From NCBI GenBank assembly GCA_017504405.1, contig JAFVRG010000012.1, forward strand, positions 1 through 64,000: a DNA stretch of 64,000 nucleotides, given 5' to 3'. Made by a program: the position numbers and the translations under genes. Below are positions 1-64,000 of the stretch, one piece after another (the stretch's first letter is position 1; every line of letters begins with the position of its first letter). This stretch comes from Clostridia bacterium. GTDB lineage: Bacteria; Bacillota; Clostridia; Oscillospirales; CAG-272. The notes under the pieces are model-generated. The model was not told the DNA's origin. It saw only the letters and a program-made list of their open reading frames with translations, and did no database searches.

Positions 1-3
1 AAA

Positions 4-36
4 ATCCCCCGAGCCGCAAAGAGCAGTTCGGGGGAT
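4..36 (-). terminator. Terminator of the HTH gene
   Basis: A 9-bp inverted repeat (ATCCCCCGA at 4-12, TCGGGGGAT at 28-36) ends in four T on the minus strand, just past the HTH gene's stop. The window edge cuts the tail. Confidence 0.75.
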
Positions 37-46
37 CGGAACATAG

Positions 47-304
47 TCAATCGTCATATTTATGTATGGGTGCGCCCGTACGAGTTTTGGTCTTGGGGTA
101 ACGATCGGGTACTCTGATAATGATTTCAGATAGCTCGCAGTCAAGGGCCTCGCATATCAGATCGAGGTGTTCCAGGTTAACTCGCTCCGCAATCTCGTGA
201 TAGATCTCATTTATTGTAGAAGGTCTTATCCCGGTAGCGCGAGCAAGGTCTGCTTGGGTCCAACGAAGCTCGCCCAGCTTCTTGGACAGTAGAATTCTAA
301 TCAT
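47..304 (-). CDS. Small XRE/Cro-type HTH regulator
   Basis: An 85-residue DNA-binding protein made almost entirely of one Cro/C1-type helix-turn-helix (about residues 5-65). The recognisable part is WTQADLARATGIRPSTINEIY followed by LDLICEALDCELSEII, as in the YozG/HigA-like single-domain regulators. The ATG at 304 is chosen because AGGAG lies 7 nt upstream; the open frame continues to 427 but without a ribosome site. No toxin gene is adjacent, so a toxin-antitoxin role is not supported. An inverted repeat in its promoter region suggests autoregulation. Its target is unknown. Confidence 0.8.
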   Translation of the reverse strand: MIRILLSKKLGELRWTQADLARATGIRPSTINEIYHEIAERVNLEHLDLICEALDCELSEIIIRVPDRYPKTKTRTGAPIHKYDD

Positions 305-325
305 AACCATGCTCCTTTCGTTAAA

Positions 326-366
326 TTCTAACAGTTTTTTATCGTTTCCGCTTGATTTTGTTAGAA
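326..366. promoter_or_regulatory. Inverted repeat upstream of HTH gene, possible operator
   Basis: TTCTAACA at 326-333 and TGTTAGAA at 359-366 form perfect 8-bp arms 33 bp apart (about three helical turns), just upstream of the small HTH gene. They could be paired half-sites for that repressor; this is inference. Confidence 0.4.
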
Positions 367-425
367 AATAACGAATTGCGTTATGGAAATGAGAAGAGAA
401 ACGCAAAATAATCGGGTGGAATAGC

Positions 426-461
426 AAAAAAGACTATCGTTGGAAGACGATAGTCTTTTTT
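426..461. terminator. Bidirectional terminator
   Basis: A perfect 15-bp stem (426-440 with 447-461) has A/T runs on both sides, so it can end transcription both ways. On the minus strand it closes the tRNA transcript before the HTH gene. Confidence 0.85.
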
Positions 462-562
462 GTCAATCATTGCACAGACAAAACGAGAGAGCAAAGAGAG
501 TGCCGACAACAGTGATAGCAACACCAGGGCAAACTATCTTTGTGTGTTCGTCTTGTCCAATT

Positions 563-637
563 TGGTGACCCGTACGGGAATCGAACCCATGTTACAGCCG
601 TGAAAGGGCCGTGTCTTAACCGCTTGACCAACGGGCC
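563..637 (-). tRNA. tRNA-Glu (UUC)
   Basis: A cloverleaf reads on the minus strand. The acceptor GGCCCGT pairs with ACGGGTC, the T-loop is TTCGATT, and a 6-bp anticodon stem encloses CTTTCAC, giving anticodon UUC. The discriminator A and CCA are encoded. It is downstream of tRNA-Met in one transcript. Confidence 0.95.
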
Positions 638-663
638 TAAAAACACTCCCGAGGTCGGGAGTG

Positions 664-740
664 TGGTAGCGGAAGTCGGATTTGAACCAACGACCTGCCG
701 GGTATGAACCGGACGCTCTAGCCAGCTGAGCTATTCCGCC
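664..740 (-). tRNA. tRNA-Met (CAU), elongator type
   Basis: A minus-strand cloverleaf with acceptor GGCGGAA, anticodon loop TTCATAC (CAU) and encoded CCA. The body resembles the Bacillus elongator tRNA-Met rather than the initiator. A tRNA-Ile2 with a modified C34 cannot be wholly excluded. Confidence 0.9.
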
Positions 741-770
741 ATTGTCGCCTGTTCACACAAGCGCCTATAC

Positions 771-799
771 ATTATATCACGCATATTTTGGTTTGTCAA
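771..799 (-). promoter_or_regulatory. Consensus sigma-A promoter for the tRNA pair
   Basis: On the minus strand, TTGACA (794-799) is separated by 17 bp from TATAAT (771-776), directly upstream of tRNA-Met. Confidence 0.85.
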
Positions 800-857
800 C
801 ACTTTTTTTCTACAATTGCCCAAAAAAATTTATTTACACAAAAACCCCTTATCACTA

Positions 858-886
858 TTGCCTTTTTTTCTTTGATTTAGTATAAT
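858..886 (+). promoter_or_regulatory. Promoter of pcrA
   Basis: TTGCCT (858-863), 17-bp spacer, TATAAT (881-886), about 30 bp before the pcrA start. Confidence 0.7.
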
Positions 887-916
887 TATATTGAAAGAAA
901 TTTGAGGATACAGAAA

Positions 917-3334
917 ATGACCGATAGCTTAAAGGAAAGATATCTGCGTGCCAAGCGTGCGCTGATTAAAAAATACATAGGTACAAGGCTCAATGACAGG
1001 CAGACGGATGCTGCCGTTACTACCGACGGACCTCTTTTGATAATTGCAGGCGCAGGTAGCGGAAAAACAACCGTGCTTGTTCAGAGAATTGTCTTTATCA
1101 TAAAATACGGAAACGCATATCACTCTGACTATGTGCCCGAAAACATAACCGAAAACTACGTGTCGGATATGGAAATGGCGCTGCGCAATATGCCCGCCGA
1201 GTCGCTTGAGCCCTTTATATCCGAGTTTGCGTCAAGACCCTGCCCCCCATACGCAATGCTGGCGATAACCTTTACCAACAAGGCGGCGAGGGAAATCAAG
1301 GAGCGACTGACAGCGAGCTTTGGAAGCGACTCTGCGGCTGACGAAATCTGGGCAGGAACCTTCCATTCCGTTTGCGTGCGTATTCTGCGCCGTCATTCTG
1401 TCGAGGCGGGGTACGGTGACGATTTTTCAATCTACGACACCGACGACAAAAAGCATATGCTCGCAGATGTTATGAAGAGCCTCAATATCAGCGATAAAAC
1501 CCTGCCAATAAAGACGGTGGCAAACGAGATAAGCGGAGCGAAGGACCGTCTCGAAACACCCGACGACTACGCAGGTGCTCTCAATCTGCGCGGCAAGGAA
1601 ATAAAGAAGGTGTACGCCGAATATCAACGCCGTATGCGTGCCTGCAACGCCCTCGATTTTGACGATATAATCGCAGAAACCGTATACCTTTTCGAGCGTC
1701 ATCCTGAGATTTTGGAGTATTACCAGAACAAATTCAGATACGTATGTGTTGACGAGTATCAGGATACAAACTACGCTCAGTTCAGGCTCACTCAGCTGAT
1801 AAGCGCAAAGAACAGAAACATAATGGTTGTCGGAGATGACGACCAGAGCATATACCGTTTCCGTGGCGCAACTATCGAGAACATTCTGAATTTTGACAAG
1901 ACCTATCCCGACGCCAAGGTTGTGAAGCTGGAGCAGAATTACAGGAGCACTAAAAACATTCTCGATGCCGCAAATGCGGTAATATCGCACAACGATAAGC
2001 GCCGTGACAAGGCTCTGTGGTGCGAGAGCGGTGAGGGCGAGAAAATCACCCTGCATACCGCACAGGACCAAAATGACGAGTCACGCTACATCGCAAAAAC
2101 GATAGCATCCCTTGTGGCAGACGGAAAATACGAATACCGTGATTTCGCTATTTTGTACCGTGTAAATGAAATAGCACGCTCTCTTGAAAGCGCATTTGCA
2201 AAGAGCGGTATGCCGTACAGGATTTTAGGCGGTCAGCGATTCTACGACAAAAAGGAAATCAAGGACATTCTCGCCTACCTGCATATCATTTACAATGACA
2301 GAGATGACCAGAGGCTTCGCCGCATAATAAACGAGCCGAAGCGCAAAATCGGCGCTGCAACGGTCGATGCGGTTGCATCAATTGCCGATGAAATCGGAGT
2401 CAGTATGCTCGAGGTTATGCGCCGCTCACCTACCGAAATGCTTTTGTCAAAGGTAGCGCCAAAGCTCGTTGAATTCACCTCGCTCATTGACGGCTTGCGT
2501 TCGAGTGAGCTGTCCGTGTCGGAGCTTGTTGACGCTGTTTTCGAGCGCTCGGGCTACAAGCAGATGCTCATTGACGGCGGCGAGGTTGAGAAACCGAGAA
2601 TTGCGGCAGTCGAGGAGCTTATTTCCGCAGCGCAGGAGTACGAGCAGAGAGCCGAGGGTGCTACCCTACAGGGTTTTTTGGAGGAGGTATCCCTTGTTGC
2701 CGACGTGGATAAGTACGACGAGGGCGCAAATGCCGTCGTTATGATGACTGTCCACAGCGCAAAGGGTCTCGAATTTCCCGTAGTATTTTTGTCTGCTATG
2801 GAGGAAAATATTTTCCCCTCGTCGCAAAACGTATATTATGAGGATGAGATGGCGGAGGAGCGCCGCCTCGCCTACGTTGCGATAACGAGAGCGAAGAAAA
2901 AGCTGTATATAACCCACACGAGCCAAAGGCTTTTGTACGGCCGCACCTCAATAAATCAGCTGTCAAGATTTATCGCAAAGGAAGTGCCGCCAAAGCTTGT
3001 TGAAAAGGACAGAATAGAGCAAAGACCTAAGTACGGATACACATCCCCCGCACCCTCACGTCGGTATTCAAATACAGAGGGGTATAGGGCAAACGAGGCG
3101 CTTGCCAAGGAATTTACACGGAAGGTGGCAGAGAAGCCCGCCGCACCGAAAACACCCTCGTCCTTTGGCGTGGAGCGTCTGCCTGTCGGCACACGGGTGA
3201 GCCACCAGCTGTTTGGAAACGGCGTAATCCTCTCGCTCAGGGAAATGGGCGGAGATATGCTCTACGAGGTTAAATTCGACAGCGGAGTAACAAAAAAGCT
3301 CATGGCAACCTATGCCAAGCTCAAAAAAATCTAA
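917..3334 (+). CDS. pcrA: ATP-dependent DNA helicase PcrA/UvrD family
   Basis: An 805-residue superfamily 1A 3'-5' helicase used in excision repair and in clearing recombination or transcription conflicts. The Walker A is AGAGSGKTT near residue 50. The other helicase motifs follow: VDEYQDTNY (II), GDDDQSIYRFRGA (III), LEQNYRST (IV), TVHSAKGLEFPVVF (V) and YVAITRAKKKL (VI). The C-terminal 50 residues form the PcrA-type Tudor-like tail (RVSHQLFGNGVI). An insertion of about 45 residues lies between motifs I and Ia. ATG 917 is preferred over TTG 902 because GAGGA sits 8 nt before it. Single gene with its own promoter and terminator. Confidence 0.95.
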   Translation: MTDSLKERYLRAKRALIKKYIGTRLNDRQTDAAVTTDGPLLIIAGAGSGKTTVLVQRIVFIIKYGNAYHSDYVPENITENYVSDMEMALRNMPAESLEPFISEFASRPCPPYAMLAITFTNKAAREIKERLTASFGSDSAADEIWAGTFHSVCVRILRRHSVEAGYGDDFSIYDTDDKKHMLADVMKSLNISDKTLPIKTVANEISGAKDRLETPDDYAGALNLRGKEIKKVYAEYQRRMRACNALDFDDIIAETVYLFERHPEILEYYQNKFRYVCVDEYQDTNYAQFRLTQLISAKNRNIMVVGDDDQSIYRFRGATIENILNFDKTYPDAKVVKLEQNYRSTKNILDAANAVISHNDKRRDKALWCESGEGEKITLHTAQDQNDESRYIAKTIASLVADGKYEYRDFAILYRVNEIARSLESAFAKSGMPYRILGGQRFYDKKEIKDILAYLHIIYNDRDDQRLRRIINEPKRKIGAATVDAVASIADEIGVSMLEVMRRSPTEMLLSKVAPKLVEFTSLIDGLRSSELSVSELVDAVFERSGYKQMLIDGGEVEKPRIAAVEELISAAQEYEQRAEGATLQGFLEEVSLVADVDKYDEGANAVVMMTVHSAKGLEFPVVFLSAMEENIFPSSQNVYYEDEMAEERRLAYVAITRAKKKLYITHTSQRLLYGRTSINQLSRFIAKEVPPKLVEKDRIEQRPKYGYTSPAPSRRYSNTEGYRANEALAKEFTRKVAEKPAAPKTPSSFGVERLPVGTRVSHQLFGNGVILSLREMGGDMLYEVKFDSGVTKKLMATYAKLKKI

Positions 3335-3365
3335 AAGAGTAAAAATTTGAAAATCAAAAACGTCA

Positions 3366-3403
3366 CCCCACCCCGGGAAAAGCGCCCTGGGGTGGGGCTT
3401 TTT
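3366..3403 (+). terminator. Terminator of pcrA
   Basis: A GC-rich stem of 12 pairs (CCCCACCCCGGG with CCCTGGGGTGGGG, one GU pair) is followed by five T. Confidence 0.85.
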
Positions 3404-3535
3404 GCGCTCTTTTTCGATAGGGGGTGCTTGCATATTATACCTATTTACCCTATCTTTGTGTATTGAAATTATGAATAAATTTTTATAAAATCATTATAGG
3501 TGTCATAGCATCAATAAATAGAAAGTGAGGTAAAA

Positions 3536-4444
3536 ATGAGTAAAGCTAAAAGCAAAGCCCTGCGAGTGCTTTCCCTGATGCTCGCCATCATGGCTCTTTC
3601 ATCGGTCATTATGATAAGCGCCGATGCAAAAACGCCCGCAGGCAAAACCAATACCGAAATGCTCTCGGGCATTAAGGTAACGGATAAAAATATATGGAGA
3701 TATGAGCAGGTGAAGCTCACCGCAAACGGAAAGAGCCTTGAGGCTTATCTGATAAATTCAACCACCTACGTGCCCGTCAGAGCCTTTTACGATGCGTTTA
3801 TTAAATCGAGCATCACCTTCTCGTCTGCGAGCCGCACGGCGACTGTGAAAAACCAGAGCTTCTCGGCGAGCATTACCGACGGCGCATATTACATAATAGC
3901 GAACGGAAGATACCTCTGGACGGACAACCCCATAGTTATAATGAATGACGGAAAAATGTATATGCCCGTGCGTATTCTCGCTAAAACGCTCGGAGTGTCT
4001 GTCGATTGGGACAATAAAAGCAGAAGCGTTGCGGTAAGGGGCGCTGTTAAGTATATAGAAAACGGCTCAACCTTCTATAATTCCGATGACGTTTACTGGC
4101 TGTCGAGAATAATATCGGCGGAGAGCCGTGGAGAGCCCCTGCTCGGACAGATTGCCGTTGGAAACGTAGTTCTGAACAGAGTGCGCTCCTCGCAGTACCC
4201 CAATACCATATACGGTGTTATATTTGACAGGAAATACGGAACGCAGTTCTCACCCGTATCCTTTGGAACGATTTACAACAAGCCCACCGTATCGGCGGTT
4301 GCGGCGGCGAAAATCTGCCTTGAGGGTACGTCAATATCCGAGGACATTCTCTTCTTCTACAATTCGAGCATTGCTACTACAAACTGGATAGATAGGGCAC
4401 GCCCCTTCGCATTTAAGATTAAAAATCATAAATTTTACTATTAA
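3536..4444 (+). CDS. Secreted SleB/CwlJ-type cell-wall hydrolase with stalk domain
   Basis: A 302-residue exported protein. Residues 1-31 are a signal peptide (basic start, then a hydrophobic run ending near SADAKT). Residues about 45-165 resemble the copper-amine-oxidase N-terminal-like stalk domain common in Firmicutes surface proteins (TYVPVRAFYDA, MYMPVRILAKTLG). Residues about 180-300 are a SleB/CwlJ hydrolase domain (WLSRIISAESRGEP, GQIAVGNVVLNRV), with the catalytic Glu expected in AESRGE. The family cleaves peptidoglycan, often spore cortex; a vegetative wall role is equally possible here. The start has GTGAGG 5 nt upstream. Confidence 0.88.
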   Translation: MSKAKSKALRVLSLMLAIMALSSVIMISADAKTPAGKTNTEMLSGIKVTDKNIWRYEQVKLTANGKSLEAYLINSTTYVPVRAFYDAFIKSSITFSSASRTATVKNQSFSASITDGAYYIIANGRYLWTDNPIVIMNDGKMYMPVRILAKTLGVSVDWDNKSRSVAVRGAVKYIENGSTFYNSDDVYWLSRIISAESRGEPLLGQIAVGNVVLNRVRSSQYPNTIYGVIFDRKYGTQFSPVSFGTIYNKPTVSAVAAAKICLEGTSISEDILFFYNSSIATTNWIDRARPFAFKIKNHKFYY

Positions 4445-4469
4445 ATCTTAAAAAAACAGCTTGCAATAC

Positions 4470-4498
4470 TTGAAAATCGAAAATAAATGTATTATAAT
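4470..4498 (+). promoter_or_regulatory. Promoter of the phosphoribosyltransferase gene
   Basis: TTGAAA (4470-4475), 17 bp, TATAAT (4493-4498), about 30 bp before the start codon. Confidence 0.8.
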
Positions 4499-4529
4499 AT
4501 GATTAAAGTAACATTTAAGAGGTTTTCTT

Positions 4530-5081
4530 ATGGTATACAGAATTAATATAGCGGGGCTCGAGCGTGACCTTCCGCTGTGTCCGCTGAACGATAAGCTTTA
4601 CATAGGAGCATTCGTTCTCTTCGGCGACGTTGAACTGACGGAGCACAGCGCACAGGCACTTGCAAAAATAGCCCCCGAGCATGATGTTATGATAACCGCA
4701 GAATCAAAGGGTATTCCGCTCATTCACGCAATGAGCAGGATTTTGGGCGAAAAAAGATACGTCCTTGCCAGAAAATCTGTAAAGCTGTATATGAAGGACG
4801 TTGTGAAATTCGAGGTTGACTCAATAACCACAGCGGCAAACCAGACGCTCTATCTTGACGGAGATGATGCGAGCTTTATAAAGGGCAGGCGTGTGCTCAT
4901 AGTCGATGACGTTATCAGCACAGGCAATTCCTTGCATGCGCTCGAGAGTCTTGTTACCGCCGCAGGCGGCGAGATAGTCGGCAGAATGGCAATAGTCGCA
5001 GAGGGCGACGCAATAGAGCGGGGGGATATAATTACCCTTGCACCTCTGCCGCTTTTCGACACAAACGGCAATCCGATTTAA
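4530..5081 (+). CDS. Adenine phosphoribosyltransferase-like protein
   Basis: A 183-residue type I phosphoribosyltransferase. The PRPP-binding motif VLIVDDVISTGNS lies near residues 121-133, and the upstream AESKGIPL and ARKS segments match the Apt/Xpt group. The family transfers ribose-5-phosphate from PRPP to a purine base (salvage). The base specificity cannot be read directly; adenine is the closest guess. It is a monocistronic gene with a clear promoter and terminator. Confidence 0.8.
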   Translation: MVYRINIAGLERDLPLCPLNDKLYIGAFVLFGDVELTEHSAQALAKIAPEHDVMITAESKGIPLIHAMSRILGEKRYVLARKSVKLYMKDVVKFEVDSITTAANQTLYLDGDDASFIKGRRVLIVDDVISTGNSLHALESLVTAAGGEIVGRMAIVAEGDAIERGDIITLAPLPLFDTNGNPI

Positions 5082-5093
5082 CGGTGAAACCGA

Positions 5094-5160
5094 GGGGGCT
5101 GCTTCCTTTCGGCATAACCGTAAACAAAAAAGTGAGGTACAAAAGTGCCTCACTTTTAAT
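5094..5160 (+). terminator. Pre-terminator mini-hairpin element plus terminator (copy E1)
   Basis: A short element GGGGC, TGCT-7 nt-GGCA (5100-5114), then TAACCGTAAAC, precedes a terminator with 10-bp stem AAAAGTGAGG (5128-5137) and CCTCACTTTT (5148-5157). The same element occurs at 24871 and 39411. Confidence 0.8.
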
Positions 5161-5322
5161 TTTTCTTCTTACAAAAGTTTTTGCTAAGCTTTTTTCAAAA
5201 AGCGTCCGCTCTTTCGATTTCCCTTGCAGGGAAGAAAATCTGCGATTTTCAGTTTATCTGATTTTTTTGTGCAAAATACATAGGGGGTGGGTATATTTGG
5301 GTGAAAATCGCCCGACATTCTG

Positions 5323-7836
5323 TTAGCCGAGCCAGCTCTTGCCAACCTGTACGTCGGCTGTGAGAGAAACGGAGAGCTTAGCCGCGCCTTCCATTTCCTC
5401 GCAGAGGATAACTCTTGCCTTGTCAGCGTCATTCTCTTTACATTCAACTATAAGCTCGTCGTGCACCTGCATTATCAGCTTTGCATCGGGTAGCTCTCTT
5501 TCCAGCCTGTCAGCTACACGAACCATAGCGATTTTCATTATATCAGCCGCACTGCCCTGAATAGGACTGTTCATTGCAACCCTCTTGCCAAAGCTGCGGA
5601 GCATACCGTTCTGCGCCTTGAGCTCGGGTATATATCTGCGCCTGCCGAATAGGGTGGTGGTATATCCGTCACGCTCTGCTGCCTCAACTGTTGCACGCAG
5701 ATAGCCGTCTATCTTCGGGTAGCTGTCAAAGTAGCTCTGTATATACTGCTTAGCCTCGGCGTTGCTTATTCCGAGGTCCTTTGAGAGGGAGTATGCGCCT
5801 ATTCCGTATACGATTCCGAAATTGACAGCTTTCGCCCGCTTGCGCAAATCCTCGTCTACAAACGGCTCGGGGATGTTGAATACCGCCGCCGCAGTCCGTG
5901 CGTGTATATCTGCGCCGCTGTTGAAGGCATCCGTCATGTTCTCATCCCCCGACATAGCGGCGAGCAGCCGAAGCTCTATCTGTGAGTAGTCGGCATCGAC
6001 GAGCACACAGCCCTCGTCAGCGATAAAAAAGCCTCGCATCTCCCGTCCGAGAGGGGTACGTATGGGTATATTCTGCAAATTCGGCTCTGCCGAGGACAGT
6101 CTTCCTGTAGCGGTCAAAGCCTGCTTGAATTCGGTATGAACACGCCCCTGTGCGTCTACCGCCTTGGTAAGTCCGACGACGTAGGTCGAAATCAGCTTAG
6201 TCAGCTGGCGGTATTCTAGTATCAGATTTATTATGGGATGCTCGTCACGGAGTGATTCGAGTATTTCCGCATTGGTCGAGTATCCGCTCTTTGTTTTCTT
6301 GCCGTGGGGCAGAGATAGCTTTTCAAAAAGTATCTCTCCGAGCTGCTTTGGCGAGCTTATGTTAAACTCCTCGCCTGCGAGAGTGTATATTTCCTTTTCT
6401 GTTGTGTCAACAGTCGTGCGTAGACGCTCTCCGAATGCGTTTATCGCATCCACGTCTATGCGAAATCCGTTCTTTTCGGTTTTTGCCAGCACCCGTGCGA
6501 GGGGGAGCTCCACCTCGTCAAGCAGGGAGAGTGCGCCTGTGTCGGCGAGCCGTGAGCGCAGCTCACGGTCAAGCTCTGCAAGCAGGTAGGTTGAAGGAGA
6601 GCTCTCGCTTGCGTTTATGCCGAAATAGACCTTTGCCAGATGCGCCGCTGATTTCTGCGCATTCGAGGAGTCAAGGACGTATGCCGACAGCATAACGTCG
6701 TGCACCTTACAGCAAACGTCTGCGCCGTTGTCCCATAGCGTATGATACAGCTTTTTCGAGTCAAACACGGTGACTGTTCTATCCCCTGAAAACAAGGGGG
6801 TTATGGCACTTATTTCTCCGCAAAACGAGTAATTTTTCCCGTTTGCCGACACGTAGATTTTATCGGAAATCTCAATTGAGAAATCATCCGTGACACAGGA
6901 AATTAAATCGTCACATTCGGTGTATTCGCCGCACAGCTCAACCGTCGGGGCGGCGGCACAAGTGCGCTCGGGCTCTGTGAGCCCGAATTTCTTTATAAAG
7001 GAATAAAGCTCAAAATCCTCGAGCAGAGCATAGAGCTTGTCATTGTCAATGCCGTTGTAGGTTAAATCCGAAAGCCCCTTGCCTATCGGCGCATTTCGCA
7101 CTATTCTGGCGAGCGTTTGCGAGAGGTAGGCGTTATCCTTATCCTTTTCGAGCTTTGCACGCAGGGACGGTGAAATCGAGGGGGAGTCGAGGTTTTCATA
7201 TAATCCGTCGAGCGAGCCGAACTCATATATCAGCTTTATTGCCGTTTTCTCGCCAACTCCCGAAACGCCGGGAATGTTGTCCGAGGAGTCGCCCATCAGC
7301 GCCTTTAAATCCACGAACTGCGAGGGGGATATGATATATTTTTCCTCAAATTCCCCGTTGTTTACGGTGAGAGTTTCGCTGTTTGTTGCGAGCAGAACCG
7401 TCACGTTTTCGTCTATGAGCTGGAGCAGGTCCCTGTCGCCCGATAAAATATAGGCGTGCGTTCCCTCATCCTTGCTTGCAAATGCGGAAACCGTTCCGAG
7501 AATATCGTCCGCCTCATAGCCCTCAAGCGTCATAACGTTGAGTCCGAGGGCGCTCATACACGCCTTCGCTCCGTCAAACTGAGCGAGAAGCTCCTCGGGC
7601 GTTTCGTGCCTGCCTGCCTTGTAGCCCTCATACATCTGCTTGCGGAAGGTGGGGGCGTGCAGGTCAAAGGCGATAACTGCGTAATCGGGGGATAGCGCAG
7701 ACACCTGCTTCATTACTATATTGATAAGACCGTAAATGGCATTTGTGGGACGCCCGTCCTTTGTCGATAGCGCACGTATGCCGTAAAATGCACGGTTGAG
7801 TATACTGTTTCCGTCAATGACGAGTATATTTTTCAT
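5323..7836 (-). CDS. polA: DNA polymerase I
   Basis: An 837-residue DNA polymerase I for Okazaki-fragment processing and repair. The N-terminal 5'-3' exonuclease (about 1-260) carries VIDGNSILNRAFYG, the YEADD motif and the helix-hairpin GDSSDNIPGVSGVGEKTA. The middle 3'-5' exonuclease region (about 290-460) lacks clear DxE and YxxxD motifs, so proofreading is probably lost, as in Bacillus and Thermus enzymes. The polymerase domain has TATGRLSSAEPNLQNIP, motif A DADYSQIELR, motif B KRAKAVNFGIVYG and motif C MQVHDELI. It overlaps the upstream membrane-protein gene by 4 nt. Confidence 0.96.
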   Translation of the reverse strand: MKNILVIDGNSILNRAFYGIRALSTKDGRPTNAIYGLINIVMKQVSALSPDYAVIAFDLHAPTFRKQMYEGYKAGRHETPEELLAQFDGAKACMSALGLNVMTLEGYEADDILGTVSAFASKDEGTHAYILSGDRDLLQLIDENVTVLLATNSETLTVNNGEFEEKYIISPSQFVDLKALMGDSSDNIPGVSGVGEKTAIKLIYEFGSLDGLYENLDSPSISPSLRAKLEKDKDNAYLSQTLARIVRNAPIGKGLSDLTYNGIDNDKLYALLEDFELYSFIKKFGLTEPERTCAAAPTVELCGEYTECDDLISCVTDDFSIEISDKIYVSANGKNYSFCGEISAITPLFSGDRTVTVFDSKKLYHTLWDNGADVCCKVHDVMLSAYVLDSSNAQKSAAHLAKVYFGINASESSPSTYLLAELDRELRSRLADTGALSLLDEVELPLARVLAKTEKNGFRIDVDAINAFGERLRTTVDTTEKEIYTLAGEEFNISSPKQLGEILFEKLSLPHGKKTKSGYSTNAEILESLRDEHPIINLILEYRQLTKLISTYVVGLTKAVDAQGRVHTEFKQALTATGRLSSAEPNLQNIPIRTPLGREMRGFFIADEGCVLVDADYSQIELRLLAAMSGDENMTDAFNSGADIHARTAAAVFNIPEPFVDEDLRKRAKAVNFGIVYGIGAYSLSKDLGISNAEAKQYIQSYFDSYPKIDGYLRATVEAAERDGYTTTLFGRRRYIPELKAQNGMLRSFGKRVAMNSPIQGSAADIMKIAMVRVADRLERELPDAKLIMQVHDELIVECKENDADKARVILCEEMEGAAKLSVSLTADVQVGKSWLG

Positions 7837-8852
7837 TGCTTTGTCTCCTCTTTGTCAGGGGCGTCAAACGTGAACTTCGGGGGAGCGTCCTCGGTTGCGT
7901 CATTTATCTTTTCGTTTATGCTCTCATTCACACTTGACGTTTCTATCGCAATTGCCCTCTGCCCGTCAAGACGCTCGTCCGAGATAGTGAAGCTCTCCTT
8001 TTCCGTGTGAGCCGCATAAACAGAGTCTGAGCTGTCTATGCTGCCGGAGGCTACTTGCTCAATCAGGTTTTTGTAGCCAAGAAAGGATAAAAGACGTGCT
8101 GCCGCATACAGGGAAAATCCGAAAATCATAAAATTGGACAGAGAGAAGTAGTTTGATACGTCCCAGTCCATAATCATATAGGCTATATTGGATGCGGAGA
8201 AGGGAAAACCGATTACTATGAGCGAAAGTCCCGTCATAATGTGAAGCGCCCAGTTTTCACGCCGCATCGTGAGCCTGCAATCGTATATCATAAAGAGAGC
8301 GGAAAGCGCCAATGATATCAGCTCGATGCCGTTCATGGGGCTCGTCGGCATAAATTCTCCTGCAATGAAGCGCAGAACTGCGAACAGGAGCAAAAGCAGG
8401 GTGCAGCATATACCGAAAAGGGTCTGCCTCTCCTTCTTTTTTGACGCCAGCACCACGTTGTACAAAAAGTAAGGAATAGCCAGCAGTGCAAGTACAACGG
8501 TGAGAATGTAGAGAAAACGGTATGATGCCAAGGAGGCGAGGCTGATAGCGGTGAGAATCGCATACACTATCAGTATCACTACCGCAAAGAGCGATGAGAA
8601 GGTGAGGTAAAGGCCGCCGTGGACAGGCTCGAGCTTGACCTTCTTATAAATACATACCGAAAAGACAACTATTGCGAAAACCGCAAAAAACTGTACGACG
8701 GTTATTGCCGATGAGGAGCCTTCGGTAAAAAAGCCCCGTGCTTTATCAAATCCGCTGAAAAGCGCAAAGGCACGCCACAGCGCCAGCGCCAGGGATACAG
8801 CTCCCACCGATATGAGTGCGGATATATATGAAATTCTCGTTTTGTCAGACAT
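7833..8852 (-). CDS. Polytopic membrane protein of unknown function
   Basis: A 339-residue protein with about eight hydrophobic segments over the first 270 residues, followed by a polar, Ser/Glu-rich cytoplasmic tail of about 65 residues. I recognise no catalytic or transport motif. It starts with GGAGG 5 nt before ATG and overlaps polA by ATGA, so the two are translationally coupled. That may reflect shared expression rather than shared function. Confidence 0.75.
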   Translation of the reverse strand: MSDKTRISYISALISVGAVSLALALWRAFALFSGFDKARGFFTEGSSSAITVVQFFAVFAIVVFSVCIYKKVKLEPVHGGLYLTFSSLFAVVILIVYAILTAISLASLASYRFLYILTVVLALLAIPYFLYNVVLASKKKERQTLFGICCTLLLLLFAVLRFIAGEFMPTSPMNGIELISLALSALFMIYDCRLTMRRENWALHIMTGLSLIVIGFPFSASNIAYMIMDWDVSNYFSLSNFMIFGFSLYAAARLLSFLGYKNLIEQVASGSIDSSDSVYAAHTEKESFTISDERLDGQRAIAIETSSVNESINEKINDATEDAPPKFTFDAPDKEETKQ

Positions 8853-8918
8853 CTTTTCCTCCGAATTTCCTACCTTATTATTATAATACGTGGTTATTTG
8901 CTTCTATTATAAACCTTT

Positions 8919-8930
8919 TTTGTTAACAAA
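8919..8930. promoter_or_regulatory. 12-bp palindrome upstream of the polA operon
   Basis: TTTGTTAACAAA is a perfect palindrome about 70 bp upstream of the membrane-protein start. It could be a regulator site, but nothing else supports this. The rest of 8853-9048 is AT-rich and shows no gene. Confidence 0.25.
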
Positions 8931-9048
8931 TTGTTGACATTTGAAAATAAAGGCGGAAAAAAAGCAAAAAAAGCTATTATTGTGAAAATTGCACAAAAAA
9001 CAGCCCGAAAAAAGCGAAAATTTCTACACAATTATTTTTTAAAGACTA

Positions 9049-9077
9049 TTGCAATTCGCATATATATATGATAAAAT
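9049..9077 (+). promoter_or_regulatory. Promoter of the S10-spc-alpha operon
   Basis: TTGCAA (9049-9054), 17 bp, TAAAAT (9072-9077). It is the only good promoter before rpsJ and implies a 5' leader of about 230 nt. Confidence 0.7.
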
Positions 9078-9084
9078 ATTAAAG

Positions 9085-9318
9085 CTTGATGTGCGATGAA
9101 GCGGGAGATTGCCGTGAAAACGGGTAACTTCCGTGGAGTATGTCCGACAAACGGGCGAAAACCTCAGTGCAAAACGGTACAAGCAGCCGTTGCACGTCCG
9201 TGTCACTTTCGGGATAACTATGCTGGTCTCCCGAATTTATTAAGGGATGTTTCTGGAACACCCGACACGGTGTAAACTCGCCCTCCCTAAATAATAATAA
9301 ATAAGGAGGAAAAAACAC
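9085..9318 (+). promoter_or_regulatory. Structured 5' leader of the ribosomal operon
   Basis: About 230 nt with no ORF but many short inverted repeats, for example ACACC/GGTGT near 9258-9273, ending in AAGGAGG before rpsJ. Ribosomal operons are often autoregulated through such leaders (L4 in several Firmicutes). The regulator is not identifiable by eye. Confidence 0.5.
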
Positions 9319-9630
9319 ATGGCAGGTAAGGAAAAAATCAGAGTAAAGCTGAAGAGCTACGACCACGCACTCATCGATGCTGCGGCAGCGAAGATTGTTG
9401 ACGTCGCTAAGAGAAACGGCAGCGCCGTTTCGGGTCCTGTACCCCTTCCCACAGACAAGGAGATAATCACCATTCTCCGTGCGGTTCACAAGTACAAGGA
9501 TAGCCGTGAGCAGTTTGAAATGAGAACTCACAAGAGATTAATCGATATCCTTAAGCCCCAGCAGAAGACCATTGAGGCACTCACGAACCTCGAGCTTCCC
9601 GCAGGCGTGGAAATCGAAATCAAGGCGTAA
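9319..9630 (+). CDS. rpsJ: 30S ribosomal protein S10
   Basis: 103 residues, the family's usual length, with [14 protein letters not shown] at the N-terminus and [16 protein letters not shown] in the loop that reaches the 30S head. S10 also serves in NusB-NusE antitermination. First gene of the long ribosomal operon, with AAGGAGG upstream. Confidence 0.98.
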
Positions 9631-9649
9631 ACCCAACTGCGCCGCATAA

Positions 9650-9720
9650 CGTACGGGCGACCGTACGCCACCAAAATCATGTTGACGTAATCGGGTAACC
9701 GAAAATTCAAAAGCGTCAAC
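9650..9720 (+). promoter_or_regulatory. Two hairpins between rpsJ and rplC
   Basis: CGTACGG-GCGA-CCGTACG (9650-9667) is followed by GTTGACG (9681-9687) pairing with CGTCAAC (9714-9720) around an inner TCGG-GTAA-CCGA. No T-run follows, so these look like RNA control or processing structures rather than terminators. Confidence 0.55.
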
Positions 9721-9740
9721 CAATAATTATGGAGGAAAAA

Positions 9741-10373
9741 ATGAAAAAAGGTATTATCGGAAAGAAGCTGGGCATGACCCAGATATTCGATGAGATCGGA
9801 AACGTGATTCCCGTTACTCTTATTGAGGCAGGTCCCTGCGCGGTATCACAGAAGAAAACCGTTGACAACGACGGTTACGACGCTCTCCAGCTCGCATTCG
9901 AGGATGCGAAGGAGAAGAACATGACCAAAGCAGAGCTCGGTCACTTTAAGAAGGCAGGCATCTCTCCCAAGAAGCATCTGAAGGAGTTCCGCCTCGAGGA
10001 CACAACCGCATACAATGTCGGTGACGTAATCACCGTCGATACCTTCGCCGCTGGCGAGAAGGTCGACATCACAGGTCTTACAAAGGGTCACGGATACACC
10101 GGTTGCGTTAAGAGATGGGGACACCACATTCTCAGAATGACTCACGGTACAGGTCCTGTACACCGTCAGCCCGGTTCGATGGGTGCTAACTCCACCCCCT
10201 CGAGAATCTTCAAGAACAAGAAGATGCCCGGTCAGTACGGTAACGAGCAGGTTACAATCCTTAACCTGAGCGTAGCTAAAATCGACGCAGAAAAGAACCT
10301 TATCGCAGTTAAAGGTGCAGTTCCCGGCGCAAAGGGCGGCATCGTATTTATCCGTGATTCGGTTAAAGCATAA
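9741..10373 (+). CDS. rplC: 50S ribosomal protein L3
   Basis: 210 residues. L3 is one of the first proteins to bind 23S rRNA and lines the peptidyl-transferase centre through its central loop ([21 protein letters not shown]). ATG 9741 is chosen over ATG 9729 because GGAGGA (9731-9736) is the ribosome site and lies inside the longer frame. Confidence 0.97.
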
Positions 10374-10391
10374 CGGAAGGAGGAAATCACA

Positions 10392-11018
10392 ATGCCAAAT
10401 ATGAAAGTTGTAGATATGGCGGGCAAGGAAGTCGGCGAAATCGCATTGTCCGAAAAAGTATTCGGTGCTGAGATCAAAGAAGCTGTCCTCCACACCGCAG
10501 TAAAGGCTTATCTGGCTAACCAGAGACAGGGCACACAGTCCACTCTGACACGTACCGAGGTTTCCGGCGGCGGCAAGAAGCCCTGGAAGCAGAAGGGTAC
10601 CGGCAGAGCAAGACAGGGCTCAACCCGTGCTCCTCAGTGGACACACGGCGGTATCGCTCTCGGTCCTAAGCCCAGAGAGTATCGCATGGACCTCAACAAG
10701 AAGGTCAAGAGAGCGGCTCTGTTCGGAGCACTCTCCTCCAAGGTAGCTGACAATAACATGATAGTTGTTGACGCAATCACCGCAGGAGAATACAAGACAA
10801 AGACTATGGTAGCTATGCTCGACGCACTCAAGGCTGAGAAGAAGACCCTTATCGTTCTTCCCGAGGTTGACTGCTTCGTAGTTAAGAGCTGCGACAATAT
10901 ACCCGGCGTTAAGACCACGGTATACAATTCAATCAACACATACGACATCCTTAATTGCGATACCCTTATCGTGAGCAAGGCTGCGGTTGAAAAAATCGAG
11001 GAGGTATACGCAAAGTGA
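10392..11018 (+). CDS. rplD: 50S ribosomal protein L4
   Basis: 208 residues, of the L4/L1e family. The conserved basic exit-tunnel loop is seen as KPWKQKGTGRARQGS followed by RAPQWTHGG. L4 represses S10 operons in some bacteria, so it is a candidate ligand of the leader at 9085-9318. It overlaps rplW by 4 nt. Confidence 0.97.
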   Translation: MPNMKVVDMAGKEVGEIALSEKVFGAEIKEAVLHTAVKAYLANQRQGTQSTLTRTEVSGGGKKPWKQKGTGRARQGSTRAPQWTHGGIALGPKPREYRMDLNKKVKRAALFGALSSKVADNNMIVVDAITAGEYKTKTMVAMLDALKAEKKTLIVLPEVDCFVVKSCDNIPGVKTTVYNSINTYDILNCDTLIVSKAAVEKIEEVYAK

Positions 11019-11305
11019 AGGCATCAGAGATAATCATTAAGCCTATCATCACCGAGAAGAGCATGGACGGCGTTGCTAACAAGCGCTACACCTTCAAGGT
11101 AATGAAGAAGGCTACAAAGCCCGAAATTGCAGCAGCAGTCGAGGAAATGTTCGGCGTTAAGGTTGCAAGCGTTAATACCATCGTAATGCCCGCTAAGCAG
11201 AAGAGACTCGGCGTGCACATAGGAAAGACAAGCGAGTGGAAGAAGGCAATCGTAACTCTCAAAGAGGGTTCAAAGAGCATTGCATTCTTTGACAGCTTGA
11301 ACTAA
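11015..11305 (+). CDS. rplW: 50S ribosomal protein L23
   Basis: 96 residues starting at GTG, overlapping the rplD stop (GTGA). ITEKSMDGVANKRYTFKV and the KVASVNTIVMP segment are typical. L23 sits at the tunnel exit and docks trigger factor and SRP. Confidence 0.97.
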   Translation: MKASEIIIKPIITEKSMDGVANKRYTFKVMKKATKPEIAAAVEEMFGVKVASVNTIVMPAKQKRLGVHIGKTSEWKKAIVTLKEGSKSIAFFDSLN

Positions 11306-11324
11306 GTAGGGAGGTTAAAGGAAT

Positions 11325-12155
11325 ATGCCTACTATGAAGTATAAGCCCACTACCCCTTCAAGAAGACACATGGTTGCTCCTTCCTTCGAGGAAATCACAA
11401 AGTTTTCTCCTGAGAAGAGCCTTCTTGAAATAAAGAAGAAAAAGTCCGGACGCAACAGCTACGGCAGAATAACCGTTCGTCATCAGGGTGGCGGAAATAA
11501 GCAGAAGTACAGAATCATCGACTTCAAGCGTGATACTGAGGGTGCTGCAAAGGTAATCGGCGTTGAGTACGATCCTAACAGAACCGCATACATCGCACTT
11601 GTTGAGTACGAAAACGGTAAGAGAGCATACACGATTGCTCCCGCAGGTCTTACGGACGGAGACGTTATCTTCTCCGGCGCAGATGCAGATATCAAGGTTG
11701 GTAACACCCTTCCCATCAGCGCAATTCCCGTAGGTACTATGATTTACAACATCGAGCTCTACCCCGGTAAGGGAGCACAGCTCGTTCGCTCCGCAGGCAC
11801 AGCTGCTCAGCTGATGGCTAAGGAGAACGGTGTTGCACAGGTACGTCTTCCCTCCGGTGAGGTTAGAATTGTAAGACTTGACTGCAAGGCAACTATCGGT
11901 CAGGTTGGCAACATCGAGCATGACACTATTAAAATAGGTAAGGCCGGTAAGACCCGTCATAAGGGTATCCGTCCTACCGTTCGCGGTTCGGTTATGAACC
12001 CCTGCGATCACCCTCACGGTGGTGGTGAGGGCCGTGCTCCTATCGGACGCTCCGGTCCTGTAACGCCTTGGGGTAAACCTGCTCTCGGATATAAGACGAG
12101 AAATAAGAAGGCAAGAACCAATAAGTTCATTGTCAAGCGCAGAAACAGCAAGTAA
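11325..12155 (+). CDS. rplB: 50S ribosomal protein L2
   Basis: 276 residues. The C-terminal signature near the peptidyl-transferase centre is present ([18 protein letters not shown]), as is [22 protein letters not shown] lies upstream of ATG. Confidence 0.98.
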
Positions 12156-12167
12156 GGAGATACGGAA

Positions 12168-12446
12168 ATGAGTAGAAGTTTGAAAAAAGCACCTTTCGTT
12201 GAACAGAAGCTCTTCGACAGAGTTGTAGCAATGAACGAGAAGGGCGAGAAAAAGGTTCTCAAGACCTGGTCCCGTGCGTCGACCATATACCCTGAATTCG
12301 TAGGCCATACTATCGCTGTTCACGACGGCAGAAAGCATGTACCTGTATACGTTACAGAGGATATGATAGGCCGCAAGCTCGGTGAGTTTGCACCTACACG
12401 CACCTTCAAAGGCCACGCCGGTACAAAAACATCAAATAACGGTTAA
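12168..12446 (+). CDS. rpsS: 30S ribosomal protein S19
   Basis: 92 residues, with [14 protein letters not shown] at the start and the signature [16 protein letters not shown] at the end. Part of the 30S head, bound with S13. AAGGAG ribosome site. Confidence 0.98.
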
Positions 12447-12466
12447 GCAGGAGGAAAGTCCAAATA

Positions 12467-12817
12467 ATGGAAGCTAAGGCATATCTTAAATATGTGCGTA
12501 TTGCACCCCGCAAGGTTAAGATTGTTCTTGACCTTATCAGAGGAAAAGATACAAAGACAGCTATGGCTATTCTCAAGAATACTCCCAAGGCTGCCAGCCC
12601 CTACCTCATCAAGCTTTTGAAGAGTGCGGTTGCAAACGCAGAACACAATTTTAATATGGATGCATCTAATCTTTATGTATCCGAATGCTTCGTATGCCCC
12701 GGACCTACTCTTAAGAGAGTACAGCCCAGAGCACAGGGTAGGGCATTCAGCATTTTGAAGAGAACCAGCCACGTAACTATGGCGGTTAAAGAAAAGAATG
12801 AGAAGGAGGTTGGCTGA
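12467..12817 (+). CDS. rplV: 50S ribosomal protein L22
   Basis: 116 residues with [19 protein letters not shown] and the tunnel hairpin region ([15 protein letters not shown]). The constriction-site hairpin is where macrolide-resistance changes arise; nothing unusual is seen. Confidence 0.97.
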
Positions 12818-12819
12818 TA

Positions 12820-13602
12820 ATGGGACAGAAGGTTAATCCTCACGGTCTGCGCGTTGGCGTAATCAAGGACTGGGATTCCAGATGGTTCGAGAGCGATGAG
12901 AAGTTCGGTGATACACTCGTATCCGACTATAATGTAAGAGAATATCTTCTCAACAAGCTCCAGAGCGCAGGAGTTCCTAAGGTAGAGATTGAGAGAGACC
13001 GTTCTCGTGTTAGAGTTTTCATTCACTGCGCAAAGCCCGGTATGGTTATCGGACGTGGCGGCTCTGAAATCGAAAAGCTCAGAGTAGAGCTTGAAAAGCT
13101 CACAGGTCGTCCTGTATTGGTCAACGTCGTTGAAATCAAGACACCTGATATGAACGCTCAGCTCGTAGCAGAGAGCATTGCTACTCAGCTCGAGAAGAGA
13201 ATTTCCTTCCGCCGTGCTATGAAGCAGGCGATAGGAAGAACTATGCGTCTCGGCGCAAAGGGAATCAAGGTTTCCTGCGGCGGACGTCTCGGCGGTGCGG
13301 AAATCGCACGTACCGAGCACTACCATGAGGGTACTATTCCTCTTCAGACCATCCGTGCCGACATCGACTACGGATTCTATGAGGCTAATACCACCTACGG
13401 TAAAATCGGCGTTAAGGTATGGATTTACAAGGGTGAGGTTCTCGCTGATAACGGCAGAGCTGCAGCTCCCGCTCAGAGACCTGAGCGCAATGAAAGACGT
13501 CCTCGCCGTAACAATGACAATCGCCGTGATAACAGAGCGCCCCGTCGTGACGGAGCACCTCGCCGCGATTTCAGAAATAAGGCAGAGGAGGGCAACAAAT
13601 AA
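12820..13602 (+). CDS. rpsC: 30S ribosomal protein S3 with extended basic tail
   Basis: 260 residues, longer than the common 210-230. The KH domain ([14 protein letters not shown]) and C-terminal domain ([16 protein letters not shown]) are intact. The extra 40 residues form an Arg/Asn/Pro-rich low-complexity tail, likely disordered and RNA-binding. It starts 2 nt after rplV and overlaps the rplP start by 1 nt. Confidence 0.97.
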
Positions 13603-14024
13603 TGTTAATGCCGAAGAGAGTTAAATACCGCCGTCAGCAGCGCGGTAGACTCAAGGGCAAGGCTACACGCGGAAACGTTCTTTCCAACGGAACCTACGGC
13701 CTTGTTGCTCTTGAGCCCGCTTGGATAACAAGCAATCAGATAGAGGCAGCCCGTATCGCTATGACGAGATACACAAAGCGTGGCGGTCAGGTCTGGATTA
13801 AGATATTCCCCGATAAGCCTATCACCGAGAAGCCCGCTGAAACCCGAATGGGTTCCGGTAAGGGTTCACCTGAGTACTGGGTTGCAGTTGTTAAGCCCGG
13901 TCGCATCATGTTCGAGATGAGCGGCGTATCCGTGGAGGTAGCCAAAGAGGCTATGCGTCTTGCATCACATAAGCTGCCTATAAAGTGCAAGTTTATATGC
14001 AAAGAAGAAGCAGAGGAGGAATAA
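13602..14024 (+). CDS. rplP: 50S ribosomal protein L16
   Basis: 140 residues. [13 protein letters not shown] and the signature [19 protein letters not shown] are present. ATG 13602 sits 11 nt after GGAGGG; a second in-frame ATG at 13608 is possible. It contacts the A-site side of the 50S. Confidence 0.96.
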
Positions 14025-14027
14025 GCC

Positions 14028-14216
14028 GTGAAAGCAAATGAACTTAGAGAACTCAGCGTCGAGGCACTTAATAAGAAGCTCGACGAGCTCAAGAGTGAGC
14101 TTTTTAATCTTCGTTTCAAGCTTGCTGTACATCAGCTTGAAAATCCTCACAAAATCACTGAAGTTAAGCACGACATCGCTCGTGTAATGACAGTTCTTCG
14201 TGAGAAGAATGCGTGA
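14028..14216 (+). CDS. rpmC: 50S ribosomal protein L29
   Basis: 62 residues from a GTG start, 3 nt after rplP. The helical hairpin [14 protein letters not shown] followed by [16 protein letters not shown] is typical. It lies beside L23 at the tunnel exit. Confidence 0.96.
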
Positions 14217-14231
14217 AGGAGGTAAAAAGAA

Positions 14232-14492
14232 ATGACCGAAGCACGTAAACTCAGAAAAGTAAGAGTTGGCAAGGTAGTAAGCAACAAGATGGAGAAGACC
14301 ATCGTAGTTGCAATAGAGGATAACGTTCGCCATCCTAAGTACGGAAAGATAATCAAGCGTACGGTAAAGATTCATGCTCACGACGAGAAGAACGAGTGCG
14401 GAATCGGCGATACAGTATCGGTTATGGAGACAAGACCGCTGTCCAAGACCAAGAGATGGCGCCTTGTTGAGATAGTCGAAAAGGCAAAATAA
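14232..14492 (+). CDS. rpsQ: 30S ribosomal protein S17
   Basis: 86 residues with [14 protein letters not shown] and [22 protein letters not shown], an OB-fold primary 16S-binding protein. GGAGG precedes the ATG. Confidence 0.97.
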
Positions 14493-14553
14493 TTCAGTTG
14501 CATAAATAATAGTAAGCAGGTCAAAAAGCTTGCCGAAAAGGAGGAAACGATAA

Positions 14554-14922
14554 GTGATTCAGCAACAATCTTTAATGAAGGTCGCCGACAACACCGGTGC
14601 TAAAGAGATGATGTGTATCCGCGTTCTCGGCGGTACAGGTCGCCGTTACGCAAACATCGGTGATATCGTTGTGTGTGCAGTTAAGAAGGCTGCTCCCGGC
14701 GGTATGGTAAAGAAGGGCGATGTTGTAAAAGCGGTTATCGTAAGAAGCGTTAAGGGACTTCGCCGTGCAGACGGCTCCTACATCAAGTTTGATGAGAACG
14801 CAGCGGTAATCATAAAGGAAGACAAGACCCCTAAGGGAACCCGTATATTTGGCCCAGTAGCAAGAGAGCTTCGTGATAAGGACTTCACAAAGATACTCTC
14901 CCTTGCTCCCGAGGTACTTTAA
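14554..14922 (+). CDS. rplN: 50S ribosomal protein L14
   Basis: 122 residues from a GTG start (GGAGG upstream). The signature [19 protein letters not shown] and the end [24 protein letters not shown] are clear. It forms an inter-subunit bridge. Confidence 0.98.
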
Positions 14923-14940
14923 TCAAGGAGGATATGACAG

Positions 14941-15270
14941 ATGAATAAGCTTCATGTTAAAACAGGCGATACCGTCGTTGTAATCTCCGGTAAGGATAAA
15001 GGAACCGTAGGTAAGGTTATAGCGGCAGCTCCCGAAGAGGGAAAGGTAATGGTAGAGAAGGTAAACATGGTTTCCAAGCATATGAAGGCTCGTAAGCAGG
15101 GTGACGTCAGCTCTATCATTAAGGCAGAGGGTGCTATCTACGCATCCAAGGTTCAGCTTTACTGCCCCAAGTGCGAAAAGGGCGTAAAGGTTAAGACAAA
15201 CGTCAGCGTCGACAAGAACGGCAAAAAGGTTAAGACCCGTATTTGCAAAAAGTGCGGCGCAGAAATATAA
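14941..15270 (+). CDS. rplX: 50S ribosomal protein L24
   Basis: 109 residues. The KOW motif DTVVVISGKDKGTVGKVI starts at residue 10. Two CxxC pairs (CPKC and CKKC) suggest a small zinc-binding extension. It is an early assembly protein near the tunnel exit. Confidence 0.96.
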   Translation: MNKLHVKTGDTVVVISGKDKGTVGKVIAAAPEEGKVMVEKVNMVSKHMKARKQGDVSSIIKAEGAIYASKVQLYCPKCEKGVKVKTNVSVDKNGKKVKTRICKKCGAEI

Positions 15271-15287
15271 GAGGAGGGTGACTGAAA

Positions 15288-15827
15288 ATGGCAAGACTCA
15301 GAGATCTTTACAAAAACGAAGTTGCTCCTGCTCTTATGAAGAAGTTTGAGTACAAGAGCGTAATGCAGATTCCTAAGTTCGATAAGATCGTTATCAACGT
15401 AGGCGCAGGCGACGCAAAGGACAACTCAAAGGTTATCGACACCATAATCGATGAAATCTCTCTCATCGCAGGACAGAAGGCAGTTCCGACCTTTGCTAAG
15501 AAGTCGGTTGCTAACTTCAAGCTCAGAGAGGGTATGAAGATAGGCGTTAAGGTAACGCTCCGTGGCGAGCGTATGTACGAGTTCATGGACAGACTCTTCA
15601 ACTTTGCTCTGCCCAGAGTTCGTGACTTCAAGGGTATCAATCCCAACGCTTTCGACGGCAGAGGTAACTATTCTCTCGGACTTAAGGAGCAGCTCATATT
15701 CCCCGAAATCGAATATGACAAGGTTGACAAGATCCGTGGAATGGATATCGTTTTCGTTACGACCGCCAACACCGACGAGGAAGCTAAGGCTCTTCTCGAA
15801 GCAATGGGCGCTCCGTTCGCTAAATAA
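15288..15827 (+). CDS. rplE: 50S ribosomal protein L5
   Basis: 179 residues with [18 protein letters not shown] and [22 protein letters not shown]. Binds 5S rRNA and contacts P-site tRNA. Confidence 0.98.
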
Positions 15828-15846
15828 TTAAGGAGGATAATGTAAA

Positions 15847-16032
15847 ATGGCTAAGAAGTCAATGGTTCTTAAACAGCAGGCAGAGCCTAAGTTCTCTACC
15901 CGTGCATACAACAGATGCAAAATCTGCGGCAGACCTCACGCATACCTCCGTAAGTACGGAATATGCCGTATCTGCTTCCGTGAGCTCGCATACAAGGGCG
16001 AGATTCCCGGTGTAAGAAAAGCAAGCTGGTAA
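15847..16032 (+). CDS. rpsN: 30S ribosomal protein S14, zinc form
   Basis: 61 residues, the short C+ type. The zinc ligands are two CxxC pairs, CKICG and CRICF, 12 residues apart. Zinc-type S14 in this operon position is typical of Firmicutes. Confidence 0.97.
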
Positions 16033-16146
16033 TAAAAATTCTCTAATCTATCGGCAGGAAAGCAAATATTTCGCTTTTACCACCGATATGCCACCGCAAA
16101 GACGGTAGCAAGATAATAATGAACTTGCATACAGGAGGATAAATAA

Positions 16147-16545
16147 ATGCAAATTTCAGACGTAATTGCCGATATGCTCACACGCATAAGAAATGCCAAC
16201 AATGCAAAGCATGAAACGGTTGACATTCCGGCATCCAATATGAAGAAGGCCATTGCCGACATTCTTCTCACTGAGGGCTACATCAAGGGCTATCAGGTAG
16301 TTGAGGACGGCAAGCAGGGCATCATCAGAGTAGCTCTCAAGTACGCTGCAGGCAAGCAGAAGGTTATTCACGGTCTTCGCCGTGTATCCAAGCCCGGTCT
16401 GCGTATCTACTCGAACTGCGAAGATATGCCCAAGGTTATGAACGGCCTCGGAATTGCAATAGTATCTACATCGAAAGGTATCATGACGGACAAGAAGGCC
16501 AGACAGGAAAATGTCGGCGGCGAAGTTCTTGCGTTCGTATGGTAA
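16147..16545 (+). CDS. rpsH: 30S ribosomal protein S8
   Basis: 132 residues; [18 protein letters not shown] and [20 protein letters not shown] are diagnostic. S8 binds helix 21 of 16S rRNA and can repress the spc operon in E. coli. The 114-nt gap before it has only weak pairing. Confidence 0.98.
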
Positions 16546-16563
16546 TTGGGGAGGTATAAGGAT

Positions 16564-17103
16564 ATGTCAAGAATCGGAAGAAATCCTATAACTGTTCCCG
16601 CAGGTGTTACAGTTACTGTTGATAACGAGAACGTTGTTACGGTAAAGGGTCCTCTCGGAGCTCTTACCGAGCAGTTCAGCAAAAGAATGACTATCGCACA
16701 GGATAACGGTGTTATCACCGTAACCCGTCCCAGCGATGAAAACTCTGACCGTGCTCTTCACGGACTGACCAGAACACTCATCAACAACATGGTTGAGGGT
16801 GTTACGAAGGGTTACTCCAAGAAGCTCGAGATTGTCGGTGTAGGTTACAGAACCGAGAAGCAGGGTAAGAAGCTCGTGCTCAACCTCGGCTACTCTCACC
16901 AGATTTTCTTCGAGGAGGAGAACGGCATCACATTTGAAGTTCCTGACAACACTACCATAATTGTTAAGGGTATTAACAAGCAGGCAGTAGGTCAGATAGC
17001 GGCTCAGATTCGTGAGAAGAGACCTCCCGAGCCCTACCTTGGTAAGGGTATTAAGTACGAGGGTGAAAAGATTCGCCGCAAGTCCGGTAAGACCGGTAAG
17101 TAA
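16564..17103 (+). CDS. rplF: 50S ribosomal protein L6
   Basis: 179 residues, two repeated L6 domains; RIGRNPITVPAGVTV at the start and IREKRPPEPYLGKGIKY at the end. ATG 16564 follows GGGGAGG (16548-16554). Confidence 0.97.
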   Translation: MSRIGRNPITVPAGVTVTVDNENVVTVKGPLGALTEQFSKRMTIAQDNGVITVTRPSDENSDRALHGLTRTLINNMVEGVTKGYSKKLEIVGVGYRTEKQGKKLVLNLGYSHQIFFEEENGITFEVPDNTTIIVKGINKQAVGQIAAQIREKRPPEPYLGKGIKYEGEKIRRKSGKTGK

Positions 17104-17122
17104 TTGAAAGGAGTGGACAGAT

Positions 17123-17482
17123 ATGGTTAAGAGAATCGACAGCAATAAGCAGCGTCTTAAGAGACATAAGAGAGTCAGAGCGAAGATCTTCGGTACTGCG
17201 CAGAGACCCCGTCTCGCTGTTTATCGTTCAAACGCAAATATTAGCGCACAGATTATCAACGACGAAACCGGCGTAACTCTGGTTTCTGCATCCACCCTTG
17301 AGGCATCCTTCGAGGGCATCGGCTCCAACAAGGAGGCTGCAAAGAAGATAGGCGGCATCATAGCTGCAAGAGCTATCGAAAAGGGTATTGATACGGTTGT
17401 ATTCGACCGTGGCGGTTACATTTATCACGGACGTGTATCGGAATTGGCAGAGGCTGCTCGTGAGGGCGGACTTAAGTTCTAA
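17123..17482 (+). CDS. rplR: 50S ribosomal protein L18
   Basis: 119 residues with [16 protein letters not shown] and [18 protein letters not shown]. Binds 5S rRNA with L5. Confidence 0.97.
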
Positions 17483-17543
17483 TCTCCGGTTTGTACACAG
17501 TTTCAAAGTTTTTTGAAATTTAAGAATTATAAGGAGTCATAAA

Positions 17544-18047
17544 ATGGCAAACAGAATTAACGCAGCAGAGCTCGACCTCCAGGAAAAGCTCGTTGTATTG
17601 AACCGTGTTTCCAAGACTGTTAAGGGTGGACGTATCGCTCGCTTCGCTGCTATCATGGTAGTCGGTGACGGAAACGGACACGTAGGCTTCGGTCTCGGAA
17701 AGGCTGCCGAGGTTCCCGATGCAATCCGCAAGGGAATTGAGGAGGCTAAGAAAAATATGATTGAGGTTTCGATTTACAACACGACGATTCCTCACGAAAT
17801 AATCGGTGAGTTCGGCGCAGGCAGAGTCCTTCTGAAGCCCGCTGCTCCCGGTACCGGTATTATCGCAGGCGGCGCAGTTCGTGACGTTCTCGAGCTTGCC
17901 GGTATAAAGAACATCAGAGCAAAGTGCCTCAGATCCAACAACCCCACTAACGTAGTTAAGGCTACCTTTGAGGGACTGAAGGCTCTGAGAACGGCTGAGC
18001 AGGTTGCTGCTCTCCGTGGCATCAGCGTTGAAGCTGTGAAGGGTTGA
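17544..18047 (+). CDS. rpsE: 30S ribosomal protein S5
   Basis: 167 residues; the S5 N-domain [21 protein letters not shown] and [18 protein letters not shown] are present. It helps decoding accuracy and mRNA unwinding at the entry channel. Confidence 0.97.
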
Positions 18048-18060
18048 GGAGGTAACGGTA

Positions 18061-18240
18061 ATGGAAAAGGTTAAGGTTACTCTCGTTAAGAGCCTCATAG
18101 GTACAAAGCCCAATCAGAAGGCAACGGCTGAGTCTCTTGGTTTCAAGAAGATAGGCGACTTCAACGTTCTCAACAATGACGCATGCCTTGCAGGTAAGAT
18201 CAAGGTTTTGAAACACCTCGTCAAGGTTGAAACCGTTTAA
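18061..18240 (+). CDS. rpmD: 50S ribosomal protein L30
   Basis: 59 residues. VKVTLVKSLIGTKPNQKAT and SLGFKKIGD match the L30 signature (short bacterial form). GAGGT precedes the ATG, and the gene sits between rpsE and rplO as in other spc operons. Confidence 0.95.
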   Translation: MEKVKVTLVKSLIGTKPNQKATAESLGFKKIGDFNVLNNDACLAGKIKVLKHLVKVETV

Positions 18241-18265
18241 TCGGAATTATGAAGGAGGATAAAAA

Positions 18266-18706
18266 ATGAAGCTTCATGAACTTTCACCCATGGAGGGCTC
18301 TGTAAAGAAGGGCTTCCGTAAGGGTAGAGGACCTGGTTCCGGAAACGGAAAAACGGCAGGTAAAGGCCATAAGGGACAGAATGCTCGTTCGGGCGGCGGT
18401 GTAAGACCCGGCTTCCAGGGCGGTCAGCTCCCTCTTTACAGACAACTTCCTAAAAGAGGATTTTATAATAAGTTTGGAAAGACTTATGCTATCGTAAACG
18501 TCGCAGCTCTCAACAAGTTTGAGAACGGTGCGGTAGTTGACCTTGCAGCTCTCGTAAACAGCGGTATCATCACCAACGTATGCGACGGTATCAAGGTTCT
18601 CGGTAACGGCGAGATTACAAAAAAACTCACTGTAAAGGCAACAATCTTCTCCAAAACGGCAACGGAAAAGATAGAGGCAGCAGGTGGAAAGACTGAGGTG
18701 ATTTAA
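18266..18706 (+). CDS. rplO: 50S ribosomal protein L15
   Basis: 146 residues with the Gly/Lys-rich N-terminus ([19 protein letters not shown]) and [17 protein letters not shown]. The stop abuts the GTG start of secY. Confidence 0.97.
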
Positions 18707-20086
18707 GTGCTTCAGACTTTAAGAAACGCCTGGAAACTTCCGGACATAAGAAAAAAGATACTGTTCGTTCTCTTCATTCTGGTTATTTACCGTGTTGGAA
18801 CGATTATCCCCGTACCGTTTGTAAACGCCGCTGACTTCAATGCCAGCTTTGGCGATAATACAATTCTTGCTTATCTGGATACTTTATCGGGCGGAGCGCT
18901 CGGCACAGCAACCCTGTTTGCGCTCGGCGTATCACCGTATATTACGGCATCGATAGTAATTCAGCTCCTGACAGTTGCTTTCCCGAAGCTCGGTGAGGCA
19001 TTCAAGGACGGAGAGATGGGTAAACAGAGGATGGAGAAATGGACCAGAATCGTCACGGTCATCCTCTCTGTTATCACAGCATTCGGTTACTACAAGATAC
19101 TTGACAATGCAGGTATGCTGGTAGATGCCGCAGCTGATAACAAGGTGCTCGTCGGATTTGTCGTAGTAATTTCCTACTGCGCAGGTGCGAGCATGGTTAT
19201 GTGGCTCGCTGAGAGAATAAATGAGAACGGTATCGGAAACGGTATCTCCATTATACTCTTCGCAAACATAATCTCGAGCCTTCCTTCCTTTGCAATAAGA
19301 CTCTATGAGCTTGTAAGAATTTCTTTCAGCGCTACCGAGTCAAAGGGCGGAATAATCACCCTTGCATTCGTTATTGCATTCGGAGTTCTGCTTCTTCTAT
19401 TCTCAATGGTTGTGTTCATCATATTCATTACGGGAAGCGAGCGCAGAATCCCCATTATGTATGCAAAGCGTGTTGTAGGACGTAAGATGTACGGCGGTCA
19501 GAATTCGACCCTGCCGCTCAAGCTCAATATGAGCGGAGTTATGCCTGTAATTTTCGCAAGCTCGATAATCTCTCTCCCCGCAACAATCCTCACTCTGTGC
19601 GGAATTGCTACCGAGGAGGGCGCAGCAGCGCATCCCAACTGGCACGCATTCTATGAGTTTATGTCACCCAGCAGCTGGTTCTACCCGCTGATGATGTTCA
19701 TACTCATTATAGCGTTTGCATACTTCTATATCACAATTTCGTTCAACCCTGTTGAGGTTGCAAACAACCTCCAGAAGAACGGCGGCGCTATCCCCGGCAT
19801 CCGTCAGGGCAAGCCTACCGCACAGTATATCTCGAAGATTTTGTCGAAGATTACGCTCATCGGCGCACTCTTCCTCGCAATCATCGCTATACTCCCGATA
19901 CTTGCAACGCCTTTGCTTGAGCTCCTTGTAGGAAAGATAGTAAATGCAAGCTATGTATCGTACTTCGCTTCAAGCTTTACGTTCGGTGGAACCTCAATAC
20001 TGATCGTTGTCGGTGTTGCGCTCGAAACCGAGAGAGAGCTGGAGGCACAGCTCACCATGCGTAATTATAAGGGCTTTCTTGACTGA
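18707..20086 (+). CDS. secY: Protein translocase subunit SecY
   Basis: 459 residues, the channel of the Sec translocon in the inner membrane, with ten hydrophobic segments. Typical motifs are the plug/TM2 region (GGALGTATLFALGVSPYITA), WLAERINENGIGNGISI and FNPVEVANNLQKNGG. It starts at GTG immediately after the rplO stop, with GAGGTG 6 nt upstream, so its translation is coupled to L15. Confidence 0.98.
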   Translation: MLQTLRNAWKLPDIRKKILFVLFILVIYRVGTIIPVPFVNAADFNASFGDNTILAYLDTLSGGALGTATLFALGVSPYITASIVIQLLTVAFPKLGEAFKDGEMGKQRMEKWTRIVTVILSVITAFGYYKILDNAGMLVDAAADNKVLVGFVVVISYCAGASMVMWLAERINENGIGNGISIILFANIISSLPSFAIRLYELVRISFSATESKGGIITLAFVIAFGVLLLLFSMVVFIIFITGSERRIPIMYAKRVVGRKMYGGQNSTLPLKLNMSGVMPVIFASSIISLPATILTLCGIATEEGAAAHPNWHAFYEFMSPSSWFYPLMMFILIIAFAYFYITISFNPVEVANNLQKNGGAIPGIRQGKPTAQYISKILSKITLIGALFLAIIAILPILATPLLELLVGKIVNASYVSYFASSFTFGGTSILIVVGVALETERELEAQLTMRNYKGFLD

Positions 20087-20101
20087 TAGGGAGATCCGAA
20101 G

Positions 20102-20734
20102 ATGAAGATAATTTTTCTCGGAGCACCCGGCGCAGGCAAGGGCACGCAGGCGGAAATAGTATCCGAAAGACTTTCGATACCTACCATTTCCACAGGCGTT
20201 ATAATTCGTGAGGCGCTGGCGGCAGGAACAGAAATGGGTCTTGCAGCAAAGAAATTCATTGACGAAGGAGCGCTCGTTCCCGATGATGTCGTAATCGGCA
20301 TAATCAGGGAGCGCCTCTCCCTCGATGATTGTGCGAACGGATTTATCCTTGACGGATTTCCTCGCACCGTGCCTCAGGCTGAGGCACTTGATAAAATGGG
20401 AATCACCCTTGACCGTGTAATCTCTATCGAGGTTTCCGATGAGGAAATAGTGAAGAGAATGAGCGGCAGACGTGTATGTCAGAAATGCGGCAGCAGCTAC
20501 CACGTGGAGAGCAAGCCCTCAAAGGACGGCGTCCACTGTGACAGATGCCAAAGCGAGCTTACAATACGCAAGGATGATGACCCGAAGGTCGTTCTTAACC
20601 GACTTTCCGTCTACCACAGCACAACCGAGCCTTTAAAGGACTTCTATGCCGAGAAGGGCATACTGAAGCTCGTCGAGGGCCAGGATACTGTGGAACAGAC
20701 AACAGCACTTACTATGGCTGCACTCGGAGTTTGA
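20102..20734 (+). CDS. adk: Adenylate kinase, zinc-lid form
   Basis: 210 residues. It interconverts ATP and AMP with two ADP. The P-loop is GAPGAGKGT (residues 7-15) and the NMP site includes DGFPRT. The lid carries four cysteines (CQKCG, CDRCQ), so a zinc-stabilised lid as in Gram-positive enzymes. It sits between secY and map, the usual place. Confidence 0.98.
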   Translation: MKIIFLGAPGAGKGTQAEIVSERLSIPTISTGVIIREALAAGTEMGLAAKKFIDEGALVPDDVVIGIIRERLSLDDCANGFILDGFPRTVPQAEALDKMGITLDRVISIEVSDEEIVKRMSGRRVCQKCGSSYHVESKPSKDGVHCDRCQSELTIRKDDDPKVVLNRLSVYHSTTEPLKDFYAEKGILKLVEGQDTVEQTTALTMAALGV

Positions 20735-20738
20735 TTTA

Positions 20739-21491
20739 ATGATAGTTATTAAGAATTCCGAACAGCTCAAACTGATGAAAGAGGCCGGCAGAATTACCGG
20801 CGAGGCGCTTCTGGTTGCCGAGGACGCAATCCGTGAGGGTATGAGTACGAAGGAGCTGGACACAGTTATTCGTAATTATATCGAAAAATGCGGTGCGAAA
20901 CCGTCATTTCTCGGCTACGGAGGATTCCCCGGAAGCGCATGCATCAGCATAAACGACGAGGTCATTCACGGTATCCCCTCACCTAAGAAAATAATCAAGG
21001 CGGGAGATATAGTGAAGGTCGATGTCGGTGCCCTCTATCGCGGCTATAACGGTGATGCGGCAAGAACGTTTGCTGTCGGATCTGTGAGTGAGGAAGCGAA
21101 ACGGCTTATAGAGGCTACAAAAGAGAGCTTTTATAAGGGCGCAGCACTCGCTCTGGCGGGTAACCGAATCGGAGACGTCGGAAATGCGGTGCAATCCTGT
21201 GTTGAGGGACACGGCTTTTCAGTAGTTCGTGAATACATTGGTCACGGAGTTGGTGCCAAGCTTCACGAGGAGCCTGACGTGCCCAATTACGGCACGAGCG
21301 GACGTGGACCCCGCCTATACGCAGGAATGACGATAGCCATAGAGCCTATGGTTAACGCAGGAGTTGAAAAAGTAAAAGTGCTCGGTGACGGATGGACGGT
21401 GGTTACCGCCGACGGCTCGCTATCTGCTCATTATGAGAATACGGTAGCGGTGACGGAGGACGGGCCTGTTCTGTTAACCGATGTAAGGTAA
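20739..21491 (+). CDS. map: Methionine aminopeptidase type I
   Basis: 250 residues; removes the initiator Met from nascent proteins. The pita-bread metal ligands are in KVDVGALYRGYNGDAART (Asp, Asp), YIGHGVG (His), TIAIEPMV (Glu) and the last Glu in SAHYENTV. Four nt separate it from adk. Confidence 0.97.
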   Translation: MIVIKNSEQLKLMKEAGRITGEALLVAEDAIREGMSTKELDTVIRNYIEKCGAKPSFLGYGGFPGSACISINDEVIHGIPSPKKIIKAGDIVKVDVGALYRGYNGDAARTFAVGSVSEEAKRLIEATKESFYKGAALALAGNRIGDVGNAVQSCVEGHGFSVVREYIGHGVGAKLHEEPDVPNYGTSGRGPRLYAGMTIAIEPMVNAGVEKVKVLGDGWTVVTADGSLSAHYENTVAVTEDGPVLLTDVR

Positions 21492-21524
21492 AACTTATAC
21501 CGAATACAGTAAGGAGGAAATATT

Positions 21525-21746
21525 TTGCCAAAGGACGATTTGATTGAATTTGAAGACGGTGTGGTAATCGAGGCATTGCCCAACGCCACCTTCAAGGTTA
21601 AACTTCCAAACAACCACATAGTAACGGCTCATATCTCAGGAAAGCTGAGAATGAACTATATCAAAATTCTTCCCGGTGATACGGTAACCGTTGAGGTTTC
21701 GATTTACGACCTCACGAAGGGCCGAATCACATGGAGAAAAAAATAA
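21525..21746 (+). CDS. infA: Translation initiation factor IF-1
   Basis: 73 residues, an OB-fold; [16 protein letters not shown] and [17 protein letters not shown] are diagnostic. The start is TTG at 21525, fixed by AAGGAGG 7 nt upstream and by alignment with the family's short N-terminus. A TTG start fits a low-copy factor inside a strongly expressed operon. Confidence 0.96.
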
Positions 21747-21770
21747 TTTTCGAAAGGAACGGTCATAAAA

Positions 21771-21884
21771 ATGAAAGTTAAGCCTTCCGTAAAGAAGATT
21801 TGCGAAAAATGCAAAATCATCAAAAGAAAAGGCCATGTAATGGTTATTTGCGAAAATCCCAAGCACAAGCAGAAGCAGGGCTGA
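21771..21884 (+). CDS. rpmJ: 50S ribosomal protein L36, zinc form
   Basis: 37 residues. [19 protein letters not shown] with a zinc site of CxxC, Cys and His (ICENPKH) is the standard C+ form. It lies between infA and rpsM as in Bacillus. Confidence 0.96.
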
Positions 21885-21932
21885 TTTTTGCAAAGTAATA
21901 AAATTGATTAAAAAACAAAAGGAGATTATCTA

Positions 21933-22301
21933 ATGGCTCGTATAGCTGGTGTTGATATTCCGAATAACAAGCGAGTTGAGATAGCTTTGACCTACATCTA
22001 CGGTATAGGCAGAAAGAGCGCTCAGGATATCCTTACTAAGACAGGTATCAGCTTTGATACCCGTGCAAAGGATCTCACCGAGCAGGAAATTGCTAAGCTC
22101 CGTGATGAAATTGAGGCTAATTATCAGGTAGAGGGTGACCTCCGCCGTGAGGTTTCTCTCAACATCAAGAACATGGTAGAGATTAACTGCTACCGTGGCA
22201 TCAGACACAGAAAAGGTCTTCCCGTAAGAGGACAGCGCACAAAGACTAATGCAAGAACACGCAAGGGTCCTGCAAAGACTATTGCTAATAAGAAGAAGTA
22301 A
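21933..22301 (+). CDS. rpsM: 30S ribosomal protein S13
   Basis: 122 residues; [20 protein letters not shown] and the basic tail [18 protein letters not shown] are typical. It forms head bridges to the 50S. Confidence 0.97.
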
Positions 22302-22313
22302 GGAGTAGAAACG

Positions 22314-22703
22314 ATGGCAGAAAAGAAAGTTATCAGAAAACGCCGTGAGCGCAAGAACATCGAAAAAGGTGCAGCACACATCCGTTCTACTTTCAACAAC
22401 ACGATTGTAACTATTTCCGACGTTCAGGGAAACGTTATTTCCTGGGCTTCCGCAGGTGAAATGGGCTTCAAGGGTTCGAGAAAGTCCACTCCTTATGCAG
22501 CACAGACCACTGCTGAAAAGGCAGCAAGTCTTGCAATGGAGCACGGATTGAAGACTGTAGAAGTTTATGTAATGGGACCCGGCTCGGGCAGAGAGTCCGC
22601 AATCAGAGCACTCTCGACCGCAGGTCTTGAAATTACACTTATCAAGGACGTAACACCGATTCCTCATAACGGTTGCCGTCCGCCCAAGCGCAGACGCGTT
22701 TAA
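22314..22703 (+). CDS. rpsK: 30S ribosomal protein S11
   Basis: 129 residues; [19 protein letters not shown] and the end THE-type sequence [16 protein letters not shown] identify S11 of the 30S platform. Confidence 0.97.
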
Positions 22704-22722
22704 TTAAAGGGAGGTATAAAAA

Positions 22723-23349
22723 ATGGCAAGATACATTGGACCGAGCTGTAAGCTCTGCCGCAGAGAGGGAACCAAGCTCTTTTTGAAGGGCGACCGTTGC
22801 ACCTCCGGCAAATGCGCAATTGACCACAGAAGCACTGCTCCCGGTCAGCATGGCGCAGCTCGTAAGAAGATAGAAGAATACGGTATGCAGCTCAGAGAAA
22901 AGCAGAAGGCTAAGCGCTACTACGGTGTTCTCGAATCTCAGTTTAAGAACTACTTTGAGATGGCAGATAAGCAGGCAGGTATGACCGGTGCAAACCTTCT
23001 CATACTCCTTGAGCGCCGTCTTGATAACGTTGTATATAGAATGGGTATGGCAGAGAGCCGTAAGGAAGCTCGTCAGCTCGTTCTCCACGGCCACTTCACT
23101 CTCAACGGTAAGAAGGTAACCATCCCCTCACTGCTCGTTAAGGCAGGCGACGTTGTAGCAGTTAAGGAGTCCAGCCGTGCAAGCGAAAAGTTTAAGGCTC
23201 TCGCAGAGGCACTTGAAGGCAGAATTAAGCCCAAGTGGCTTGATGTAGATGCTGCAAAGCTCTCGGCTAAGGTTGCGAGCCTCCCTGCAAGAGAGGACAT
23301 CGACTTCCCGTTCGAGGAGCAGCTCATCGTCGAGCTCTATTCGAAATAA
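22723..23349 (+). CDS. rpsD: 30S ribosomal protein S4, zinc form
   Basis: 208 residues. The N-terminal cysteines (CKLC, RCTSGKC) form a zinc site, followed by the S4 RNA-binding domain ([23 protein letters not shown]). S4 in the alpha operon is common in Clostridia. Confidence 0.97.
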
Positions 23350-23369
23350 TAGCTACCTCCGATATTGCG

Positions 23370-23396
23370 TGATGCCTATGCGTTGCATCACACTTT
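23370..23396 (+). promoter_or_regulatory. Hairpin between rpsD and rpoA
   Basis: GTGATGC and GCATCAC form a 7-bp stem inside an unusually long 129-nt gap in an otherwise tight operon. There is no U-tract, so it is not a normal terminator. It may set the ratio of RNA polymerase alpha to ribosomal proteins. Confidence 0.4.
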
Positions 23397-23478
23397 TGCG
23401 ACGCATATGCAGCAATGTCATAAACACTTTTCCCGTAAGCATACGGATCACGAAAAATAAATTTAGGAGGATAACAGA

Positions 23479-24465
23479 ATGACGGATATAGAGAAGCCGG
23501 CAATTTCGATAGATAAGCCCAATATAACGGTAGGCGAGGTTAACGAGGACCGCAGCGAGGCGGAATTCATTGTAGAGCCCCTTGAAAGAGGCTTTGGCAC
23601 TACTCTCGGTAACTCACTTCGCAGAGTTCTTCTCAGCTCGCTTCCCGGATATGCTGCAACAAGCATAAAAATCAAAGACGTTCTGCACGAGATATCCACG
23701 GTTGAGGGCGTTAAAGAGGACGTTCCTGAAATTGTACTTAACGTAAAGGGTATAATTCCTAAGCTCCACGTAAACGCACCCAAGACTGTAATAATTGATG
23801 TAACAGGTCCCGCAGTTGTTACTGCAGGCAGCATCACACCCGATGCAGACCTCGAAATTCTTAACCCTGACCACCACATAGCAACCGTTTCCGAGGGCGC
23901 ACGCTTCTTCATGGAGATAACCTTCGATTGCGGACGTGGCTATGTATCGCAGGAGAAAAACAAACAGGCGTACCTCGCAACAGGTGCAATCCCCCCCATC
24001 GGTCTTATATTCACCGATTCTATATTCACCCCTGTTTACAAGGTTGAGTATAAGGTAGAGAGCACCCGTGTCGGAAGCGTTTCGGATTTTGATAAGCTCG
24101 CAATAAAGGTGCTTACCAACGGAACCATCTCGGCAAAGGATGCGATATCCCTGGGCGCCAAGATTCTCAACGAGCATCTCAACCTCTTCATCGATATGTC
24201 AGACGACGCACGTTCTGCTGAGATAATGGTAGAGAGAGCAGAGACTAAGAAGGTAAAAGTCCTTGAAATGACCATTGAGGAGCTTGACCTGTCTGTACGT
24301 AGCTTCAACTGCTTGAAGCGTGCAGGCATTGATACGGTAGAAGATTTGGCTAACCGTACCGAGGAGGATATGATTAAGGTCAGAAACCTCGGTAGAAAGT
24401 CACTTGATGAAGTTATACAGAAGCTTCATTCGCTCGGCCTGGAACTCAGGAAGTCCGAGGATTAA
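23479..24465 (+). CDS. rpoA: RNA polymerase subunit alpha
   Basis: 328 residues. The N-terminal dimerisation domain holds [19 protein letters not shown]; the C-terminal domain (about 255-320) holds [20 protein letters not shown] and [12 protein letters not shown], which contact UP elements and activators. AGGAGG precedes ATG. Confidence 0.98.
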
Positions 24466-24484
24466 AAAATAGGAGGAAAAGATT

Positions 24485-24856
24485 ATGCCAGGAACAAGAA
24501 AGCTCGGCAGACCGACCGCTCACAGAAAGCTTATGCTGAGAGGTCTGGTAACCTACCTTCTCGAAAACGGAAAGATTGAGACGACTTACACAAGAGCGAA
24601 AGAGGTTTCGGCTCTTGCTGACAGTATGATAACCCTTGCTAAGAAGAACACTCTTGCTTCTTACCGTGAGGCTCTTTCCTTCCTTACCAAGGAGGACGTT
24701 GCTAACAAGCTGTTCAATCAGATTGCGCCCATGTACGAAAATACAGTAGGCGGATATACTCAGGTTTATAAGCTCGGCCCCCGCAGAGGTGACTGTGCAG
24801 AGATGGCACTCATCAGACTCGTTGCGGTAAAGAAGGCTGACGAGGAAACCAAGTAA
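24485..24856 (+). CDS. rplQ: 50S ribosomal protein L17
   Basis: 123 residues; [21 protein letters not shown] is diagnostic. Last gene of the S10-spc-alpha operon, followed by a terminator. Confidence 0.97.
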
Positions 24857-24870
24857 TTTTAAAACAATTC

Positions 24871-24932
24871 GGGGCTGTCGCATTTAGACACAACCGTAAA
24901 CAAAAGAGGGTTCTTTTAAAGAGCCCTTTTTT
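24871..24932 (+). terminator. Pre-terminator mini-hairpin element plus terminator (copy E2)
   Basis: GGGGC, then TGTC-7 nt-GACA (24876-24890), then CAACCGTAAAC, followed by a stem (AGGGTTCTTT with AAAGAGCCCT) and six T. It ends the ribosomal operon. The stem differs from copies E1 and E3 but keeps pairing. Confidence 0.85.
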
Positions 24933-24998
24933 CCATTTCCTGTTGTAAAGTTTAGTTGCGAAGCGGGAAATAATATTTGCAAAAATAGCAATTTTTTG

Positions 24999-25027
24999 TT
25001 GCATTTTCCTTGCTGATGTGATATGAT
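24999..25027 (+). promoter_or_regulatory. Promoter of the glycosidase-like/NahK/nagB operon
   Basis: TTGCAT (24999-25004), 17 bp, TATGAT (25022-25027), 30 bp before the start codon. Confidence 0.65.
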
Positions 25028-25057
25028 ATATGTACAAAATATTTTCGGAGAATTATC

Positions 25058-27013
25058 ATGGAACAAATTTTTGACCGTTTTTCGCCAATGAAAATGGAGA
25101 AGGAAAAGGATAGGTTTACCGTTTCGGTTTTCGGACGCACGTATACCTTTGAAAACTCCTTTGTACCCGTCAGCGTGATATCGCAGGGTGAGGAGCTTCT
25201 GGCTGCTCCCATTGAGCTTGATATTGGATTTCTTTCGGGCAAGGACTCCTTAAAAAAAATCAATTATCTGTATCTCGGTGCTGACGATATGAGCGCACAG
25301 GTGCTCGCCAGCGCAGAATGCGGTAATATTGTTATAAACGCAACGCTCACCTTTGAATTTGACGGCTTTATCAAAATTGAGATGAGAGTGTCGAATTTCT
25401 GGTGCTTCAGCGAATCCCCTGTGGATTTATCGCTCTCGCTGTCCGATATGGCGAAGGCTGACCTGTCGTCCATTGCTATAAATATTCCGCTCAAAAAGCA
25501 GAGCGCAACTCTTTTCCACTATTGGCCCAATGATAAAACGAGCATTATTCCGTCGAGCACTGCGGTTAACAGCGGAGAAACGGTTGCCGCCGATTTCCCG
25601 TTCAAGCCGTACGTATGGTGCGGTGACGAATATAAGGGACTCGGATTCTGGTGCGAGAGCGACAGGGGCTTTGAGCTCGATGACGAGGACCGCTGCATAA
25701 CAGTTTCCGATACGAAGGATACGGTTAACATAAAAATACGTATGCTCGACCATATGCCCGCATCCTGGCAGAAGCAGGAGCGTGACCGTTGGGTAGATAC
25801 TCTGCATCCGCTTTTCTTCACCTTTGGCTTCCAGGCGACCCCCGTCAAGGCAATGCCCAAGGATATAGAGGACACCTACAAGCGTTTTCATCTCTATAAC
25901 GTGGCAGGACACAACATTTACGAGAGCGACGTTATTGAAAGGGTTGCACAGGCTGGCGCAAAATGGCTGATTCTGCACGAGGACTGGACAGCTATTCAGA
26001 ACTACGGACTGCCTCACGATGAGGAAAAATTCTGTCAGTTCGTGAAGAAGGCGCATGAGCACGGTCTGAAAGTAATGACCTATTTTGGATACGAATATTC
26101 CACGCTCGCTCCCGATTTTTCCCGCAGGGCAGAGGAGTATCTGATTAAAAATCCCGACGGCAATTTCACAGGCGGATGGCAAAGGCAGGTGCCTCAGCGT
26201 GCATATATGGTCTGCTACAACGGCGGATACAGCGATGTGATGATAGAGCGTGTGAAGCACGTTATGGACGATTACGGCGTTGACGGAATATATACCGACG
26301 GAACCTACGTTCCGTGGGAGTGCGCTAACGAGGCGCACGGCTGCGGATACCGTGACGAAAACGGAAAATTACATACTACCTACCCTCTCCTTGCTGTGCG
26401 TGAGCACGTGAAAAAACTCTACTGCGAGGTTCATAAGAGAGGCGGAATAATCGACACGCATCAGTCAACCTGCTGTATAATGCCCACGCTCGCATTTGCG
26501 GATTCCTACTTTGACGGCGAGAATATACAGACCTCGATTGGCAAGGATATAAACTTTTTAAACCTTGCGGCATTTCGGTGCGAGTATATGGGACTTAATA
26601 TGGGTATGACGAACAATTTTATCACCTATATAAGCTTTGATAAGGTTGCGGCAATATCGCTCATTCATAACGTAATGCCCAGAATTAACCGTCTCGCTCT
26701 CATTCCCGAAATCAAAAAAATATGGGATATTTATGACGAAAACGGGCTGAACGGCGCAAAATTCTGCCCCTATTGGGAGGACAGCACGGTTAAGGCGGAT
26801 AAGGACATTGTTGCCTCGTCGTATCTTTGCGATAACTCAAAGGTTGTTGTTTTCACAAATTACAGCAAGGACAAAGCAGAGGCGGATTTTGATTTCGGCG
26901 AGGGCTATTGTGAGGCGGAAAATCTGCTCACCGGTGAGAAATATCCCCTGACAAACGGAAAGGGTACAGTCCCCGCAAGATTCTTTGCACATAACATAAT
27001 TAAGGTAAAATAA
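25058..27013 (+). CDS. Cytoplasmic glycoside-hydrolase-like protein (DUF6067/GH123-like barrel)
   Basis: 651 residues with no signal peptide. The N-terminal third is beta-rich (galactose-mutarotase-like). Residues about 270-560 look like a TIM barrel: FHLYNVAGHNIYESDV, WLILHEDWTAIQNYG, and a conserved acidic strand VDGIYTDGTYVPWEC that may hold catalytic residues. The C-terminus is a small beta domain. The best family guess is the DUF6067/GH123-like group of hexosaminidase-type enzymes. This rests on general resemblance and on its neighbours, a NahK-like kinase and nagB. The substrate is unproven; an imported amino-sugar oligosaccharide fits. Confidence 0.65.
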   Translation: MEQIFDRFSPMKMEKEKDRFTVSVFGRTYTFENSFVPVSVISQGEELLAAPIELDIGFLSGKDSLKKINYLYLGADDMSAQVLASAECGNIVINATLTFEFDGFIKIEMRVSNFWCFSESPVDLSLSLSDMAKADLSSIAINIPLKKQSATLFHYWPNDKTSIIPSSTAVNSGETVAADFPFKPYVWCGDEYKGLGFWCESDRGFELDDEDRCITVSDTKDTVNIKIRMLDHMPASWQKQERDRWVDTLHPLFFTFGFQATPVKAMPKDIEDTYKRFHLYNVAGHNIYESDVIERVAQAGAKWLILHEDWTAIQNYGLPHDEEKFCQFVKKAHEHGLKVMTYFGYEYSTLAPDFSRRAEEYLIKNPDGNFTGGWQRQVPQRAYMVCYNGGYSDVMIERVKHVMDDYGVDGIYTDGTYVPWECANEAHGCGYRDENGKLHTTYPLLAVREHVKKLYCEVHKRGGIIDTHQSTCCIMPTLAFADSYFDGENIQTSIGKDINFLNLAAFRCEYMGLNMGMTNNFITYISFDKVAAISLIHNVMPRINRLALIPEIKKIWDIYDENGLNGAKFCPYWEDSTVKADKDIVASSYLCDNSKVVVFTNYSKDKAEADFDFGEGYCEAENLLTGEKYPLTNGKGTVPARFFAHNIIKVK

Positions 27014-27014
27014 A

Positions 27015-28076
27015 ATGCTACAAGAAATCTTTAAAAAATTTGACACCGAGCTCGACGGCGAGCTCACAATAACCCCCTACGGTGACGGACATATAAACGA
27101 TACCTACCTTGTAAACGGCAAGTACATTATGCAGGGAATAAACACTACGATATTTAAAAACCCTCAGAGGCTGATGGAGAATATCGTTATGGTAACCGAG
27201 CATTTGAAGGAAAAGATAGTGGAAAAGGGCGGTGACCCGCTCGCAGAAACCCTGACGGTTGTGAGAACACGTGACGGAAAAATAATGGAGATGGGAGAGG
27301 ACGGCAGAGCGTACCGTGTGTACGTATTTATCGTATCCGATTCCTATAATAGCGCAGACAGCGCTGAGCTGGTGTATAACGAGGCGAGGGCGTTCGGTCA
27401 GTTCCATAAGCAGTTATCTGATTTCGATGCGTCAAGGCTGTTTGAGGTAATTCCCGATTTTCATAATACTAAAAAGCGCTTTGCAACCTTCCTTGACACG
27501 CTGAGAGCGGACAAGTGCGGCAGAGCAGAGGGTGTCAGAGAGGAGATAGAGTTTTTCCTCTCCCGTGAGGAGTACGCAGGACGTGTCGTTGATATTCTCG
27601 GTACAAAGGAGATGCCCTTGCGTGTAACGCATAACGATACAAAGCTCAACAATATCCTCTTTAAGAAGGGGACGAAGGATGCGCTGTCAATAATAGACCT
27701 CGACACGGTTATGCCCGGCTCGATTCTTTACGATTTCGGCGATGCAATACGCACAGGCGCAAGCCTTGCCGCTGAGGACGAGAGGGATTTATCCAAGGTT
27801 GGAATAAATATGGAGCTGTTCTCGGCATTTACCCGAGGCTTCCTTGCCGAGAGTGCGGAGTCGCTCACCAAAACCGAGAGGGAGATGCTCGCATTCTCAG
27901 CAATTCTTCTGACCTTTGAATGCGGCATGAGATTTCTTACCGACTACCTCGACGGTGATAATTATTTCAAAACGTCGAGGGAGGGACACAACCTTGACCG
28001 TGCGCGCACTCAAATCCGCATGGTTATGGATATGGAGCAAAGGCTCTCTGAGATGAACAAAATAGTAGGAGCTTAA
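27015..28076 (+). CDS. NahK-like N-acetylhexosamine 1-kinase (APH fold)
   Basis: 353 residues of the aminoglycoside-phosphotransferase/choline-kinase fold. The catalytic loop VTHNDTKLNNILF and metal site IIDLDTVMPG match NahK, which phosphorylates GlcNAc/GalNAc at C1 in the bifidobacterial lacto-N-biose pathway. YGDGHINDTYLV is the nucleotide-binding start. It begins 1 nt after the glycosidase-like gene and ends 1 nt before nagB, so one operon. Other sugar 1-kinases of this fold are possible. Confidence 0.75.
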   Translation: MLQEIFKKFDTELDGELTITPYGDGHINDTYLVNGKYIMQGINTTIFKNPQRLMENIVMVTEHLKEKIVEKGGDPLAETLTVVRTRDGKIMEMGEDGRAYRVYVFIVSDSYNSADSAELVYNEARAFGQFHKQLSDFDASRLFEVIPDFHNTKKRFATFLDTLRADKCGRAEGVREEIEFFLSREEYAGRVVDILGTKEMPLRVTHNDTKLNNILFKKGTKDALSIIDLDTVMPGSILYDFGDAIRTGASLAAEDERDLSKVGINMELFSAFTRGFLAESAESLTKTEREMLAFSAILLTFECGMRFLTDYLDGDNYFKTSREGHNLDRARTQIRMVMDMEQRLSEMNKIVGA

Positions 28077-28077
28077 A

Positions 28078-28800
28078 ATGGAGCTGATACTTTGCAAAAA
28101 TTATGATGAAATATCCGAGAGGGGTGCAAATATAATTGCCCGTGCGATGATTGACAAGCCCGACTGTATCCTCGGACTCGCCACAGGCTCAACCCCTGTC
28201 GGAATGTATAAAAGGCTGATTGAAATGAACAGGGCGAGCTGGATTGATTTTTCCCGTACAACCACCTTCAACCTCGACGAATACTATCCTATTTCCCCCG
28301 AAAATTCGCAGAGCTACCGTTATTTTATGAACGAAAACCTCTTTAATCACGTAAATATTGATAAGAAAAATACCTACGTTCCCAACGGAAGCGCCGCTGA
28401 CGCAGAGGCAGAATGCAAGGCGTACGATGCTATGATAGAGAATAGCAGGGGCATAGATATTCAGGTTTTGGGCATAGGAATAAACGGACATATCGGATTT
28501 AACGAGCCCGACGAAAATCTTATCACGGGCACGCATCTGACGGCTCTTACCGAGAGCACAATTGAGGCTAATGCGAGGTTTTTTGATTCAAAGGACGAGG
28601 TGCCTCGCCACGCTCTGACTATGGGAATAGGCTCGATTATGAGGGCACGCAAAATCATATTGCTTGCCAGCGGAAAAAATAAGCACGATGCTGTTATGAA
28701 GCTCCTTGACGGCAAGCTGACAACCGCCTGCCCCGCAACGATGCTCAAGCTCCACCCCGATGTAATTTTAATCTGCGACGAGGCTGCTTACAACGGCTGA
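28078..28800 (+). CDS. nagB: Glucosamine-6-phosphate deaminase
   Basis: 240 residues, the short Gram-positive form. It converts GlcN-6-P to Fru-6-P and ammonia. GLATGSTPVGMYKRL (phosphate loop), TFNLDEYYPI (catalytic Asp) and GINGHIGFNEPDE (His/Glu relay) are intact. GGAG lies in the end of the kinase gene. No nagA deacetylase is in the window. Confidence 0.95.
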   Translation: MELILCKNYDEISERGANIIARAMIDKPDCILGLATGSTPVGMYKRLIEMNRASWIDFSRTTTFNLDEYYPISPENSQSYRYFMNENLFNHVNIDKKNTYVPNGSAADAEAECKAYDAMIENSRGIDIQVLGIGINGHIGFNEPDENLITGTHLTALTESTIEANARFFDSKDEVPRHALTMGIGSIMRARKIILLASGKNKHDAVMKLLDGKLTTACPATMLKLHPDVILICDEAAYNG

Positions 28801-28821
28801 GCCAATAAACAGTGTAAAAAC

Positions 28822-28852
28822 AAAAATCACGGCAAACAGCCGTGATTTTTTT
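28822..28852 (+). terminator. Terminator of nagB operon
   Basis: AAAAATCACGGC pairs with GCCGTGATTTTT around a 6-nt loop, with a run of seven T. Confidence 0.9.
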
Positions 28853-28860
28853 AATAAAAA

Positions 28861-28885
28861 CTATGCACCCGTTATGGGTGCATAG
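28861..28885 (-). terminator. Terminator of fucI
   Basis: A perfect 10-bp stem CTATGCACCC/GGGTGCATAG with a 5-nt loop, followed on the minus strand by TTTTTATT. It lies 8 nt after the fucI stop. Confidence 0.8.
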
Positions 28886-28893
28886 TAAATTAA

Positions 28894-30699
28894 TTATTTC
28901 TTGTATGCAGGGCCGTAATTAGCGCAAGCGCGGTAATCCTGTCCTTCCTTATCCATACCGAAAGCGTTCCAAGCCGCAGGGCGGAAAATCTTCTCGGTGG
29001 GTACGTTGTGCATGCAAACGGGGATGCGGAGCATCGAGCACATGGTGATAAGGTCAGCACCGATATGACCGTAGCTGATTGCGCCGTGGTTAGCGCCCCA
29101 GTTGTTCATAACCTCGTATGCGGTCTTGAAGGGGCTGCCTTCCTTACCGTCGCAGCGAGGAGTGAACCAGGTGCAGGGCCAGGTGGGGTCGGTACGCATC
29201 ATAAGCGTCTTTGTAACGTCGTCGGGAAGCTGTACAGTCCAGCCCTCAGCAATCTGAAGAACAGGGCCAAGTCCCTTAACGAGGTTAAGTCTTATCATAG
29301 TAGCGGGCATTTCCGCACGGGTTGTGAAGGAGGAGGAGAATCCGCCGCCTCTGAAATAGCCGTTATCTGCTGCGGGCCAGGTGGTTGCGGCAGTCATGGT
29401 TTCGATGTCCTCATCGGTAACCTCCCACCATCTCTTCATAACAGGCTCGCCATTCTCGTCACGGCACTCACCGCAAGCGTCAAGTGCGGTTGCACCGGAG
29501 TTGATGAGGTGGATAAATCCGCCGTTTTCAAGAGCCTTGCCCTCTACGTCATAGCCGGAAGCTCTCTTGCAAGCCTCGGGAGACCAGTAGGTACGTACGT
29601 CGGAGAACATCTGAGCACGGTTGGTAAGCAGCTTCATAAAGAGCATACCGATACCGTTGAGAACGTCGTTCTCGGTTGCGAGTATGTAGGGCTCACGTGC
29701 GCCGTTGTGGTCAAAGGTGGAGTTGAGGAGCGCCTCGGGGAAGTCACAGTTGGGATAGAAGTCCGTCCACTGTCTCTGACCCTGGAATCCGCCTGCAATA
29801 GCGTTGTGTCCAACCATTTCCTCTTCTCTTCCCTCGGGAAGGTTGGGGTTGCCGTTGAACAAATCCTTGATTATGCAGTACATCTTAGCGAGGAAGTCCC
29901 ACTGCTCAGCCTTCTTCTCATCAGAGGTCTTAACGAATTCGGGGTTTTTGTCCCAGCCCTCCTTGCAATGAGTCTTAATCCAAGCCTTAGCCTTCTCAAC
30001 CTCAGCGGCATCATAGATGCCCTCGGTCATTCGACGGATGATTTCAACCTCGTCAACAGACTCAACACGCATACCGAGATAATCCTCGATGAATGCAGGG
30101 TCAATGATAGAGCCGCCGATACCCATGCAGATAGAGCCTATCTGGAGGTAGGACTTGCCACGCATAGTAGCAACTGCGATAGCGGCACGGCCGAAGCGAA
30201 GGAGCTTCTCCTTAACGTCCTCGGGAATATTGGTAACCTCGTCGAGGTTCTGAACGTCGTGTCCGTAGATACCGAATGCGGGCAGACCCTTCTGTGCGTG
30301 GGTTGCGAGAACCGATGCGAGGTAAACTGCGCCGGGACGCTCGGTGCCGTTGAAGCCCCAAACACCCTTGATAGTATTGGTATCCATATCCATTGTCTCC
30401 GAGCCGTAGCACCAGCAGGGAGTAACGGTGAGGGTGATATCAACGCCCTCCTTCTTGAATTTAGCGGCGCATGCTGCGGATTCTGCAACACGTCCGATGG
30501 TGGTGTCTGCTATAACTACCTTAACGGGGTCACCGTTGGAGTAGCAGAGATTTTCCTCAAAAAGCTTCTTTGCGGCGTTAGCCATAGCCATAGTCTGGTC
30601 CTCGAGGCTCTCACGAACCTTCAACGGGCCACGGCGTCCGTCGATAGTCGGTCTGATACCGATTACGGGATAGTCGCCGATAAGTCTGTTCTTTGCCAT
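28894..30699 (-). CDS. fucI: L-fucose isomerase
   Basis: 601 residues, near the E. coli length (591). It converts L-fucose to L-fuculose with a Mn2+ ion. Recognisable parts are [43 protein letters not shown] and [15 protein letters not shown] 30699 is preferred over the upstream 30708 because AGAGAGG is 9 nt before it. It is divergent from the kinase and supplies fuculose for the aldolase in the BMC operon 14 kb away. Confidence 0.96.
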
Positions 30700-30753
30700 A
30701 ATAAACAACCTCTCTTGTATGTAAAATTTGTCGAAGCGTTACTTCTTGAATAT

Positions 30754-30782
30754 ATTTTAACATAAAAATTTTTACACTGCAA
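30754..30782 (-). promoter_or_regulatory. Promoter of fucI
   Basis: Minus strand TTGCAG (30777-30782), 17 bp, TAAAAT (30754-30759). Confidence 0.65.
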
Positions 30783-30822
30783 CACATTTTTATAAATATT
30801 TGCATATTTTTTTCTTATATTA

Positions 30823-30851
30823 TGGACAAATTGCCAAAAAAGTGATATACT
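30823..30851 (+). promoter_or_regulatory. Promoter of the fuculose/rhamnulose kinase
   Basis: TGGACA (30823-30828), 17 bp, TATACT (30846-30851), about 30 bp before the start. The divergent fucI promoter is about 40 bp away, so one regulator could control both. Confidence 0.6.
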
Positions 30852-30882
30852 TAATCTGTAAAAATCAAAAAGGAGCAAAATG

Positions 30883-32358
30883 ATGGCAAAAAAGGTTTTA
30901 GCTTTTGACTTTGGCGCTTCGAGCGGCCGTGCAATGCTCGGCTCGTTTGAGGACGGAAAAATAAACGTAGAGGAGATACACCGCTTTTCCAACGACACCG
31001 TTATTGTAAACGGCAGAATGCACTGGGATATTCTCCGACTCTTCTTTGAGGTTAAAACTGCAATAAACAAGGCAGTTAAAATGTGCAAAATAGACGCTAT
31101 CGGTATAGATACCTGGGGCGTTGACTTCGGTATGCTCGACGATAACGGCGAGCTGATGGCTAACCCCGTCTGCTACCGTGACGAGCGCACCGTCGGTATG
31201 CCCGAGGAGGTTTTTGAGAAGATAACCAAGCATGAGCTCTATTCCCGCACGGGAACGCAGACCTTGCGTATAAACACCCTCTATCAGCTCTACTATCTTG
31301 CAAAATACCGCCCGTCGGTTATGGAGAGAATTGATAAGATTCTGTTCACCCCCGACCTTATGGCGTATTTCCTCACGGGCAAGAAGCGTTGTGAGGCAAC
31401 CATATCCTCAACCTCTAACTTCTTTGACCCCTATAACAAGAAATTTGATACCGAGCTCCTTGAAAAGCTTGGAATACGCTCGGATATTCTGCCCGAGATA
31501 ATTCAGCCGGGCGAGAGCTACGGTATGCTCTCCGATGCTCTTTGCGAGGAGTTTGACTGCGAGCCTATTCCCGTAGTTGCGGTATGCACGCACGATACGG
31601 CGAGCGCTGTTGCGGCAGCACCCACCGAGGGTGATTTCGTGTACATAAGCTGTGGCACCTGGAGCCTTTTCGGCACCGAGCTGTCAGCTCCCCTCATCAA
31701 TGACGAGAGTGAGAGAATAGACTATACAAACGAGGGCGGATACAACAACACGACCAGATTTTTGCGTAACATTATGGGTCTGTGGCTCATTCAGGAGTCA
31801 CGCCGTCAGTGGATAAGAGAGGGCGAGAACGTAAGCTACGGCGACCTCGAGCGTGAGGCGCTGGCGTGCGAGCCGTTTCAGTGCTTTATCGACTGCGATG
31901 CTCCCGAATTTGAAACCTCGGGCGACCTTCCCAACCGTGTTCGCAAATTCTGCGAGGTAACGGGACAGTACGTGCCGAAAACACGTGGCGAGGTTATGAG
32001 ATGTATCTATGAGAGCCTTGCTATGAAGTATAAGCTTCATTTTGAAACTCTGCGTAAGGCTACGGGCAAGAGCTTTGAGAATATAAACATTCTCGGCGGC
32101 GGAATCAAGGATACGTTCCTTTGCAGTCTTACCGCAGATGCAACGGGTGTTCCCGTATATGCAGGCCCTGCTGAGGCTACCGTTATGGGTAATATAGCAG
32201 TTCAGCTCATTTCTCTCGGCGAAATCAAGGATTGGAAAGAGGCGAGAAAAATCGTCGGCGATTCAATTGAGCTTAAGACCTATCTGCCTAAGGATACCAA
32301 GTCATGGGACGAGGCGTTTGTCGAGTATTCAAAATATCTTGGCAAGAGCGCAAAATAA
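30883..32358 (+). CDS. FGGY kinase, L-fuculokinase/rhamnulokinase type
   Basis: 491 residues. AFDFGASSGRAMLG is the ATP-binding start; GIDTWGVDFGMLD, SCGTWSLFGTE and NILGGGIKDTFLCSLTADATG are typical of the RhaB branch of FGGY kinases. By sequence it is RhaB-like, but its divergent pairing with fucI and the downstream fuculose-phosphate aldolase argue for L-fuculose as substrate; it may take both sugars. ATG 30883 is 7 nt from AGGAG; ATG 30880 is the alternative. A 3' region with a hairpin array follows. Confidence 0.88.
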   Translation: MAKKVLAFDFGASSGRAMLGSFEDGKINVEEIHRFSNDTVIVNGRMHWDILRLFFEVKTAINKAVKMCKIDAIGIDTWGVDFGMLDDNGELMANPVCYRDERTVGMPEEVFEKITKHELYSRTGTQTLRINTLYQLYYLAKYRPSVMERIDKILFTPDLMAYFLTGKKRCEATISSTSNFFDPYNKKFDTELLEKLGIRSDILPEIIQPGESYGMLSDALCEEFDCEPIPVVAVCTHDTASAVAAAPTEGDFVYISCGTWSLFGTELSAPLINDESERIDYTNEGGYNNTTRFLRNIMGLWLIQESRRQWIREGENVSYGDLEREALACEPFQCFIDCDAPEFETSGDLPNRVRKFCEVTGQYVPKTRGEVMRCIYESLAMKYKLHFETLRKATGKSFENINILGGGIKDTFLCSLTADATGVPVYAGPAEATVMGNIAVQLISLGEIKDWKEARKIVGDSIELKTYLPKDTKSWDEAFVEYSKYLGKSAK

Positions 32359-32375
32359 TGGGGCTTGTGCCCTTG

Positions 32376-32575
32376 GCGTGTTCTCCGTTAAGGATAACAC
32401 GCCATGAAATAAATCCCTTGCGGGATTTGTGAAATGCACCTTGTGCATAAAATTCGCTTTCAGCGAGTGAAATGCCTCTCGGCATTGGTGGATTTATTTC
32501 ATTTCATGTACTACCGAAGGGAGTACATTTCATGATTGCCTTGCAATCATTTCATGTGCGTAGCACATTTCATTC
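32376..32575 (+). repeat. GAAAT-spaced multi-hairpin array, copy A
   Basis: Eight short inverted repeats in 200 nt. H0 (GCGTGTT-13 nt-AACACGC, 32376-32402) is followed by seven hairpins with 5-7 bp stems and mostly 3-4 nt loops. They begin at 32411, 32435, 32453, 32472, 32507, 32533 and 32554. The linkers are GTGAAAT in the first half and ATTTCAT in the second. TGAAATAAATCC (32405-32416) pairs with GGATTTATTTCA (32490-32501) around the first group. It lies in the 3' region of the kinase gene, before a terminator. Copy B at 39483-39683 is inverted. I do not recognise a named family. Confidence 0.9.
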
Positions 32576-32586
32576 AAAAAGAAAGT

Positions 32587-32615
32587 GGAACAGGCTATAA
32601 AACCTGTTCCTTTTT
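32587..32615 (+). terminator. Terminator after array A
   Basis: GGAACAGG pairs with CCTGTTCC, followed by five T. It ends the kinase transcript after the array. On the minus strand, CAACCGTAGAC lies just before the same stem, a decayed copy of the pre-terminator element (E4). Confidence 0.85.
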
Positions 32616-32647
32616 GTCTACGGTTGTGCCAAAATCCGTTTGCCCGT

Positions 32648-32772
32648 GATATGTCGCTTGTGCGACGTGATATGCCGACGAGGTCGGCGTGGTAATGAAA
32701 TCTGTCACAGACAGATGAAATCTACCTGCGGTGGATGAAATTGTTATACGATGAAATCCTGCTACGCAGGGT
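32648..32772. repeat. Second, variant hairpin array
   Basis: Hairpins GTCGC-TTGT-GCGAC, GCCGAC-GAG-GTCGGC, CTGTC-ACA-GACAG, CTACC-TGC-GGTGG and CCTGC-TAC-GCAGG are separated by GTGATAT (twice) and ATGAAAT (four times). One unit (TGTTATACG) is degenerate. The design matches array A but the hairpins are different. No gene is seen in 32616-32777. Confidence 0.8.
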
Positions 32773-32778
32773 AAAGAA

Positions 32779-32802
32779 AAAGCTCCGATTTCTCGGAGCT
32801 TT
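32779..32802 (-). terminator. Terminator of the secreted protein/peptide operon
   Basis: A perfect 10-bp stem AAAGCTCCGA/TCGGAGCTTT with a 4-nt loop; the minus strand continues TTCTTT. It can also act on the plus strand. Confidence 0.85.
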
Positions 32803-32822
32803 CTTTTGTTTAGGTTGTGGAA

Positions 32823-32960
32823 TTATAAATCCCAATTTAAGGGGAGTTCCCAAATACCTACGGTATTGTCGTTATTACCCTGACTGTTTATAGAGAGGGT
32901 GATGAACTCCTCACTCTTAACCTTAATTACTTCAAAAGTGGGCTTTACGTAATTTTTCAT
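32823..32960 (-). CDS. 45-residue peptide downstream of the secreted protein
   Basis: A 45-residue ORF with a strong AGGAGG 8 nt before ATG, starting 14 nt after the stop of the large secreted protein and followed by a terminator. The sequence begins MKNYVKPTFEVIKVKSEE; the second half is Asn-rich and ends in WELPLNWDL. No signal peptide, no Cys, no transmembrane segment. The leader-like acidic N-terminal part and distinct C-terminal part recall small precursor peptides, but no maturation enzyme is adjacent. Function unknown; the gene itself is well supported by its translation signals. Confidence 0.7.
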   Translation of the reverse strand: MKNYVKPTFEVIKVKSEEFITLSINSQGNNDNTVGIWELPLNWDL

Positions 32961-32974
32961 TTATTTACCCTCCT

Positions 32975-35761
32975 TTAAGCCTCTGCGAACAGAGAATGAA
33001 TGTACGCTATCGGAGCCTGAACACGAAGGTCCTCGTAATTTGCGTAGTACCATTCGCTTATGCCCTTCATAGATACAGCGCCGTTTGCGTCACTGTGATT
33101 TGCGCTTTCAGCATTTACGTAGGTGATATCGCCGTTTGCATCTATTACAAACGCTCTGTAAATCATCTTTGCCTCAAGCTGTGCTGTCTGTAGCTCTGCG
33201 CCGTCAACGAGCGAGCCGTCCGCCTTGAACATATTGATAAGGTCACCGTAATTGTCCTTATCATAATAGGTCTCGCCATCCTTGAGCGCTACGTAGTTTG
33301 TCGTGTAGGCAAACAAAACGTATTTGTCGGTTGAGTAATCCGTGTACATCTCCTGCTCAGCTGCAGAAATGGTCTTGAGCGTTGCTCCGTCGCCGATGGT
33401 TCCCCATACAGCTGCGCTGTTTTCTGAGGTAACCTCGCCGCCCTCATAGGTTACGGTATAGTCCTTAAACGCCGTGCCGTCCTTGTAGTATGCGGTGAGT
33501 GCGCCGTAACCGGTAATATCATAGTACTTCGCAACGTCGGTGTTTATTGCGTAAATCGAGCGCAGACCGATATTTTTGTTAGTGCGTGCCTGGAAGCCGA
33601 CGAACTTAACAATATTAGAGTAATTTGCGCTGTCGATTATTGCCTGAAGCTCTGCCTTATCAGCCTTGCCAAGCTCATAGCCGTTGAACAGGTTGTAGAA
33701 GGTTGCGTTAAGGCTGTCTGCGTTAAGACCGCTTGCGTTGAGCTTATAGTAGTAGCAAAGGTCAGCGAAATGGTTCTGCGCCAGCTGGTCAGCTGTAAGA
33801 GCTACGTCATACGTACGGATATAGTACTGCTGGAACGCATAGTTGTTTGCACTGAAGGTGTAAGCTCCCATAGTGCTGTGTCCGTTTTCGACAGCCGTCG
33901 ATGTTTTGGTTACGAAGCTGTCGCCGTCCTTTACAATATACGAGCTCTTATTGTATGTGCTCGTTGCATCGTCAGTGCCGCTGTCTGTTATCGAACCGAT
34001 AACTGCCGTCTGAAGGAAGTCGCCCTCGCTTAGCGCTATTGTGTGAGTTGCTTTTCTGTCATTGAGCTTCGTACCGTCATAGTAGAACGTGGTTTGCGCT
34101 CCCGCCCATAGAATTCTCTGCGTACCGGTCTGCGAGCCCTTCCTTGCTACCGTTTCTGTTGTGAACTCACTTGTAAGGTAGCTGTCATACTCGTAAGCGT
34201 TCAGATAGAGGGAGGATGAGGGTGTCCAATTCTCATCATTGTCTGAATATGCGTGCGAGAGTATTACTCCTGCGCCTTGAGCGTCGCTGTAGGGCGTGGT
34301 AGTGAGTATTCCGCCCGATACCGATATGGAGCCGCCCCTTGAATAAACGATGTAGTATTTGCCCTCGTTTGCTCCTGCCGAAATTCTGACGTAGGCACGA
34401 GTGCCTGCGTTATCGAAGGGCTTCGTGCTTTCCTGACCGGTGGTGAGGATTACCCTGTAATCTCCGGTATCGGTGAGAGTTCCGCTATATACGTCATCAG
34501 CCTCGATGTTTGTCATATCAACGAAGGACATAAGGTGTCCGTCATTATACCAAAGATTCTTGTAATACTCGAAGGAGAGAGGTATGTAGTCGGTGGGAGC
34601 GTCAAGGATAGCCTGCATCTCAAGAACGGCAGCCTCGTCGCAATTGCCGACGCCGTATTTGCTGAAAAGTCCGTAGAAGGAGCTCCATTCCTTTTCATTG
34701 AAGGGCGTGCTCTTAAACGAGGTGGGAACGTCGAGCTTGTAGTAATAGCAAAGGTCAGCAAAATGGTTCTGAGCCATCTGAGCCGCTGTCAGCTGTGACT
34801 TATAGGTTCTGATGAAATAGTGCTGGAAGCCCGTTGCACCTGCTCTTGTCGCAAGTATTCCACCGTTTGTTGAATAGGCAGAGGTTGCTGCCGCATTTAC
34901 CGTGTTAATACCGTCTACCGAGTACATATAGTATGATGCATATGTCTTGGCATCGGAGGTGGAGGAGGCGGTGCCCGACATATAACCGACGTATGCGGTA
35001 TGCAGAGAACCGTACTGCGGCATTGTGAAGGTGGTTTTCGTCACTCTGTTATGAATTCCGCCGGTCTGATAGAAAAAGAAGGTATTTCCCGTAACGGTGA
35101 GGAAACGAGAGGTTCCGCTCGATACCGTTCCGTTATCCTTGGACGTGAATTCCACGGTCATCTGATTTGTTGAATCTAAAAGATAGTCATCAACGGTAAC
35201 GCCGTTGTTTATCTGGTGATGATTCTGGGAAAGAGTCCATTTCGTAGGTCCTGCGCTGAGATTGAGGGTGTCATCCTCTGAAAATGCGTGAGCAATAAGA
35301 ACGCCTACGTAGGTGTCGCTCTCCGTGAACAAAAGCTCGCCCTTATCGTTTATCGTATAGGCTGCGCCTCTGTTGTAAATCTGATAATACTTACCCTTAT
35401 TGGCTCCGCCGACGATTTTTATGTAGGAATGGTGGCCGTTGTAAATTCCGCCGGCATTACCTGTCGGCTCGATTCCTGCACTGGTGTAAACGAGCTTATA
35501 ATCAGCCTCGTTTGCCGCAATCAGCGCCTTCAAATCCGCATCATTTGCGTCGGTGAACTCGATAGAGTTGTCCTCGGTGATGCCCGTCAGGTCAACGAAT
35601 GACATAAGATTATCGTTGTACCAGAGGTCCTCATAGCCCGAGAAGCTCTTGTCGGTTCTGTATTCCGTGCCGCCGTCTGCAAATGATACGAGTGCAATTG
35701 CGGGAATTGCGCATACTATCATTATCGCAGCAAGAAATACTGATAAAATTTTCTTACTCAT
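32975..35761 (-). CDS. Large secreted protein with two tandem LamG-like modules
   Basis: 928 residues. Residues 1-29 are a signal peptide (MSKKILSVFLAAIMIV..., cut near SFADG). Two modules of about 320 residues each start with a LWYNDxxLMSFVDxT motif and end with the shared motif FQxYxIRTYxxxLTAxQxAQNHFADLCYYYKL, typical of concanavalin/LamG-like folds. The last 200 residues form a different beta-rich domain (IGLRSIYAINTD; KMIYRAFVIDANG). There is no LPxTG or C-terminal anchor. It is probably a released or wall-associated glycan- or matrix-binding protein. It shares an operon with the 45-residue peptide and is divergent from an AraC regulator. Confidence 0.85.
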   Translation of the reverse strand: MSKKILSVFLAAIMIVCAIPAIALVSFADGGTEYRTDKSFSGYEDLWYNDNLMSFVDLTGITEDNSIEFTDANDADLKALIAANEADYKLVYTSAGIEPTGNAGGIYNGHHSYIKIVGGANKGKYYQIYNRGAAYTINDKGELLFTESDTYVGVLIAHAFSEDDTLNLSAGPTKWTLSQNHHQINNGVTVDDYLLDSTNQMTVEFTSKDNGTVSSGTSRFLTVTGNTFFFYQTGGIHNRVTKTTFTMPQYGSLHTAYVGYMSGTASSTSDAKTYASYYMYSVDGINTVNAAATSAYSTNGGILATRAGATGFQHYFIRTYKSQLTAAQMAQNHFADLCYYYKLDVPTSFKSTPFNEKEWSSFYGLFSKYGVGNCDEAAVLEMQAILDAPTDYIPLSFEYYKNLWYNDGHLMSFVDMTNIEADDVYSGTLTDTGDYRVILTTGQESTKPFDNAGTRAYVRISAGANEGKYYIVYSRGGSISVSGGILTTTPYSDAQGAGVILSHAYSDNDENWTPSSSLYLNAYEYDSYLTSEFTTETVARKGSQTGTQRILWAGAQTTFYYDGTKLNDRKATHTIALSEGDFLQTAVIGSITDSGTDDATSTYNKSSYIVKDGDSFVTKTSTAVENGHSTMGAYTFSANNYAFQQYYIRTYDVALTADQLAQNHFADLCYYYKLNASGLNADSLNATFYNLFNGYELGKADKAELQAIIDSANYSNIVKFVGFQARTNKNIGLRSIYAINTDVAKYYDITGYGALTAYYKDGTAFKDYTVTYEGGEVTSENSAAVWGTIGDGATLKTISAAEQEMYTDYSTDKYVLFAYTTNYVALKDGETYYDKDNYGDLINMFKADGSLVDGAELQTAQLEAKMIYRAFVIDANGDITYVNAESANHSDANGAVSMKGISEWYYANYEDLRVQAPIAYIHSLFAEA

Positions 35762-35827
35762 AAAAAGTCTCCTTTTTTATTTTTTGCAACACCCGCTTTA
35801 ATTGATTGAGAGGTGTGCTGTATTTTA

Positions 35828-35856
35828 ATTATAAAATAAGGGCATGTTTTTTTCAA
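35828..35856 (-). promoter_or_regulatory. Promoter of the secreted protein gene
   Basis: Minus strand TTGAAA (35851-35856), 17 bp, TATAAT (35828-35833). Confidence 0.75.
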
Positions 35857-35972
35857 TGATATATGTTTACGAAACACTTGACATATATTGACTTTTGTGG
35901 TGCAAGCTATACAAAAATTAAAAAAACATGCTATAATTATATTGGCTATAATCAATCATGGGGGAGATGGAA

Positions 35973-36782
35973 ATGTTTGAATTTAACGGCGGAATTATGC
36001 GGCATAATCTTATGCAGCCTGTCGGGTTTCGCTATAAGGAAAAGTCGCACAGCGATTACTATACCTTCTTTCATTTTTTTGATAGCGTTGAGCTTAACGT
36101 TTCGGACAATATATTCATCACCACCTCACACGCTGTTATAATAGTGGATAAGGGTGCGGTTTTCGAATCAAATTCACTCATATCCTATCCTATGCACTAT
36201 TCCTGGTTTCGCTTTGACTGCGACAAGTCGGATCTCGACGCTCTCGGCGTAGAGTTAAACCGTCCCTATTATCCCGAAAGGTACGGCGAGATATTCAAGC
36301 TGACTGAGAGACTGCAAAACCTGTTTATGAACAAAAACGCCGACGAGAAGCTTGGAATGACGAATATCGAGGCTATCAACAATACCATATGTGAAATAAT
36401 GAAAAGAGTTGGCTTTGGCGAGAGGGACACCCACATCGGCTCGACTGTCAGGGACAGACTTCTCAGCCTGCGTGCGGAGCTTTACGACAAGGTTGGCGAG
36501 AGATGGTCGCTCGACAAAATGGCGCATTACGTAAATTACAATAAATGCTATTTCGTGAGAGCGTACAAAAAATTCTTCGGCGTATCTCCGATAGACGATT
36601 TTATAAATATCAAGATGGATAAGGCGAAGGAGTATCTCTCCTCGACTGAATATAAGTCGGGCGACATTTCCGCTATGCTTGGGTATAACGATTATACTCA
36701 GTTTTCACGCCAGTTTAAAAAGAAGGTCGGCATCTCCCCGACTGAATACAGAACGAAATATCAAAAATACACCCACGTATAA
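35973..36782 (+). CDS. AraC-family transcriptional regulator
   Basis: 269 residues. The N-terminal part (about 1-150) is a sensing domain of cupin type by position only. The C-terminal 100 residues are the double HTH of AraC/XylS: WSLDKMAHYVNYNKCYFVRAYKK and ISAMLGYNDYTQFSRQFKKKVGISPTEYR. ATG 35973 has GGGGGAG 6 nt before it, better than the upstream ATG 35958. It is divergent from the secreted-protein gene, which it may control. Confidence 0.9.
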   Translation: MFEFNGGIMRHNLMQPVGFRYKEKSHSDYYTFFHFFDSVELNVSDNIFITTSHAVIIVDKGAVFESNSLISYPMHYSWFRFDCDKSDLDALGVELNRPYYPERYGEIFKLTERLQNLFMNKNADEKLGMTNIEAINNTICEIMKRVGFGERDTHIGSTVRDRLLSLRAELYDKVGERWSLDKMAHYVNYNKCYFVRAYKKFFGVSPIDDFINIKMDKAKEYLSSTEYKSGDISAMLGYNDYTQFSRQFKKKVGISPTEYRTKYQKYTHV

Positions 36783-36810
36783 AAAAGCTCCGCTGACAGC
36801 GGAGTTTTTT
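36781..36810 (+). terminator. Terminator of the AraC gene
   Basis: CTCCGCT-GAC-AGCGGAG flanked by A and T runs, immediately after the stop codon. Confidence 0.85.
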
Positions 36811-36864
36811 GTTAAATGTGAAATAAAAACGCACCGCCTTCATAGAATAAATATGGAGGTGCGT

Positions 36865-37446
36865 ATGGAGATAAAAATAACAGAGATAAATCGGGTGTTT
36901 TCCGAATCGGGCGCAGTTCTGCTGGCGGCATCTCTTGACTCGCTCGCCTTTGAGGGCGGTAAGGGCAGCGGCAGGGCGGAGAAATATTATAGGGAAATCA
37001 ATGACAGATATCTTGATTCTCTTGAAAAGGCGGTGTTTCCCCGACTGCAAGGCGCATATATATCAAGCCCCGACCCAAAGGTGCGTTTTAAATACAAAAG
37101 AATTGATTTTTCGCACAGGATAACCGTTCAGAATAAAACCGCAAAATATATATCGGTAACCCGTACCGTCACAATGAAAAAGAGGGGCAGAGAAATTGCC
37201 TATCGGCTGTCGGGTGACGTCATATCGCAAAAGAGTGGAAGGCTGTTGCCTGTAAATCTGTTCATTTCACGTATAAGGCTCTTTCGCCTCGGACGCAGGT
37301 TGAAAAAAACTCTCGGTGAGAGGGTGAAGCTATCATCCTTTTATATAAATTCAGAGGTACAGATTGTTCTCATATACAGCTCGGAAAAAAACGTGTACGA
37401 GTGCCGAGTCTGCGGGGAAGTGCTGACAAAGAGAAGAAAGCAATAA
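36865..37446 (+). CDS. Conserved-looking protein of unknown function, 193 residues
   Basis: A soluble, basic protein with no signal peptide or transmembrane segment, and a mixed alpha/beta look. It opens with MEIKITEINRVFSESGAVLLAASL and ends with a CRVCGEVLTKRRKQ tail containing one CxxC. ATG 36865 is 4 nt after GGAGGT; ATG 36853 would place the ribosome site inside the gene. I do not recognise the family. A SigF/SigG-like upstream sequence was considered but is too weak to claim. Confidence 0.65.
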   Translation: MEIKITEINRVFSESGAVLLAASLDSLAFEGGKGSGRAEKYYREINDRYLDSLEKAVFPRLQGAYISSPDPKVRFKYKRIDFSHRITVQNKTAKYISVTRTVTMKKRGREIAYRLSGDVISQKSGRLLPVNLFISRIRLFRLGRRLKKTLGERVKLSSFYINSEVQIVLIYSSEKNVYECRVCGEVLTKRRKQ

Positions 37447-37532
37447 AAATTTCATACAACCCGAAAAACCGTTTATGAGTGCCTCTCTGACAGTTCGGTT
37501 GTGAAAAAAGGAAAGGGAAAAATGAAAAAAAC

Positions 37533-37561
37533 TTGCTTTTCAACCGACGGCGTGATATAAT
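37533..37561 (+). promoter_or_regulatory. Promoter of the GH16 gene
   Basis: TTGCTT (37533-37538), 17 bp, TATAAT (37556-37561). Confidence 0.7.
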
Positions 37562-37587
37562 TATTAAAAAATGAGAGTGAGGTTTTT

Positions 37588-38409
37588 ATGGTATACGAGA
37601 TTGACGGACATGCCCCCAGCCTTTTGCCTGACGGAGCGGAGTGGAGGCTGGTTTGGAACGATGAATTTGACGGTACGGAGCTTGACAGGACAAAGTGGTT
37701 TTACCGCCTTGATATGGTGGGCAAAAGGCACAAGCCGTACGTCGATGACCTTGTGCATCTTGACGGTAAGGGAAACGCTGTTTTTACATTAGAGGAGCGT
37801 GAGGATGGCACTTATTATTCCTCAACTTTGCAGACGGGCGAAAATTACACCGACAGAGGGGTTGATAAGGATACGTGCAGAACACCGACCTTTATGCATA
37901 AATACGGATACTACGAGTGCCGTTGCATTTTGCAGGACAAGAGCCCTTGGTGGAGTGCATTTTGGCTTCAGTCGCCCTCGATAGCTTGCGAGGACATGCC
38001 ACCCGAGCAGGCAGGCGTTGAGGTTGACATTATGGAGAGCTTTGCTCCCGGCAGAGTTATTCCTCATTTCAATCATTGGGGTGGGTATGGCGAAGGACAT
38101 AAGTTTGCAAATTCAGCAGGCTTTGACCGTTGGGCAACCGACGAAGATGCTATAGACGTCAGCCTCGGAGAATATCACTATTTCGGTGTCGATTGGCAGC
38201 CCGACGGGTATACCTTCTACATAGACGGCAAGCAGAGCGGTAATAAAATAGAAGGCCCGGTTTCCGACACAGAGCAATTTATTCTTCTGTTCACAGAGTG
38301 CAAGGGACACAGAGATCAGGTGCCCGGCTACGTTGCGAGCGATGAGTTCGGCCACGGAATAAAGGACCGGTTTATCGTTGATTTTGTCCGTGTTTTTGAT
38401 AAGGTTTAA
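37588..38409 (+). CDS. Glycoside hydrolase family 16 protein, no signal peptide
   Basis: 273 residues. The GH16 jelly roll is shown by LVWNDEFDGTELDRTKW, a Trp-rich stretch KSPWWSAFWLQSP, and the catalytic ExDxxE motif as EVDIMES. Family members cleave beta-1,3/1,4-glucans, galactans or porphyran with retention. There is no signal peptide, which is unusual since most bacterial GH16 are exported. A nearby GH94 phosphorylase suggests that imported oligosaccharides are cut inside the cell. Substrate not assignable from sequence. Confidence 0.88.
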   Translation: MVYEIDGHAPSLLPDGAEWRLVWNDEFDGTELDRTKWFYRLDMVGKRHKPYVDDLVHLDGKGNAVFTLEEREDGTYYSSTLQTGENYTDRGVDKDTCRTPTFMHKYGYYECRCILQDKSPWWSAFWLQSPSIACEDMPPEQAGVEVDIMESFAPGRVIPHFNHWGGYGEGHKFANSAGFDRWATDEDAIDVSLGEYHYFGVDWQPDGYTFYIDGKQSGNKIEGPVSDTEQFILLFTECKGHRDQVPGYVASDEFGHGIKDRFIVDFVRVFDKV

Positions 38410-38427
38410 TTGAATAACGTTTTTGGG

Positions 38428-38455
38428 GGATAGGGCGTAACGTCCTATCCTTTTT
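38428..38455 (+). terminator. Terminator of the GH16 gene
   Basis: GGATAGG pairs with CCTATCC over a 9-nt loop, then five T. Confidence 0.8.
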
Positions 38456-38531
38456 CATTTGCGACAAGGTAAAAATAAGCCTGCCGTTTTTGTGCAGAAT
38501 TTACAAAATTCAAGAAATTCAAAAAAGCCCC

Positions 38532-38560
38532 TTGACAGTCATAGAGGGCAGTGATATAAT
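38532..38560 (+). promoter_or_regulatory. Consensus promoter of the LexA-like gene
   Basis: A perfect TTGACA (38532-38537), 17 bp, TATAAT (38555-38560). Such a strong promoter suggests that it is held down by a repressor. Confidence 0.85.
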
Positions 38561-38570
38561 CATAAATGTA

Positions 38571-38585
38571 GAAACAATTTGTTTC
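38571..38585. promoter_or_regulatory. Palindromic operator candidate for the LexA-like repressor
   Basis: GAAACAA-T-TTGTTTC, perfect 7-bp arms, lies about 10 bp after the -10 box, where bound repressor would block initiation. It differs from the Gram-positive SOS box (CGAAC-N4-GTTCG). Confidence 0.6.
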
Positions 38586-38602
38586 AAAGAAGGGAGAGGA
38601 AA

Positions 38603-39226
38603 ATGGCATACCGTTGTAATGATACAGTGACAAAGCGGAAGATAAAGAGCTATATTGACAGCTATATATGCGATAACTACCAATCGCCGTCTATGCGTGA
38701 AATTGCTATGGGTACGGGAATTTCCCTGGCAACCGTTCAGCGGTACATGAATGCCATGCGAACTCTTGGCGAGCTTGAATACAAACGGCGTGATATACGC
38801 ACCGAGCTATCCGAAAAGATTGACAGGGACAGAGTAGTGGTCGGCAAGTGCGGCAGGGTATCCTGTGGAGCCCCGAGGGAGCCTATGGTCGAGGCTGACG
38901 AATTTTTCTCCGTGCCGAAGAAATGGGTTGGCGAGGGTACGTTCTACATTCTTGAGGCGGACGGAGATTCGATGGTTGATGCGGGAATCGACTGCGGTGA
39001 TTTAGTTATTGTCCGACAGCAGAGCTATGCTGCAAACGGAGATATTGCAGTCGTTCTGGTTGACGGGGGTGAAACAACACTCAAGCGCTTTTACCGTGAG
39101 CCGTCGATGCGCGCGTTCCGTCTGCACGCAGAAAATTCCTCATACGGGGGAGAGATGCGTGACAGAATAGTCAAAAACGCCGAAATTCAGGGAGTCGCCG
39201 TTAAGGTTGTGAAGAATCTGAAATGA
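38603..39226 (+). CDS. LexA-like S24 repressor
   Basis: 207 residues. The N-terminal winged HTH (about 10-65) is LexA-like: SPSMREIAMGTGISLATVQRYMNAM. The S24 peptidase domain has the catalytic Ser in EADGDSMVDAGI and Lys in GGETTLKRFYR, so self-cleavage is expected. The cleavage site is probably Cys-Gly in VSCGAPREP rather than Ala-Gly. ATG 38603 follows AGGGAGAGG. It may be the main LexA or a paralogue; its operator candidate is non-canonical. A 57-residue ORF follows. Confidence 0.88.
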   Translation: MAYRCNDTVTKRKIKSYIDSYICDNYQSPSMREIAMGTGISLATVQRYMNAMRTLGELEYKRRDIRTELSEKIDRDRVVVGKCGRVSCGAPREPMVEADEFFSVPKKWVGEGTFYILEADGDSMVDAGIDCGDLVIVRQQSYAANGDIAVVLVDGGETTLKRFYREPSMRAFRLHAENSSYGGEMRDRIVKNAEIQGVAVKVVKNLK

Positions 39227-39237
39227 GGTGATTTTTC

Positions 39238-39411
39238 TTGTCATTGACACAAAACAACAGCGATATAGATAGGTTTATGAGGGGCGTGTGCATTGACGAG
39301 CTGGCGTATGCTCGCACGGTTGCCTCAAAAATAATTGAACACAGTAAAACCGCCGACACCCTATGGCTTTGCACCCTGTGCGTAGCCTATGCTTATCGGC
39401 ATACAGAATAG
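39238..39411 (+). CDS. 57-residue protein following the LexA-like gene
   Basis: A TTG-started ORF with GAGGTG 7 nt upstream, 11 nt after the lexA-like stop, and ended by an element-terminator pair that begins on its stop codon. It has a polar N-terminus (SLTQNNSDIDRFMRGV) and a Cys/Tyr-containing C-terminal helix (TLWLCTLCVAYAYRH). Small genes next to lexA are often SOS division inhibitors (YneA), but no LysM or signal anchor is seen, so the function is unknown. Confidence 0.55.
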   Translation: MSLTQNNSDIDRFMRGVCIDELAYARTVASKIIEHSKTADTLWLCTLCVAYAYRHTE

Positions 39412-39471
39412 GGGCTGCCGCCTTTTGGCATAACCGTAAGAAAAAAGGAACAGACTTTTATAGCCTGTTCC
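39411..39471 (+). terminator. Pre-terminator mini-hairpin element plus terminator (copy E3)
   Basis: GGGGC, TGCC-7 nt-GGCA (39416-39430), TAACCGTAAG, then GGAACAG (39447-39453) pairing with CTGTTCC (39465-39471) with T runs on both sides. It serves the LexA-like operon on the plus strand and the GH94 transcript, after array B, on the minus strand. Confidence 0.85.
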
Positions 39472-39482
39472 TTTTTCTTTTT

Positions 39483-39683
39483 GAATGAAATGTGCTACGC
39501 ACATGAAATGATTGCAGAGCAATCATGAAATGTACTCACTTCGGTCGTACATGAAATGAAATAAATCCACCCATGCCGAGAGGCATTTCACTCGCTGAAA
39601 GCGAATTTTGTGCACGAAGTGCATTTCACAAATCCCATAAGGGATTTATTTCACCCGCGTGTTCTCCGTTAAGGATAACACGC
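39483..39683 (-). repeat. GAAAT-spaced multi-hairpin array, copy B
   Basis: An inverted copy of array A, almost colinear over 200 nt. Base changes fall mainly in the loops, for example TTGC to TTAT, CTT to TTC and CTT to TCT, while nearly all stems are kept. It starts 2 nt after the GH94 stop on the minus strand and ends at the GGAACAG terminator. H0 (39657-39683) has its 13-nt centre flipped relative to the rest, compared with copy A. Confidence 0.9.
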
Positions 39684-39685
39684 AC

Positions 39686-41959
39686 TCAGATTACAACGTC
39701 GTATTCGGTGCGTCCCTCGACGTGAGGAATAAATGCGCTCTTGCCTGCGCCCGTGATAGTGATGTTGTACTTACAGCCTCTGAACACACGGCAAACCTTT
39801 ATATCCTTCCAATCAGCAGGGATGCAGGGCTTGATTTCCAGACCGTCCCACTTCGGCTTTATACCGAGAATGTGCTGAGTTGCCGCAATGTACATCCATG
39901 CGCTCGTGCCCGTCAGCCAGCTGACGTTTGCAAGACCGAACTTATCGCTCTCAGGGCCAAAGATATTTGATGCGTAAACGTACGGCTCAGCCTTATATCT
40001 CCACTCGCCTGCCTTGCGCTGTGCAACCATGGGAAGGAGCTGCTGATAGTATTTCCATGCACGGTCTGCACGTCCGAGCATACACTCGGCAATAATTGCC
40101 CAGGTGTTTGCGTGGCAGAATACGCTTCCGTTTTCGCCGCAGCCCTTGTTGTAATAGGTGAGGGGGTCCTCCTTTGACGGATAATCTGCCATAGAGGGGT
40201 CTATCTTCTTAATTCCGAGAGGGGTGTCCAAGAGCTCTTTTACACTGTCCATAGCTCTTTCGCCGTTTTCGCCCATTTTTGAGATAACCGACCAGGACTG
40301 AGTGTTGAGCCAGATTTTTGCCTGAGGCTCAGCCTTAGAGCCGATAAATCTGCCCTCATCGGTGATGCAACGGCGGTACCAGTCGCCGTCCCAGGCGATT
40401 TCGTTAACGAGCTTCTTCTGCGCCTCGTAAATATCGAGATATTTCTGTCCGTCCTCGCCCTTGCGCTCAGCCATTTCCGCCATCATAGGCAGAACTGTGC
40501 CGAACTGCATCGAGGTCCAGATGCTCTCGCCCTTGCCCTTACGGCATACCTTGTAGAGCATATCGTTCCAGTCGGAGGAGAGCATAAGCGGGAAGCCGTG
40601 CTCGCCGAGATTTGCCATTGTGAAATCAACAGATTTCTTGATGTGATTCCACACGGTGTCCTCGCCGCCGTCGTAGAAGGAAACGACCTCGTCAAGATAA
40701 TCGAGCGAGCCCTCCTCGGTTACTATGTTGTATGCGCTCATTATGAGCCACAAATGGTTGTCCGAGTGTATTCTTGCAAGCGGCTCCCAGCCCTCGGTAG
40801 GGAAGCAGTAGTGGTTGGTGTGACCGTCCTTGTACTGCTGGGAGAGGAGTAGATTGAGCTTATCCTTCGCCCTGCGTGTGTCGAACGGAATCATAGCGAG
40901 AATATCCTGTGCGGTATCACGCACGCCGACACCTCTGAATGTACCTGTTGCATAGTAGGAAATATTGCGTGAGAAACGGAAGTTGCGGTCTGCCTGATAG
41001 GGGTTCCAGATGTTTATCATCGTTTCCGCATCCTTGTCGGGTATCTCGCAGGAGAATTTGCCGAGGTATTCAGCCCATTCCTCTCCGAGTGCCTTATAGG
41101 ACTTCTCAACGAAATCAGCCTCTCTGCAATGTGCAACGGATGCCTTTATGTCATCCTCGGTCATAGCGGCGCCGAGGAAAACGTTAATTTCCTTTTCAAC
41201 GCCAGCCTTCAAATCAATATCAAGCTGGAGAGCGAAGCAGGGGTCGCCGCCCATCATGGTTGAGCCTGAGCATTTGCCCTCCTCAACACGAAGAGGATTT
41301 TCCTCGCTTCTGTAAGATGAAACGAACTCATCTCTGTCACAGTCAAATGCGGTCACGGGTACGTTGGTTGCGAAGTAGATGAGAGGAGTTTCGTCGGGCT
41401 TCGGTTGCATCTCAACGCCGTATTTGTAGACGAGAATATCTCCCATATTGTATGCGGCGAGCTGATGCTTGTTATAGCACTGCCACTGGAGCTCACGCAT
41501 AAATTCCATCATACCGAGCTCAACGTAGGGGAAAACCGTCAGCTTTTTATCGCTGTCGGACTTTAATTTCAGATTCCAGATGAGGGCATTTTCGTACTTG
41601 CCGACAAAATAGGTTGAGGTTGCGCTGACGCCGTTTTTCTTCGCCTCAAAGCGGGTGTAGCCCATTCCGTGAGTGGATTTCCACTCCTCGGGCTTCGAGC
41701 GGCAGGGCTCGTTTGTCGGACACCAATAATCGGCGCCGTCCTTTATGTAGGTATAAAAGCCGCTTCTGTCAGTAGGCAAATGGAAGAAACGGTAATGATT
41801 GATACGCCAAATTTGCGGACTCTTGTAGAATGCAACTCCGCCTCCTGCGTGGCTCATCATCGTGTGGAAGGTTCCGTTGGAGAGATAGTTCATCCAAGGA
41901 GTAGGTGTTTTGTAGCTGTCAAAGGAAATTTCCTTTTTTTCATTGTTAAAAGTGTACAT
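39686..41959 (-). CDS. Glycoside hydrolase family 94 phosphorylase
   Basis: 757 residues, cytoplasmic. It has the GH94 layout of an N-terminal beta-sandwich, helical linker, (alpha/alpha)6 barrel and C-terminal beta-strands. GVGVRDTAQDILAMIP, HSDNHLWLIMSAY, LSSDWNDML (general acid Asp) and GENGSVFCHANTWAI are family signatures. Such enzymes split beta-glucobioses with phosphate to give glucose-1-phosphate. Cellobiose-, laminaribiose- or chitobiose-type specificity cannot be told by eye. The adjacent GH16 favours beta-glucan or laminarin oligosaccharides. It has its own promoter with a palindrome over the -10 box. Confidence 0.92.
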   Translation of the reverse strand: MYTFNNEKKEISFDSYKTPTPWMNYLSNGTFHTMMSHAGGGVAFYKSPQIWRINHYRFFHLPTDRSGFYTYIKDGADYWCPTNEPCRSKPEEWKSTHGMGYTRFEAKKNGVSATSTYFVGKYENALIWNLKLKSDSDKKLTVFPYVELGMMEFMRELQWQCYNKHQLAAYNMGDILVYKYGVEMQPKPDETPLIYFATNVPVTAFDCDRDEFVSSYRSEENPLRVEEGKCSGSTMMGGDPCFALQLDIDLKAGVEKEINVFLGAAMTEDDIKASVAHCREADFVEKSYKALGEEWAEYLGKFSCEIPDKDAETMINIWNPYQADRNFRFSRNISYYATGTFRGVGVRDTAQDILAMIPFDTRRAKDKLNLLLSQQYKDGHTNHYCFPTEGWEPLARIHSDNHLWLIMSAYNIVTEEGSLDYLDEVVSFYDGGEDTVWNHIKKSVDFTMANLGEHGFPLMLSSDWNDMLYKVCRKGKGESIWTSMQFGTVLPMMAEMAERKGEDGQKYLDIYEAQKKLVNEIAWDGDWYRRCITDEGRFIGSKAEPQAKIWLNTQSWSVISKMGENGERAMDSVKELLDTPLGIKKIDPSMADYPSKEDPLTYYNKGCGENGSVFCHANTWAIIAECMLGRADRAWKYYQQLLPMVAQRKAGEWRYKAEPYVYASNIFGPESDKFGLANVSWLTGTSAWMYIAATQHILGIKPKWDGLEIKPCIPADWKDIKVCRVFRGCKYNITITGAGKSAFIPHVEGRTEYDVVI

Positions 41960-41996
41960 GGTGTTATGCGCCTTTCTCCGATTTTCTACCGCTGTC

Positions 41997-42015
41997 GGTA
42001 TAGGATAAGTATACC
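41997..42015. promoter_or_regulatory. Operator-like palindrome over the GH94 promoter
   Basis: GGTATA-7 nt-TATACC overlaps the -10 box of the GH94 promoter, a typical site for LacI- or AraC-type control. The regulator is unknown. Confidence 0.4.
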
Positions 42016-42036
42016 ATTTTGCGCCTGTGTTGTCAA
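42008..42036 (-). promoter_or_regulatory. Promoter of the GH94 gene
   Basis: Minus strand TTGACA (42031-42036), 17 bp, TATACT (42008-42013). Confidence 0.8.
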
Positions 42037-42193
42037 TGAAAATAAGGAATAAAGAATAAATAATAAAGAAAAAAGAATGAAAAGGGGAAAAACCGTACGG
42101 CTCGGTGCCTGACCAAAATGTCGGGAAAGGGGACGGTGAAAGAAATTTTCGTCATTTTGAACAACTTTTCAAAAACTGTGAAAAATGGCAAAA

Positions 42194-42449
42194 TGAAAAA
42201 TATTTTCATAAAAAACCGAAAATATGAAAATTATTTTCATTTTACAACTGTCTGGCAGAGAGGTGAAAAAATGCTTTTTATTGATAAAAATGATAAAATT
42301 TTCAAAAAAATTCAAAATAGTGTTGACAAAACGGGTTGTATATGCTAAAATGTAGCTGTATGAAATAAATTTTCATATTTTCTGAAAATCATTTTCAAAA
42401 ATGAAAATATGATGCAGAAAAAATAACTTGAAAATGAAAATAATTTTCA
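42194..42449. promoter_or_regulatory. Cluster of five RpiR operator candidates
   Basis: Five near-perfect 15-bp palindromes of form TGAAAATNATTTTCA lie at 42194-42208, 42225-42239, 42361-42375, 42383-42397 and 42435-42449. They surround the promoter at 42323-42351 and precede the rpiR gene. RpiR/MurR regulators bind such AT-rich palindromes, so this is probably autoregulation plus control of the BMC operon. The rest of 41960-42476 is AT-rich and holds no gene. Confidence 0.8.
42323..42351 (+). promoter_or_regulatory. Promoter of the rpiR-BMC operon
   Basis: TTGACA (42323-42328), 17 bp, TAAAAT (42346-42351). Operators lie on both sides; the nearest begins 9 bp after the -10 box. Confidence 0.8.
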
Positions 42450-42476
42450 AAATCTTACAAGAAGGGGGAGTGATTC

Positions 42477-43316
42477 GTGAACAGAACGCTGTTACAGGCT
42501 CAGCTCATGTACAACGACATGGGTAAGGCGGAACGGCGTGTTGCAGATTATCTGTTTTCTCATTCAGGTGAAATACTCCCCTTTTCGATTACCGACCTCG
42601 CAGAGCGGTGCGACAGCTCCGAGGCGACTATAGTCAGGTTTTCGAAGCGGTTGGGGTGCAACGGATATCAGCAGCTCAAAATCGTTCTTGCCCAGGAGCT
42701 TGAAAAGAAAATAATTGCGCCTACCATTGATAAGGCTGACAGCTGCTACGAGGTGTTTGAGAAGGTGTGCAACGATGCGTATATGTCGCTCGAGCGCACG
42801 AAGAAAACGCTCTCGGATGAGCAGATGACACGGGCGGCACGGGTTATCGGAAACGCCCGACGGGTTGTTCTTGTCGGACTCGGCAGCTCGGCGGCAGTTG
42901 CGGCAGAGGCGAGCAACAAGCTGCTCAGGGCAGGCTCTAACTGCTCGGCGTATTCCGATACGCATATGCAGATGATTGCCGTGTCCCAATTGGGCATCGG
43001 CGACGTTGCCATCGGAATATCGCAGTCAGGCTCGTCAAAGGATATTGTCGAGGCGCTCAAGGTTGCACGCTCACGTGGGGCTACCACGGTGTGCATAACC
43101 TCGAAGGAACGCTCGCCGATAGCACGGCAGAGCGACATCGTGCTCGTTACCGATACTGAGGAAACGAAGCACAGCCATCTCGGACTCTCCTCGCACATTG
43201 CGAGAATAATCGTTATAGACGCACTTTGCTACAAAATACTCTACGAGCATGCGGGTGCGGCGGCGGCTCTCGGCGGCGGAGAGGCAGACCTTTTATCCAA
43301 GAGGATAATAGAATGA
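42477..43316 (+). CDS. RpiR/MurR-family regulator of the BMC operon
   Basis: 279 residues from a GTG start with GGGGGAG 6 nt upstream. The N-terminal HTH (about 1-75) has FSITDLAERCDSSEATIVRFSKRLG. The SIS sugar-phosphate domain (about 115-245) has VVLVGLGSSAAVAAEASNKLLRAG and GISQSGSSKDIVEALK. A sugar phosphate, plausibly fuculose-1-phosphate, may be the inducer, but this is inference. It begins the operon and sits below a cluster of matching palindromes. Confidence 0.92.
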   Translation: MNRTLLQAQLMYNDMGKAERRVADYLFSHSGEILPFSITDLAERCDSSEATIVRFSKRLGCNGYQQLKIVLAQELEKKIIAPTIDKADSCYEVFEKVCNDAYMSLERTKKTLSDEQMTRAARVIGNARRVVLVGLGSSAAVAAEASNKLLRAGSNCSAYSDTHMQMIAVSQLGIGDVAIGISQSGSSKDIVEALKVARSRGATTVCITSKERSPIARQSDIVLVTDTEETKHSHLGLSSHIARIIVIDALCYKILYEHAGAAAALGGGEADLLSKRIIE

Positions 43317-43349
43317 TTTATTATAATAATGAAGGAAAGGGAGGATGAG

Positions 43350-44564
43350 ATGAAGATTTTGGTGGTCAACGCCGGCAGCTCCTCTCTCAAATACCAGCTC
43401 TTCGATATGGAAACGGCGAGCGTCCTCGCCAGAGGTAATTGTGAGAGAATAGGAATAGACGGCACACTGACCTATAAGCGTCCTTGTAAGGAGGACATTA
43501 AGAAGGATTTAAGCATAAAGGACCACAGGGCGGCAATCGGGCTCGTGCTCTCGTGCCTTACCGATAAGGACGAGGGAGTTATATCCGACGCATCGGAAAT
43601 AGATGCGGTAGGACACAGATTTGCGCACGGTGGCGAGCGGCTCTCCGAGTCGGCTGTGCTCGGGGAGGGCGAAATCGAATATCTTGAAAGCATTGTGGAG
43701 ATAAATCCTCTGCACGGGCCGCCTGCGCTCGCAGGACTTGCCGCTTGCAAGGAGGCGATGCCCTCTGTAATGCACGTCGGGGTGTTCGACACCTCGTACT
43801 ACTCAACGGTTGAGAAAAAGGCGTATATATACCCGATTCCGTATGAGTATTACGAAAAGTACAAAATCAGAAAATACGGCTTCCACGGCACCTCGCACCG
43901 CTACGTTTCACGGCGTGCGGCAGAGATGCTCGGACGTGACACAGGCGAGCTTAAAATAATAACCTGCCACCTCGGCAACGGCTCGTCCATCACCGCAACG
44001 AAATACGGCTCTGCGGTTGATACGTCGATGGGCTTCACCCCTCAGGACGGAGTGCCTATGGGAACACGGTGCGGAGCTGTTGACCCCTCGGTTGTCACCT
44101 ACTTAATGAAAAAAGAAGGTCTGACTCCTGCGGAGGCGGACAAAATTCTGACGTCAAAATCAGGACTCCTCGGAATATCGGGAGTGTCCAGCGACTGCCG
44201 TGACATACGGGCGGCGAAGGAAAAGGGGGACGGACGCTCTGCGCTGGCTCTTGAAATCCTCGCTCACGGCATAAAAAAGATAATAGGCTCGTATATTGCC
44301 GAGATGAACGGAGCGGATGCGATAGTGTTCACTGCGGGAATCGGCGAAAACGATGGGGAGATGCGTGAGAGCGTGTGCTCGGATATGGATTTTCTCGGTA
44401 TAAAAATCAATACAGATGTGAACCGTAATTGCCCACGCGGCGAGGACGTTGACATAAGCGCTGAGGGCTCGCCCGTAAAAACTCTCGTCATACCGACGAA
44501 TGAGGAGTATATGATAGCTCTCGACACACAAAATTTAGTAATTAAAAATTCTGAAAGGAAATAA
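43350..44564 (+). CDS. ackA: Acetate/propionate kinase
   Basis: 404 residues. ILVVNAGSSSLKYQLFD, RFAHGGE, HLGNGSSI and FTAGIGENDGEMR are the ASKHA-kinase signatures. In this operon it would turn propionyl-phosphate from PduL into propionate and ATP, though it may also serve acetate. ATG 43350 is chosen over 43329 because GGGAGG lies between them. No encapsulation peptide is obvious, so it probably acts in the cytosol. Confidence 0.95.
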   Translation: MKILVVNAGSSSLKYQLFDMETASVLARGNCERIGIDGTLTYKRPCKEDIKKDLSIKDHRAAIGLVLSCLTDKDEGVISDASEIDAVGHRFAHGGERLSESAVLGEGEIEYLESIVEINPLHGPPALAGLAACKEAMPSVMHVGVFDTSYYSTVEKKAYIYPIPYEYYEKYKIRKYGFHGTSHRYVSRRAAEMLGRDTGELKIITCHLGNGSSITATKYGSAVDTSMGFTPQDGVPMGTRCGAVDPSVVTYLMKKEGLTPAEADKILTSKSGLLGISGVSSDCRDIRAAKEKGDGRSALALEILAHGIKKIIGSYIAEMNGADAIVFTAGIGENDGEMRESVCSDMDFLGIKINTDVNRNCPRGEDVDISAEGSPVKTLVIPTNEEYMIALDTQNLVIKNSERK

Positions 44565-44569
44565 GAAAA

Positions 44570-45322
44570 ATGATTAAGTCACCATTTGAAATCAAAAAGG
44601 AAATCTGCGAGATAGGTCACAAGATCTACGACAAGGGCTTCGTTGCCGCAAACGACGGTAACATCTCCGTTAAGGTAAGCGAAAACGAGTACTACTGCAC
44701 ACCTACCGGCGTATCGAAGGGCGCTCTTACCCCCGATATGATAATCAAGGTAGACAAGGATGGAAACAAGCTTGAGGGTAAGCTCAACCCCTCCTCGGAA
44801 ATCAAGATGCACATGCGTGTTTACCGCGAACGTCCCGACGTAAACGCAGTCGTTCACGCTCATCCCCCTATCGCTACCGCATTCACCGTTGCGGGCATCG
44901 AGCTCGACCAGTACATTCTCCCCGAGGCAGTTCTCACGATAGGCGACGTTCCTACCTGTGAGTACGGAACCCCCTCCACTATGGAAATTCCCGATTCTCT
45001 CGAGCCCTACATCCAGAACCACGATGCATTCCTGCTTGAAAACCACGGCGCTCTCACCGTAGGCTGCAACCTCACAAAGGCATTCTTCATCATGGAAGAG
45101 GTTGAGTTCAACGCAAAGATATGCAAGTACGCAATGGAGCTCGGAGCAGTTCACGAGATTCCTAACGAGCAGCTCAAGAAGCTCATGGAGCTCAGAAAGA
45201 AGATGAACCTTCCCGGACGTCACCCCGGCATCGAAATCGAGGAGGAGCACAGCTGCGAGTGCGGCAAGGAGGAGCTTATCGCTGAAATCACACGCAAGGT
45301 TCTCGCTCAGCTCGGCAAATAA
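44570..45322 (+). CDS. fucA: L-fuculose-phosphate aldolase with C-terminal encapsulation peptide
   Basis: 250 residues, class II. It cleaves fuculose-1-phosphate (or rhamnulose-1-phosphate) to DHAP and L-lactaldehyde. The zinc ligands are His96, His98 (HAHPP) and His159 (ENHG), with catalytic Glu77, matching E. coli FucA with a shift of four. Residues about 216-250 extend past the usual end: a short linker with EEHSCECG, then an amphipathic helix EELIAEITRKVLAQLGK, which looks like a BMC targeting peptide. Its place beside ackA and pduP marks a fucose/rhamnose BMC. Confidence 0.93.
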   Translation: MIKSPFEIKKEICEIGHKIYDKGFVAANDGNISVKVSENEYYCTPTGVSKGALTPDMIIKVDKDGNKLEGKLNPSSEIKMHMRVYRERPDVNAVVHAHPPIATAFTVAGIELDQYILPEAVLTIGDVPTCEYGTPSTMEIPDSLEPYIQNHDAFLLENHGALTVGCNLTKAFFIMEEVEFNAKICKYAMELGAVHEIPNEQLKKLMELRKKMNLPGRHPGIEIEEEHSCECGKEELIAEITRKVLAQLGK

Positions 45323-45343
45323 TTATTAAAGAAGGAAATACTT

Positions 45344-46804
45344 ATGGCAATTAATTGGACAGATGCACAGATTGAGGACGTAGTAAAAGCGGTTATAAAC
45401 AGCCTGTCCGTGCAAACCTCCGATAAGGGTAATAAGACCTGGGATTCCACACAGTACTGTGGCAGAAAGCTGATAGGTGTCTATGAAAAAATGGAGGATG
45501 CGATAGACGCAGCCCGTGCAGGCTACCTTGCGGTCAGGGCAATGTCGCTTTCCGAGCGTGAAAAGGTTATCGCACAAATCCGCGCTCTCTGCCGTGCGGA
45601 GGCACCCGTTATGGCGGCTCTCGGCGTCAGCGAAACGAAGATGGGTAAGGTCGAGCATAAAACGGCAAAGCACATTCTCGTTGCTGACAAAACCCCCGGC
45701 ACGTCGGATATAGTATCTCAGGTAAAGACGGGTGATGACGGACTGACGCTGACAGAGATGGCGCCGTTTGGCGTTGTCGGCAGCATAACCCCCAGCACAA
45801 ACCCCTCGGAAACGGTTATATGCAACAGTATAGGCATGATTGCGGCAGGCAACGGAGTTGTGTTCAACCCCCACCCCAACGCAATAGCAACCTCTAACTA
45901 CGCAGTTGACCTCGTAAACAGAGCAAGTGCGGCAGCAGGCGGACCGAAGGTTCTCGTAGCCTCGGTTATAAAGCCCACGCTCGACACGGCGAAGACCATG
46001 TATCAGCACAAGGATATAAGGCTTCTGGTCTGCACAGGTGGCCCCGGAGTTGTCAGGAGCGTTCTTTCGAGCGGAAAGAAGGCGATTGGAGCAGGTGCGG
46101 GCAACCCCCCTGTAATAGTTGACGATACCGCTGATATAGCGAAGGCTGCGAAGGATATAATAGACGGCTGCACCTTTGACAACAATCTCCCCTGCATAGC
46201 CGAGAAGGAGGTATTTGCCTTTGCAAATATCGCCGACGAGCTTATCTCTGAGATGAAGAAGAACGGTGCGTTCCAGATTACCAAGGAGCAGGCTGAAAAG
46301 CTCGTTGACATTGTGCTTGTAGACAGCAAAAACCCGAAAACGGGTATAGTAAAGAAAACCGTCAGCAGGGATTGCGTCGGACGTGATGCGAGAGTTCTGC
46401 TCGACAAGATAGGCGTCAGAGTGTCTGACGATATAAGATGCATAATATGCGAAACCGAGTTTGAGCACCCCTTCGTTCAGGAGGAACTGATGATGCCCAT
46501 TCTGCCGATTGTGCGTGTGCCTGACATTGACAGGGCAATTGACCTTGCGGTAAAGGCAGAGCACGGCAACCGTCACACGGCGCATATGCACTCGAAGAAT
46601 ATCGACAATCTCACGAGATTTGCCCGTGCGGTTGAAACTACGATATTTGTTAAAAATGCACCCTCCTATGCAGGTATAGGCTTTGGCGGAGAGGGACACA
46701 CCACCTTCACCATAGCAGGACCGACAGGCGAGGGAATTACCAGCGCACGCAGCTTCACCAGACTTCGCCGTTGCGTTATGGTTGATAATTTCAGAATAAT
46801 ATGA
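45344..46804 (+). CDS. pduP: CoA-acylating propionaldehyde dehydrogenase
   Basis: 486 residues. It oxidises propionaldehyde with CoA and NAD to propionyl-CoA inside the compartment. The catalytic Cys is in DNNLPCIAEKEV; TPSTNPSETVICNS-like and GAGNPPVIVDDTADI segments are typical of the EutE/PduP group. The first 20 residues (WTDAQIEDVVKAVINSL) form an amphipathic encapsulation peptide, followed by a loose linker. Confidence 0.92.
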   Translation: MAINWTDAQIEDVVKAVINSLSVQTSDKGNKTWDSTQYCGRKLIGVYEKMEDAIDAARAGYLAVRAMSLSEREKVIAQIRALCRAEAPVMAALGVSETKMGKVEHKTAKHILVADKTPGTSDIVSQVKTGDDGLTLTEMAPFGVVGSITPSTNPSETVICNSIGMIAAGNGVVFNPHPNAIATSNYAVDLVNRASAAAGGPKVLVASVIKPTLDTAKTMYQHKDIRLLVCTGGPGVVRSVLSSGKKAIGAGAGNPPVIVDDTADIAKAAKDIIDGCTFDNNLPCIAEKEVFAFANIADELISEMKKNGAFQITKEQAEKLVDIVLVDSKNPKTGIVKKTVSRDCVGRDARVLLDKIGVRVSDDIRCIICETEFEHPFVQEELMMPILPIVRVPDIDRAIDLAVKAEHGNRHTAHMHSKNIDNLTRFARAVETTIFVKNAPSYAGIGFGGEGHTTFTIAGPTGEGITSARSFTRLRRCVMVDNFRII

Positions 46805-46823
46805 CGGACGAAAGGAGATAGAA

Positions 46824-48023
46824 ATGGATATCAGTTCAAATCAGGTCGAGAGCATTGTACGCAAAATTCTTGGCGAGATGACGGGCTCAGCTCCCGCAGC
46901 CAAGGGCGCAGTTCCCAAGACAGGAAAGGTTGCGATGCTCACGGGCCCGAAGAAGATTGAGGTTAAGGAGTTTGCAATTCCCGCACTTCAGGACAACGAT
47001 ATACTCGTAAGGGTTGAGGGCTGCGGAGTTTGCGGAACCGACGTTCACGAGTGGAAGGGCGACCCCTTCGGACTTATTCCCGTAACTCTCGGACACGAGG
47101 GAACGGGCGAGATAGTGGCTCTCGGAAAAAACATTAAATTCGATACGGCGGGCAACCCCATAAAGGTTGGCGACAAAATTGTTACCAGCGTTATCAGCTG
47201 CGGCGAGTGCCAGATATGCCGTAACCACCCCGCAAACACTAACCTTTGTGACAAGCAGGGCGTATTCGGTCTTATCCACCACGACGATGCACAGCCCTTC
47301 ACAGGTTGGTTTGCAACCCACATTCTTATAAGAGGAAAGGGCGCTACATATTTCGTGGTAAACGACCTCGACCTCAAGGAGAGAATGCTCCTCGAGCTCG
47401 CCTGCGTTTGCGTTCACGCACTCAAGAGAGCGAACACAACAGGTCTTATCAACTTTAATTCTAAGGTTGTAATTCAGGGCCTCGGTCCTGTCGGACTTGT
47501 TATGATAAGCGTACTGAGAGCCGCAGGTATTAACCACATAATAGCAATAGACGGTACGCCCAAGCGCCTTGAAATGGCAAAGCGCCTCGGAGCTAAGACT
47601 ATCATTAACTTCCGTGAGGTCAAGGACCTTGCCGACAGAGTTAAGATTGTCAAGGGTGTTACGTCGGGCATCGGTGCAGACTTTGCGTTCCAGTGCACAG
47701 GTGCGCCTGCTGCTGCGGCAGATATATACGAGTATATTCGCCGTGGAGGCGGTATGTGCGAAATGGGCTTCTTCGTAAACAACGGAGAGTACACGGTAAA
47801 TCCGCACTTCGCTATGTGTAACAAGGAGATAAGCATTGTCGGCTCGTGGGATTACTCGGCTGACGATTATCCTACCACAATGGCGTTTCTGCGCCAGGCG
47901 AGAGAGATGAATATTCCGATAAAGGAGCTCATCACTCACGAATTTGACTTAAACAACCTCAACCGTGCAATGGAAGTCAACGTTGCCCAGGAGGGCATCA
48001 AGATCTGCTACGTAGCAAAATAA
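46824..48023 (+). CDS. BMC-associated zinc alcohol dehydrogenase
   Basis: 399 residues of the medium-chain dehydrogenase family. The catalytic zinc site is in GCGVCGTDVHEWKG and GHEGTGE; the structural zinc Cys set is in SCGECQICRNHPANTNLC; the NAD site is GLGPVGLV. Residues 1-20 (SNQVESIVRKILGEM) are a probable encapsulation peptide with a linker. It may reduce propionaldehyde to propanol to recycle NADH, or reduce lactaldehyde to 1,2-propanediol. The sequence does not decide between these. Confidence 0.9.
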   Translation: MDISSNQVESIVRKILGEMTGSAPAAKGAVPKTGKVAMLTGPKKIEVKEFAIPALQDNDILVRVEGCGVCGTDVHEWKGDPFGLIPVTLGHEGTGEIVALGKNIKFDTAGNPIKVGDKIVTSVISCGECQICRNHPANTNLCDKQGVFGLIHHDDAQPFTGWFATHILIRGKGATYFVVNDLDLKERMLLELACVCVHALKRANTTGLINFNSKVVIQGLGPVGLVMISVLRAAGINHIIAIDGTPKRLEMAKRLGAKTIINFREVKDLADRVKIVKGVTSGIGADFAFQCTGAPAAAADIYEYIRRGGGMCEMGFFVNNGEYTVNPHFAMCNKEISIVGSWDYSADDYPTTMAFLRQAREMNIPIKELITHEFDLNNLNRAMEVNVAQEGIKICYVAK

Positions 48024-48032
48024 GGAGCTTAT

Positions 48033-48350
48033 ATGGCACTTGGAATGATAGAGGTTTACGGCTTCACCACCTCGATAGTAGTATCGGATGCGATGGCGAA
48101 GGCGGCAAACGTCGAGATAGTAGCAATTGATAAAAATAAGCCTGCGGGCGGTGACTCCGCCGAGGTTCCGCTGGTTATGGCGGTAAAGGTTGAGGGCTCT
48201 GCCGCAGCCGTAGAGGCTGCAATAGCGGCAGGACGTGCCGAGGCGGAGAAAAGAGGGCTGTATATCACGCATAAGATTATAGCCCGCCAGTCGGAGGAGA
48301 TTGAGTGGTTTGCCCGTCTCAACGCACTGGGAAAAGACAAATTAAGATAA
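48033..48350 (+). CDS. BMC-H shell protein (first, divergent)
   Basis: 105 residues, one BMC domain (MALGMIEVYGFTTSIVVSDAMAKAANV). It lacks the exact PduA/PduJ end and has an extra C-terminal helix (SEEIEWFARLNALGKDK) that may face the lumen. It forms shell hexamers. It starts 9 nt after the dehydrogenase gene. Confidence 0.92.
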   Translation: MALGMIEVYGFTTSIVVSDAMAKAANVEIVAIDKNKPAGGDSAEVPLVMAVKVEGSAAAVEAAIAAGRAEAEKRGLYITHKIIARQSEEIEWFARLNALGKDKLR

Positions 48351-48382
48351 AAAAATAATTTATTATAAGGAGAACACAAACA

Positions 48383-48658
48383 ATGATGGAAGCACTTGGA
48401 ATGGTAGAAACCAGAGGTCTTGTAGCCGCAATTGAGGCTGCTGATGCAATGGTAAAGGCAGCAAACGTAGTACTCGTAGGCAGCGAAAAGATCGGTAGCG
48501 GTCTCGTTAGCGTTATGGTACGCGGAGACGTCGGAGCTGTAAAGGCAGCTGTTGACGCAGGCTCTGCTGCTGCAACCGCTCTCGGCGAGGTTATCGCAAC
48601 TCACGTAATCCCCAGACCCCACGCTGACGTTGAGAAGCTTCTTCCCGTTATCAAATAA
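48383..48658 (+). CDS. Major BMC-H shell protein, copy 1
   Basis: 91 residues (or 90 from ATG 48386). [21 protein letters not shown] and [15 protein letters not shown] are canonical PduA/EutM-type features; the pore loop is [10 protein letters not shown]. It is almost identical to the protein at 49023: four substitutions, with many more silent differences. Confidence 0.95.
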
Positions 48659-48673
48659 GATAGGAAGACTCCG

Positions 48674-48946
48674 ATGAAGGCAATAGCGTTACTTGAGGTA
48701 CAGGCTCTTGTAGCGGCAATTGCCGGGCTTGATGCAATGGTGAAGGCGGCGGATGTGGAGCTTATCCACGTTGAAAAGCGTCTTGGAGGACGGCTGGTAA
48801 CGGTTGTCGTTCAGGGAGAGGTGTCCGCCGTCGAGGCCGCCGCAAAAGCGGGTTCGGCAGCCGCAAAAGAGGTCGGTAATGTAAAGCTGTGCGAGGTTAT
48901 AGCTCGCCCGCATCCTGAGGTCATGAAATTTCTGACAACAGGTTAA
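48674..48946 (+). CDS. BMC-H shell protein (third)
   Basis: 90 residues. MKAIALLEVQALVAAIAGLDAM and CEVIARPHPEVMKF fit the BMC fold. It is clearly different from its two neighbours, so it probably makes a mixed-shell hexamer with another pore (HVEKRLGGRLV). Confidence 0.93.
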   Translation: MKAIALLEVQALVAAIAGLDAMVKAADVELIHVEKRLGGRLVTVVVQGEVSAVEAAAKAGSAAAKEVGNVKLCEVIARPHPEVMKFLTTG

Positions 48947-49022
48947 GTCACGGTTTTTTGGGACTAAGTCCCCGAAAATAAATAAAATCAACAAAAAATA
49001 ATTCTTATAGGAGGAATTAAAA

Positions 49023-49295
49023 ATGGAAGCACTTGGAATGGTAGAAACCAGAGGTCTCGTAGCTGCAATCGAGGCTGCCGATGCAATGGTCAAGGCTGCA
49101 AACGTTATTCTCGTTGGCAGCGAGAAGATCGGTAGCGGTCTCGTTAGCGTTATGGTACGTGGCGACGTTGGAGCTGTAAAGGCTGCTGTTGAGGCAGGCT
49201 CTGCTGCTGCTACTTCTCTTGGCGAGGTTATCGCTACCCACGTAATCCCCAGACCTCACGCAGACGTCGAGAAGCTCCTTCCCTCTATCAAGTAA
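49023..49295 (+). CDS. Major BMC-H shell protein, copy 2
   Basis: 90 residues, paralogue of the 48383 gene with four amino-acid changes (V to I, D to E, A to S, V to S). AGGAGG precedes ATG. Two near-identical copies suggest a high demand for this tile. A strong hairpin follows the stop. Confidence 0.95.
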
Positions 49296-49323
49296 GATAA
49301 AGATATAGGCGCAACTCGCAGCG

Positions 49324-49392
49324 TCCGGAGGGGGAAACCTCTCCGGGTGCTGTGAAAGCGGCGAAGGACACTATGCCGTTTCCACAGCAAAA
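49324..49392 (+). promoter_or_regulatory. Two intercistronic hairpins after the major shell gene
   Basis: CCGGAGGGG-GAAA-CCTCTCCGG near 49330-49351 is a 9-bp stem with a GNRA-type loop. A second, looser stem pairs GTGAAAGCGGC with GCCGTTTCCAC. No T-run follows, so they look like mRNA-stabilising or processing elements that set shell-to-enzyme ratios. Confidence 0.55.
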
Positions 49393-49422
49393 AACGAACT
49401 AAAATAAATGAGGAAGAAAATT

Positions 49423-50079
49423 ATGGAAATTACCGCAACACAGATTACCGAAATGGTGAAGCGAGTGCTTGAAACTATGGATGGCGGCGCATCCGCATCA
49501 GAGGCGGGCGACGTTCCGATAGGAGTATCAAACAGGCATATTCATCTTAACAAGGCTGATTTGGAAGCCCTGTTCGGCGAGGGCTATGAGCTTACGCCGA
49601 TAAAGGACCTCTCTCAGCCCGGACAGTATGCGTGCAAGGAGCTTTTAACAATTATAGGTCCTTCACTGCGTCCTATCGAAAACGTGCGTGTGCTCGGACC
49701 GCTGAGAAAGAGCACGCAGGTAGAGATTTCGGCAACCGATTCCTACGTACTCAAGGTAAAGCCCCCTGTGCGTGAATCGGGCAAGCTCGACGGCTCCGCC
49801 CCGATAACGGTTGTAGGGCCGAAGGGAGTTGTGAAGCTCTCCGAGGGCTGTATAATAGCGAACAGGCATATCCATATGTCGCCTGACGATGCAAGGGCTT
49901 TCGGCGTGAAGGATTACGATTTCGTAACCGTAGACGTAAACGGCAAGCGCCGTACACGCTGGTATGATGTGCAGGTGCGTGTGCATCCCGATTTCAGACT
50001 TGAAATGCACGTTGACACCGATGATGCGAACGCTGTCGGAATAGGCAACGGATGTAAAGTAAAAATTGTGAAGGAGTAA
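49423..50079 (+). CDS. pduL: Phosphate propanoyltransferase PduL
   Basis: 218 residues. It converts propionyl-CoA and phosphate to propionyl-phosphate, recycling CoA in the lumen. The two PduL half-domains each carry the zinc-binding pattern: VGVSNRHIHL-type (PIGVSNRHIHL) and IIANRHIHM. An N-terminal encapsulation peptide (TATQITEMVKRVLETM) and a linker precede the core. ATG 49423 is about 8 nt from GAGGA; ATG 49408 would overlap it. Confidence 0.94.
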   Translation: MEITATQITEMVKRVLETMDGGASASEAGDVPIGVSNRHIHLNKADLEALFGEGYELTPIKDLSQPGQYACKELLTIIGPSLRPIENVRVLGPLRKSTQVEISATDSYVLKVKPPVRESGKLDGSAPITVVGPKGVVKLSEGCIIANRHIHMSPDDARAFGVKDYDFVTVDVNGKRRTRWYDVQVRVHPDFRLEMHVDTDDANAVGIGNGCKVKIVKE

Positions 50080-50083
50080 AGAG

Positions 50084-50332
50084 ATGTTAAAGGGAATTAT
50101 CAGAGGAAACGTAGTTTCGACAAGAAAGCAGGAATCCCTCGTCGGCAGTAAATTTATGGAGGTTCAGATAATAGAAAACGGAAACCTCACCGACAAATAC
50201 ATAATAGCGATAGACAGCGTTGGCGCAGGTATAGGAGAGACCGTGCTTATCACGGTTGGCAGTCCTGCAAGGCTCGCTCTTTCAAACAAGTGCGCTCCCG
50301 CAGACGCAGTAATAGTAGGTATCGTAGATTAA
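50084..50332 (+). CDS. BMC vertex pentamer protein (EutN/CcmL family)
   Basis: 82 residues. MLKGIIRGNVVSTRKQESLVG, AIDSVGAGIGETVLITVGSPAR and DAVIVGIVD are the EutN/CcmL/PduN signature. Pentamers cap the shell corners. It starts 4 nt after pduL. Confidence 0.94.
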   Translation: MLKGIIRGNVVSTRKQESLVGSKFMEVQIIENGNLTDKYIIAIDSVGAGIGETVLITVGSPARLALSNKCAPADAVIVGIVD

Positions 50333-50358
50333 TAACAAATTCGCAAAGGTAGAAAAAG

Positions 50359-51672
50359 ATGGACATAAAGGAAATTATGAAAAACGCCGGTATCGTGGGC
50401 GCAGGCGGAGCAGGCTTCCCCTCGTTTATGAAGCTGGCAGAGGGGGCAGATACGCTGGTTGTCAACGGCGCTGAATGCGAGCCGTTGCTCTATACCGATT
50501 ACGTGCTACTCGACACCGAGCTTGACACCGTTCTTTCTGGTATCAGCGCGGTAATAAATTACATAAATATCCCCCGTGCCCTTATGTGCGTCAAAAAGCA
50601 TACGGCAGAGAGGCTCGGTTGGAGTGACGGTATGTGCCTTGCCGATAGAATATTCGTAAAGGAGCTGCCAAACGTCTACCCTATGGGTGATGAAATCAGT
50701 ATGATTTACCAGGCAACGGGTAGGGTTGTGCGTGCAGGAAATCTGCCGATAACCTCGGGGGTTATAGTGTATAACGTAGAAACACTCTACAATATTGCAA
50801 AGGCGCTTGACGGACACCCCCTGACTATGAAATGGTTTACAATCGGCGGTAATGTTAAAGAGCCGATAGTAGTATGCACCCCGATAGGCACACGCCTGTC
50901 CGACGTTTTCAAAAAGTACGGCATAACCGTTCCCGCAGGGCACACCGTCCTTGACGGCGGACCCTCAATGGGTAGGGTTATAAATCCGAACAGTGCGATA
51001 GTTACCAAAACAACAAAGGGCATACTGATACTGCCCGACACCGCCCCCGCAATAGAGAGCAAGAGAATTGATGCGGCAAAGGCGGCGGCAAGAGCCGAAA
51101 CGGCGTGCTGTCAGTGCACAAGATGCACCGACCTATGCCCCCGTCACCTGCTCGGCTATCCGCTCGAGCCTCACAAAATGGTGAGAACGGCGGCGCAGGC
51201 AGTAGCTCCGATGCCGATAATGGTTCTCACAGCAACGCTGTGCTGCGGCTGCGGAATATGCGAAACGCTGGCGTGCTGTCAGGGTATATCGCCCAGAGCC
51301 GTTATAGCAAATTACAAGGATATGCTCGGCAAAAACAGAATGAAATACGTAGCAAACGTCGATGCCAAGGTTTCGGCGGAGCGTGAATACAGAATGGTAT
51401 CCTCGCACAAGTGGGCGAGTGTACTCGGAGTTGAGAAATACGACCGTGTGGCAAAATTCGTCGGCGTTGATACCGATTACCAGAGATTTGAAATTTTAAT
51501 GTCACAGCACATAGGCGCACCCTCGGTTGCCAAGGTAAGCGTTGGCGATACCGTCAGAGCGGGCGACGTGATAGCAGAGGCGGGAGCAGGGCTCTCACTT
51601 CCTCAGCACGCATCCGCAGACGGCAGAGTGAGCTATGTGGACCAGAAGAAAATTATTATAGACAGAGGTTGA
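50359..51672 (+). CDS. pduS: PduS-like RnfC-type iron-sulfur flavoprotein
   Basis: 437 residues. The N-terminal GIVGAGGAGFPSFMKL is the NADH/FMN-binding loop shared with RnfC and NuoF. Two 4Fe-4S ferredoxin motifs follow (CCQCTRCTDLCP and CCGCGICETLACC), and the C-terminus has a barrel-sandwich segment (VSVGDTVRAGDVIAEAG). In B12 systems PduS reduces cobalamin, but this locus uses a glycyl radical enzyme. Here it may carry electrons across the shell with the PduT-type protein, or feed the activase. Confidence 0.9.
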   Translation: MDIKEIMKNAGIVGAGGAGFPSFMKLAEGADTLVVNGAECEPLLYTDYVLLDTELDTVLSGISAVINYINIPRALMCVKKHTAERLGWSDGMCLADRIFVKELPNVYPMGDEISMIYQATGRVVRAGNLPITSGVIVYNVETLYNIAKALDGHPLTMKWFTIGGNVKEPIVVCTPIGTRLSDVFKKYGITVPAGHTVLDGGPSMGRVINPNSAIVTKTTKGILILPDTAPAIESKRIDAAKAAARAETACCQCTRCTDLCPRHLLGYPLEPHKMVRTAAQAVAPMPIMVLTATLCCGCGICETLACCQGISPRAVIANYKDMLGKNRMKYVANVDAKVSAEREYRMVSSHKWASVLGVEKYDRVAKFVGVDTDYQRFEILMSQHIGAPSVAKVSVGDTVRAGDVIAEAGAGLSLPQHASADGRVSYVDQKKIIIDRG

Positions 51673-51678
51673 TAGAAA

Positions 51679-52224
51679 ATGTTTAAGGCAGTAGGAATAA
51701 TAGAGCTGAAGAGCATTGCCAAGGGTGTTGAGGCAACCGACGCCGCACTGAAAAGCGCAGGCGTGCGAATGGTTTCCGCCCACCCCGGATGCCCCGGAAA
51801 GTTCGAAATGATAATAGAGGGTACGGTATCCAACGTCACCTCGGCTATCGACCACGTAAAGTCGAAATTTGATACGTACATAATAGACAGCTGCGTAATG
51901 GGAAGAATTGACGGGCAGGTTATCAGCGCCCTTTACGGCACCGAAACGACGGCAAAGGCAGGCTCGCTCGGAATTATCGAAACCTTCTCCGCCGCATCGG
52001 CGATAAAGGCGGCTGATATAGCGGTCAAGACCTCACGTGTGGAGATTTACGATTTGCGTGTCTCCCGAGGTATGGGAGGAAAGGGAATTGTCCTCCTCAC
52101 AGGTGACGTCGGTGACGTAACCGCCGCCGTTGAGGCAGGAGCAAATTACGCAAAGGAGGAGGCAATGCTGACCTCCACCGCAGTAATCCCCGCACCGCAC
52201 GCTGAGCTGTGGGACCAGATATAA
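51679..52224 (+). CDS. pduT: PduT-type tandem BMC trimer with pore cysteine
   Basis: 181 residues with two BMC domains (FKAVGIIELKSIAKGVEATDAAL; LGIIETFSAASAIKAADIAV). Cys38 in HPGCPGKF matches the position that binds a 4Fe-4S cluster at the threefold pore of PduT. It directly follows the PduS-like gene, its known partner. An electron-conducting shell tile is likely. Confidence 0.92.
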   Translation: MFKAVGIIELKSIAKGVEATDAALKSAGVRMVSAHPGCPGKFEMIIEGTVSNVTSAIDHVKSKFDTYIIDSCVMGRIDGQVISALYGTETTAKAGSLGIIETFSAASAIKAADIAVKTSRVEIYDLRVSRGMGGKGIVLLTGDVGDVTAAVEAGANYAKEEAMLTSTAVIPAPHAELWDQI

Positions 52225-52251
52225 TCCTGAATAAATGAAAGGTATAAGGCT

Positions 52252-54783
52252 ATGGAGAATATAAAATTCGTAATCGAAAAAAGTGCGAGAATAGACAGGC
52301 TCGTGGACGACCTCTACGCAAAGATGCCCGAAATCGAGTCAAGCCGTGCGAAATTGGTTACAGAGAGCTATAAATCAACCGAGGAGCTGCCGATAATAAA
52401 GCGCCGCAGCGCCGCATTTGCGCATATACTCGAAAATCTCCCTATCGTAATCAGAGACGGCGAGCTGATAGTAGGCAGTCCCACAGTTGCGCCCCGTGGC
52501 TGTCAGACCTTCCCCGAATATTCCTATGAGTGGCTCCTCGACGAGCTCGACACGGTAGAAACCCGTGAGGCTGACCCCTTCTATATCAGCGAGAGCGCAA
52601 AGGCTGACCTTCGCAGTATAGCGCCGTATTGGAAGGGCAGAACGACGAGCGACCTCGCACGTGCGCTGATGGCACCCGAGGCGTATGCCGCATTCGTAGA
52701 GCACGGAATGTTCACCCCCGGTAACTATTTCTACAACGGAATAGGACACGTAAACGTTGACTATGCAAAGGTGCTCGCAAAGGGCTACCGTGGAATAATA
52801 GCAGAGGCGCAGAAGGCGCTTGACGCCGTTGAGGTTTACGACCCCGATTATACTCAGAGGGTTAATTTTCTCGAGGCAGTTATAGAGAGCTGTGAGGCTG
52901 TTATCGGATATGCCCACAGATACGCCGCACTCGCAAAGGAAAAGGCAAGAAATGAGAAGAATACAGAGCGCCGTGCAGAGCTTGAGCGCATAGCACGCAA
53001 CTGCTCACGTGTTCCCGAATTCGGCGCAACCGATTTCTGGGAGGCGTGCCAGTCCTTCTGGTTCGTGCAGTTCCTTCTCCAGGTTGAGTCGAGCGGACAC
53101 TCTATCTCCCCCGGACGCTTCGACCAATATATGTACCCCTACTACAAAAAGGATATTGATGCGGGCAAGCTGACGCTTGAAGCCGCACAGGAGCTTATCG
53201 ACTGTATATGGGTTAAGCTCAACGATATAAATAAGGTAAGAGATGCGGCATCCGCTGACGGCTTTGCAGGCTACGGAATGTTCCAGAACCTCATTGTCGG
53301 CGGTCAGGACATACACGGAATAGATGCGACAAACGACCTCTCCTATATGTGCCTTGAGGCGGCAATGCACGTTCCCCTTCCACAGCCCTCTATATCAATA
53401 AGAGTATGGAACGGAACACCCGATTCACTTATGATAAAGGCGGCGGCGCTGACAAGGCTCGGCACGGGACTCCCCGCTTACTACAACGACGAGGTTATGA
53501 TACCCTCTATTATGGCGAGAGGGCTTACCCTTGAGGACGCACGTGACTATTGCATTATCGGTTGCGTTGAGCCTCAGAAGGGCGGAAAGACCGACGGCTG
53601 GCACGATGCGGCATTCTTCAATATGTGCCGTCCTATGGAGCTTGTTTTCTCAAACGGCTACGATAAGGGCAAGAAAATCGGCCCCGACACGGGTGACGTA
53701 TGTGAGATGAAAACCTTTGAGGAGTTCTTCGAGGCATACAAGACTCAGCAGAGCTATATGATAAAGCTGCTCGTCAATGCAAACAACGCAATTGATGCGG
53801 CGCACGCAACACGCTGTCCGCTCCCCTTTGAGTCCTGTATGGTGGACGACTGCATAGGCAGAGGAAAGTCCTTGCAGGAGGGCGGAGCAATATACAATTT
53901 TACAGGCCCTCAGGGCTTCGGCATAGCAAACAACACAGACGGACTTATCGCAGTTCGTAAGCTCGTGTTTGAGGACAAGAAAATCACGATGCGTGAGTTA
54001 AAGGATGCGATAAACCACAACTTCGGCTACGGCATCAGCGGAAAAATGGCGGCAACCGTCACAGCAGAGGTAGCACGCAGTGTTGCCGAGGGCGGTGTCA
54101 GCCTTAACGAGAAAATCATTGAGGAAATATACCGTGAGGTAACGACGGCGGCATCCCTTGACCCGAACAAGAAGGCAAGATACAGGGAAATCAAGAGAAT
54201 GATTGACGAGGAGTGCCCGAAATACGGAAACGACATATTCAGCGTGGATATGTTCGCCCGTGAGGTCGCCAACACCTATACCAAAGAGGTTGAAAAGTAT
54301 AAAAACTACCGTGGCGGTATCTTCCAGGCAGGACTTTACCCCGTTTCCGCAAACGTGCCCCTCGGCGCACAGACAGGCGCAACGCCTGACGGACGCCTCG
54401 CATACACCCCGATAGCAGACGGCATAGGCCCTGCATCGGGCAGGGACGTAAAGGGCCCGACTGCAACGGCTAACTCGGTTGCAAAGCTGGAGCAGGGAAT
54501 TGCATCTAACGGAACGCTTCTCAATCAGAAGTTCCATCCCTCGGCGCTTGCGGGAATGGAGGGACTTATGAAATTCTCATCTCTTATCCGTTCTTATTTT
54601 GACCAGAAGGGTATGCATATGCAGTTCAACGTCGTAACCAGAGAAACTCTTCTCGACGCACAGAAGAACCCCGAAAAGTATAAGACACTGGTGGTAAGAG
54701 TTGCGGGCTACAGCGCACTGTTTACAACGCTTTCCCGCTCGCTTCAGGACGATATAATCAACAGAACGGAGCAGGGCTGGTAA
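52252..54783 (+). CDS. Glycyl radical diol dehydratase (B12-independent 1,2-propanediol dehydratase type)
   Basis: 843 residues. The thiyl Cys438 and base Glu440 lie in IIGCVEPQKGG, and the radical Gly819 in RVAGYSALF. In context it dehydrates 1,2-propanediol, made from lactaldehyde, to propionaldehyde. The related glycerol dehydratase and choline lyase share the motifs, but the fuculose aldolase and PduP favour propanediol. No N-terminal extension resembling an encapsulation peptide is seen. It is followed by its activase with a 1-nt overlap. Confidence 0.93.
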   Translation: MENIKFVIEKSARIDRLVDDLYAKMPEIESSRAKLVTESYKSTEELPIIKRRSAAFAHILENLPIVIRDGELIVGSPTVAPRGCQTFPEYSYEWLLDELDTVETREADPFYISESAKADLRSIAPYWKGRTTSDLARALMAPEAYAAFVEHGMFTPGNYFYNGIGHVNVDYAKVLAKGYRGIIAEAQKALDAVEVYDPDYTQRVNFLEAVIESCEAVIGYAHRYAALAKEKARNEKNTERRAELERIARNCSRVPEFGATDFWEACQSFWFVQFLLQVESSGHSISPGRFDQYMYPYYKKDIDAGKLTLEAAQELIDCIWVKLNDINKVRDAASADGFAGYGMFQNLIVGGQDIHGIDATNDLSYMCLEAAMHVPLPQPSISIRVWNGTPDSLMIKAAALTRLGTGLPAYYNDEVMIPSIMARGLTLEDARDYCIIGCVEPQKGGKTDGWHDAAFFNMCRPMELVFSNGYDKGKKIGPDTGDVCEMKTFEEFFEAYKTQQSYMIKLLVNANNAIDAAHATRCPLPFESCMVDDCIGRGKSLQEGGAIYNFTGPQGFGIANNTDGLIAVRKLVFEDKKITMRELKDAINHNFGYGISGKMAATVTAEVARSVAEGGVSLNEKIIEEIYREVTTAASLDPNKKARYREIKRMIDEECPKYGNDIFSVDMFAREVANTYTKEVEKYKNYRGGIFQAGLYPVSANVPLGAQTGATPDGRLAYTPIADGIGPASGRDVKGPTATANSVAKLEQGIASNGTLLNQKFHPSALAGMEGLMKFSSLIRSYFDQKGMHMQFNVVTRETLLDAQKNPEKYKTLVVRVAGYSALFTTLSRSLQDDIINRTEQGW

Positions 54784-55568
54784 TGAGCATATACGATAGC
54801 AGAGGACGGATTTTCAATATCCAGCGCTTTTCTATCCACGACGGCCCGGGCATACGTACTATAGTGTTTTTGAAGGGTTGCTTTCTTCGCTGTGCGTGGT
54901 GCTGTAACCCCGAATCGCAGGAATACGATATTCAGACGATGACTGAGGGCGGTAAGATAAAAACCGTCGGACGTGACGTAACCGTATCCGAGCTTATGGA
55001 CGAGATACTCGCCGATATGCCATACTACCGCAGGAGCGGCGGGGGTGTCACCCTGTCGGGCGGCGAGATGCTCGCTCAGCATAAATTCGCACGTGATTTA
55101 CTCCGTGCCTGCAAGGAGGCGGGACTGCATACGGCGGTAGAGTCCACCGCCTACGCACCGTTTGATAAGATAGAGGAGCTTTTGCCCTACATAGACCTCT
55201 ACCTTATGGATATAAAGCATATGGATTCAAAAAAGCATAAGGAGTATACGGGTGTCCCAAATCACCTGATACTCGAAAATGCGAGGAAAATAGCAGAGAG
55301 CGGAGCGAAGCTCGTAATCAGAACTCCCGTAATCCCCGGATTTAACGATAAAAGGGAGGATATTAAGGCAATTTCCGATTTTGCCAAAACACTCCCCGGA
55401 GTCAGCGAGCATCATCTGCTCCCCTACCACCGTCTCGGACAGGATAAGTACGCAGGGCTTGGCAGGGTTTACGCAATGCAGGGCATAGAGCCCCCCTCGC
55501 ATGAAAAAATGGAATATTTACTCTCCGTAGCACAGGAGAGCGGTCTTAGATGCCAGATTGGAGGATAA
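54783..55568 (+). CDS. Glycyl radical enzyme activase, compact form
   Basis: 261 residues, radical SAM. The cluster motif CFLRCAWC (CxxxCxxC) lies near residues 38-45. SGGEML and VIPGFNDKREDI are SAM-binding features. Diol-dehydratase activases normally carry a ferredoxin-like insert with 4-8 extra Cys after this motif. Here only about 25 residues, without Cys, link it to the next helix, as in pyruvate formate-lyase activase. It installs the glycyl radical on the preceding protein. Confidence 0.93.
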   Translation: MSIYDSRGRIFNIQRFSIHDGPGIRTIVFLKGCFLRCAWCCNPESQEYDIQTMTEGGKIKTVGRDVTVSELMDEILADMPYYRRSGGGVTLSGGEMLAQHKFARDLLRACKEAGLHTAVESTAYAPFDKIEELLPYIDLYLMDIKHMDSKKHKEYTGVPNHLILENARKIAESGAKLVIRTPVIPGFNDKREDIKAISDFAKTLPGVSEHHLLPYHRLGQDKYAGLGRVYAMQGIEPPSHEKMEYLLSVAQESGLRCQIGG

Positions 55569-55569
55569 A

Positions 55570-55929
55570 ATGGAGCTTCAGGACAAAATGAGAATAGTGC
55601 AGGAGTTAGTACCCGGTAAGCAGGTAACTCTTTGCCATATAATTGCAAATCCCGACGACGTTTTGTACGTAAAGCTGGGACTCGACCCCAAGGTGGATTA
55701 TACACGCAGTGCGATAGGCGTTCTGACTATCAGCCCTGCCGAGAGTGCGGTTATAGCCGCAGATATTGCGATAAAATCATCGGGTGCGGAGATAGGCTTT
55801 GTCGACAGATTTACGGGCACGCTCATTATATCGGGCAGTGTGTCGAGCGTTGAGTCGGCATTCACGGCGATAAGGAGTTATGTAATTGATAAGCTCGGAT
55901 ACACCTGCTGTGAGATAACGAGAACATAA
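55570..55929 (+). CDS. pduU: EutS/PduU-type BMC-H shell protein
   Basis: 119 residues with the circularly permuted BMC fold: N-terminal strand ELVPGKQVTLCHIIANP, then GVLTISPAESAVIAADIAIKSSG. PduU hexamers carry a beta-barrel over the pore. ATG 55570 follows GGAGG by 5 nt. Confidence 0.9.
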   Translation: MELQDKMRIVQELVPGKQVTLCHIIANPDDVLYVKLGLDPKVDYTRSAIGVLTISPAESAVIAADIAIKSSGAEIGFVDRFTGTLIISGSVSSVESAFTAIRSYVIDKLGYTCCEITRT

Positions 55930-55930
55930 T

Positions 55931-56362
55931 ATGAAAAAGATAATTCTTATCGGCAGGGTTGCGGCGGGCAAAACCACGCTCACACAGGCTTTGCGAGGCG
56001 AGGAGATAAAGTATTTCAAAACGCAGTACGTAAACTACCTCGACACGGTTATCGATACCCCCGGTGAGTATACCGAGCTCAGGCAAACGAGCGGTGCGCT
56101 CGCGCTCTATTCCTACGAGGCTGACGTTGTCGGACTCGTTCTGAGCGCAAACGAGCCGTACTCGATATTTTCGCCCAATATAACGAGCCTTGTCAACCGT
56201 GAGGTTATAGGCATCGTGGCGGGAATAGACAAGCCCGATGCAAACGTCGAGCGTGCCACACGCTGGTTAAAGCTCGCAGGATGTAAGAAAATTTTCCCCG
56301 TCAGCGCAGTAACGGGCGAGGGGCTCTCGGATATTTTGAAGTATCTTGAAAAGGAAGATTGA
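55931..56362 (+). CDS. pduV: PduV/EutP-type small GTPase-like protein
   Basis: 143 residues. P-loop GRVAAGKTT (residues 8-16), DTPGEYTE (G3-like) and a G4-like element GIDKPD. PduV binds PduU and has been linked to movement of compartments along filaments. Its place between pduU and a ParA gene supports a role in positioning. Confidence 0.9.
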   Translation: MKKIILIGRVAAGKTTLTQALRGEEIKYFKTQYVNYLDTVIDTPGEYTELRQTSGALALYSYEADVVGLVLSANEPYSIFSPNITSLVNREVIGIVAGIDKPDANVERATRWLKLAGCKKIFPVSAVTGEGLSDILKYLEKED

Positions 56363-56363
56363 T

Positions 56364-57155
56364 ATGAGTAAAACGCAAGTGATAGCCTTTGCCAACAACA
56401 AGGGCGGAAGCGGAAAGACAACGACCTGCTCCAACGTGGGCTGTGCTATGGCTCTGTCGGGCAAGAGGGTGCTCCTTATCGACGGAGATATGCAGATGAA
56501 TCTGACGCTCTCATTCTTTGACGAGGATAGGGCAATGGAGCTGGCACAGAGCGGACGCAGCCTTTATGAGGCTGTGAAAAAGGAGGATGACCTCTCCGAC
56601 TATATAATCCCTACGCAGTATGAGGGATTGGACATAATTCCGTCGTCCTCGCTTATGAGCTCTATTGAGTTTGAGCTGTTCGCCAAATGGCAGAGGGAGC
56701 TTATCCTCAAAAAGTGCCTTGAACGTGTGAGAGCCCGTGGGTATTACGATTACATACTCATAGATGCACCCCCCACTCTCGGCGGTTGGGTAATGAATAT
56801 AATGTGCGCCAGCGACAGTATAATAATTCCTGTAGAGGCGAGCCCCTGGGGACTTTTCGGACTTGCCAACCTCTTCGATTTCTTCCGTCAGGTTAAAAAT
56901 ATTGCCCCACGCCTTTCGGTTCTCGGTATCGCAATAACCAAGGCTGACGAGAGGAAAAATTACTTCAAGCAGACGAGGGAAATTCTCTCGGAGATGGACA
57001 GCGCACGGCTGTTTGACACATACATTCGTGTTGACAGCGCAGTGGAATGGGCGCAGGATAACAGCCAGCCCGTGGTTGCGTATAAAAAATACAGTCGCAG
57101 TGCGATTGAATATAAAAAGCTTGCAAAGGAGATTATGAGCTATGCCGATAGGTAA
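56364..57155 (+). CDS. ParA-family ATPase, McdA-like candidate
   Basis: 263 residues. The deviant Walker A NNKGGSGKTT (with the signature Lys), LIDGDMQMNLTLS and Walker B YILIDAPPTLGG define a ParA/MinD-type ATPase that would bind the nucleoid in its ATP state. It starts 1 nt after pduV and overlaps the next gene by 14 nt. No ParB-like gene or parS context is present, so chromosome partition is unlikely. McdA positions carboxysomes, and a similar job for this compartment is the natural inference. Confidence 0.88.
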   Translation: MSKTQVIAFANNKGGSGKTTTCSNVGCAMALSGKRVLLIDGDMQMNLTLSFFDEDRAMELAQSGRSLYEAVKKEDDLSDYIIPTQYEGLDIIPSSSLMSSIEFELFAKWQRELILKKCLERVRARGYYDYILIDAPPTLGGWVMNIMCASDSIIIPVEASPWGLFGLANLFDFFRQVKNIAPRLSVLGIAITKADERKNYFKQTREILSEMDSARLFDTYIRVDSAVEWAQDNSQPVVAYKKYSRSAIEYKKLAKEIMSYADR

Positions 57156-57501
57156 GAATGCTATTAAAAGAGTAGAGAATAACGGCTACTCAAAGGTTAA
57201 GACAGACGCTCCCGATATGGAAAACAGCACGGTTGCGGAAAAGAAGGCACCTGTAAAGAAAGCCCCCGCAAAGGCAACGGTAAAGCCCCAAGAGAAGAAA
57301 GCGCCTGTAAAGGTTGCAGAAAAGTCAGTGGAGAAAAAAACTCCCGCAAAGGCAGTGGCTAAGCCCCAAGAGAAGAAAGCGCCTGTAAAGGCGACGGCAA
57401 AGCCCCAAGAGAAGAAAGCACCTGCGAAAAAAGCCGCAGAGGGCAAGGACGAATTTGCTTATATAAATCTTGGCAAAGAGCTTCCTACGTATCTTCTTTA
57501 A
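57142..57501 (+). CDS. Low-complexity Lys/Ala/Pro protein, McdB-like candidate
   Basis: 119 residues. It has a short N-terminal segment (MPIGKNAIKRVENNGYSKVK), a disordered middle built from repeated KPQEKKAPVK units, and a conserved-looking end EFAYINLGKELPTYLL. The strongly basic, phase-separation-prone make-up and the 14-nt overlap with the ParA gene suggest an adaptor between ParA and the shell, as McdB is for McdA. There is no sequence match I can cite, so this is inference from context and composition. AGGAG lies 10 nt before ATG. Confidence 0.75.
   Translation: MPIGKNAIKRVENNGYSKVKTDAPDMENSTVAEKKAPVKKAPAKATVKPQEKKAPVKVAEKSVEKKTPAKAVAKPQEKKAPVKATAKPQEKKAPAKKAAEGKDEFAYINLGKELPTYLL
57283..57425 (+). 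repeat. Three copies of a KPQEKKAPVK-coding repeat
   Basis: The string AAGCCCCAAGAGAAGAAAG recurs at 57283, 57361 and 57399. Near-identical bases, not only residues, imply recent expansion of the disordered region. Confidence 0.85.
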
Positions 57502-57514
57502 TTTTAATAAAGCG

Positions 57515-57541
57515 AAAAAGGCGGAATAAACCGCCTTTTTT
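57515..57541 (+). terminator. Terminator of the BMC operon
   Basis: AAAAAGGCGG pairs with CCGCCTTTTT over a 6-nt loop, with a T run. It lies 14 nt after the last gene and closes a transcript of about 15 kb. Confidence 0.9.
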
Positions 57542-57703
57542 ATCTGCTTTTTTCGCTTTTTTTGATTTATTTGCAAAACGCCGAGCCTTGCGTCCTTGAC
57601 GGCGAGGCACAAAAGAGAGGGTGGGGCATAGTATGATAGCGTAAGGACAGTAAACATATTTTCACGGCAAGGTCCTTAACTAAAACTTATACGAGGTATC
57701 AAT

Positions 57704-57802
57704 ATGAACAACAACTGCCTTTGCCACATCTTCGACGATAACTGCACCTGGATTATCATCATTGCTCTTATCATTCTCTTCTGTTGCTGCTGCAACGGTT
57801 AA
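57704..57802 (+). CDS. 32-residue Cys-rich membrane micropeptide
   Basis: MNNNCLCHIFDDNCTW, then a hydrophobic run IIIIALIILF, then CCCCNG. It has GAGGT 7 nt before ATG and its own terminator, so it is a real short gene. One transmembrane helix with Cys clusters on both sides suggests a small membrane protein, possibly spore-related or metal/redox linked like other Cys-tailed clostridial peptides. Function unknown. Confidence 0.7.
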   Translation: MNNNCLCHIFDDNCTWIIIIALIILFCCCCNG

Positions 57803-57810
57803 GACGGCAA

Positions 57811-57846
57811 AAAAGGGGCTGTTGCACTGGCAACAGCCCTTTTTCT
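57811..57846 (+). terminator. Terminator of the micropeptide gene
   Basis: A strong stem GGGCTGTTGC/GCAACAGCCC with a 4-nt loop, flanked by A and T runs. Confidence 0.9.
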
Positions 57847-57880
57847 TTTGATTTCAACCGATTTTGATGCTGACAGCGCA

Positions 57881-57909
57881 TTGACACTTAAAGGTATTTG
57901 TGCTATAAT
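57881..57909 (+). promoter_or_regulatory. Consensus promoter of the GT2/GtrA operon
   Basis: TTGACA (57881-57886), 17 bp, TATAAT (57904-57909). Confidence 0.85.
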
Positions 57910-57941
57910 AATTCAGATCAGTAAATTTCAGGAGATAAAAT

Positions 57942-58886
57942 ATGCTGCTTTCTTTGATAGTACCGTGCTTTAATGAGGAGGAGGCTCTTCCTCCGTTTTA
58001 TGAGGAGCTCAACAGGGTATTGGAAACAATCCCGAGCTACGATGCCGAAATACTTTTTATAGACGACGGCTCCAAGGATAAAACCCTGAGCATTTTAAAG
58101 GATTTTGCAGATAAGGACGAGCGGGTAAGGTATATTTCATTTTCAAGAAACTTTGGCAAGGAGTCGGCTATGTATGCAGGCTTTTGCAATGCTACGGGCG
58201 ACTACGTTGCCGTAATGGATGCGGATATGCAGGACCCCCCATCGCTTTTGCCCGAGATGCTGAGCATAATCGAGAGTGGGGAATATGACAGCGTTGCGAC
58301 ACGCAGGGCAACGAGGAAGGGTGAGCCGAGGCTGCGCTCCGCCTTTGCACGGCTTTTCTATAAAATTATGCGTAAAATATCAAAGACCGACGTTGTTGAC
58401 GGCGCACGTGACTTTCGTCTGATGCGGAGGGAAATGGTTGATGCTATTGTCTCTATGTGCGAGTACAACCGTTTTTCCAAGGGTATTTTTGGTTGGATTG
58501 GCTTCAAAACCTACTGGCTGGCGTACGAAAACGTAGAAAGGGTTGCGGGTAAAACGAAGTGGAACTTCTGGAGCCTTTTCAGATATTCCATTGAGGGCAT
58601 TGTGAATTTTTCGGAGGCGCCGTTGAACATTGCGTCATACGGTGGAATTGCCCTGACGTTTGCGTCTGTAATCGCAATTTTATTTGTCTTTTTCAGGGCT
58701 ATTTTCTTCGGCGGTGCGGTGGCCGGCTGGCCCTCGACGGTTTGTATCATCCTGTTTATCGGCGGAGTTCAGCTGTTTTGCATGGGAATTATAGGTAAAT
58801 ACATAGCAAAGATATATTCCGAAACAAAACACAGACCGCACTACATCGTGGCACAGACAAACAAAGAAAACGTTGTTAAAAAATAA
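57942..58886 (+). CDS. GT2 glycosyltransferase, GtrB/DPM1-like, with two membrane segments
   Basis: 314 residues. The GT-A domain (1-230) has LIVPCFNEEEALPP, FIDDGSKDKT and the metal site MDADMQDPP. Two C-terminal hydrophobic hairpins (about 225-300) anchor it. GtrB-type enzymes load a sugar onto undecaprenyl phosphate. The following GtrA-like gene is the matching flippase, so it probably feeds surface glycan decoration. Confidence 0.92.
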   Translation: MLLSLIVPCFNEEEALPPFYEELNRVLETIPSYDAEILFIDDGSKDKTLSILKDFADKDERVRYISFSRNFGKESAMYAGFCNATGDYVAVMDADMQDPPSLLPEMLSIIESGEYDSVATRRATRKGEPRLRSAFARLFYKIMRKISKTDVVDGARDFRLMRREMVDAIVSMCEYNRFSKGIFGWIGFKTYWLAYENVERVAGKTKWNFWSLFRYSIEGIVNFSEAPLNIASYGGIALTFASVIAILFVFFRAIFFGGAVAGWPSTVCIILFIGGVQLFCMGIIGKYIAKIYSETKHRPHYIVAQTNKENVVKK

Positions 58887-58924
58887 AACGGGCTTTGCCT
58901 GTTTCTATGTATGGAATTTGAAAA

Positions 58925-59359
58925 ATGAAAGCACTTATTGAGCAGTTTAAAAAGCACAGGGAAGTGATAATGTATATCATTTTCGGAGTGCTGACCACCG
59001 TTGTTGATATACTGGTTTTCTCGCTGCTGGCTCATACGATTTTTGATACTGAAAACCCGCTGTTAGCACAGATAGCCAATATAATAGCGTGGATAGCGGC
59101 TGTGGCGTTTGCATACGTAACCAACCGTATTTTTGTATTTGAAAGTAAGGAAAAAAGGATTCTCATAGAGATTCTCAGCTTTACGGCATCCAGACTGCTG
59201 ACGTTGGTGCTGGACGCAATTTTAATTTACGTTCTCGCCTCGCTCATCGGAATAAATCCTGATGTATCAAATATAATTTCAAACGTAGTTGTCATTGTTC
59301 TTAATTACGTAATAAGCAAGCTCTTTGTTTTCAGAAGGGCTAAGAAAAACAATCCGTAA
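58925..59359 (+). CDS. GtrA-like membrane protein
   Basis: 144 residues with four hydrophobic helices; YIIFGVLTTVVDILVFSLL, AYVTNRIFVFES and VVIVLNYVISKLFVFR are typical of GtrA, thought to flip undecaprenyl-phospho-sugar. It lies 38 nt after the GT2 gene in the same operon. Confidence 0.9.
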   Translation: MKALIEQFKKHREVIMYIIFGVLTTVVDILVFSLLAHTIFDTENPLLAQIANIIAWIAAVAFAYVTNRIFVFESKEKRILIEILSFTASRLLTLVLDAILIYVLASLIGINPDVSNIISNVVVIVLNYVISKLFVFRRAKKNNP

Positions 59360-59373
59360 TATAAATAAAAAAA

Positions 59374-59420
59374 TACCCCCGAAACGGAAGCTATCCGTCA
59401 CAGGGGGTGTTTTTTTATGC
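59374..59420. terminator. Bidirectional terminator between the gtrA-like and DUF6056-like genes
   Basis: A two-part stem (CCCCC/GGGGG outside, ACGGA/TCCGT inside) is flanked by A and T runs on both sides. Confidence 0.75.
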
Positions 59421-59421
59421 T

Positions 59422-60906
59422 TTAATCAAGTAGGTATACTCTTTTTTTGTGATAATAATTTGCAAGAGCTGAGTTAGTCCATTCATCGGGGTTGTGGGAT
59501 ATGTCAGAGAAGCAGAGCAGCTGCGGAGTATTTGACAGCGGCCTCAGATAAGCCACCTCAACATTTGGGTCATTGAGTATAGCAAACCTGGAGTCCATAA
59601 CCTCTGCGTATGCCTGTGCTCTTCCGTCCTTTAACTCATATATAGCCTCCAATGAATTTGAGGCGCCTATGTCACCCGGCAACATAAACATCAGCACGAG
59701 GGCTATACAGACTACTATTGTGCAAACGAGACCTACGTGCTTTTTGGAGAGGATTTTATCGGTTTTTATGATGTTGCGCTTGACAAGAAATCCGATTATC
59801 AGAACGTAGCAATACCAGCTTAGAATCAAAAACGTAAGATATACGACGTTTGTTAATCTTCCCTCGCCGAACCAGCCCATAGAGTAGAAAGGCACGGCAA
59901 TCATTCCGCACAGAACCACACCCGAAAGGATGATTGTGAAGAACGGAAAACGCCTTGGAAGCTTATCCTTGTTTTTGAGGGCTATCTGGAAGGCGATTGG
60001 GGTGATTACTACGATGCTGAGCAGCCATTGAAGGTCTATCCATTGGAACAGGTGCATAGCAAACCGCCCTGCGGTTGCCACAACGGTTACGAATACTGAG
60101 GGGCGTGTGAAGAATGATGCACGGTAAGCAGTTCCGGGCGCATTATACATAATAATAAAGCCTATGCACGCCGCCACGAGAGGAGCGAGTGTATGAAACT
60201 GCTTTTTTCTGTAAATGAATTCAATGCTGATAAAGAGAAGAAAAAGAATGTTTGCAAAAGCAGTAACGTGATTTCCGCCCGAGGTGAGGAAGGAAAGCAC
60301 GGTGCTCAGCACTATAAGAGCGATTGATTTTTTGGATCTGAGGTTTTTGCTGACGTGATAGAGAAGACATATATTGAAGAAATTGGTGAATACCCAAGGG
60401 GTATAGTTCATTGCTCCGTTGTACCAGAACAGTCCCTGTACGGCAGAGGGTAACCACAAAACGAGCATAGCGAGCAGCACTGTTGATGCTGTGAATGAGA
60501 AGAGCAGGGATTTTTGCAAAAATGATTTGTTAAGTATATGTACCGAAAGAAAGATAAAGGCGTAAATTGACAAAAGGACAATAAATATTGTCAGGGCATA
60601 AAACTGTTCGCCCCAGATAGCAGGCTGGAGCGCCAGCAAAAATGCGGATGTATAGAGCCCCTGCCAGCTGTTATAGAATTCCATATCGGTATTCCACGCC
60701 GCCTCTAAAACGTCCCACAGATTACCGCCGTTTTCCAGGGCATAGTGTGCATATATCGAATAGTTGTAGTCGTCAATTGACGGACGCCCGTAAATACCTA
60801 TTATAAAAAGCGGAAGGATAATCAAAAATGAAATTACAAGACAAGCAATTTCAAATAACTTATTTTCCCTTGCAGGCGAGGTAACGCCTTGATCTGTATT
60901 GTTCAT
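59422..60906 (-). CDS. Polytopic membrane protein, DUF6056/GT-C-like
   Basis: 494 residues with about ten membrane helices. The first outside loop carries GRPSIDDYNYSIYAHYAL and NSWQGLYTSAFLLAL, an acidic-pair plus WQG pattern seen in DUF6056 and similar lipid-linked glycosyltransferases (GT-C fold). It may transfer sugars outside the membrane, which fits the convergent GT2/GtrA pair. AAGGAG precedes ATG, 59 nt after the esterase gene. No enzymatic proof from sequence. Confidence 0.75.
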   Translation of the reverse strand: MNNTDQGVTSPARENKLFEIACLVISFLIILPLFIIGIYGRPSIDDYNYSIYAHYALENGGNLWDVLEAAWNTDMEFYNSWQGLYTSAFLLALQPAIWGEQFYALTIFIVLLSIYAFIFLSVHILNKSFLQKSLLFSFTASTVLLAMLVLWLPSAVQGLFWYNGAMNYTPWVFTNFFNICLLYHVSKNLRSKKSIALIVLSTVLSFLTSGGNHVTAFANILFLLFISIEFIYRKKQFHTLAPLVAACIGFIIMYNAPGTAYRASFFTRPSVFVTVVATAGRFAMHLFQWIDLQWLLSIVVITPIAFQIALKNKDKLPRRFPFFTIILSGVVLCGMIAVPFYSMGWFGEGRLTNVVYLTFLILSWYCYVLIIGFLVKRNIIKTDKILSKKHVGLVCTIVVCIALVLMFMLPGDIGASNSLEAIYELKDGRAQAYAEVMDSRFAILNDPNVEVAYLRPLSNTPQLLCFSDISHNPDEWTNSALANYYHKKRVYLLD

Positions 60907-60965
60907 AAGTTAACTCCTTAATGTAAAGATAAATCGATTGTATGGAGAAAAGGCTTTGCCAACTG

Positions 60966-62318
60966 TTATTTTATGAGTGTAAATCTCGCCAAAACCTCGC
61001 CGCATTTGCACACCAGTGTTGCGGGAGCTGTGACGCTTCTCTCTTTTATGACGCCGAGGGGGGATATGGCGTTTTCTATCACCCGACCGTCCTTTTCTAC
61101 CGTCATTTCGATTTTCGACTCAGCACAAATCGGCAGGGCAAACGGTGCAAGATATACCGATTTTTCATGCTCCTTGCCCATGTATCCGTCAACGTGAATA
61201 TTAGCCGAGAGGGATATTTCATCACCGTCACGGTAGTGGGTGCTTCCGTCGGCGGAAATTATCCGTATCTCTGACACCTTGCCGCCCTTTTTGACCGCCC
61301 GTGCATATACGGTACGTGCGGCCTCGATGCCCATAATGTTGTATGCCCTCTGGGCGTAGTGAATGTCGGTGAACATAAGCTCGTCGTGCGTGTAGGTAAC
61401 GCCGTCGAAGAAAAAGGTTGAGTCCTTATCCTTCCACGCCTCGGTTGCCATAGATGCTATAAATACGTTGTCCATACCCGCTGCCGCCGCATACTGCGCC
61501 ACTCTCGCCGAGGTGAGATAGACGAGTGCGGGCTTTTCGGGGAGACTGCGTGCTCTTACAGGCATTATTGCGTGGTATTCAACCCCTGTGCGTTCCTCTA
61601 TGAGAGCGAGCATTTTCGTAAAATCCCTGTAATAATCCTCGGGGGAGCATACGCCGTTTTCGTCGCTGCCGCCCTCGCCCTGCAACCAGACGTGACCGAA
61701 TCTGACGATTTCGTATTTATCCGAATTTTCACGGAAAAATTCAAGGGCGCTCCTCACTCTGCGTACCGCCTGGTCGATGAGGTCGCCCTCAACACCGTCG
61801 CTTCGCATCCAGTGGTCTATCGTTGCTCCGCCTCGGCAGGAGTGTATAATCACCGTCTTTTCGGGCGTCTTGTTGCGTAGCGAGAGGTTGTACAGCTCGT
61901 CGCACATAGGGGCGTAGAAGCCCTCCTTCACCGACTTTTTGTTAGGCGGTGCGCCCTTCTCAAAATTTGGCTCCCACATAGGTATCGGGTGCGAGAAATC
62001 GCCGTCAAGGCACTTGTTATTCCAGTCCCACATATAGGCACAGCCCCTCGGCGGAACAATTGCGTATTTCTCCTCGAAAAATCCGAATTCGCCCGAGGCA
62101 TTCGACTGACCGTTTAAGAGTATGAGGTTGATTTTTGCCTTTTCTACAATAATGTCAAATTCTGCGTGCTCACCCTTGACTGTATATGAAATTTTTGCCT
62201 TTCCAACCCTTTCAAATACACATTCGCCGTTCTCGTCAAATTCTGCAATCTTGGGAACGAGTGTAAGGTTGCTCACGCCAAACGGGAGCTTATAATAATC
62301 GCCTACCTGAAAATTCAT
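60966..62318 (-). CDS. SGNH/SASA-type carbohydrate esterase
   Basis: 450 residues, no signal peptide. The SGNH blocks are seen as LILLNGQSNASGE (Ser), CRGGATIDHW, WLQGEGGSDE and TDIHYAQRAYN (catalytic Asp-x-x-His). This is the sialate-O-acetylesterase/CE6 group, which removes acetyl groups from sugars; the exact substrate is open. Flanking beta-strand parts may be binding domains. It starts 2 nt after the stop of the S24 repressor gene. Confidence 0.8.
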   Translation of the reverse strand: MNFQVGDYYKLPFGVSNLTLVPKIAEFDENGECVFERVGKAKISYTVKGEHAEFDIIVEKAKINLILLNGQSNASGEFGFFEEKYAIVPPRGCAYMWDWNNKCLDGDFSHPIPMWEPNFEKGAPPNKKSVKEGFYAPMCDELYNLSLRNKTPEKTVIIHSCRGGATIDHWMRSDGVEGDLIDQAVRRVRSALEFFRENSDKYEIVRFGHVWLQGEGGSDENGVCSPEDYYRDFTKMLALIEERTGVEYHAIMPVRARSLPEKPALVYLTSARVAQYAAAAGMDNVFIASMATEAWKDKDSTFFFDGVTYTHDELMFTDIHYAQRAYNIMGIEAARTVYARAVKKGGKVSEIRIISADGSTHYRDGDEISLSANIHVDGYMGKEHEKSVYLAPFALPICAESKIEMTVEKDGRVIENAISPLGVIKERSVTAPATLVCKCGEVLARFTLIK

Positions 62319-62320
62319 AT

Positions 62321-62869
62321 TTATATGCTTTTGCTGATGAGAGCAACCGCCTTTCCTATTATTTCAACATCCTTTGCGCTGTAAATGAGGGGCTCGTGCT
62401 TCGGGCTCGATGCGTGGAGCACCACGCTGTCTCCGTTGAAAAACACCCTGCGCAAAAGGCTCTTGCCCCCTACGGCTACGAGCGCAATATCCGAGCTTTC
62501 AACCCGTGTTGCTTTGGAAATCAGCAGTATGTCGGATTCGAGTATTCGGTCACCTGCCATGCTGTCATCGGGCGCTATCACGCACATATCCGATGCGGGA
62601 AGTGACAGCATACTGTCGGACAGGGTGAGTCCCTTGGTATCAAATACGGGGAATTCCGAGCGTGCGTCCTCGTTCCAGCCGAGCAGAACCGAGGGTACAG
62701 TGCCGAGCGCTGCGGCTATTGCCTCGATTTTTTCCGCAGGTATATTCGTTATAGTTCCGTTCTCGTAGCGGTGTATCGTCTGCTTGCTGGTTTTGACAAT
62801 TGTCGCCAGCTGTTCCATAGAGAAGCCGCTCGCCTTGCGGAATTTACGTATCCTTTCTCCGGTAGTCAT
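62321..62869 (-). CDS. CI-like XRE/S24 repressor lacking the catalytic lysine
   Basis: 182 residues. The HTH is in residues 1-65 (GFSMEQLATIVKTSKQTIHRYENG). The S24 domain keeps the Ser in APDDSMAGDRI, but where the general-base Lys is expected the sequence reads GGKSLLRRVFF, with Arg at the aligned position. Self-cleavage may thus be lost or altered. It faces a divergent operator region and two phage-like genes, like a phage lysogeny repressor. GGAGG precedes ATG. Confidence 0.87.
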   Translation of the reverse strand: MTTGERIRKFRKASGFSMEQLATIVKTSKQTIHRYENGTITNIPAEKIEAIAAALGTVPSVLLGWNEDARSEFPVFDTKGLTLSDSMLSLPASDMCVIAPDDSMAGDRILESDILLISKATRVESSDIALVAVGGKSLLRRVFFNGDSVVLHASSPKHEPLIYSAKDVEIIGKAVALISKSI

Positions 62870-62889
62870 AAAAGCCTCCTGATATATAA

Positions 62890-62906
62890 GTCACATATAG
62901 TGTAAC
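62890..62906. promoter_or_regulatory. Operator candidate at the repressor's own promoter
   Basis: GTCACATATAGTGTAAC, an imperfect palindrome overlapping the probable minus-strand promoter (TTGCAT, 17 bp, TACACT), fits autoregulation by the S24 repressor. Confidence 0.5.
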
Positions 62907-62953
62907 ACAAAATCACGCATTATGCAACAAATTTTTATAAAAATGTTGAAAAA

Positions 62954-63002
62954 TCACTTGACAAGTGACAAAACATAGTGTATAATGTCACTTGACAGGT
63001 GA
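62954..63002 (+). promoter_or_regulatory. Divergent promoter with two S24-repressor operators
   Basis: TTGACA (62958-62963), 17 bp, TATAAT (62981-62986) form a perfect promoter. TCACTTG-A-CAAGTGA (62954-62968) covers the -35 box, and a near-identical TCACTTGACAGGTGA (62988-63002) lies just after the -10 box, centres 34 bp apart. Further AGTCACT half-sites follow at 63016-63034. Confidence 0.75.
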
Positions 63003-63054
63003 CAAAACAGCAAAAGTCACTCAAAAGTCACTTAAAATCAGGAGGTATGAAAAA

Positions 63055-63369
63055 ATGATTTACATTGACAGTGATTATTTCACCGAGCCGGTGCTTTTGC
63101 GCTCGGTGTCTGCGATAAGGGCGGATATGGAGCATATAGACACCATTTTAAGCTCTGCGAAGGCAAAGCTCTCTGAGCTTGACGCCGTGCGTGAGGAATT
63201 GGAGGCATTGGCAGAGGTGACGGAGAATGAGGAATTAATACAAGCGCTCTCCGACGTGGTGGACAGGGCTGACGGGCTGAGAGCAGAAACAGAGGAGCTG
63301 TGCGAGCGCCTTTATGATTTGCGTGAGGAGCTCGCCGATACGCTATGGTATATGAGAGGGGGCAGTTAA
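63055..63369 (+). CDS. Coiled-coil protein under S24-repressor control
   Basis: 104 residues, strongly acidic. Residues about 20-100 are nearly all helix with Glu/Leu heptads (AKLSELDAVREELEALAEV, ELCERLYDLREELADTL). AGGAGG lies 9 nt before ATG 63055. It overlaps the next start by 1 nt. No family recognised; the setting suggests a small phage- or element-derived gene. Confidence 0.75.
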   Translation: MIYIDSDYFTEPVLLRSVSAIRADMEHIDTILSSAKAKLSELDAVREELEALAEVTENEELIQALSDVVDRADGLRAETEELCERLYDLREELADTLWYMRGGS

Positions 63370-63686
63370 TGAAGGAAAAGAAAATCCCCGACGGGGTTGA
63401 TAAAATAATCGTTGCGATATGCAAGGACTATCCGAGGAGAAAAAAGGCACTCGAGCAGGGCAGAGCGCACGGACAGACGAAGCGGTATTTTCTGCGCCTC
63501 AATAATGCAATAGAATCGGCGCTCGACGAGGAATGCGAGGAATGGGTGAGAGTGGATATGCTGACTGATATAGCGGAAAACAGGGGCTTTCGCAAGACAC
63601 GCTCCTGCTACGTGACGCAGAGAAGCTATTACGACAGCAAGCGCCGAGTAAAGCACGCCCTCGCCCGAAAGCTCCACCTTTTATAA
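63369..63686 (+). CDS. Phage-like basic protein of unknown function
   Basis: 105 residues, basic, helical. VDKIIVAICKDYPRRKKALE and the end YYDSKRRVKHALARKLHL recall ArpU/RinA-type late regulators in general style, but I cannot assign the family. Start ATG overlaps the preceding stop (TAATG). Confidence 0.65.
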   Translation: MKEKKIPDGVDKIIVAICKDYPRRKKALEQGRAHGQTKRYFLRLNNAIESALDEECEEWVRVDMLTDIAENRGFRKTRSCYVTQRSYYDSKRRVKHALARKLHLL

Positions 63687-63691
63687 ATTTA

Positions 63692-63718
63692 AAGCCTGCG
63701 GATCTTATCCGCAGGCTT
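63692..63718. terminator. Hairpin terminator
   Basis: A perfect 12-bp stem AAGCCTGCGGAT/ATCCGCAGGCTT with a 3-nt loop, lying between the convergent ends of the phage-like gene and the edge gene. Confidence 0.75.
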
Positions 63719-63724
63719 CTTGTA

Positions 63725-64000
63725 TTACAGTGTATCGACGTAGTCGGTAAATCTCTTGAATGCCGCTCTGCCCTCGGGCGTGCACTTGTAGACGCCTGCG
63801 TGGGTGAGTACCTTGACAAAGGTTTTTCCTATCTCGGCCTTGAGCGCATCCATCGCTTCGTCCTCGTTCATTTCAGAGAAATTATAGTCGGATATGAATG
63901 AGGAGAGCCACTCTTGGTGCTTTGACAGCTCGGAGCTGTCGGATATATCGCAAACCCCCTCTGTGAGCAGACGGGCAAGAGCCTGCATCTCCGCTTTAAG
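63725..64000 (-). CDS. Unknown protein, cut by the window edge
   Basis: The frame is open to position 64000, so the 5' end is probably missing; an ATG at 63988 is possible but lacks a well-spaced ribosome site. The visible 92 residues include SSELSKHQEWLSSFISDY and HAGVYKCTPEGRAAFKRF, with an acidic helix between them. I do not recognise it. Confidence 0.55.
   Translation of the reverse strand, partial: LKAEMQALARLLTEGVCDISDSSELSKHQEWLSSFISDYNFSEMNEDEAMDALKAEIGKTFVKVLTHAGVYKCTPEGRAAFKRFTDYVDTL

Follow-up and report, generated by a model that had tools for sequence, protein, structure and literature searches.

In the window, the 64,000-nucleotide stretch of DNA analysed in this study, an array of short hairpins, here called element A, starts at position 32376, which is 17 nt 3′ of the stop codon of an FGGY kinase gene, and ends before a terminator hairpin. 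The parts of this region, and of an inverse copy of the element that lies in the same window, are as follows.

30880-32358, + strand: FGGY carbohydrate kinase (Pfam PF00370/PF02782), the context of element A and outside the element
32376-32402, + strand: hp1, the terminal hairpin GCGTGTTCTCCGTTAAGGATAACACGC, which is the right-end (imperfect terminal inverted repeat) hairpin of the superfamily, exactly conserved and scattered over many genomes of the genus and the order
32402-32478, + strand: match to Rfam Gut-1 (RF01706), 66.2 bits, E 5.6e-11, gathering score 50
32404-32416, + strand: 5′ arm of the outer long-range stem, ATGAAATAAATCC, pairing with 32490-32502
32411-32428, + strand: local hairpin AAATCCC-TTGC-GGGATTT, competing with the outer stem; the same competing pair is found in other linker families
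32436-32446, + strand: hairpin GCAC-CTT-GTGC, stem kept and loop variable among copies
32454-32466, + strand: hairpin TCGCT-TTC-AGCGA (sequence and fold)
about 32472-32485, + strand: hairpin ATGCC-TCTC-GGCAT (sequence and fold)
32490-32502, + strand: 3′ arm of the outer long-range stem, GGATTTATTTCAT, pairing with 32404-32416
32508-32526, + strand: hairpin GTACTACCGAAGGGAGTAC, in the reverse-oriented half with linker ATTTCA (sequence, copy comparison and fold)
32534-32548, + strand: hairpin GATTGC-CTT-GCAATC, stem kept and loop different in all three copies
32556-32566, + strand: hairpin GTGC-GTA-GCAC (sequence, copy comparison and fold)
32587-32610, + strand, with TTTTT at 32611-32615: intrinsic terminator GGAACAGG...CCTGTTCC-TTTTT (fold), present in copies A and C and not in D
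32640-32762, + strand: a separate second array with linkers GTGATAT / ATGAAAT and a sub-threshold Gut-1 match at 32693-32762
39442-39683, - strand: inverse copy C, 91% identical to A, behind the gene at 39686-41959 (- strand)
39580-39656: Gut-1 match in the inverse copy, 56 bits (Rfam)
39657-39683: hp1 of copy C, which within its element runs opposite to hp1 of A

The preliminary description of this DNA had placed eight hairpins between the kinase stop and the terminator, and all of them were located. Element A folds far better than expected by chance, with z scores of -8.5 (RNA, plus strand), -8.1 (RNA, minus strand) and -9.8 (single-stranded DNA), and none of 200 dinucleotide shuffles folded as well. 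Its linkers switch halfway, as had been noted, from TGAAAT in the first half (with one ATAAAAT) to ATTTCA in the second, and the outer pairing proposed earlier is present as 12-13 bp that join 32404-32416 to 32490-32502. Because the 5′ arm of this stem overlaps the hairpin at 32411-32428, the two structures are mutually exclusive, and the suggested competition for these shared bases turned out to be general across the family. Termination of the kinase mRNA is probably kept, since the terminator lies directly 3′ of the array. Elsewhere, the window contains an S10-Clostridia ribosomal protein leader (RF03136, 42 bits) at 9087-9158 and two tRNA genes on the minus strand at 566-740.

The genome holds two copies besides A, namely C, which is inverse and 7 kb away, and D, which lies on another contig, with identities of 91-92%. 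Differences among the three fall mostly in loops. Reverse-complementing the first hairpin of A gives that of C exactly and that of D with one base changed. The second copy mentioned in the preliminary description is probably copy C, whose changes relative to A are mainly in loops, as stated there. The spaced-linker pattern TGAAATN{10,34}TGAAATN{10,34}TGAAAT has 24 matches in the genome and, read backwards, none, and it is present in 68 of 98 relatives, some of which have dozens of copies. Of the 340 unique inter-linker intervals, 65% contain a perfect stem of 4 bp or more, compared with 5% after shuffling. The earlier view of the array as a feature of the kinase 3′ UTR did not survive: no kinase orthologue found in the genus carries an array where the 3′ flank was readable, several have a plain terminator instead, and the element is dispersed behind many unrelated genes. 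Kinase-specific regulation was rejected on the lack of an array behind the genus orthologues found, and the window array is one copy of a DNA element that occurs in either orientation.

The first 27 nt of A, hp1, were found to be exactly conserved and scattered in a DNA search of element A against 69 genomes of the genus, mostly without the remainder of A. At nearly all inspected sites hp1 terminates a hairpin array, with differing linker words next to it (TGAAAT, CATAAC, AGTGAA/CTTCAC, TGAATT, AGTGAT, TATCGA/TATCGC and ACATCA); across the superfamily there are 8 or more unrelated linker words of 6-7 nt, each specific to its family. We collected 93 complete elements with a median length of 363 nt (in general about 350-450 bp), which consist, in order, of a left end GSGTGATGTTCTTAGCGGAGAATT..., a terminator-like hairpin (ACAGAAAGAG...CTCTTTTTCTGT) upstream of the array, the head-to-head hairpin array itself and hp1. 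The left tip GSGTGATGTTCTTAGCGGAGAATT and hp1 GCGTGTTATCCTTAACGGAGAACAC form an imperfect inverted repeat, and hp1 is reversed in 4 complete elements vs 50 in the usual orientation. Of 394 genomes of the order, 26, representing 20 genera, contained the exact end motif, with 0 in the control, and a scan of 84,980 species returned at least 116 stretches; the matches listed come from metagenome genomes assigned to Clostridia, Oscillospiraceae or Ruminococcus, for the most part of ruminant origin. Plasmids and phages gave no match, and an origin from a plasmid, phage or virus was rejected on this ground, the single end-motif match on a viral contig resembling a bacterial copy. Three elements of 0.9-1.0 kb with the same ends, also in terminator arms, carry one cargo gene each (GNAT-like, NUDIX-like and unknown).

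L267:2368-3335: cargo element
L333, about 5850-6805: cargo element
L365, about 545-1520: cargo element

The first two gene types, named by reading the sequence and not by a family search, we take to be GNAT (acetyltransferase)-like and NUDIX-like. At one further site (L236) a lone hp1, a hybrid of the left and right ends, sits between terminator arms with no array, possibly a minimal or collapsed form.

The flanks of complete elements are mutually complementary and resemble both arms of one intrinsic terminator, as in L213, where AAAAAAGCAGATGCA precedes the element and TGCATCTGCTTTTTT follows it. Flanking arms of at least 12 bp were present in 44% of 90 elements compared with 0.37% of shuffled pairings, and arms of at least 14 bp in 29% compared with 0.01%. 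The frequency of A peaks at 0.78 about 20 nt before the element, and that of T at 0.82 about 16-18 nt after it. By inspection there is no target site duplication, the flanks being inverted terminator arms and the bases at the junctions differing. It is conceivable in principle that the flanking arms belong to the element itself and covary like its other hairpins. The distance from stop codon to element is mostly 20-25 nt, and the contexts of 84 sites, as counted with a simple home-made gene caller, were 52 convergent, 16 ++, 15 -- and 1 divergent. The 16:15 split indicates that neither orientation relative to transcription is preferred, an argument in favour of a DNA element. In one case (L126, G046:C22) inverted flanking arms of more than 50 bp surround a single element at a contig start; either an assembly artefact or an inverted duplication that arose during insertion might account for them.

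It had been proposed that the structure is conserved as a structure, and our comparison confirms that this conservation is real and is kept across unrelated sequence. Within one sub-family of 24 copies, the local stems show 21 cells in which both sides have changed, a count reached by none of 500 shuffles, so the covariation sought across homologous copies is present; further two-sided changes were seen in hp1. The long-range stem hardly varies within the same 24 copies. It recurs, at about 10-16 nt from hp1, in the unrelated sequence of at least 8 linker families, mostly with a local hairpin that competes for the same 3′ arm. The arms in other families are TCAAATCCGTC/GACGGATTTGA, GAGATAAATCCCT/AGGGATTTATCTC, TGAATTGCAACC/GGTTGCAATTCA, TATGATTGCCC/GGGCAATCATA, TAAGTTTGCCC/GGGCAAACTTA, TCTATTCGCCT/AGGCGAATAGA and GATGTTTGCCC/GGGCAAACATC, and the stem of the window copy, ATGAAATAAATCC/GGATTTATTTCAT, stands in the same order from hp1. 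An outer stem of at least 8 bp can be formed in 90% of 90 elements, compared with 10.6% when arms are paired across families. Because the long-range stem recurs across linker families, the outer pairing is a general, conserved feature.

Copies A and C lack terminator arms and a recognisable left end, and A carries the hp1 end alone, so that their membership in the superfamily rests on hp1, the linker and the architecture. Two A-type elements elsewhere do have perfect terminator arms, of 14 bp in L063 and 11 bp in L184; their terminal hairpin differs from hp1, yet it is also a perfect palindrome. On these arms, and on the hp1, linker and architecture of A, we assign A to the superfamily. Copies A, C and D, which have hp1, linker and architecture in common but lack a recognisable left end, belong to an A-type subgroup whose distal end we take to be changed or lost.

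We consider the array likely to be one copy of a non-autonomous, MITE-like mobile DNA element in which the fold rather than the sequence is conserved. The elements are dispersed, have defined ends, are nested in terminators, show no orientation preference and keep their fold across unrelated sequences. Like MITEs, the 93 complete elements are short (<500 bp), non-coding, dispersed and multi-copy, and they have terminal inverted repeats, which are imperfect; a target site duplication, also expected of MITEs, is absent. Complete elements instead follow the IS1182/IS1272 mode of insertion in a terminator hairpin without target duplication, copy A having no arms. Since complete elements lie within the hairpin of an intrinsic terminator already resident at the site, its old arms flank the element and no direct repeat is seen. 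A recombinase or transposase acting in trans might move the elements by recognising the folded ends and cutting hairpin targets, as IS1272 does. The structural turnover, with its new linkers, compensated stems and inverted hp1, may reflect selection as a substrate, template switching at palindromes, or both.

The closest known RNA family is Gut-1, which was described in 2010 from human gut samples only as a likely free-standing noncoding RNA (PMC2864571). The preliminary description did not recognise the array as REP, BIME, CRISPR or a known riboswitch, and we agree that it is none of these, but a described family was missed: part of the array, the three hairpins with UGAAAU linkers at 32402-32478, matches Gut-1 above the gathering cut-off. 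The array as one copy of a trans-acting small RNA gene of the kind described for Gut-1, ending at the terminator, would account for the 66-bit RF01706 match and for a terminator 3′ of the array. We regard this as improbable, as the match spans only three of the eight hairpins, about a third of the array, hairpin number and linker vary among arrays, and the fold is equally good on both strands. The location of the elements about 20 nt behind stop codons, equally in both orientations, likewise argues, as far as position can indicate, against stand-alone expression of Gut-1 RNA. In our material Gut-1 is one exchangeable module of elements scattered through ruminant-gut and other Clostridia, in which 7 or more other linker words are matched weakly or not at all by the Gut-1 model, and an above-threshold match lies within a complete mobile element (L316) of a roe deer metagenome-assembled genome, outside the human gut.

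A 3′ UTR element domesticated to stabilise or terminate mRNA, with a REP- or SPRITE-like function and spread by recombination, would fit the stable hairpins on both strands and the position right behind stop codons, where 52 of 84 contexts are convergent and only 1 is divergent. There is also a precedent in the SPRITE repeats near the 3′ ends of pneumococcal genes, as reported in PMC3049150. However, insertion into terminators explains the position, orientation preference is absent (16:15), neighbouring genes are unrelated and kinase orthologues have no array, which leaves this idea a slim chance. Compared by description, the BOX and SPRITE repeats of Streptococcus pneumoniae are likewise short, modular, intergenic, mobile-looking stem-loop repeats with a variable number of internal units and a 3′ end location, but BOX makes target duplications, and terminator nesting and linker-word families do not figure in the available part of these descriptions (PMC3049150). 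REP and BIME sequences are dispersed extragenic palindromes too, and hp1 shares with them a conserved internal mismatch, but in the element's own genome no RAYT (Y1) transposase is flanked by the palindromes. Quasi-palindrome template switching, acting with no selection on structure, could by itself produce palindromes with compensated changes; it predicts both the reversed hp1 (A vs C, and 4 vs 50 in complete elements) and the observed variable loops with perfect arms. It leaves unexplained the dispersal and the conserved ends, as well as a long-range stem and competing hairpin that recur in at least 8 unrelated sequence families, and is thus very improbable as the whole account.

The elements might instead be MITEs whose parent, an IS1272-related insertion sequence of the IS1182 family, is missing from these assemblies. 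Multi-copy insertion sequences are often lost from metagenome assemblies. According to PMC4923244, IS1272 of staphylococci inserts in terminator hairpins with no target duplication, and IS1272/TnSha1 (IS1182 family) shares this target mode, the lack of direct repeats and the presence of passenger genes with the elements described here. Our elements differ in having no transposase gene, and hairpin arrays do not appear in that part of the description of IS1272 (PMC4923244). An IS1182 parent was rejected among the genomes of the genus, since a PF13751 transposase occurs in 1 of 69 and its ends are unlike those of our elements; overall we find such a parentage rather unlikely. In one element (L310) hp1 is replaced by a palindrome, GGGGCTGTCGCAAATTTTGCATTTGCGACAGCCCC, resembling the IS1182 ends in L355, and here one hairpin-targeting element has possibly inserted in the end of another.

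Between paired ends we found cargo genes only and no mobilising enzyme. Mobilisation by a Y1/RAYT transposase was set aside, since both Y1 transposases encoded in the element's own genome are ordinary IS200-type enzymes without flanking hp1 or TGAAAT. At L369:1779-3021 (G233:C28), at a contig end, a left end precedes an HTH gene and, about 0.9 kb inside, a tyrosine recombinase; this recombinase was rejected as the mobiliser, as the ends are absent from 29 homologous loci. Beyond the MITE-like reading that we prefer, we raise tentatively, and with some doubt, the possibility of a new class of mobile element that moves as a folded single strand. Such an element would combine hairpin ends and hairpin targets with a renewable, bistable hairpin array, nearly all of its sequence bar the end hairpins would be replaceable, and a putative single-strand-specific recombinase would act on it, possibly during lagging-strand synthesis.

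With the elements read as MITE-like mobile DNA, the orphan RNA class Gut-1 would be reassigned to mobile DNA, as part of an abundant, unannotated and previously unrecognised repeat family whose members, across one order of gut Clostridia, sit in terminators. Such an element would be unusual among mobile elements in that the fold is conserved and the sequence is not, and the question becomes directly testable as a search for an enzyme that recognises hairpin ends and terminator targets. One relative (G028, loci L068-L075) contains at least 8 near-identical shorter arrays (TACCTGCGGTA, CCGACAAGGTCGG, CTGCCGGTGGCAG) with ATGAAAT linkers, which lie within another repeat whose ends resemble TACCTCATCCACC / GGTGGATGAGGTA.
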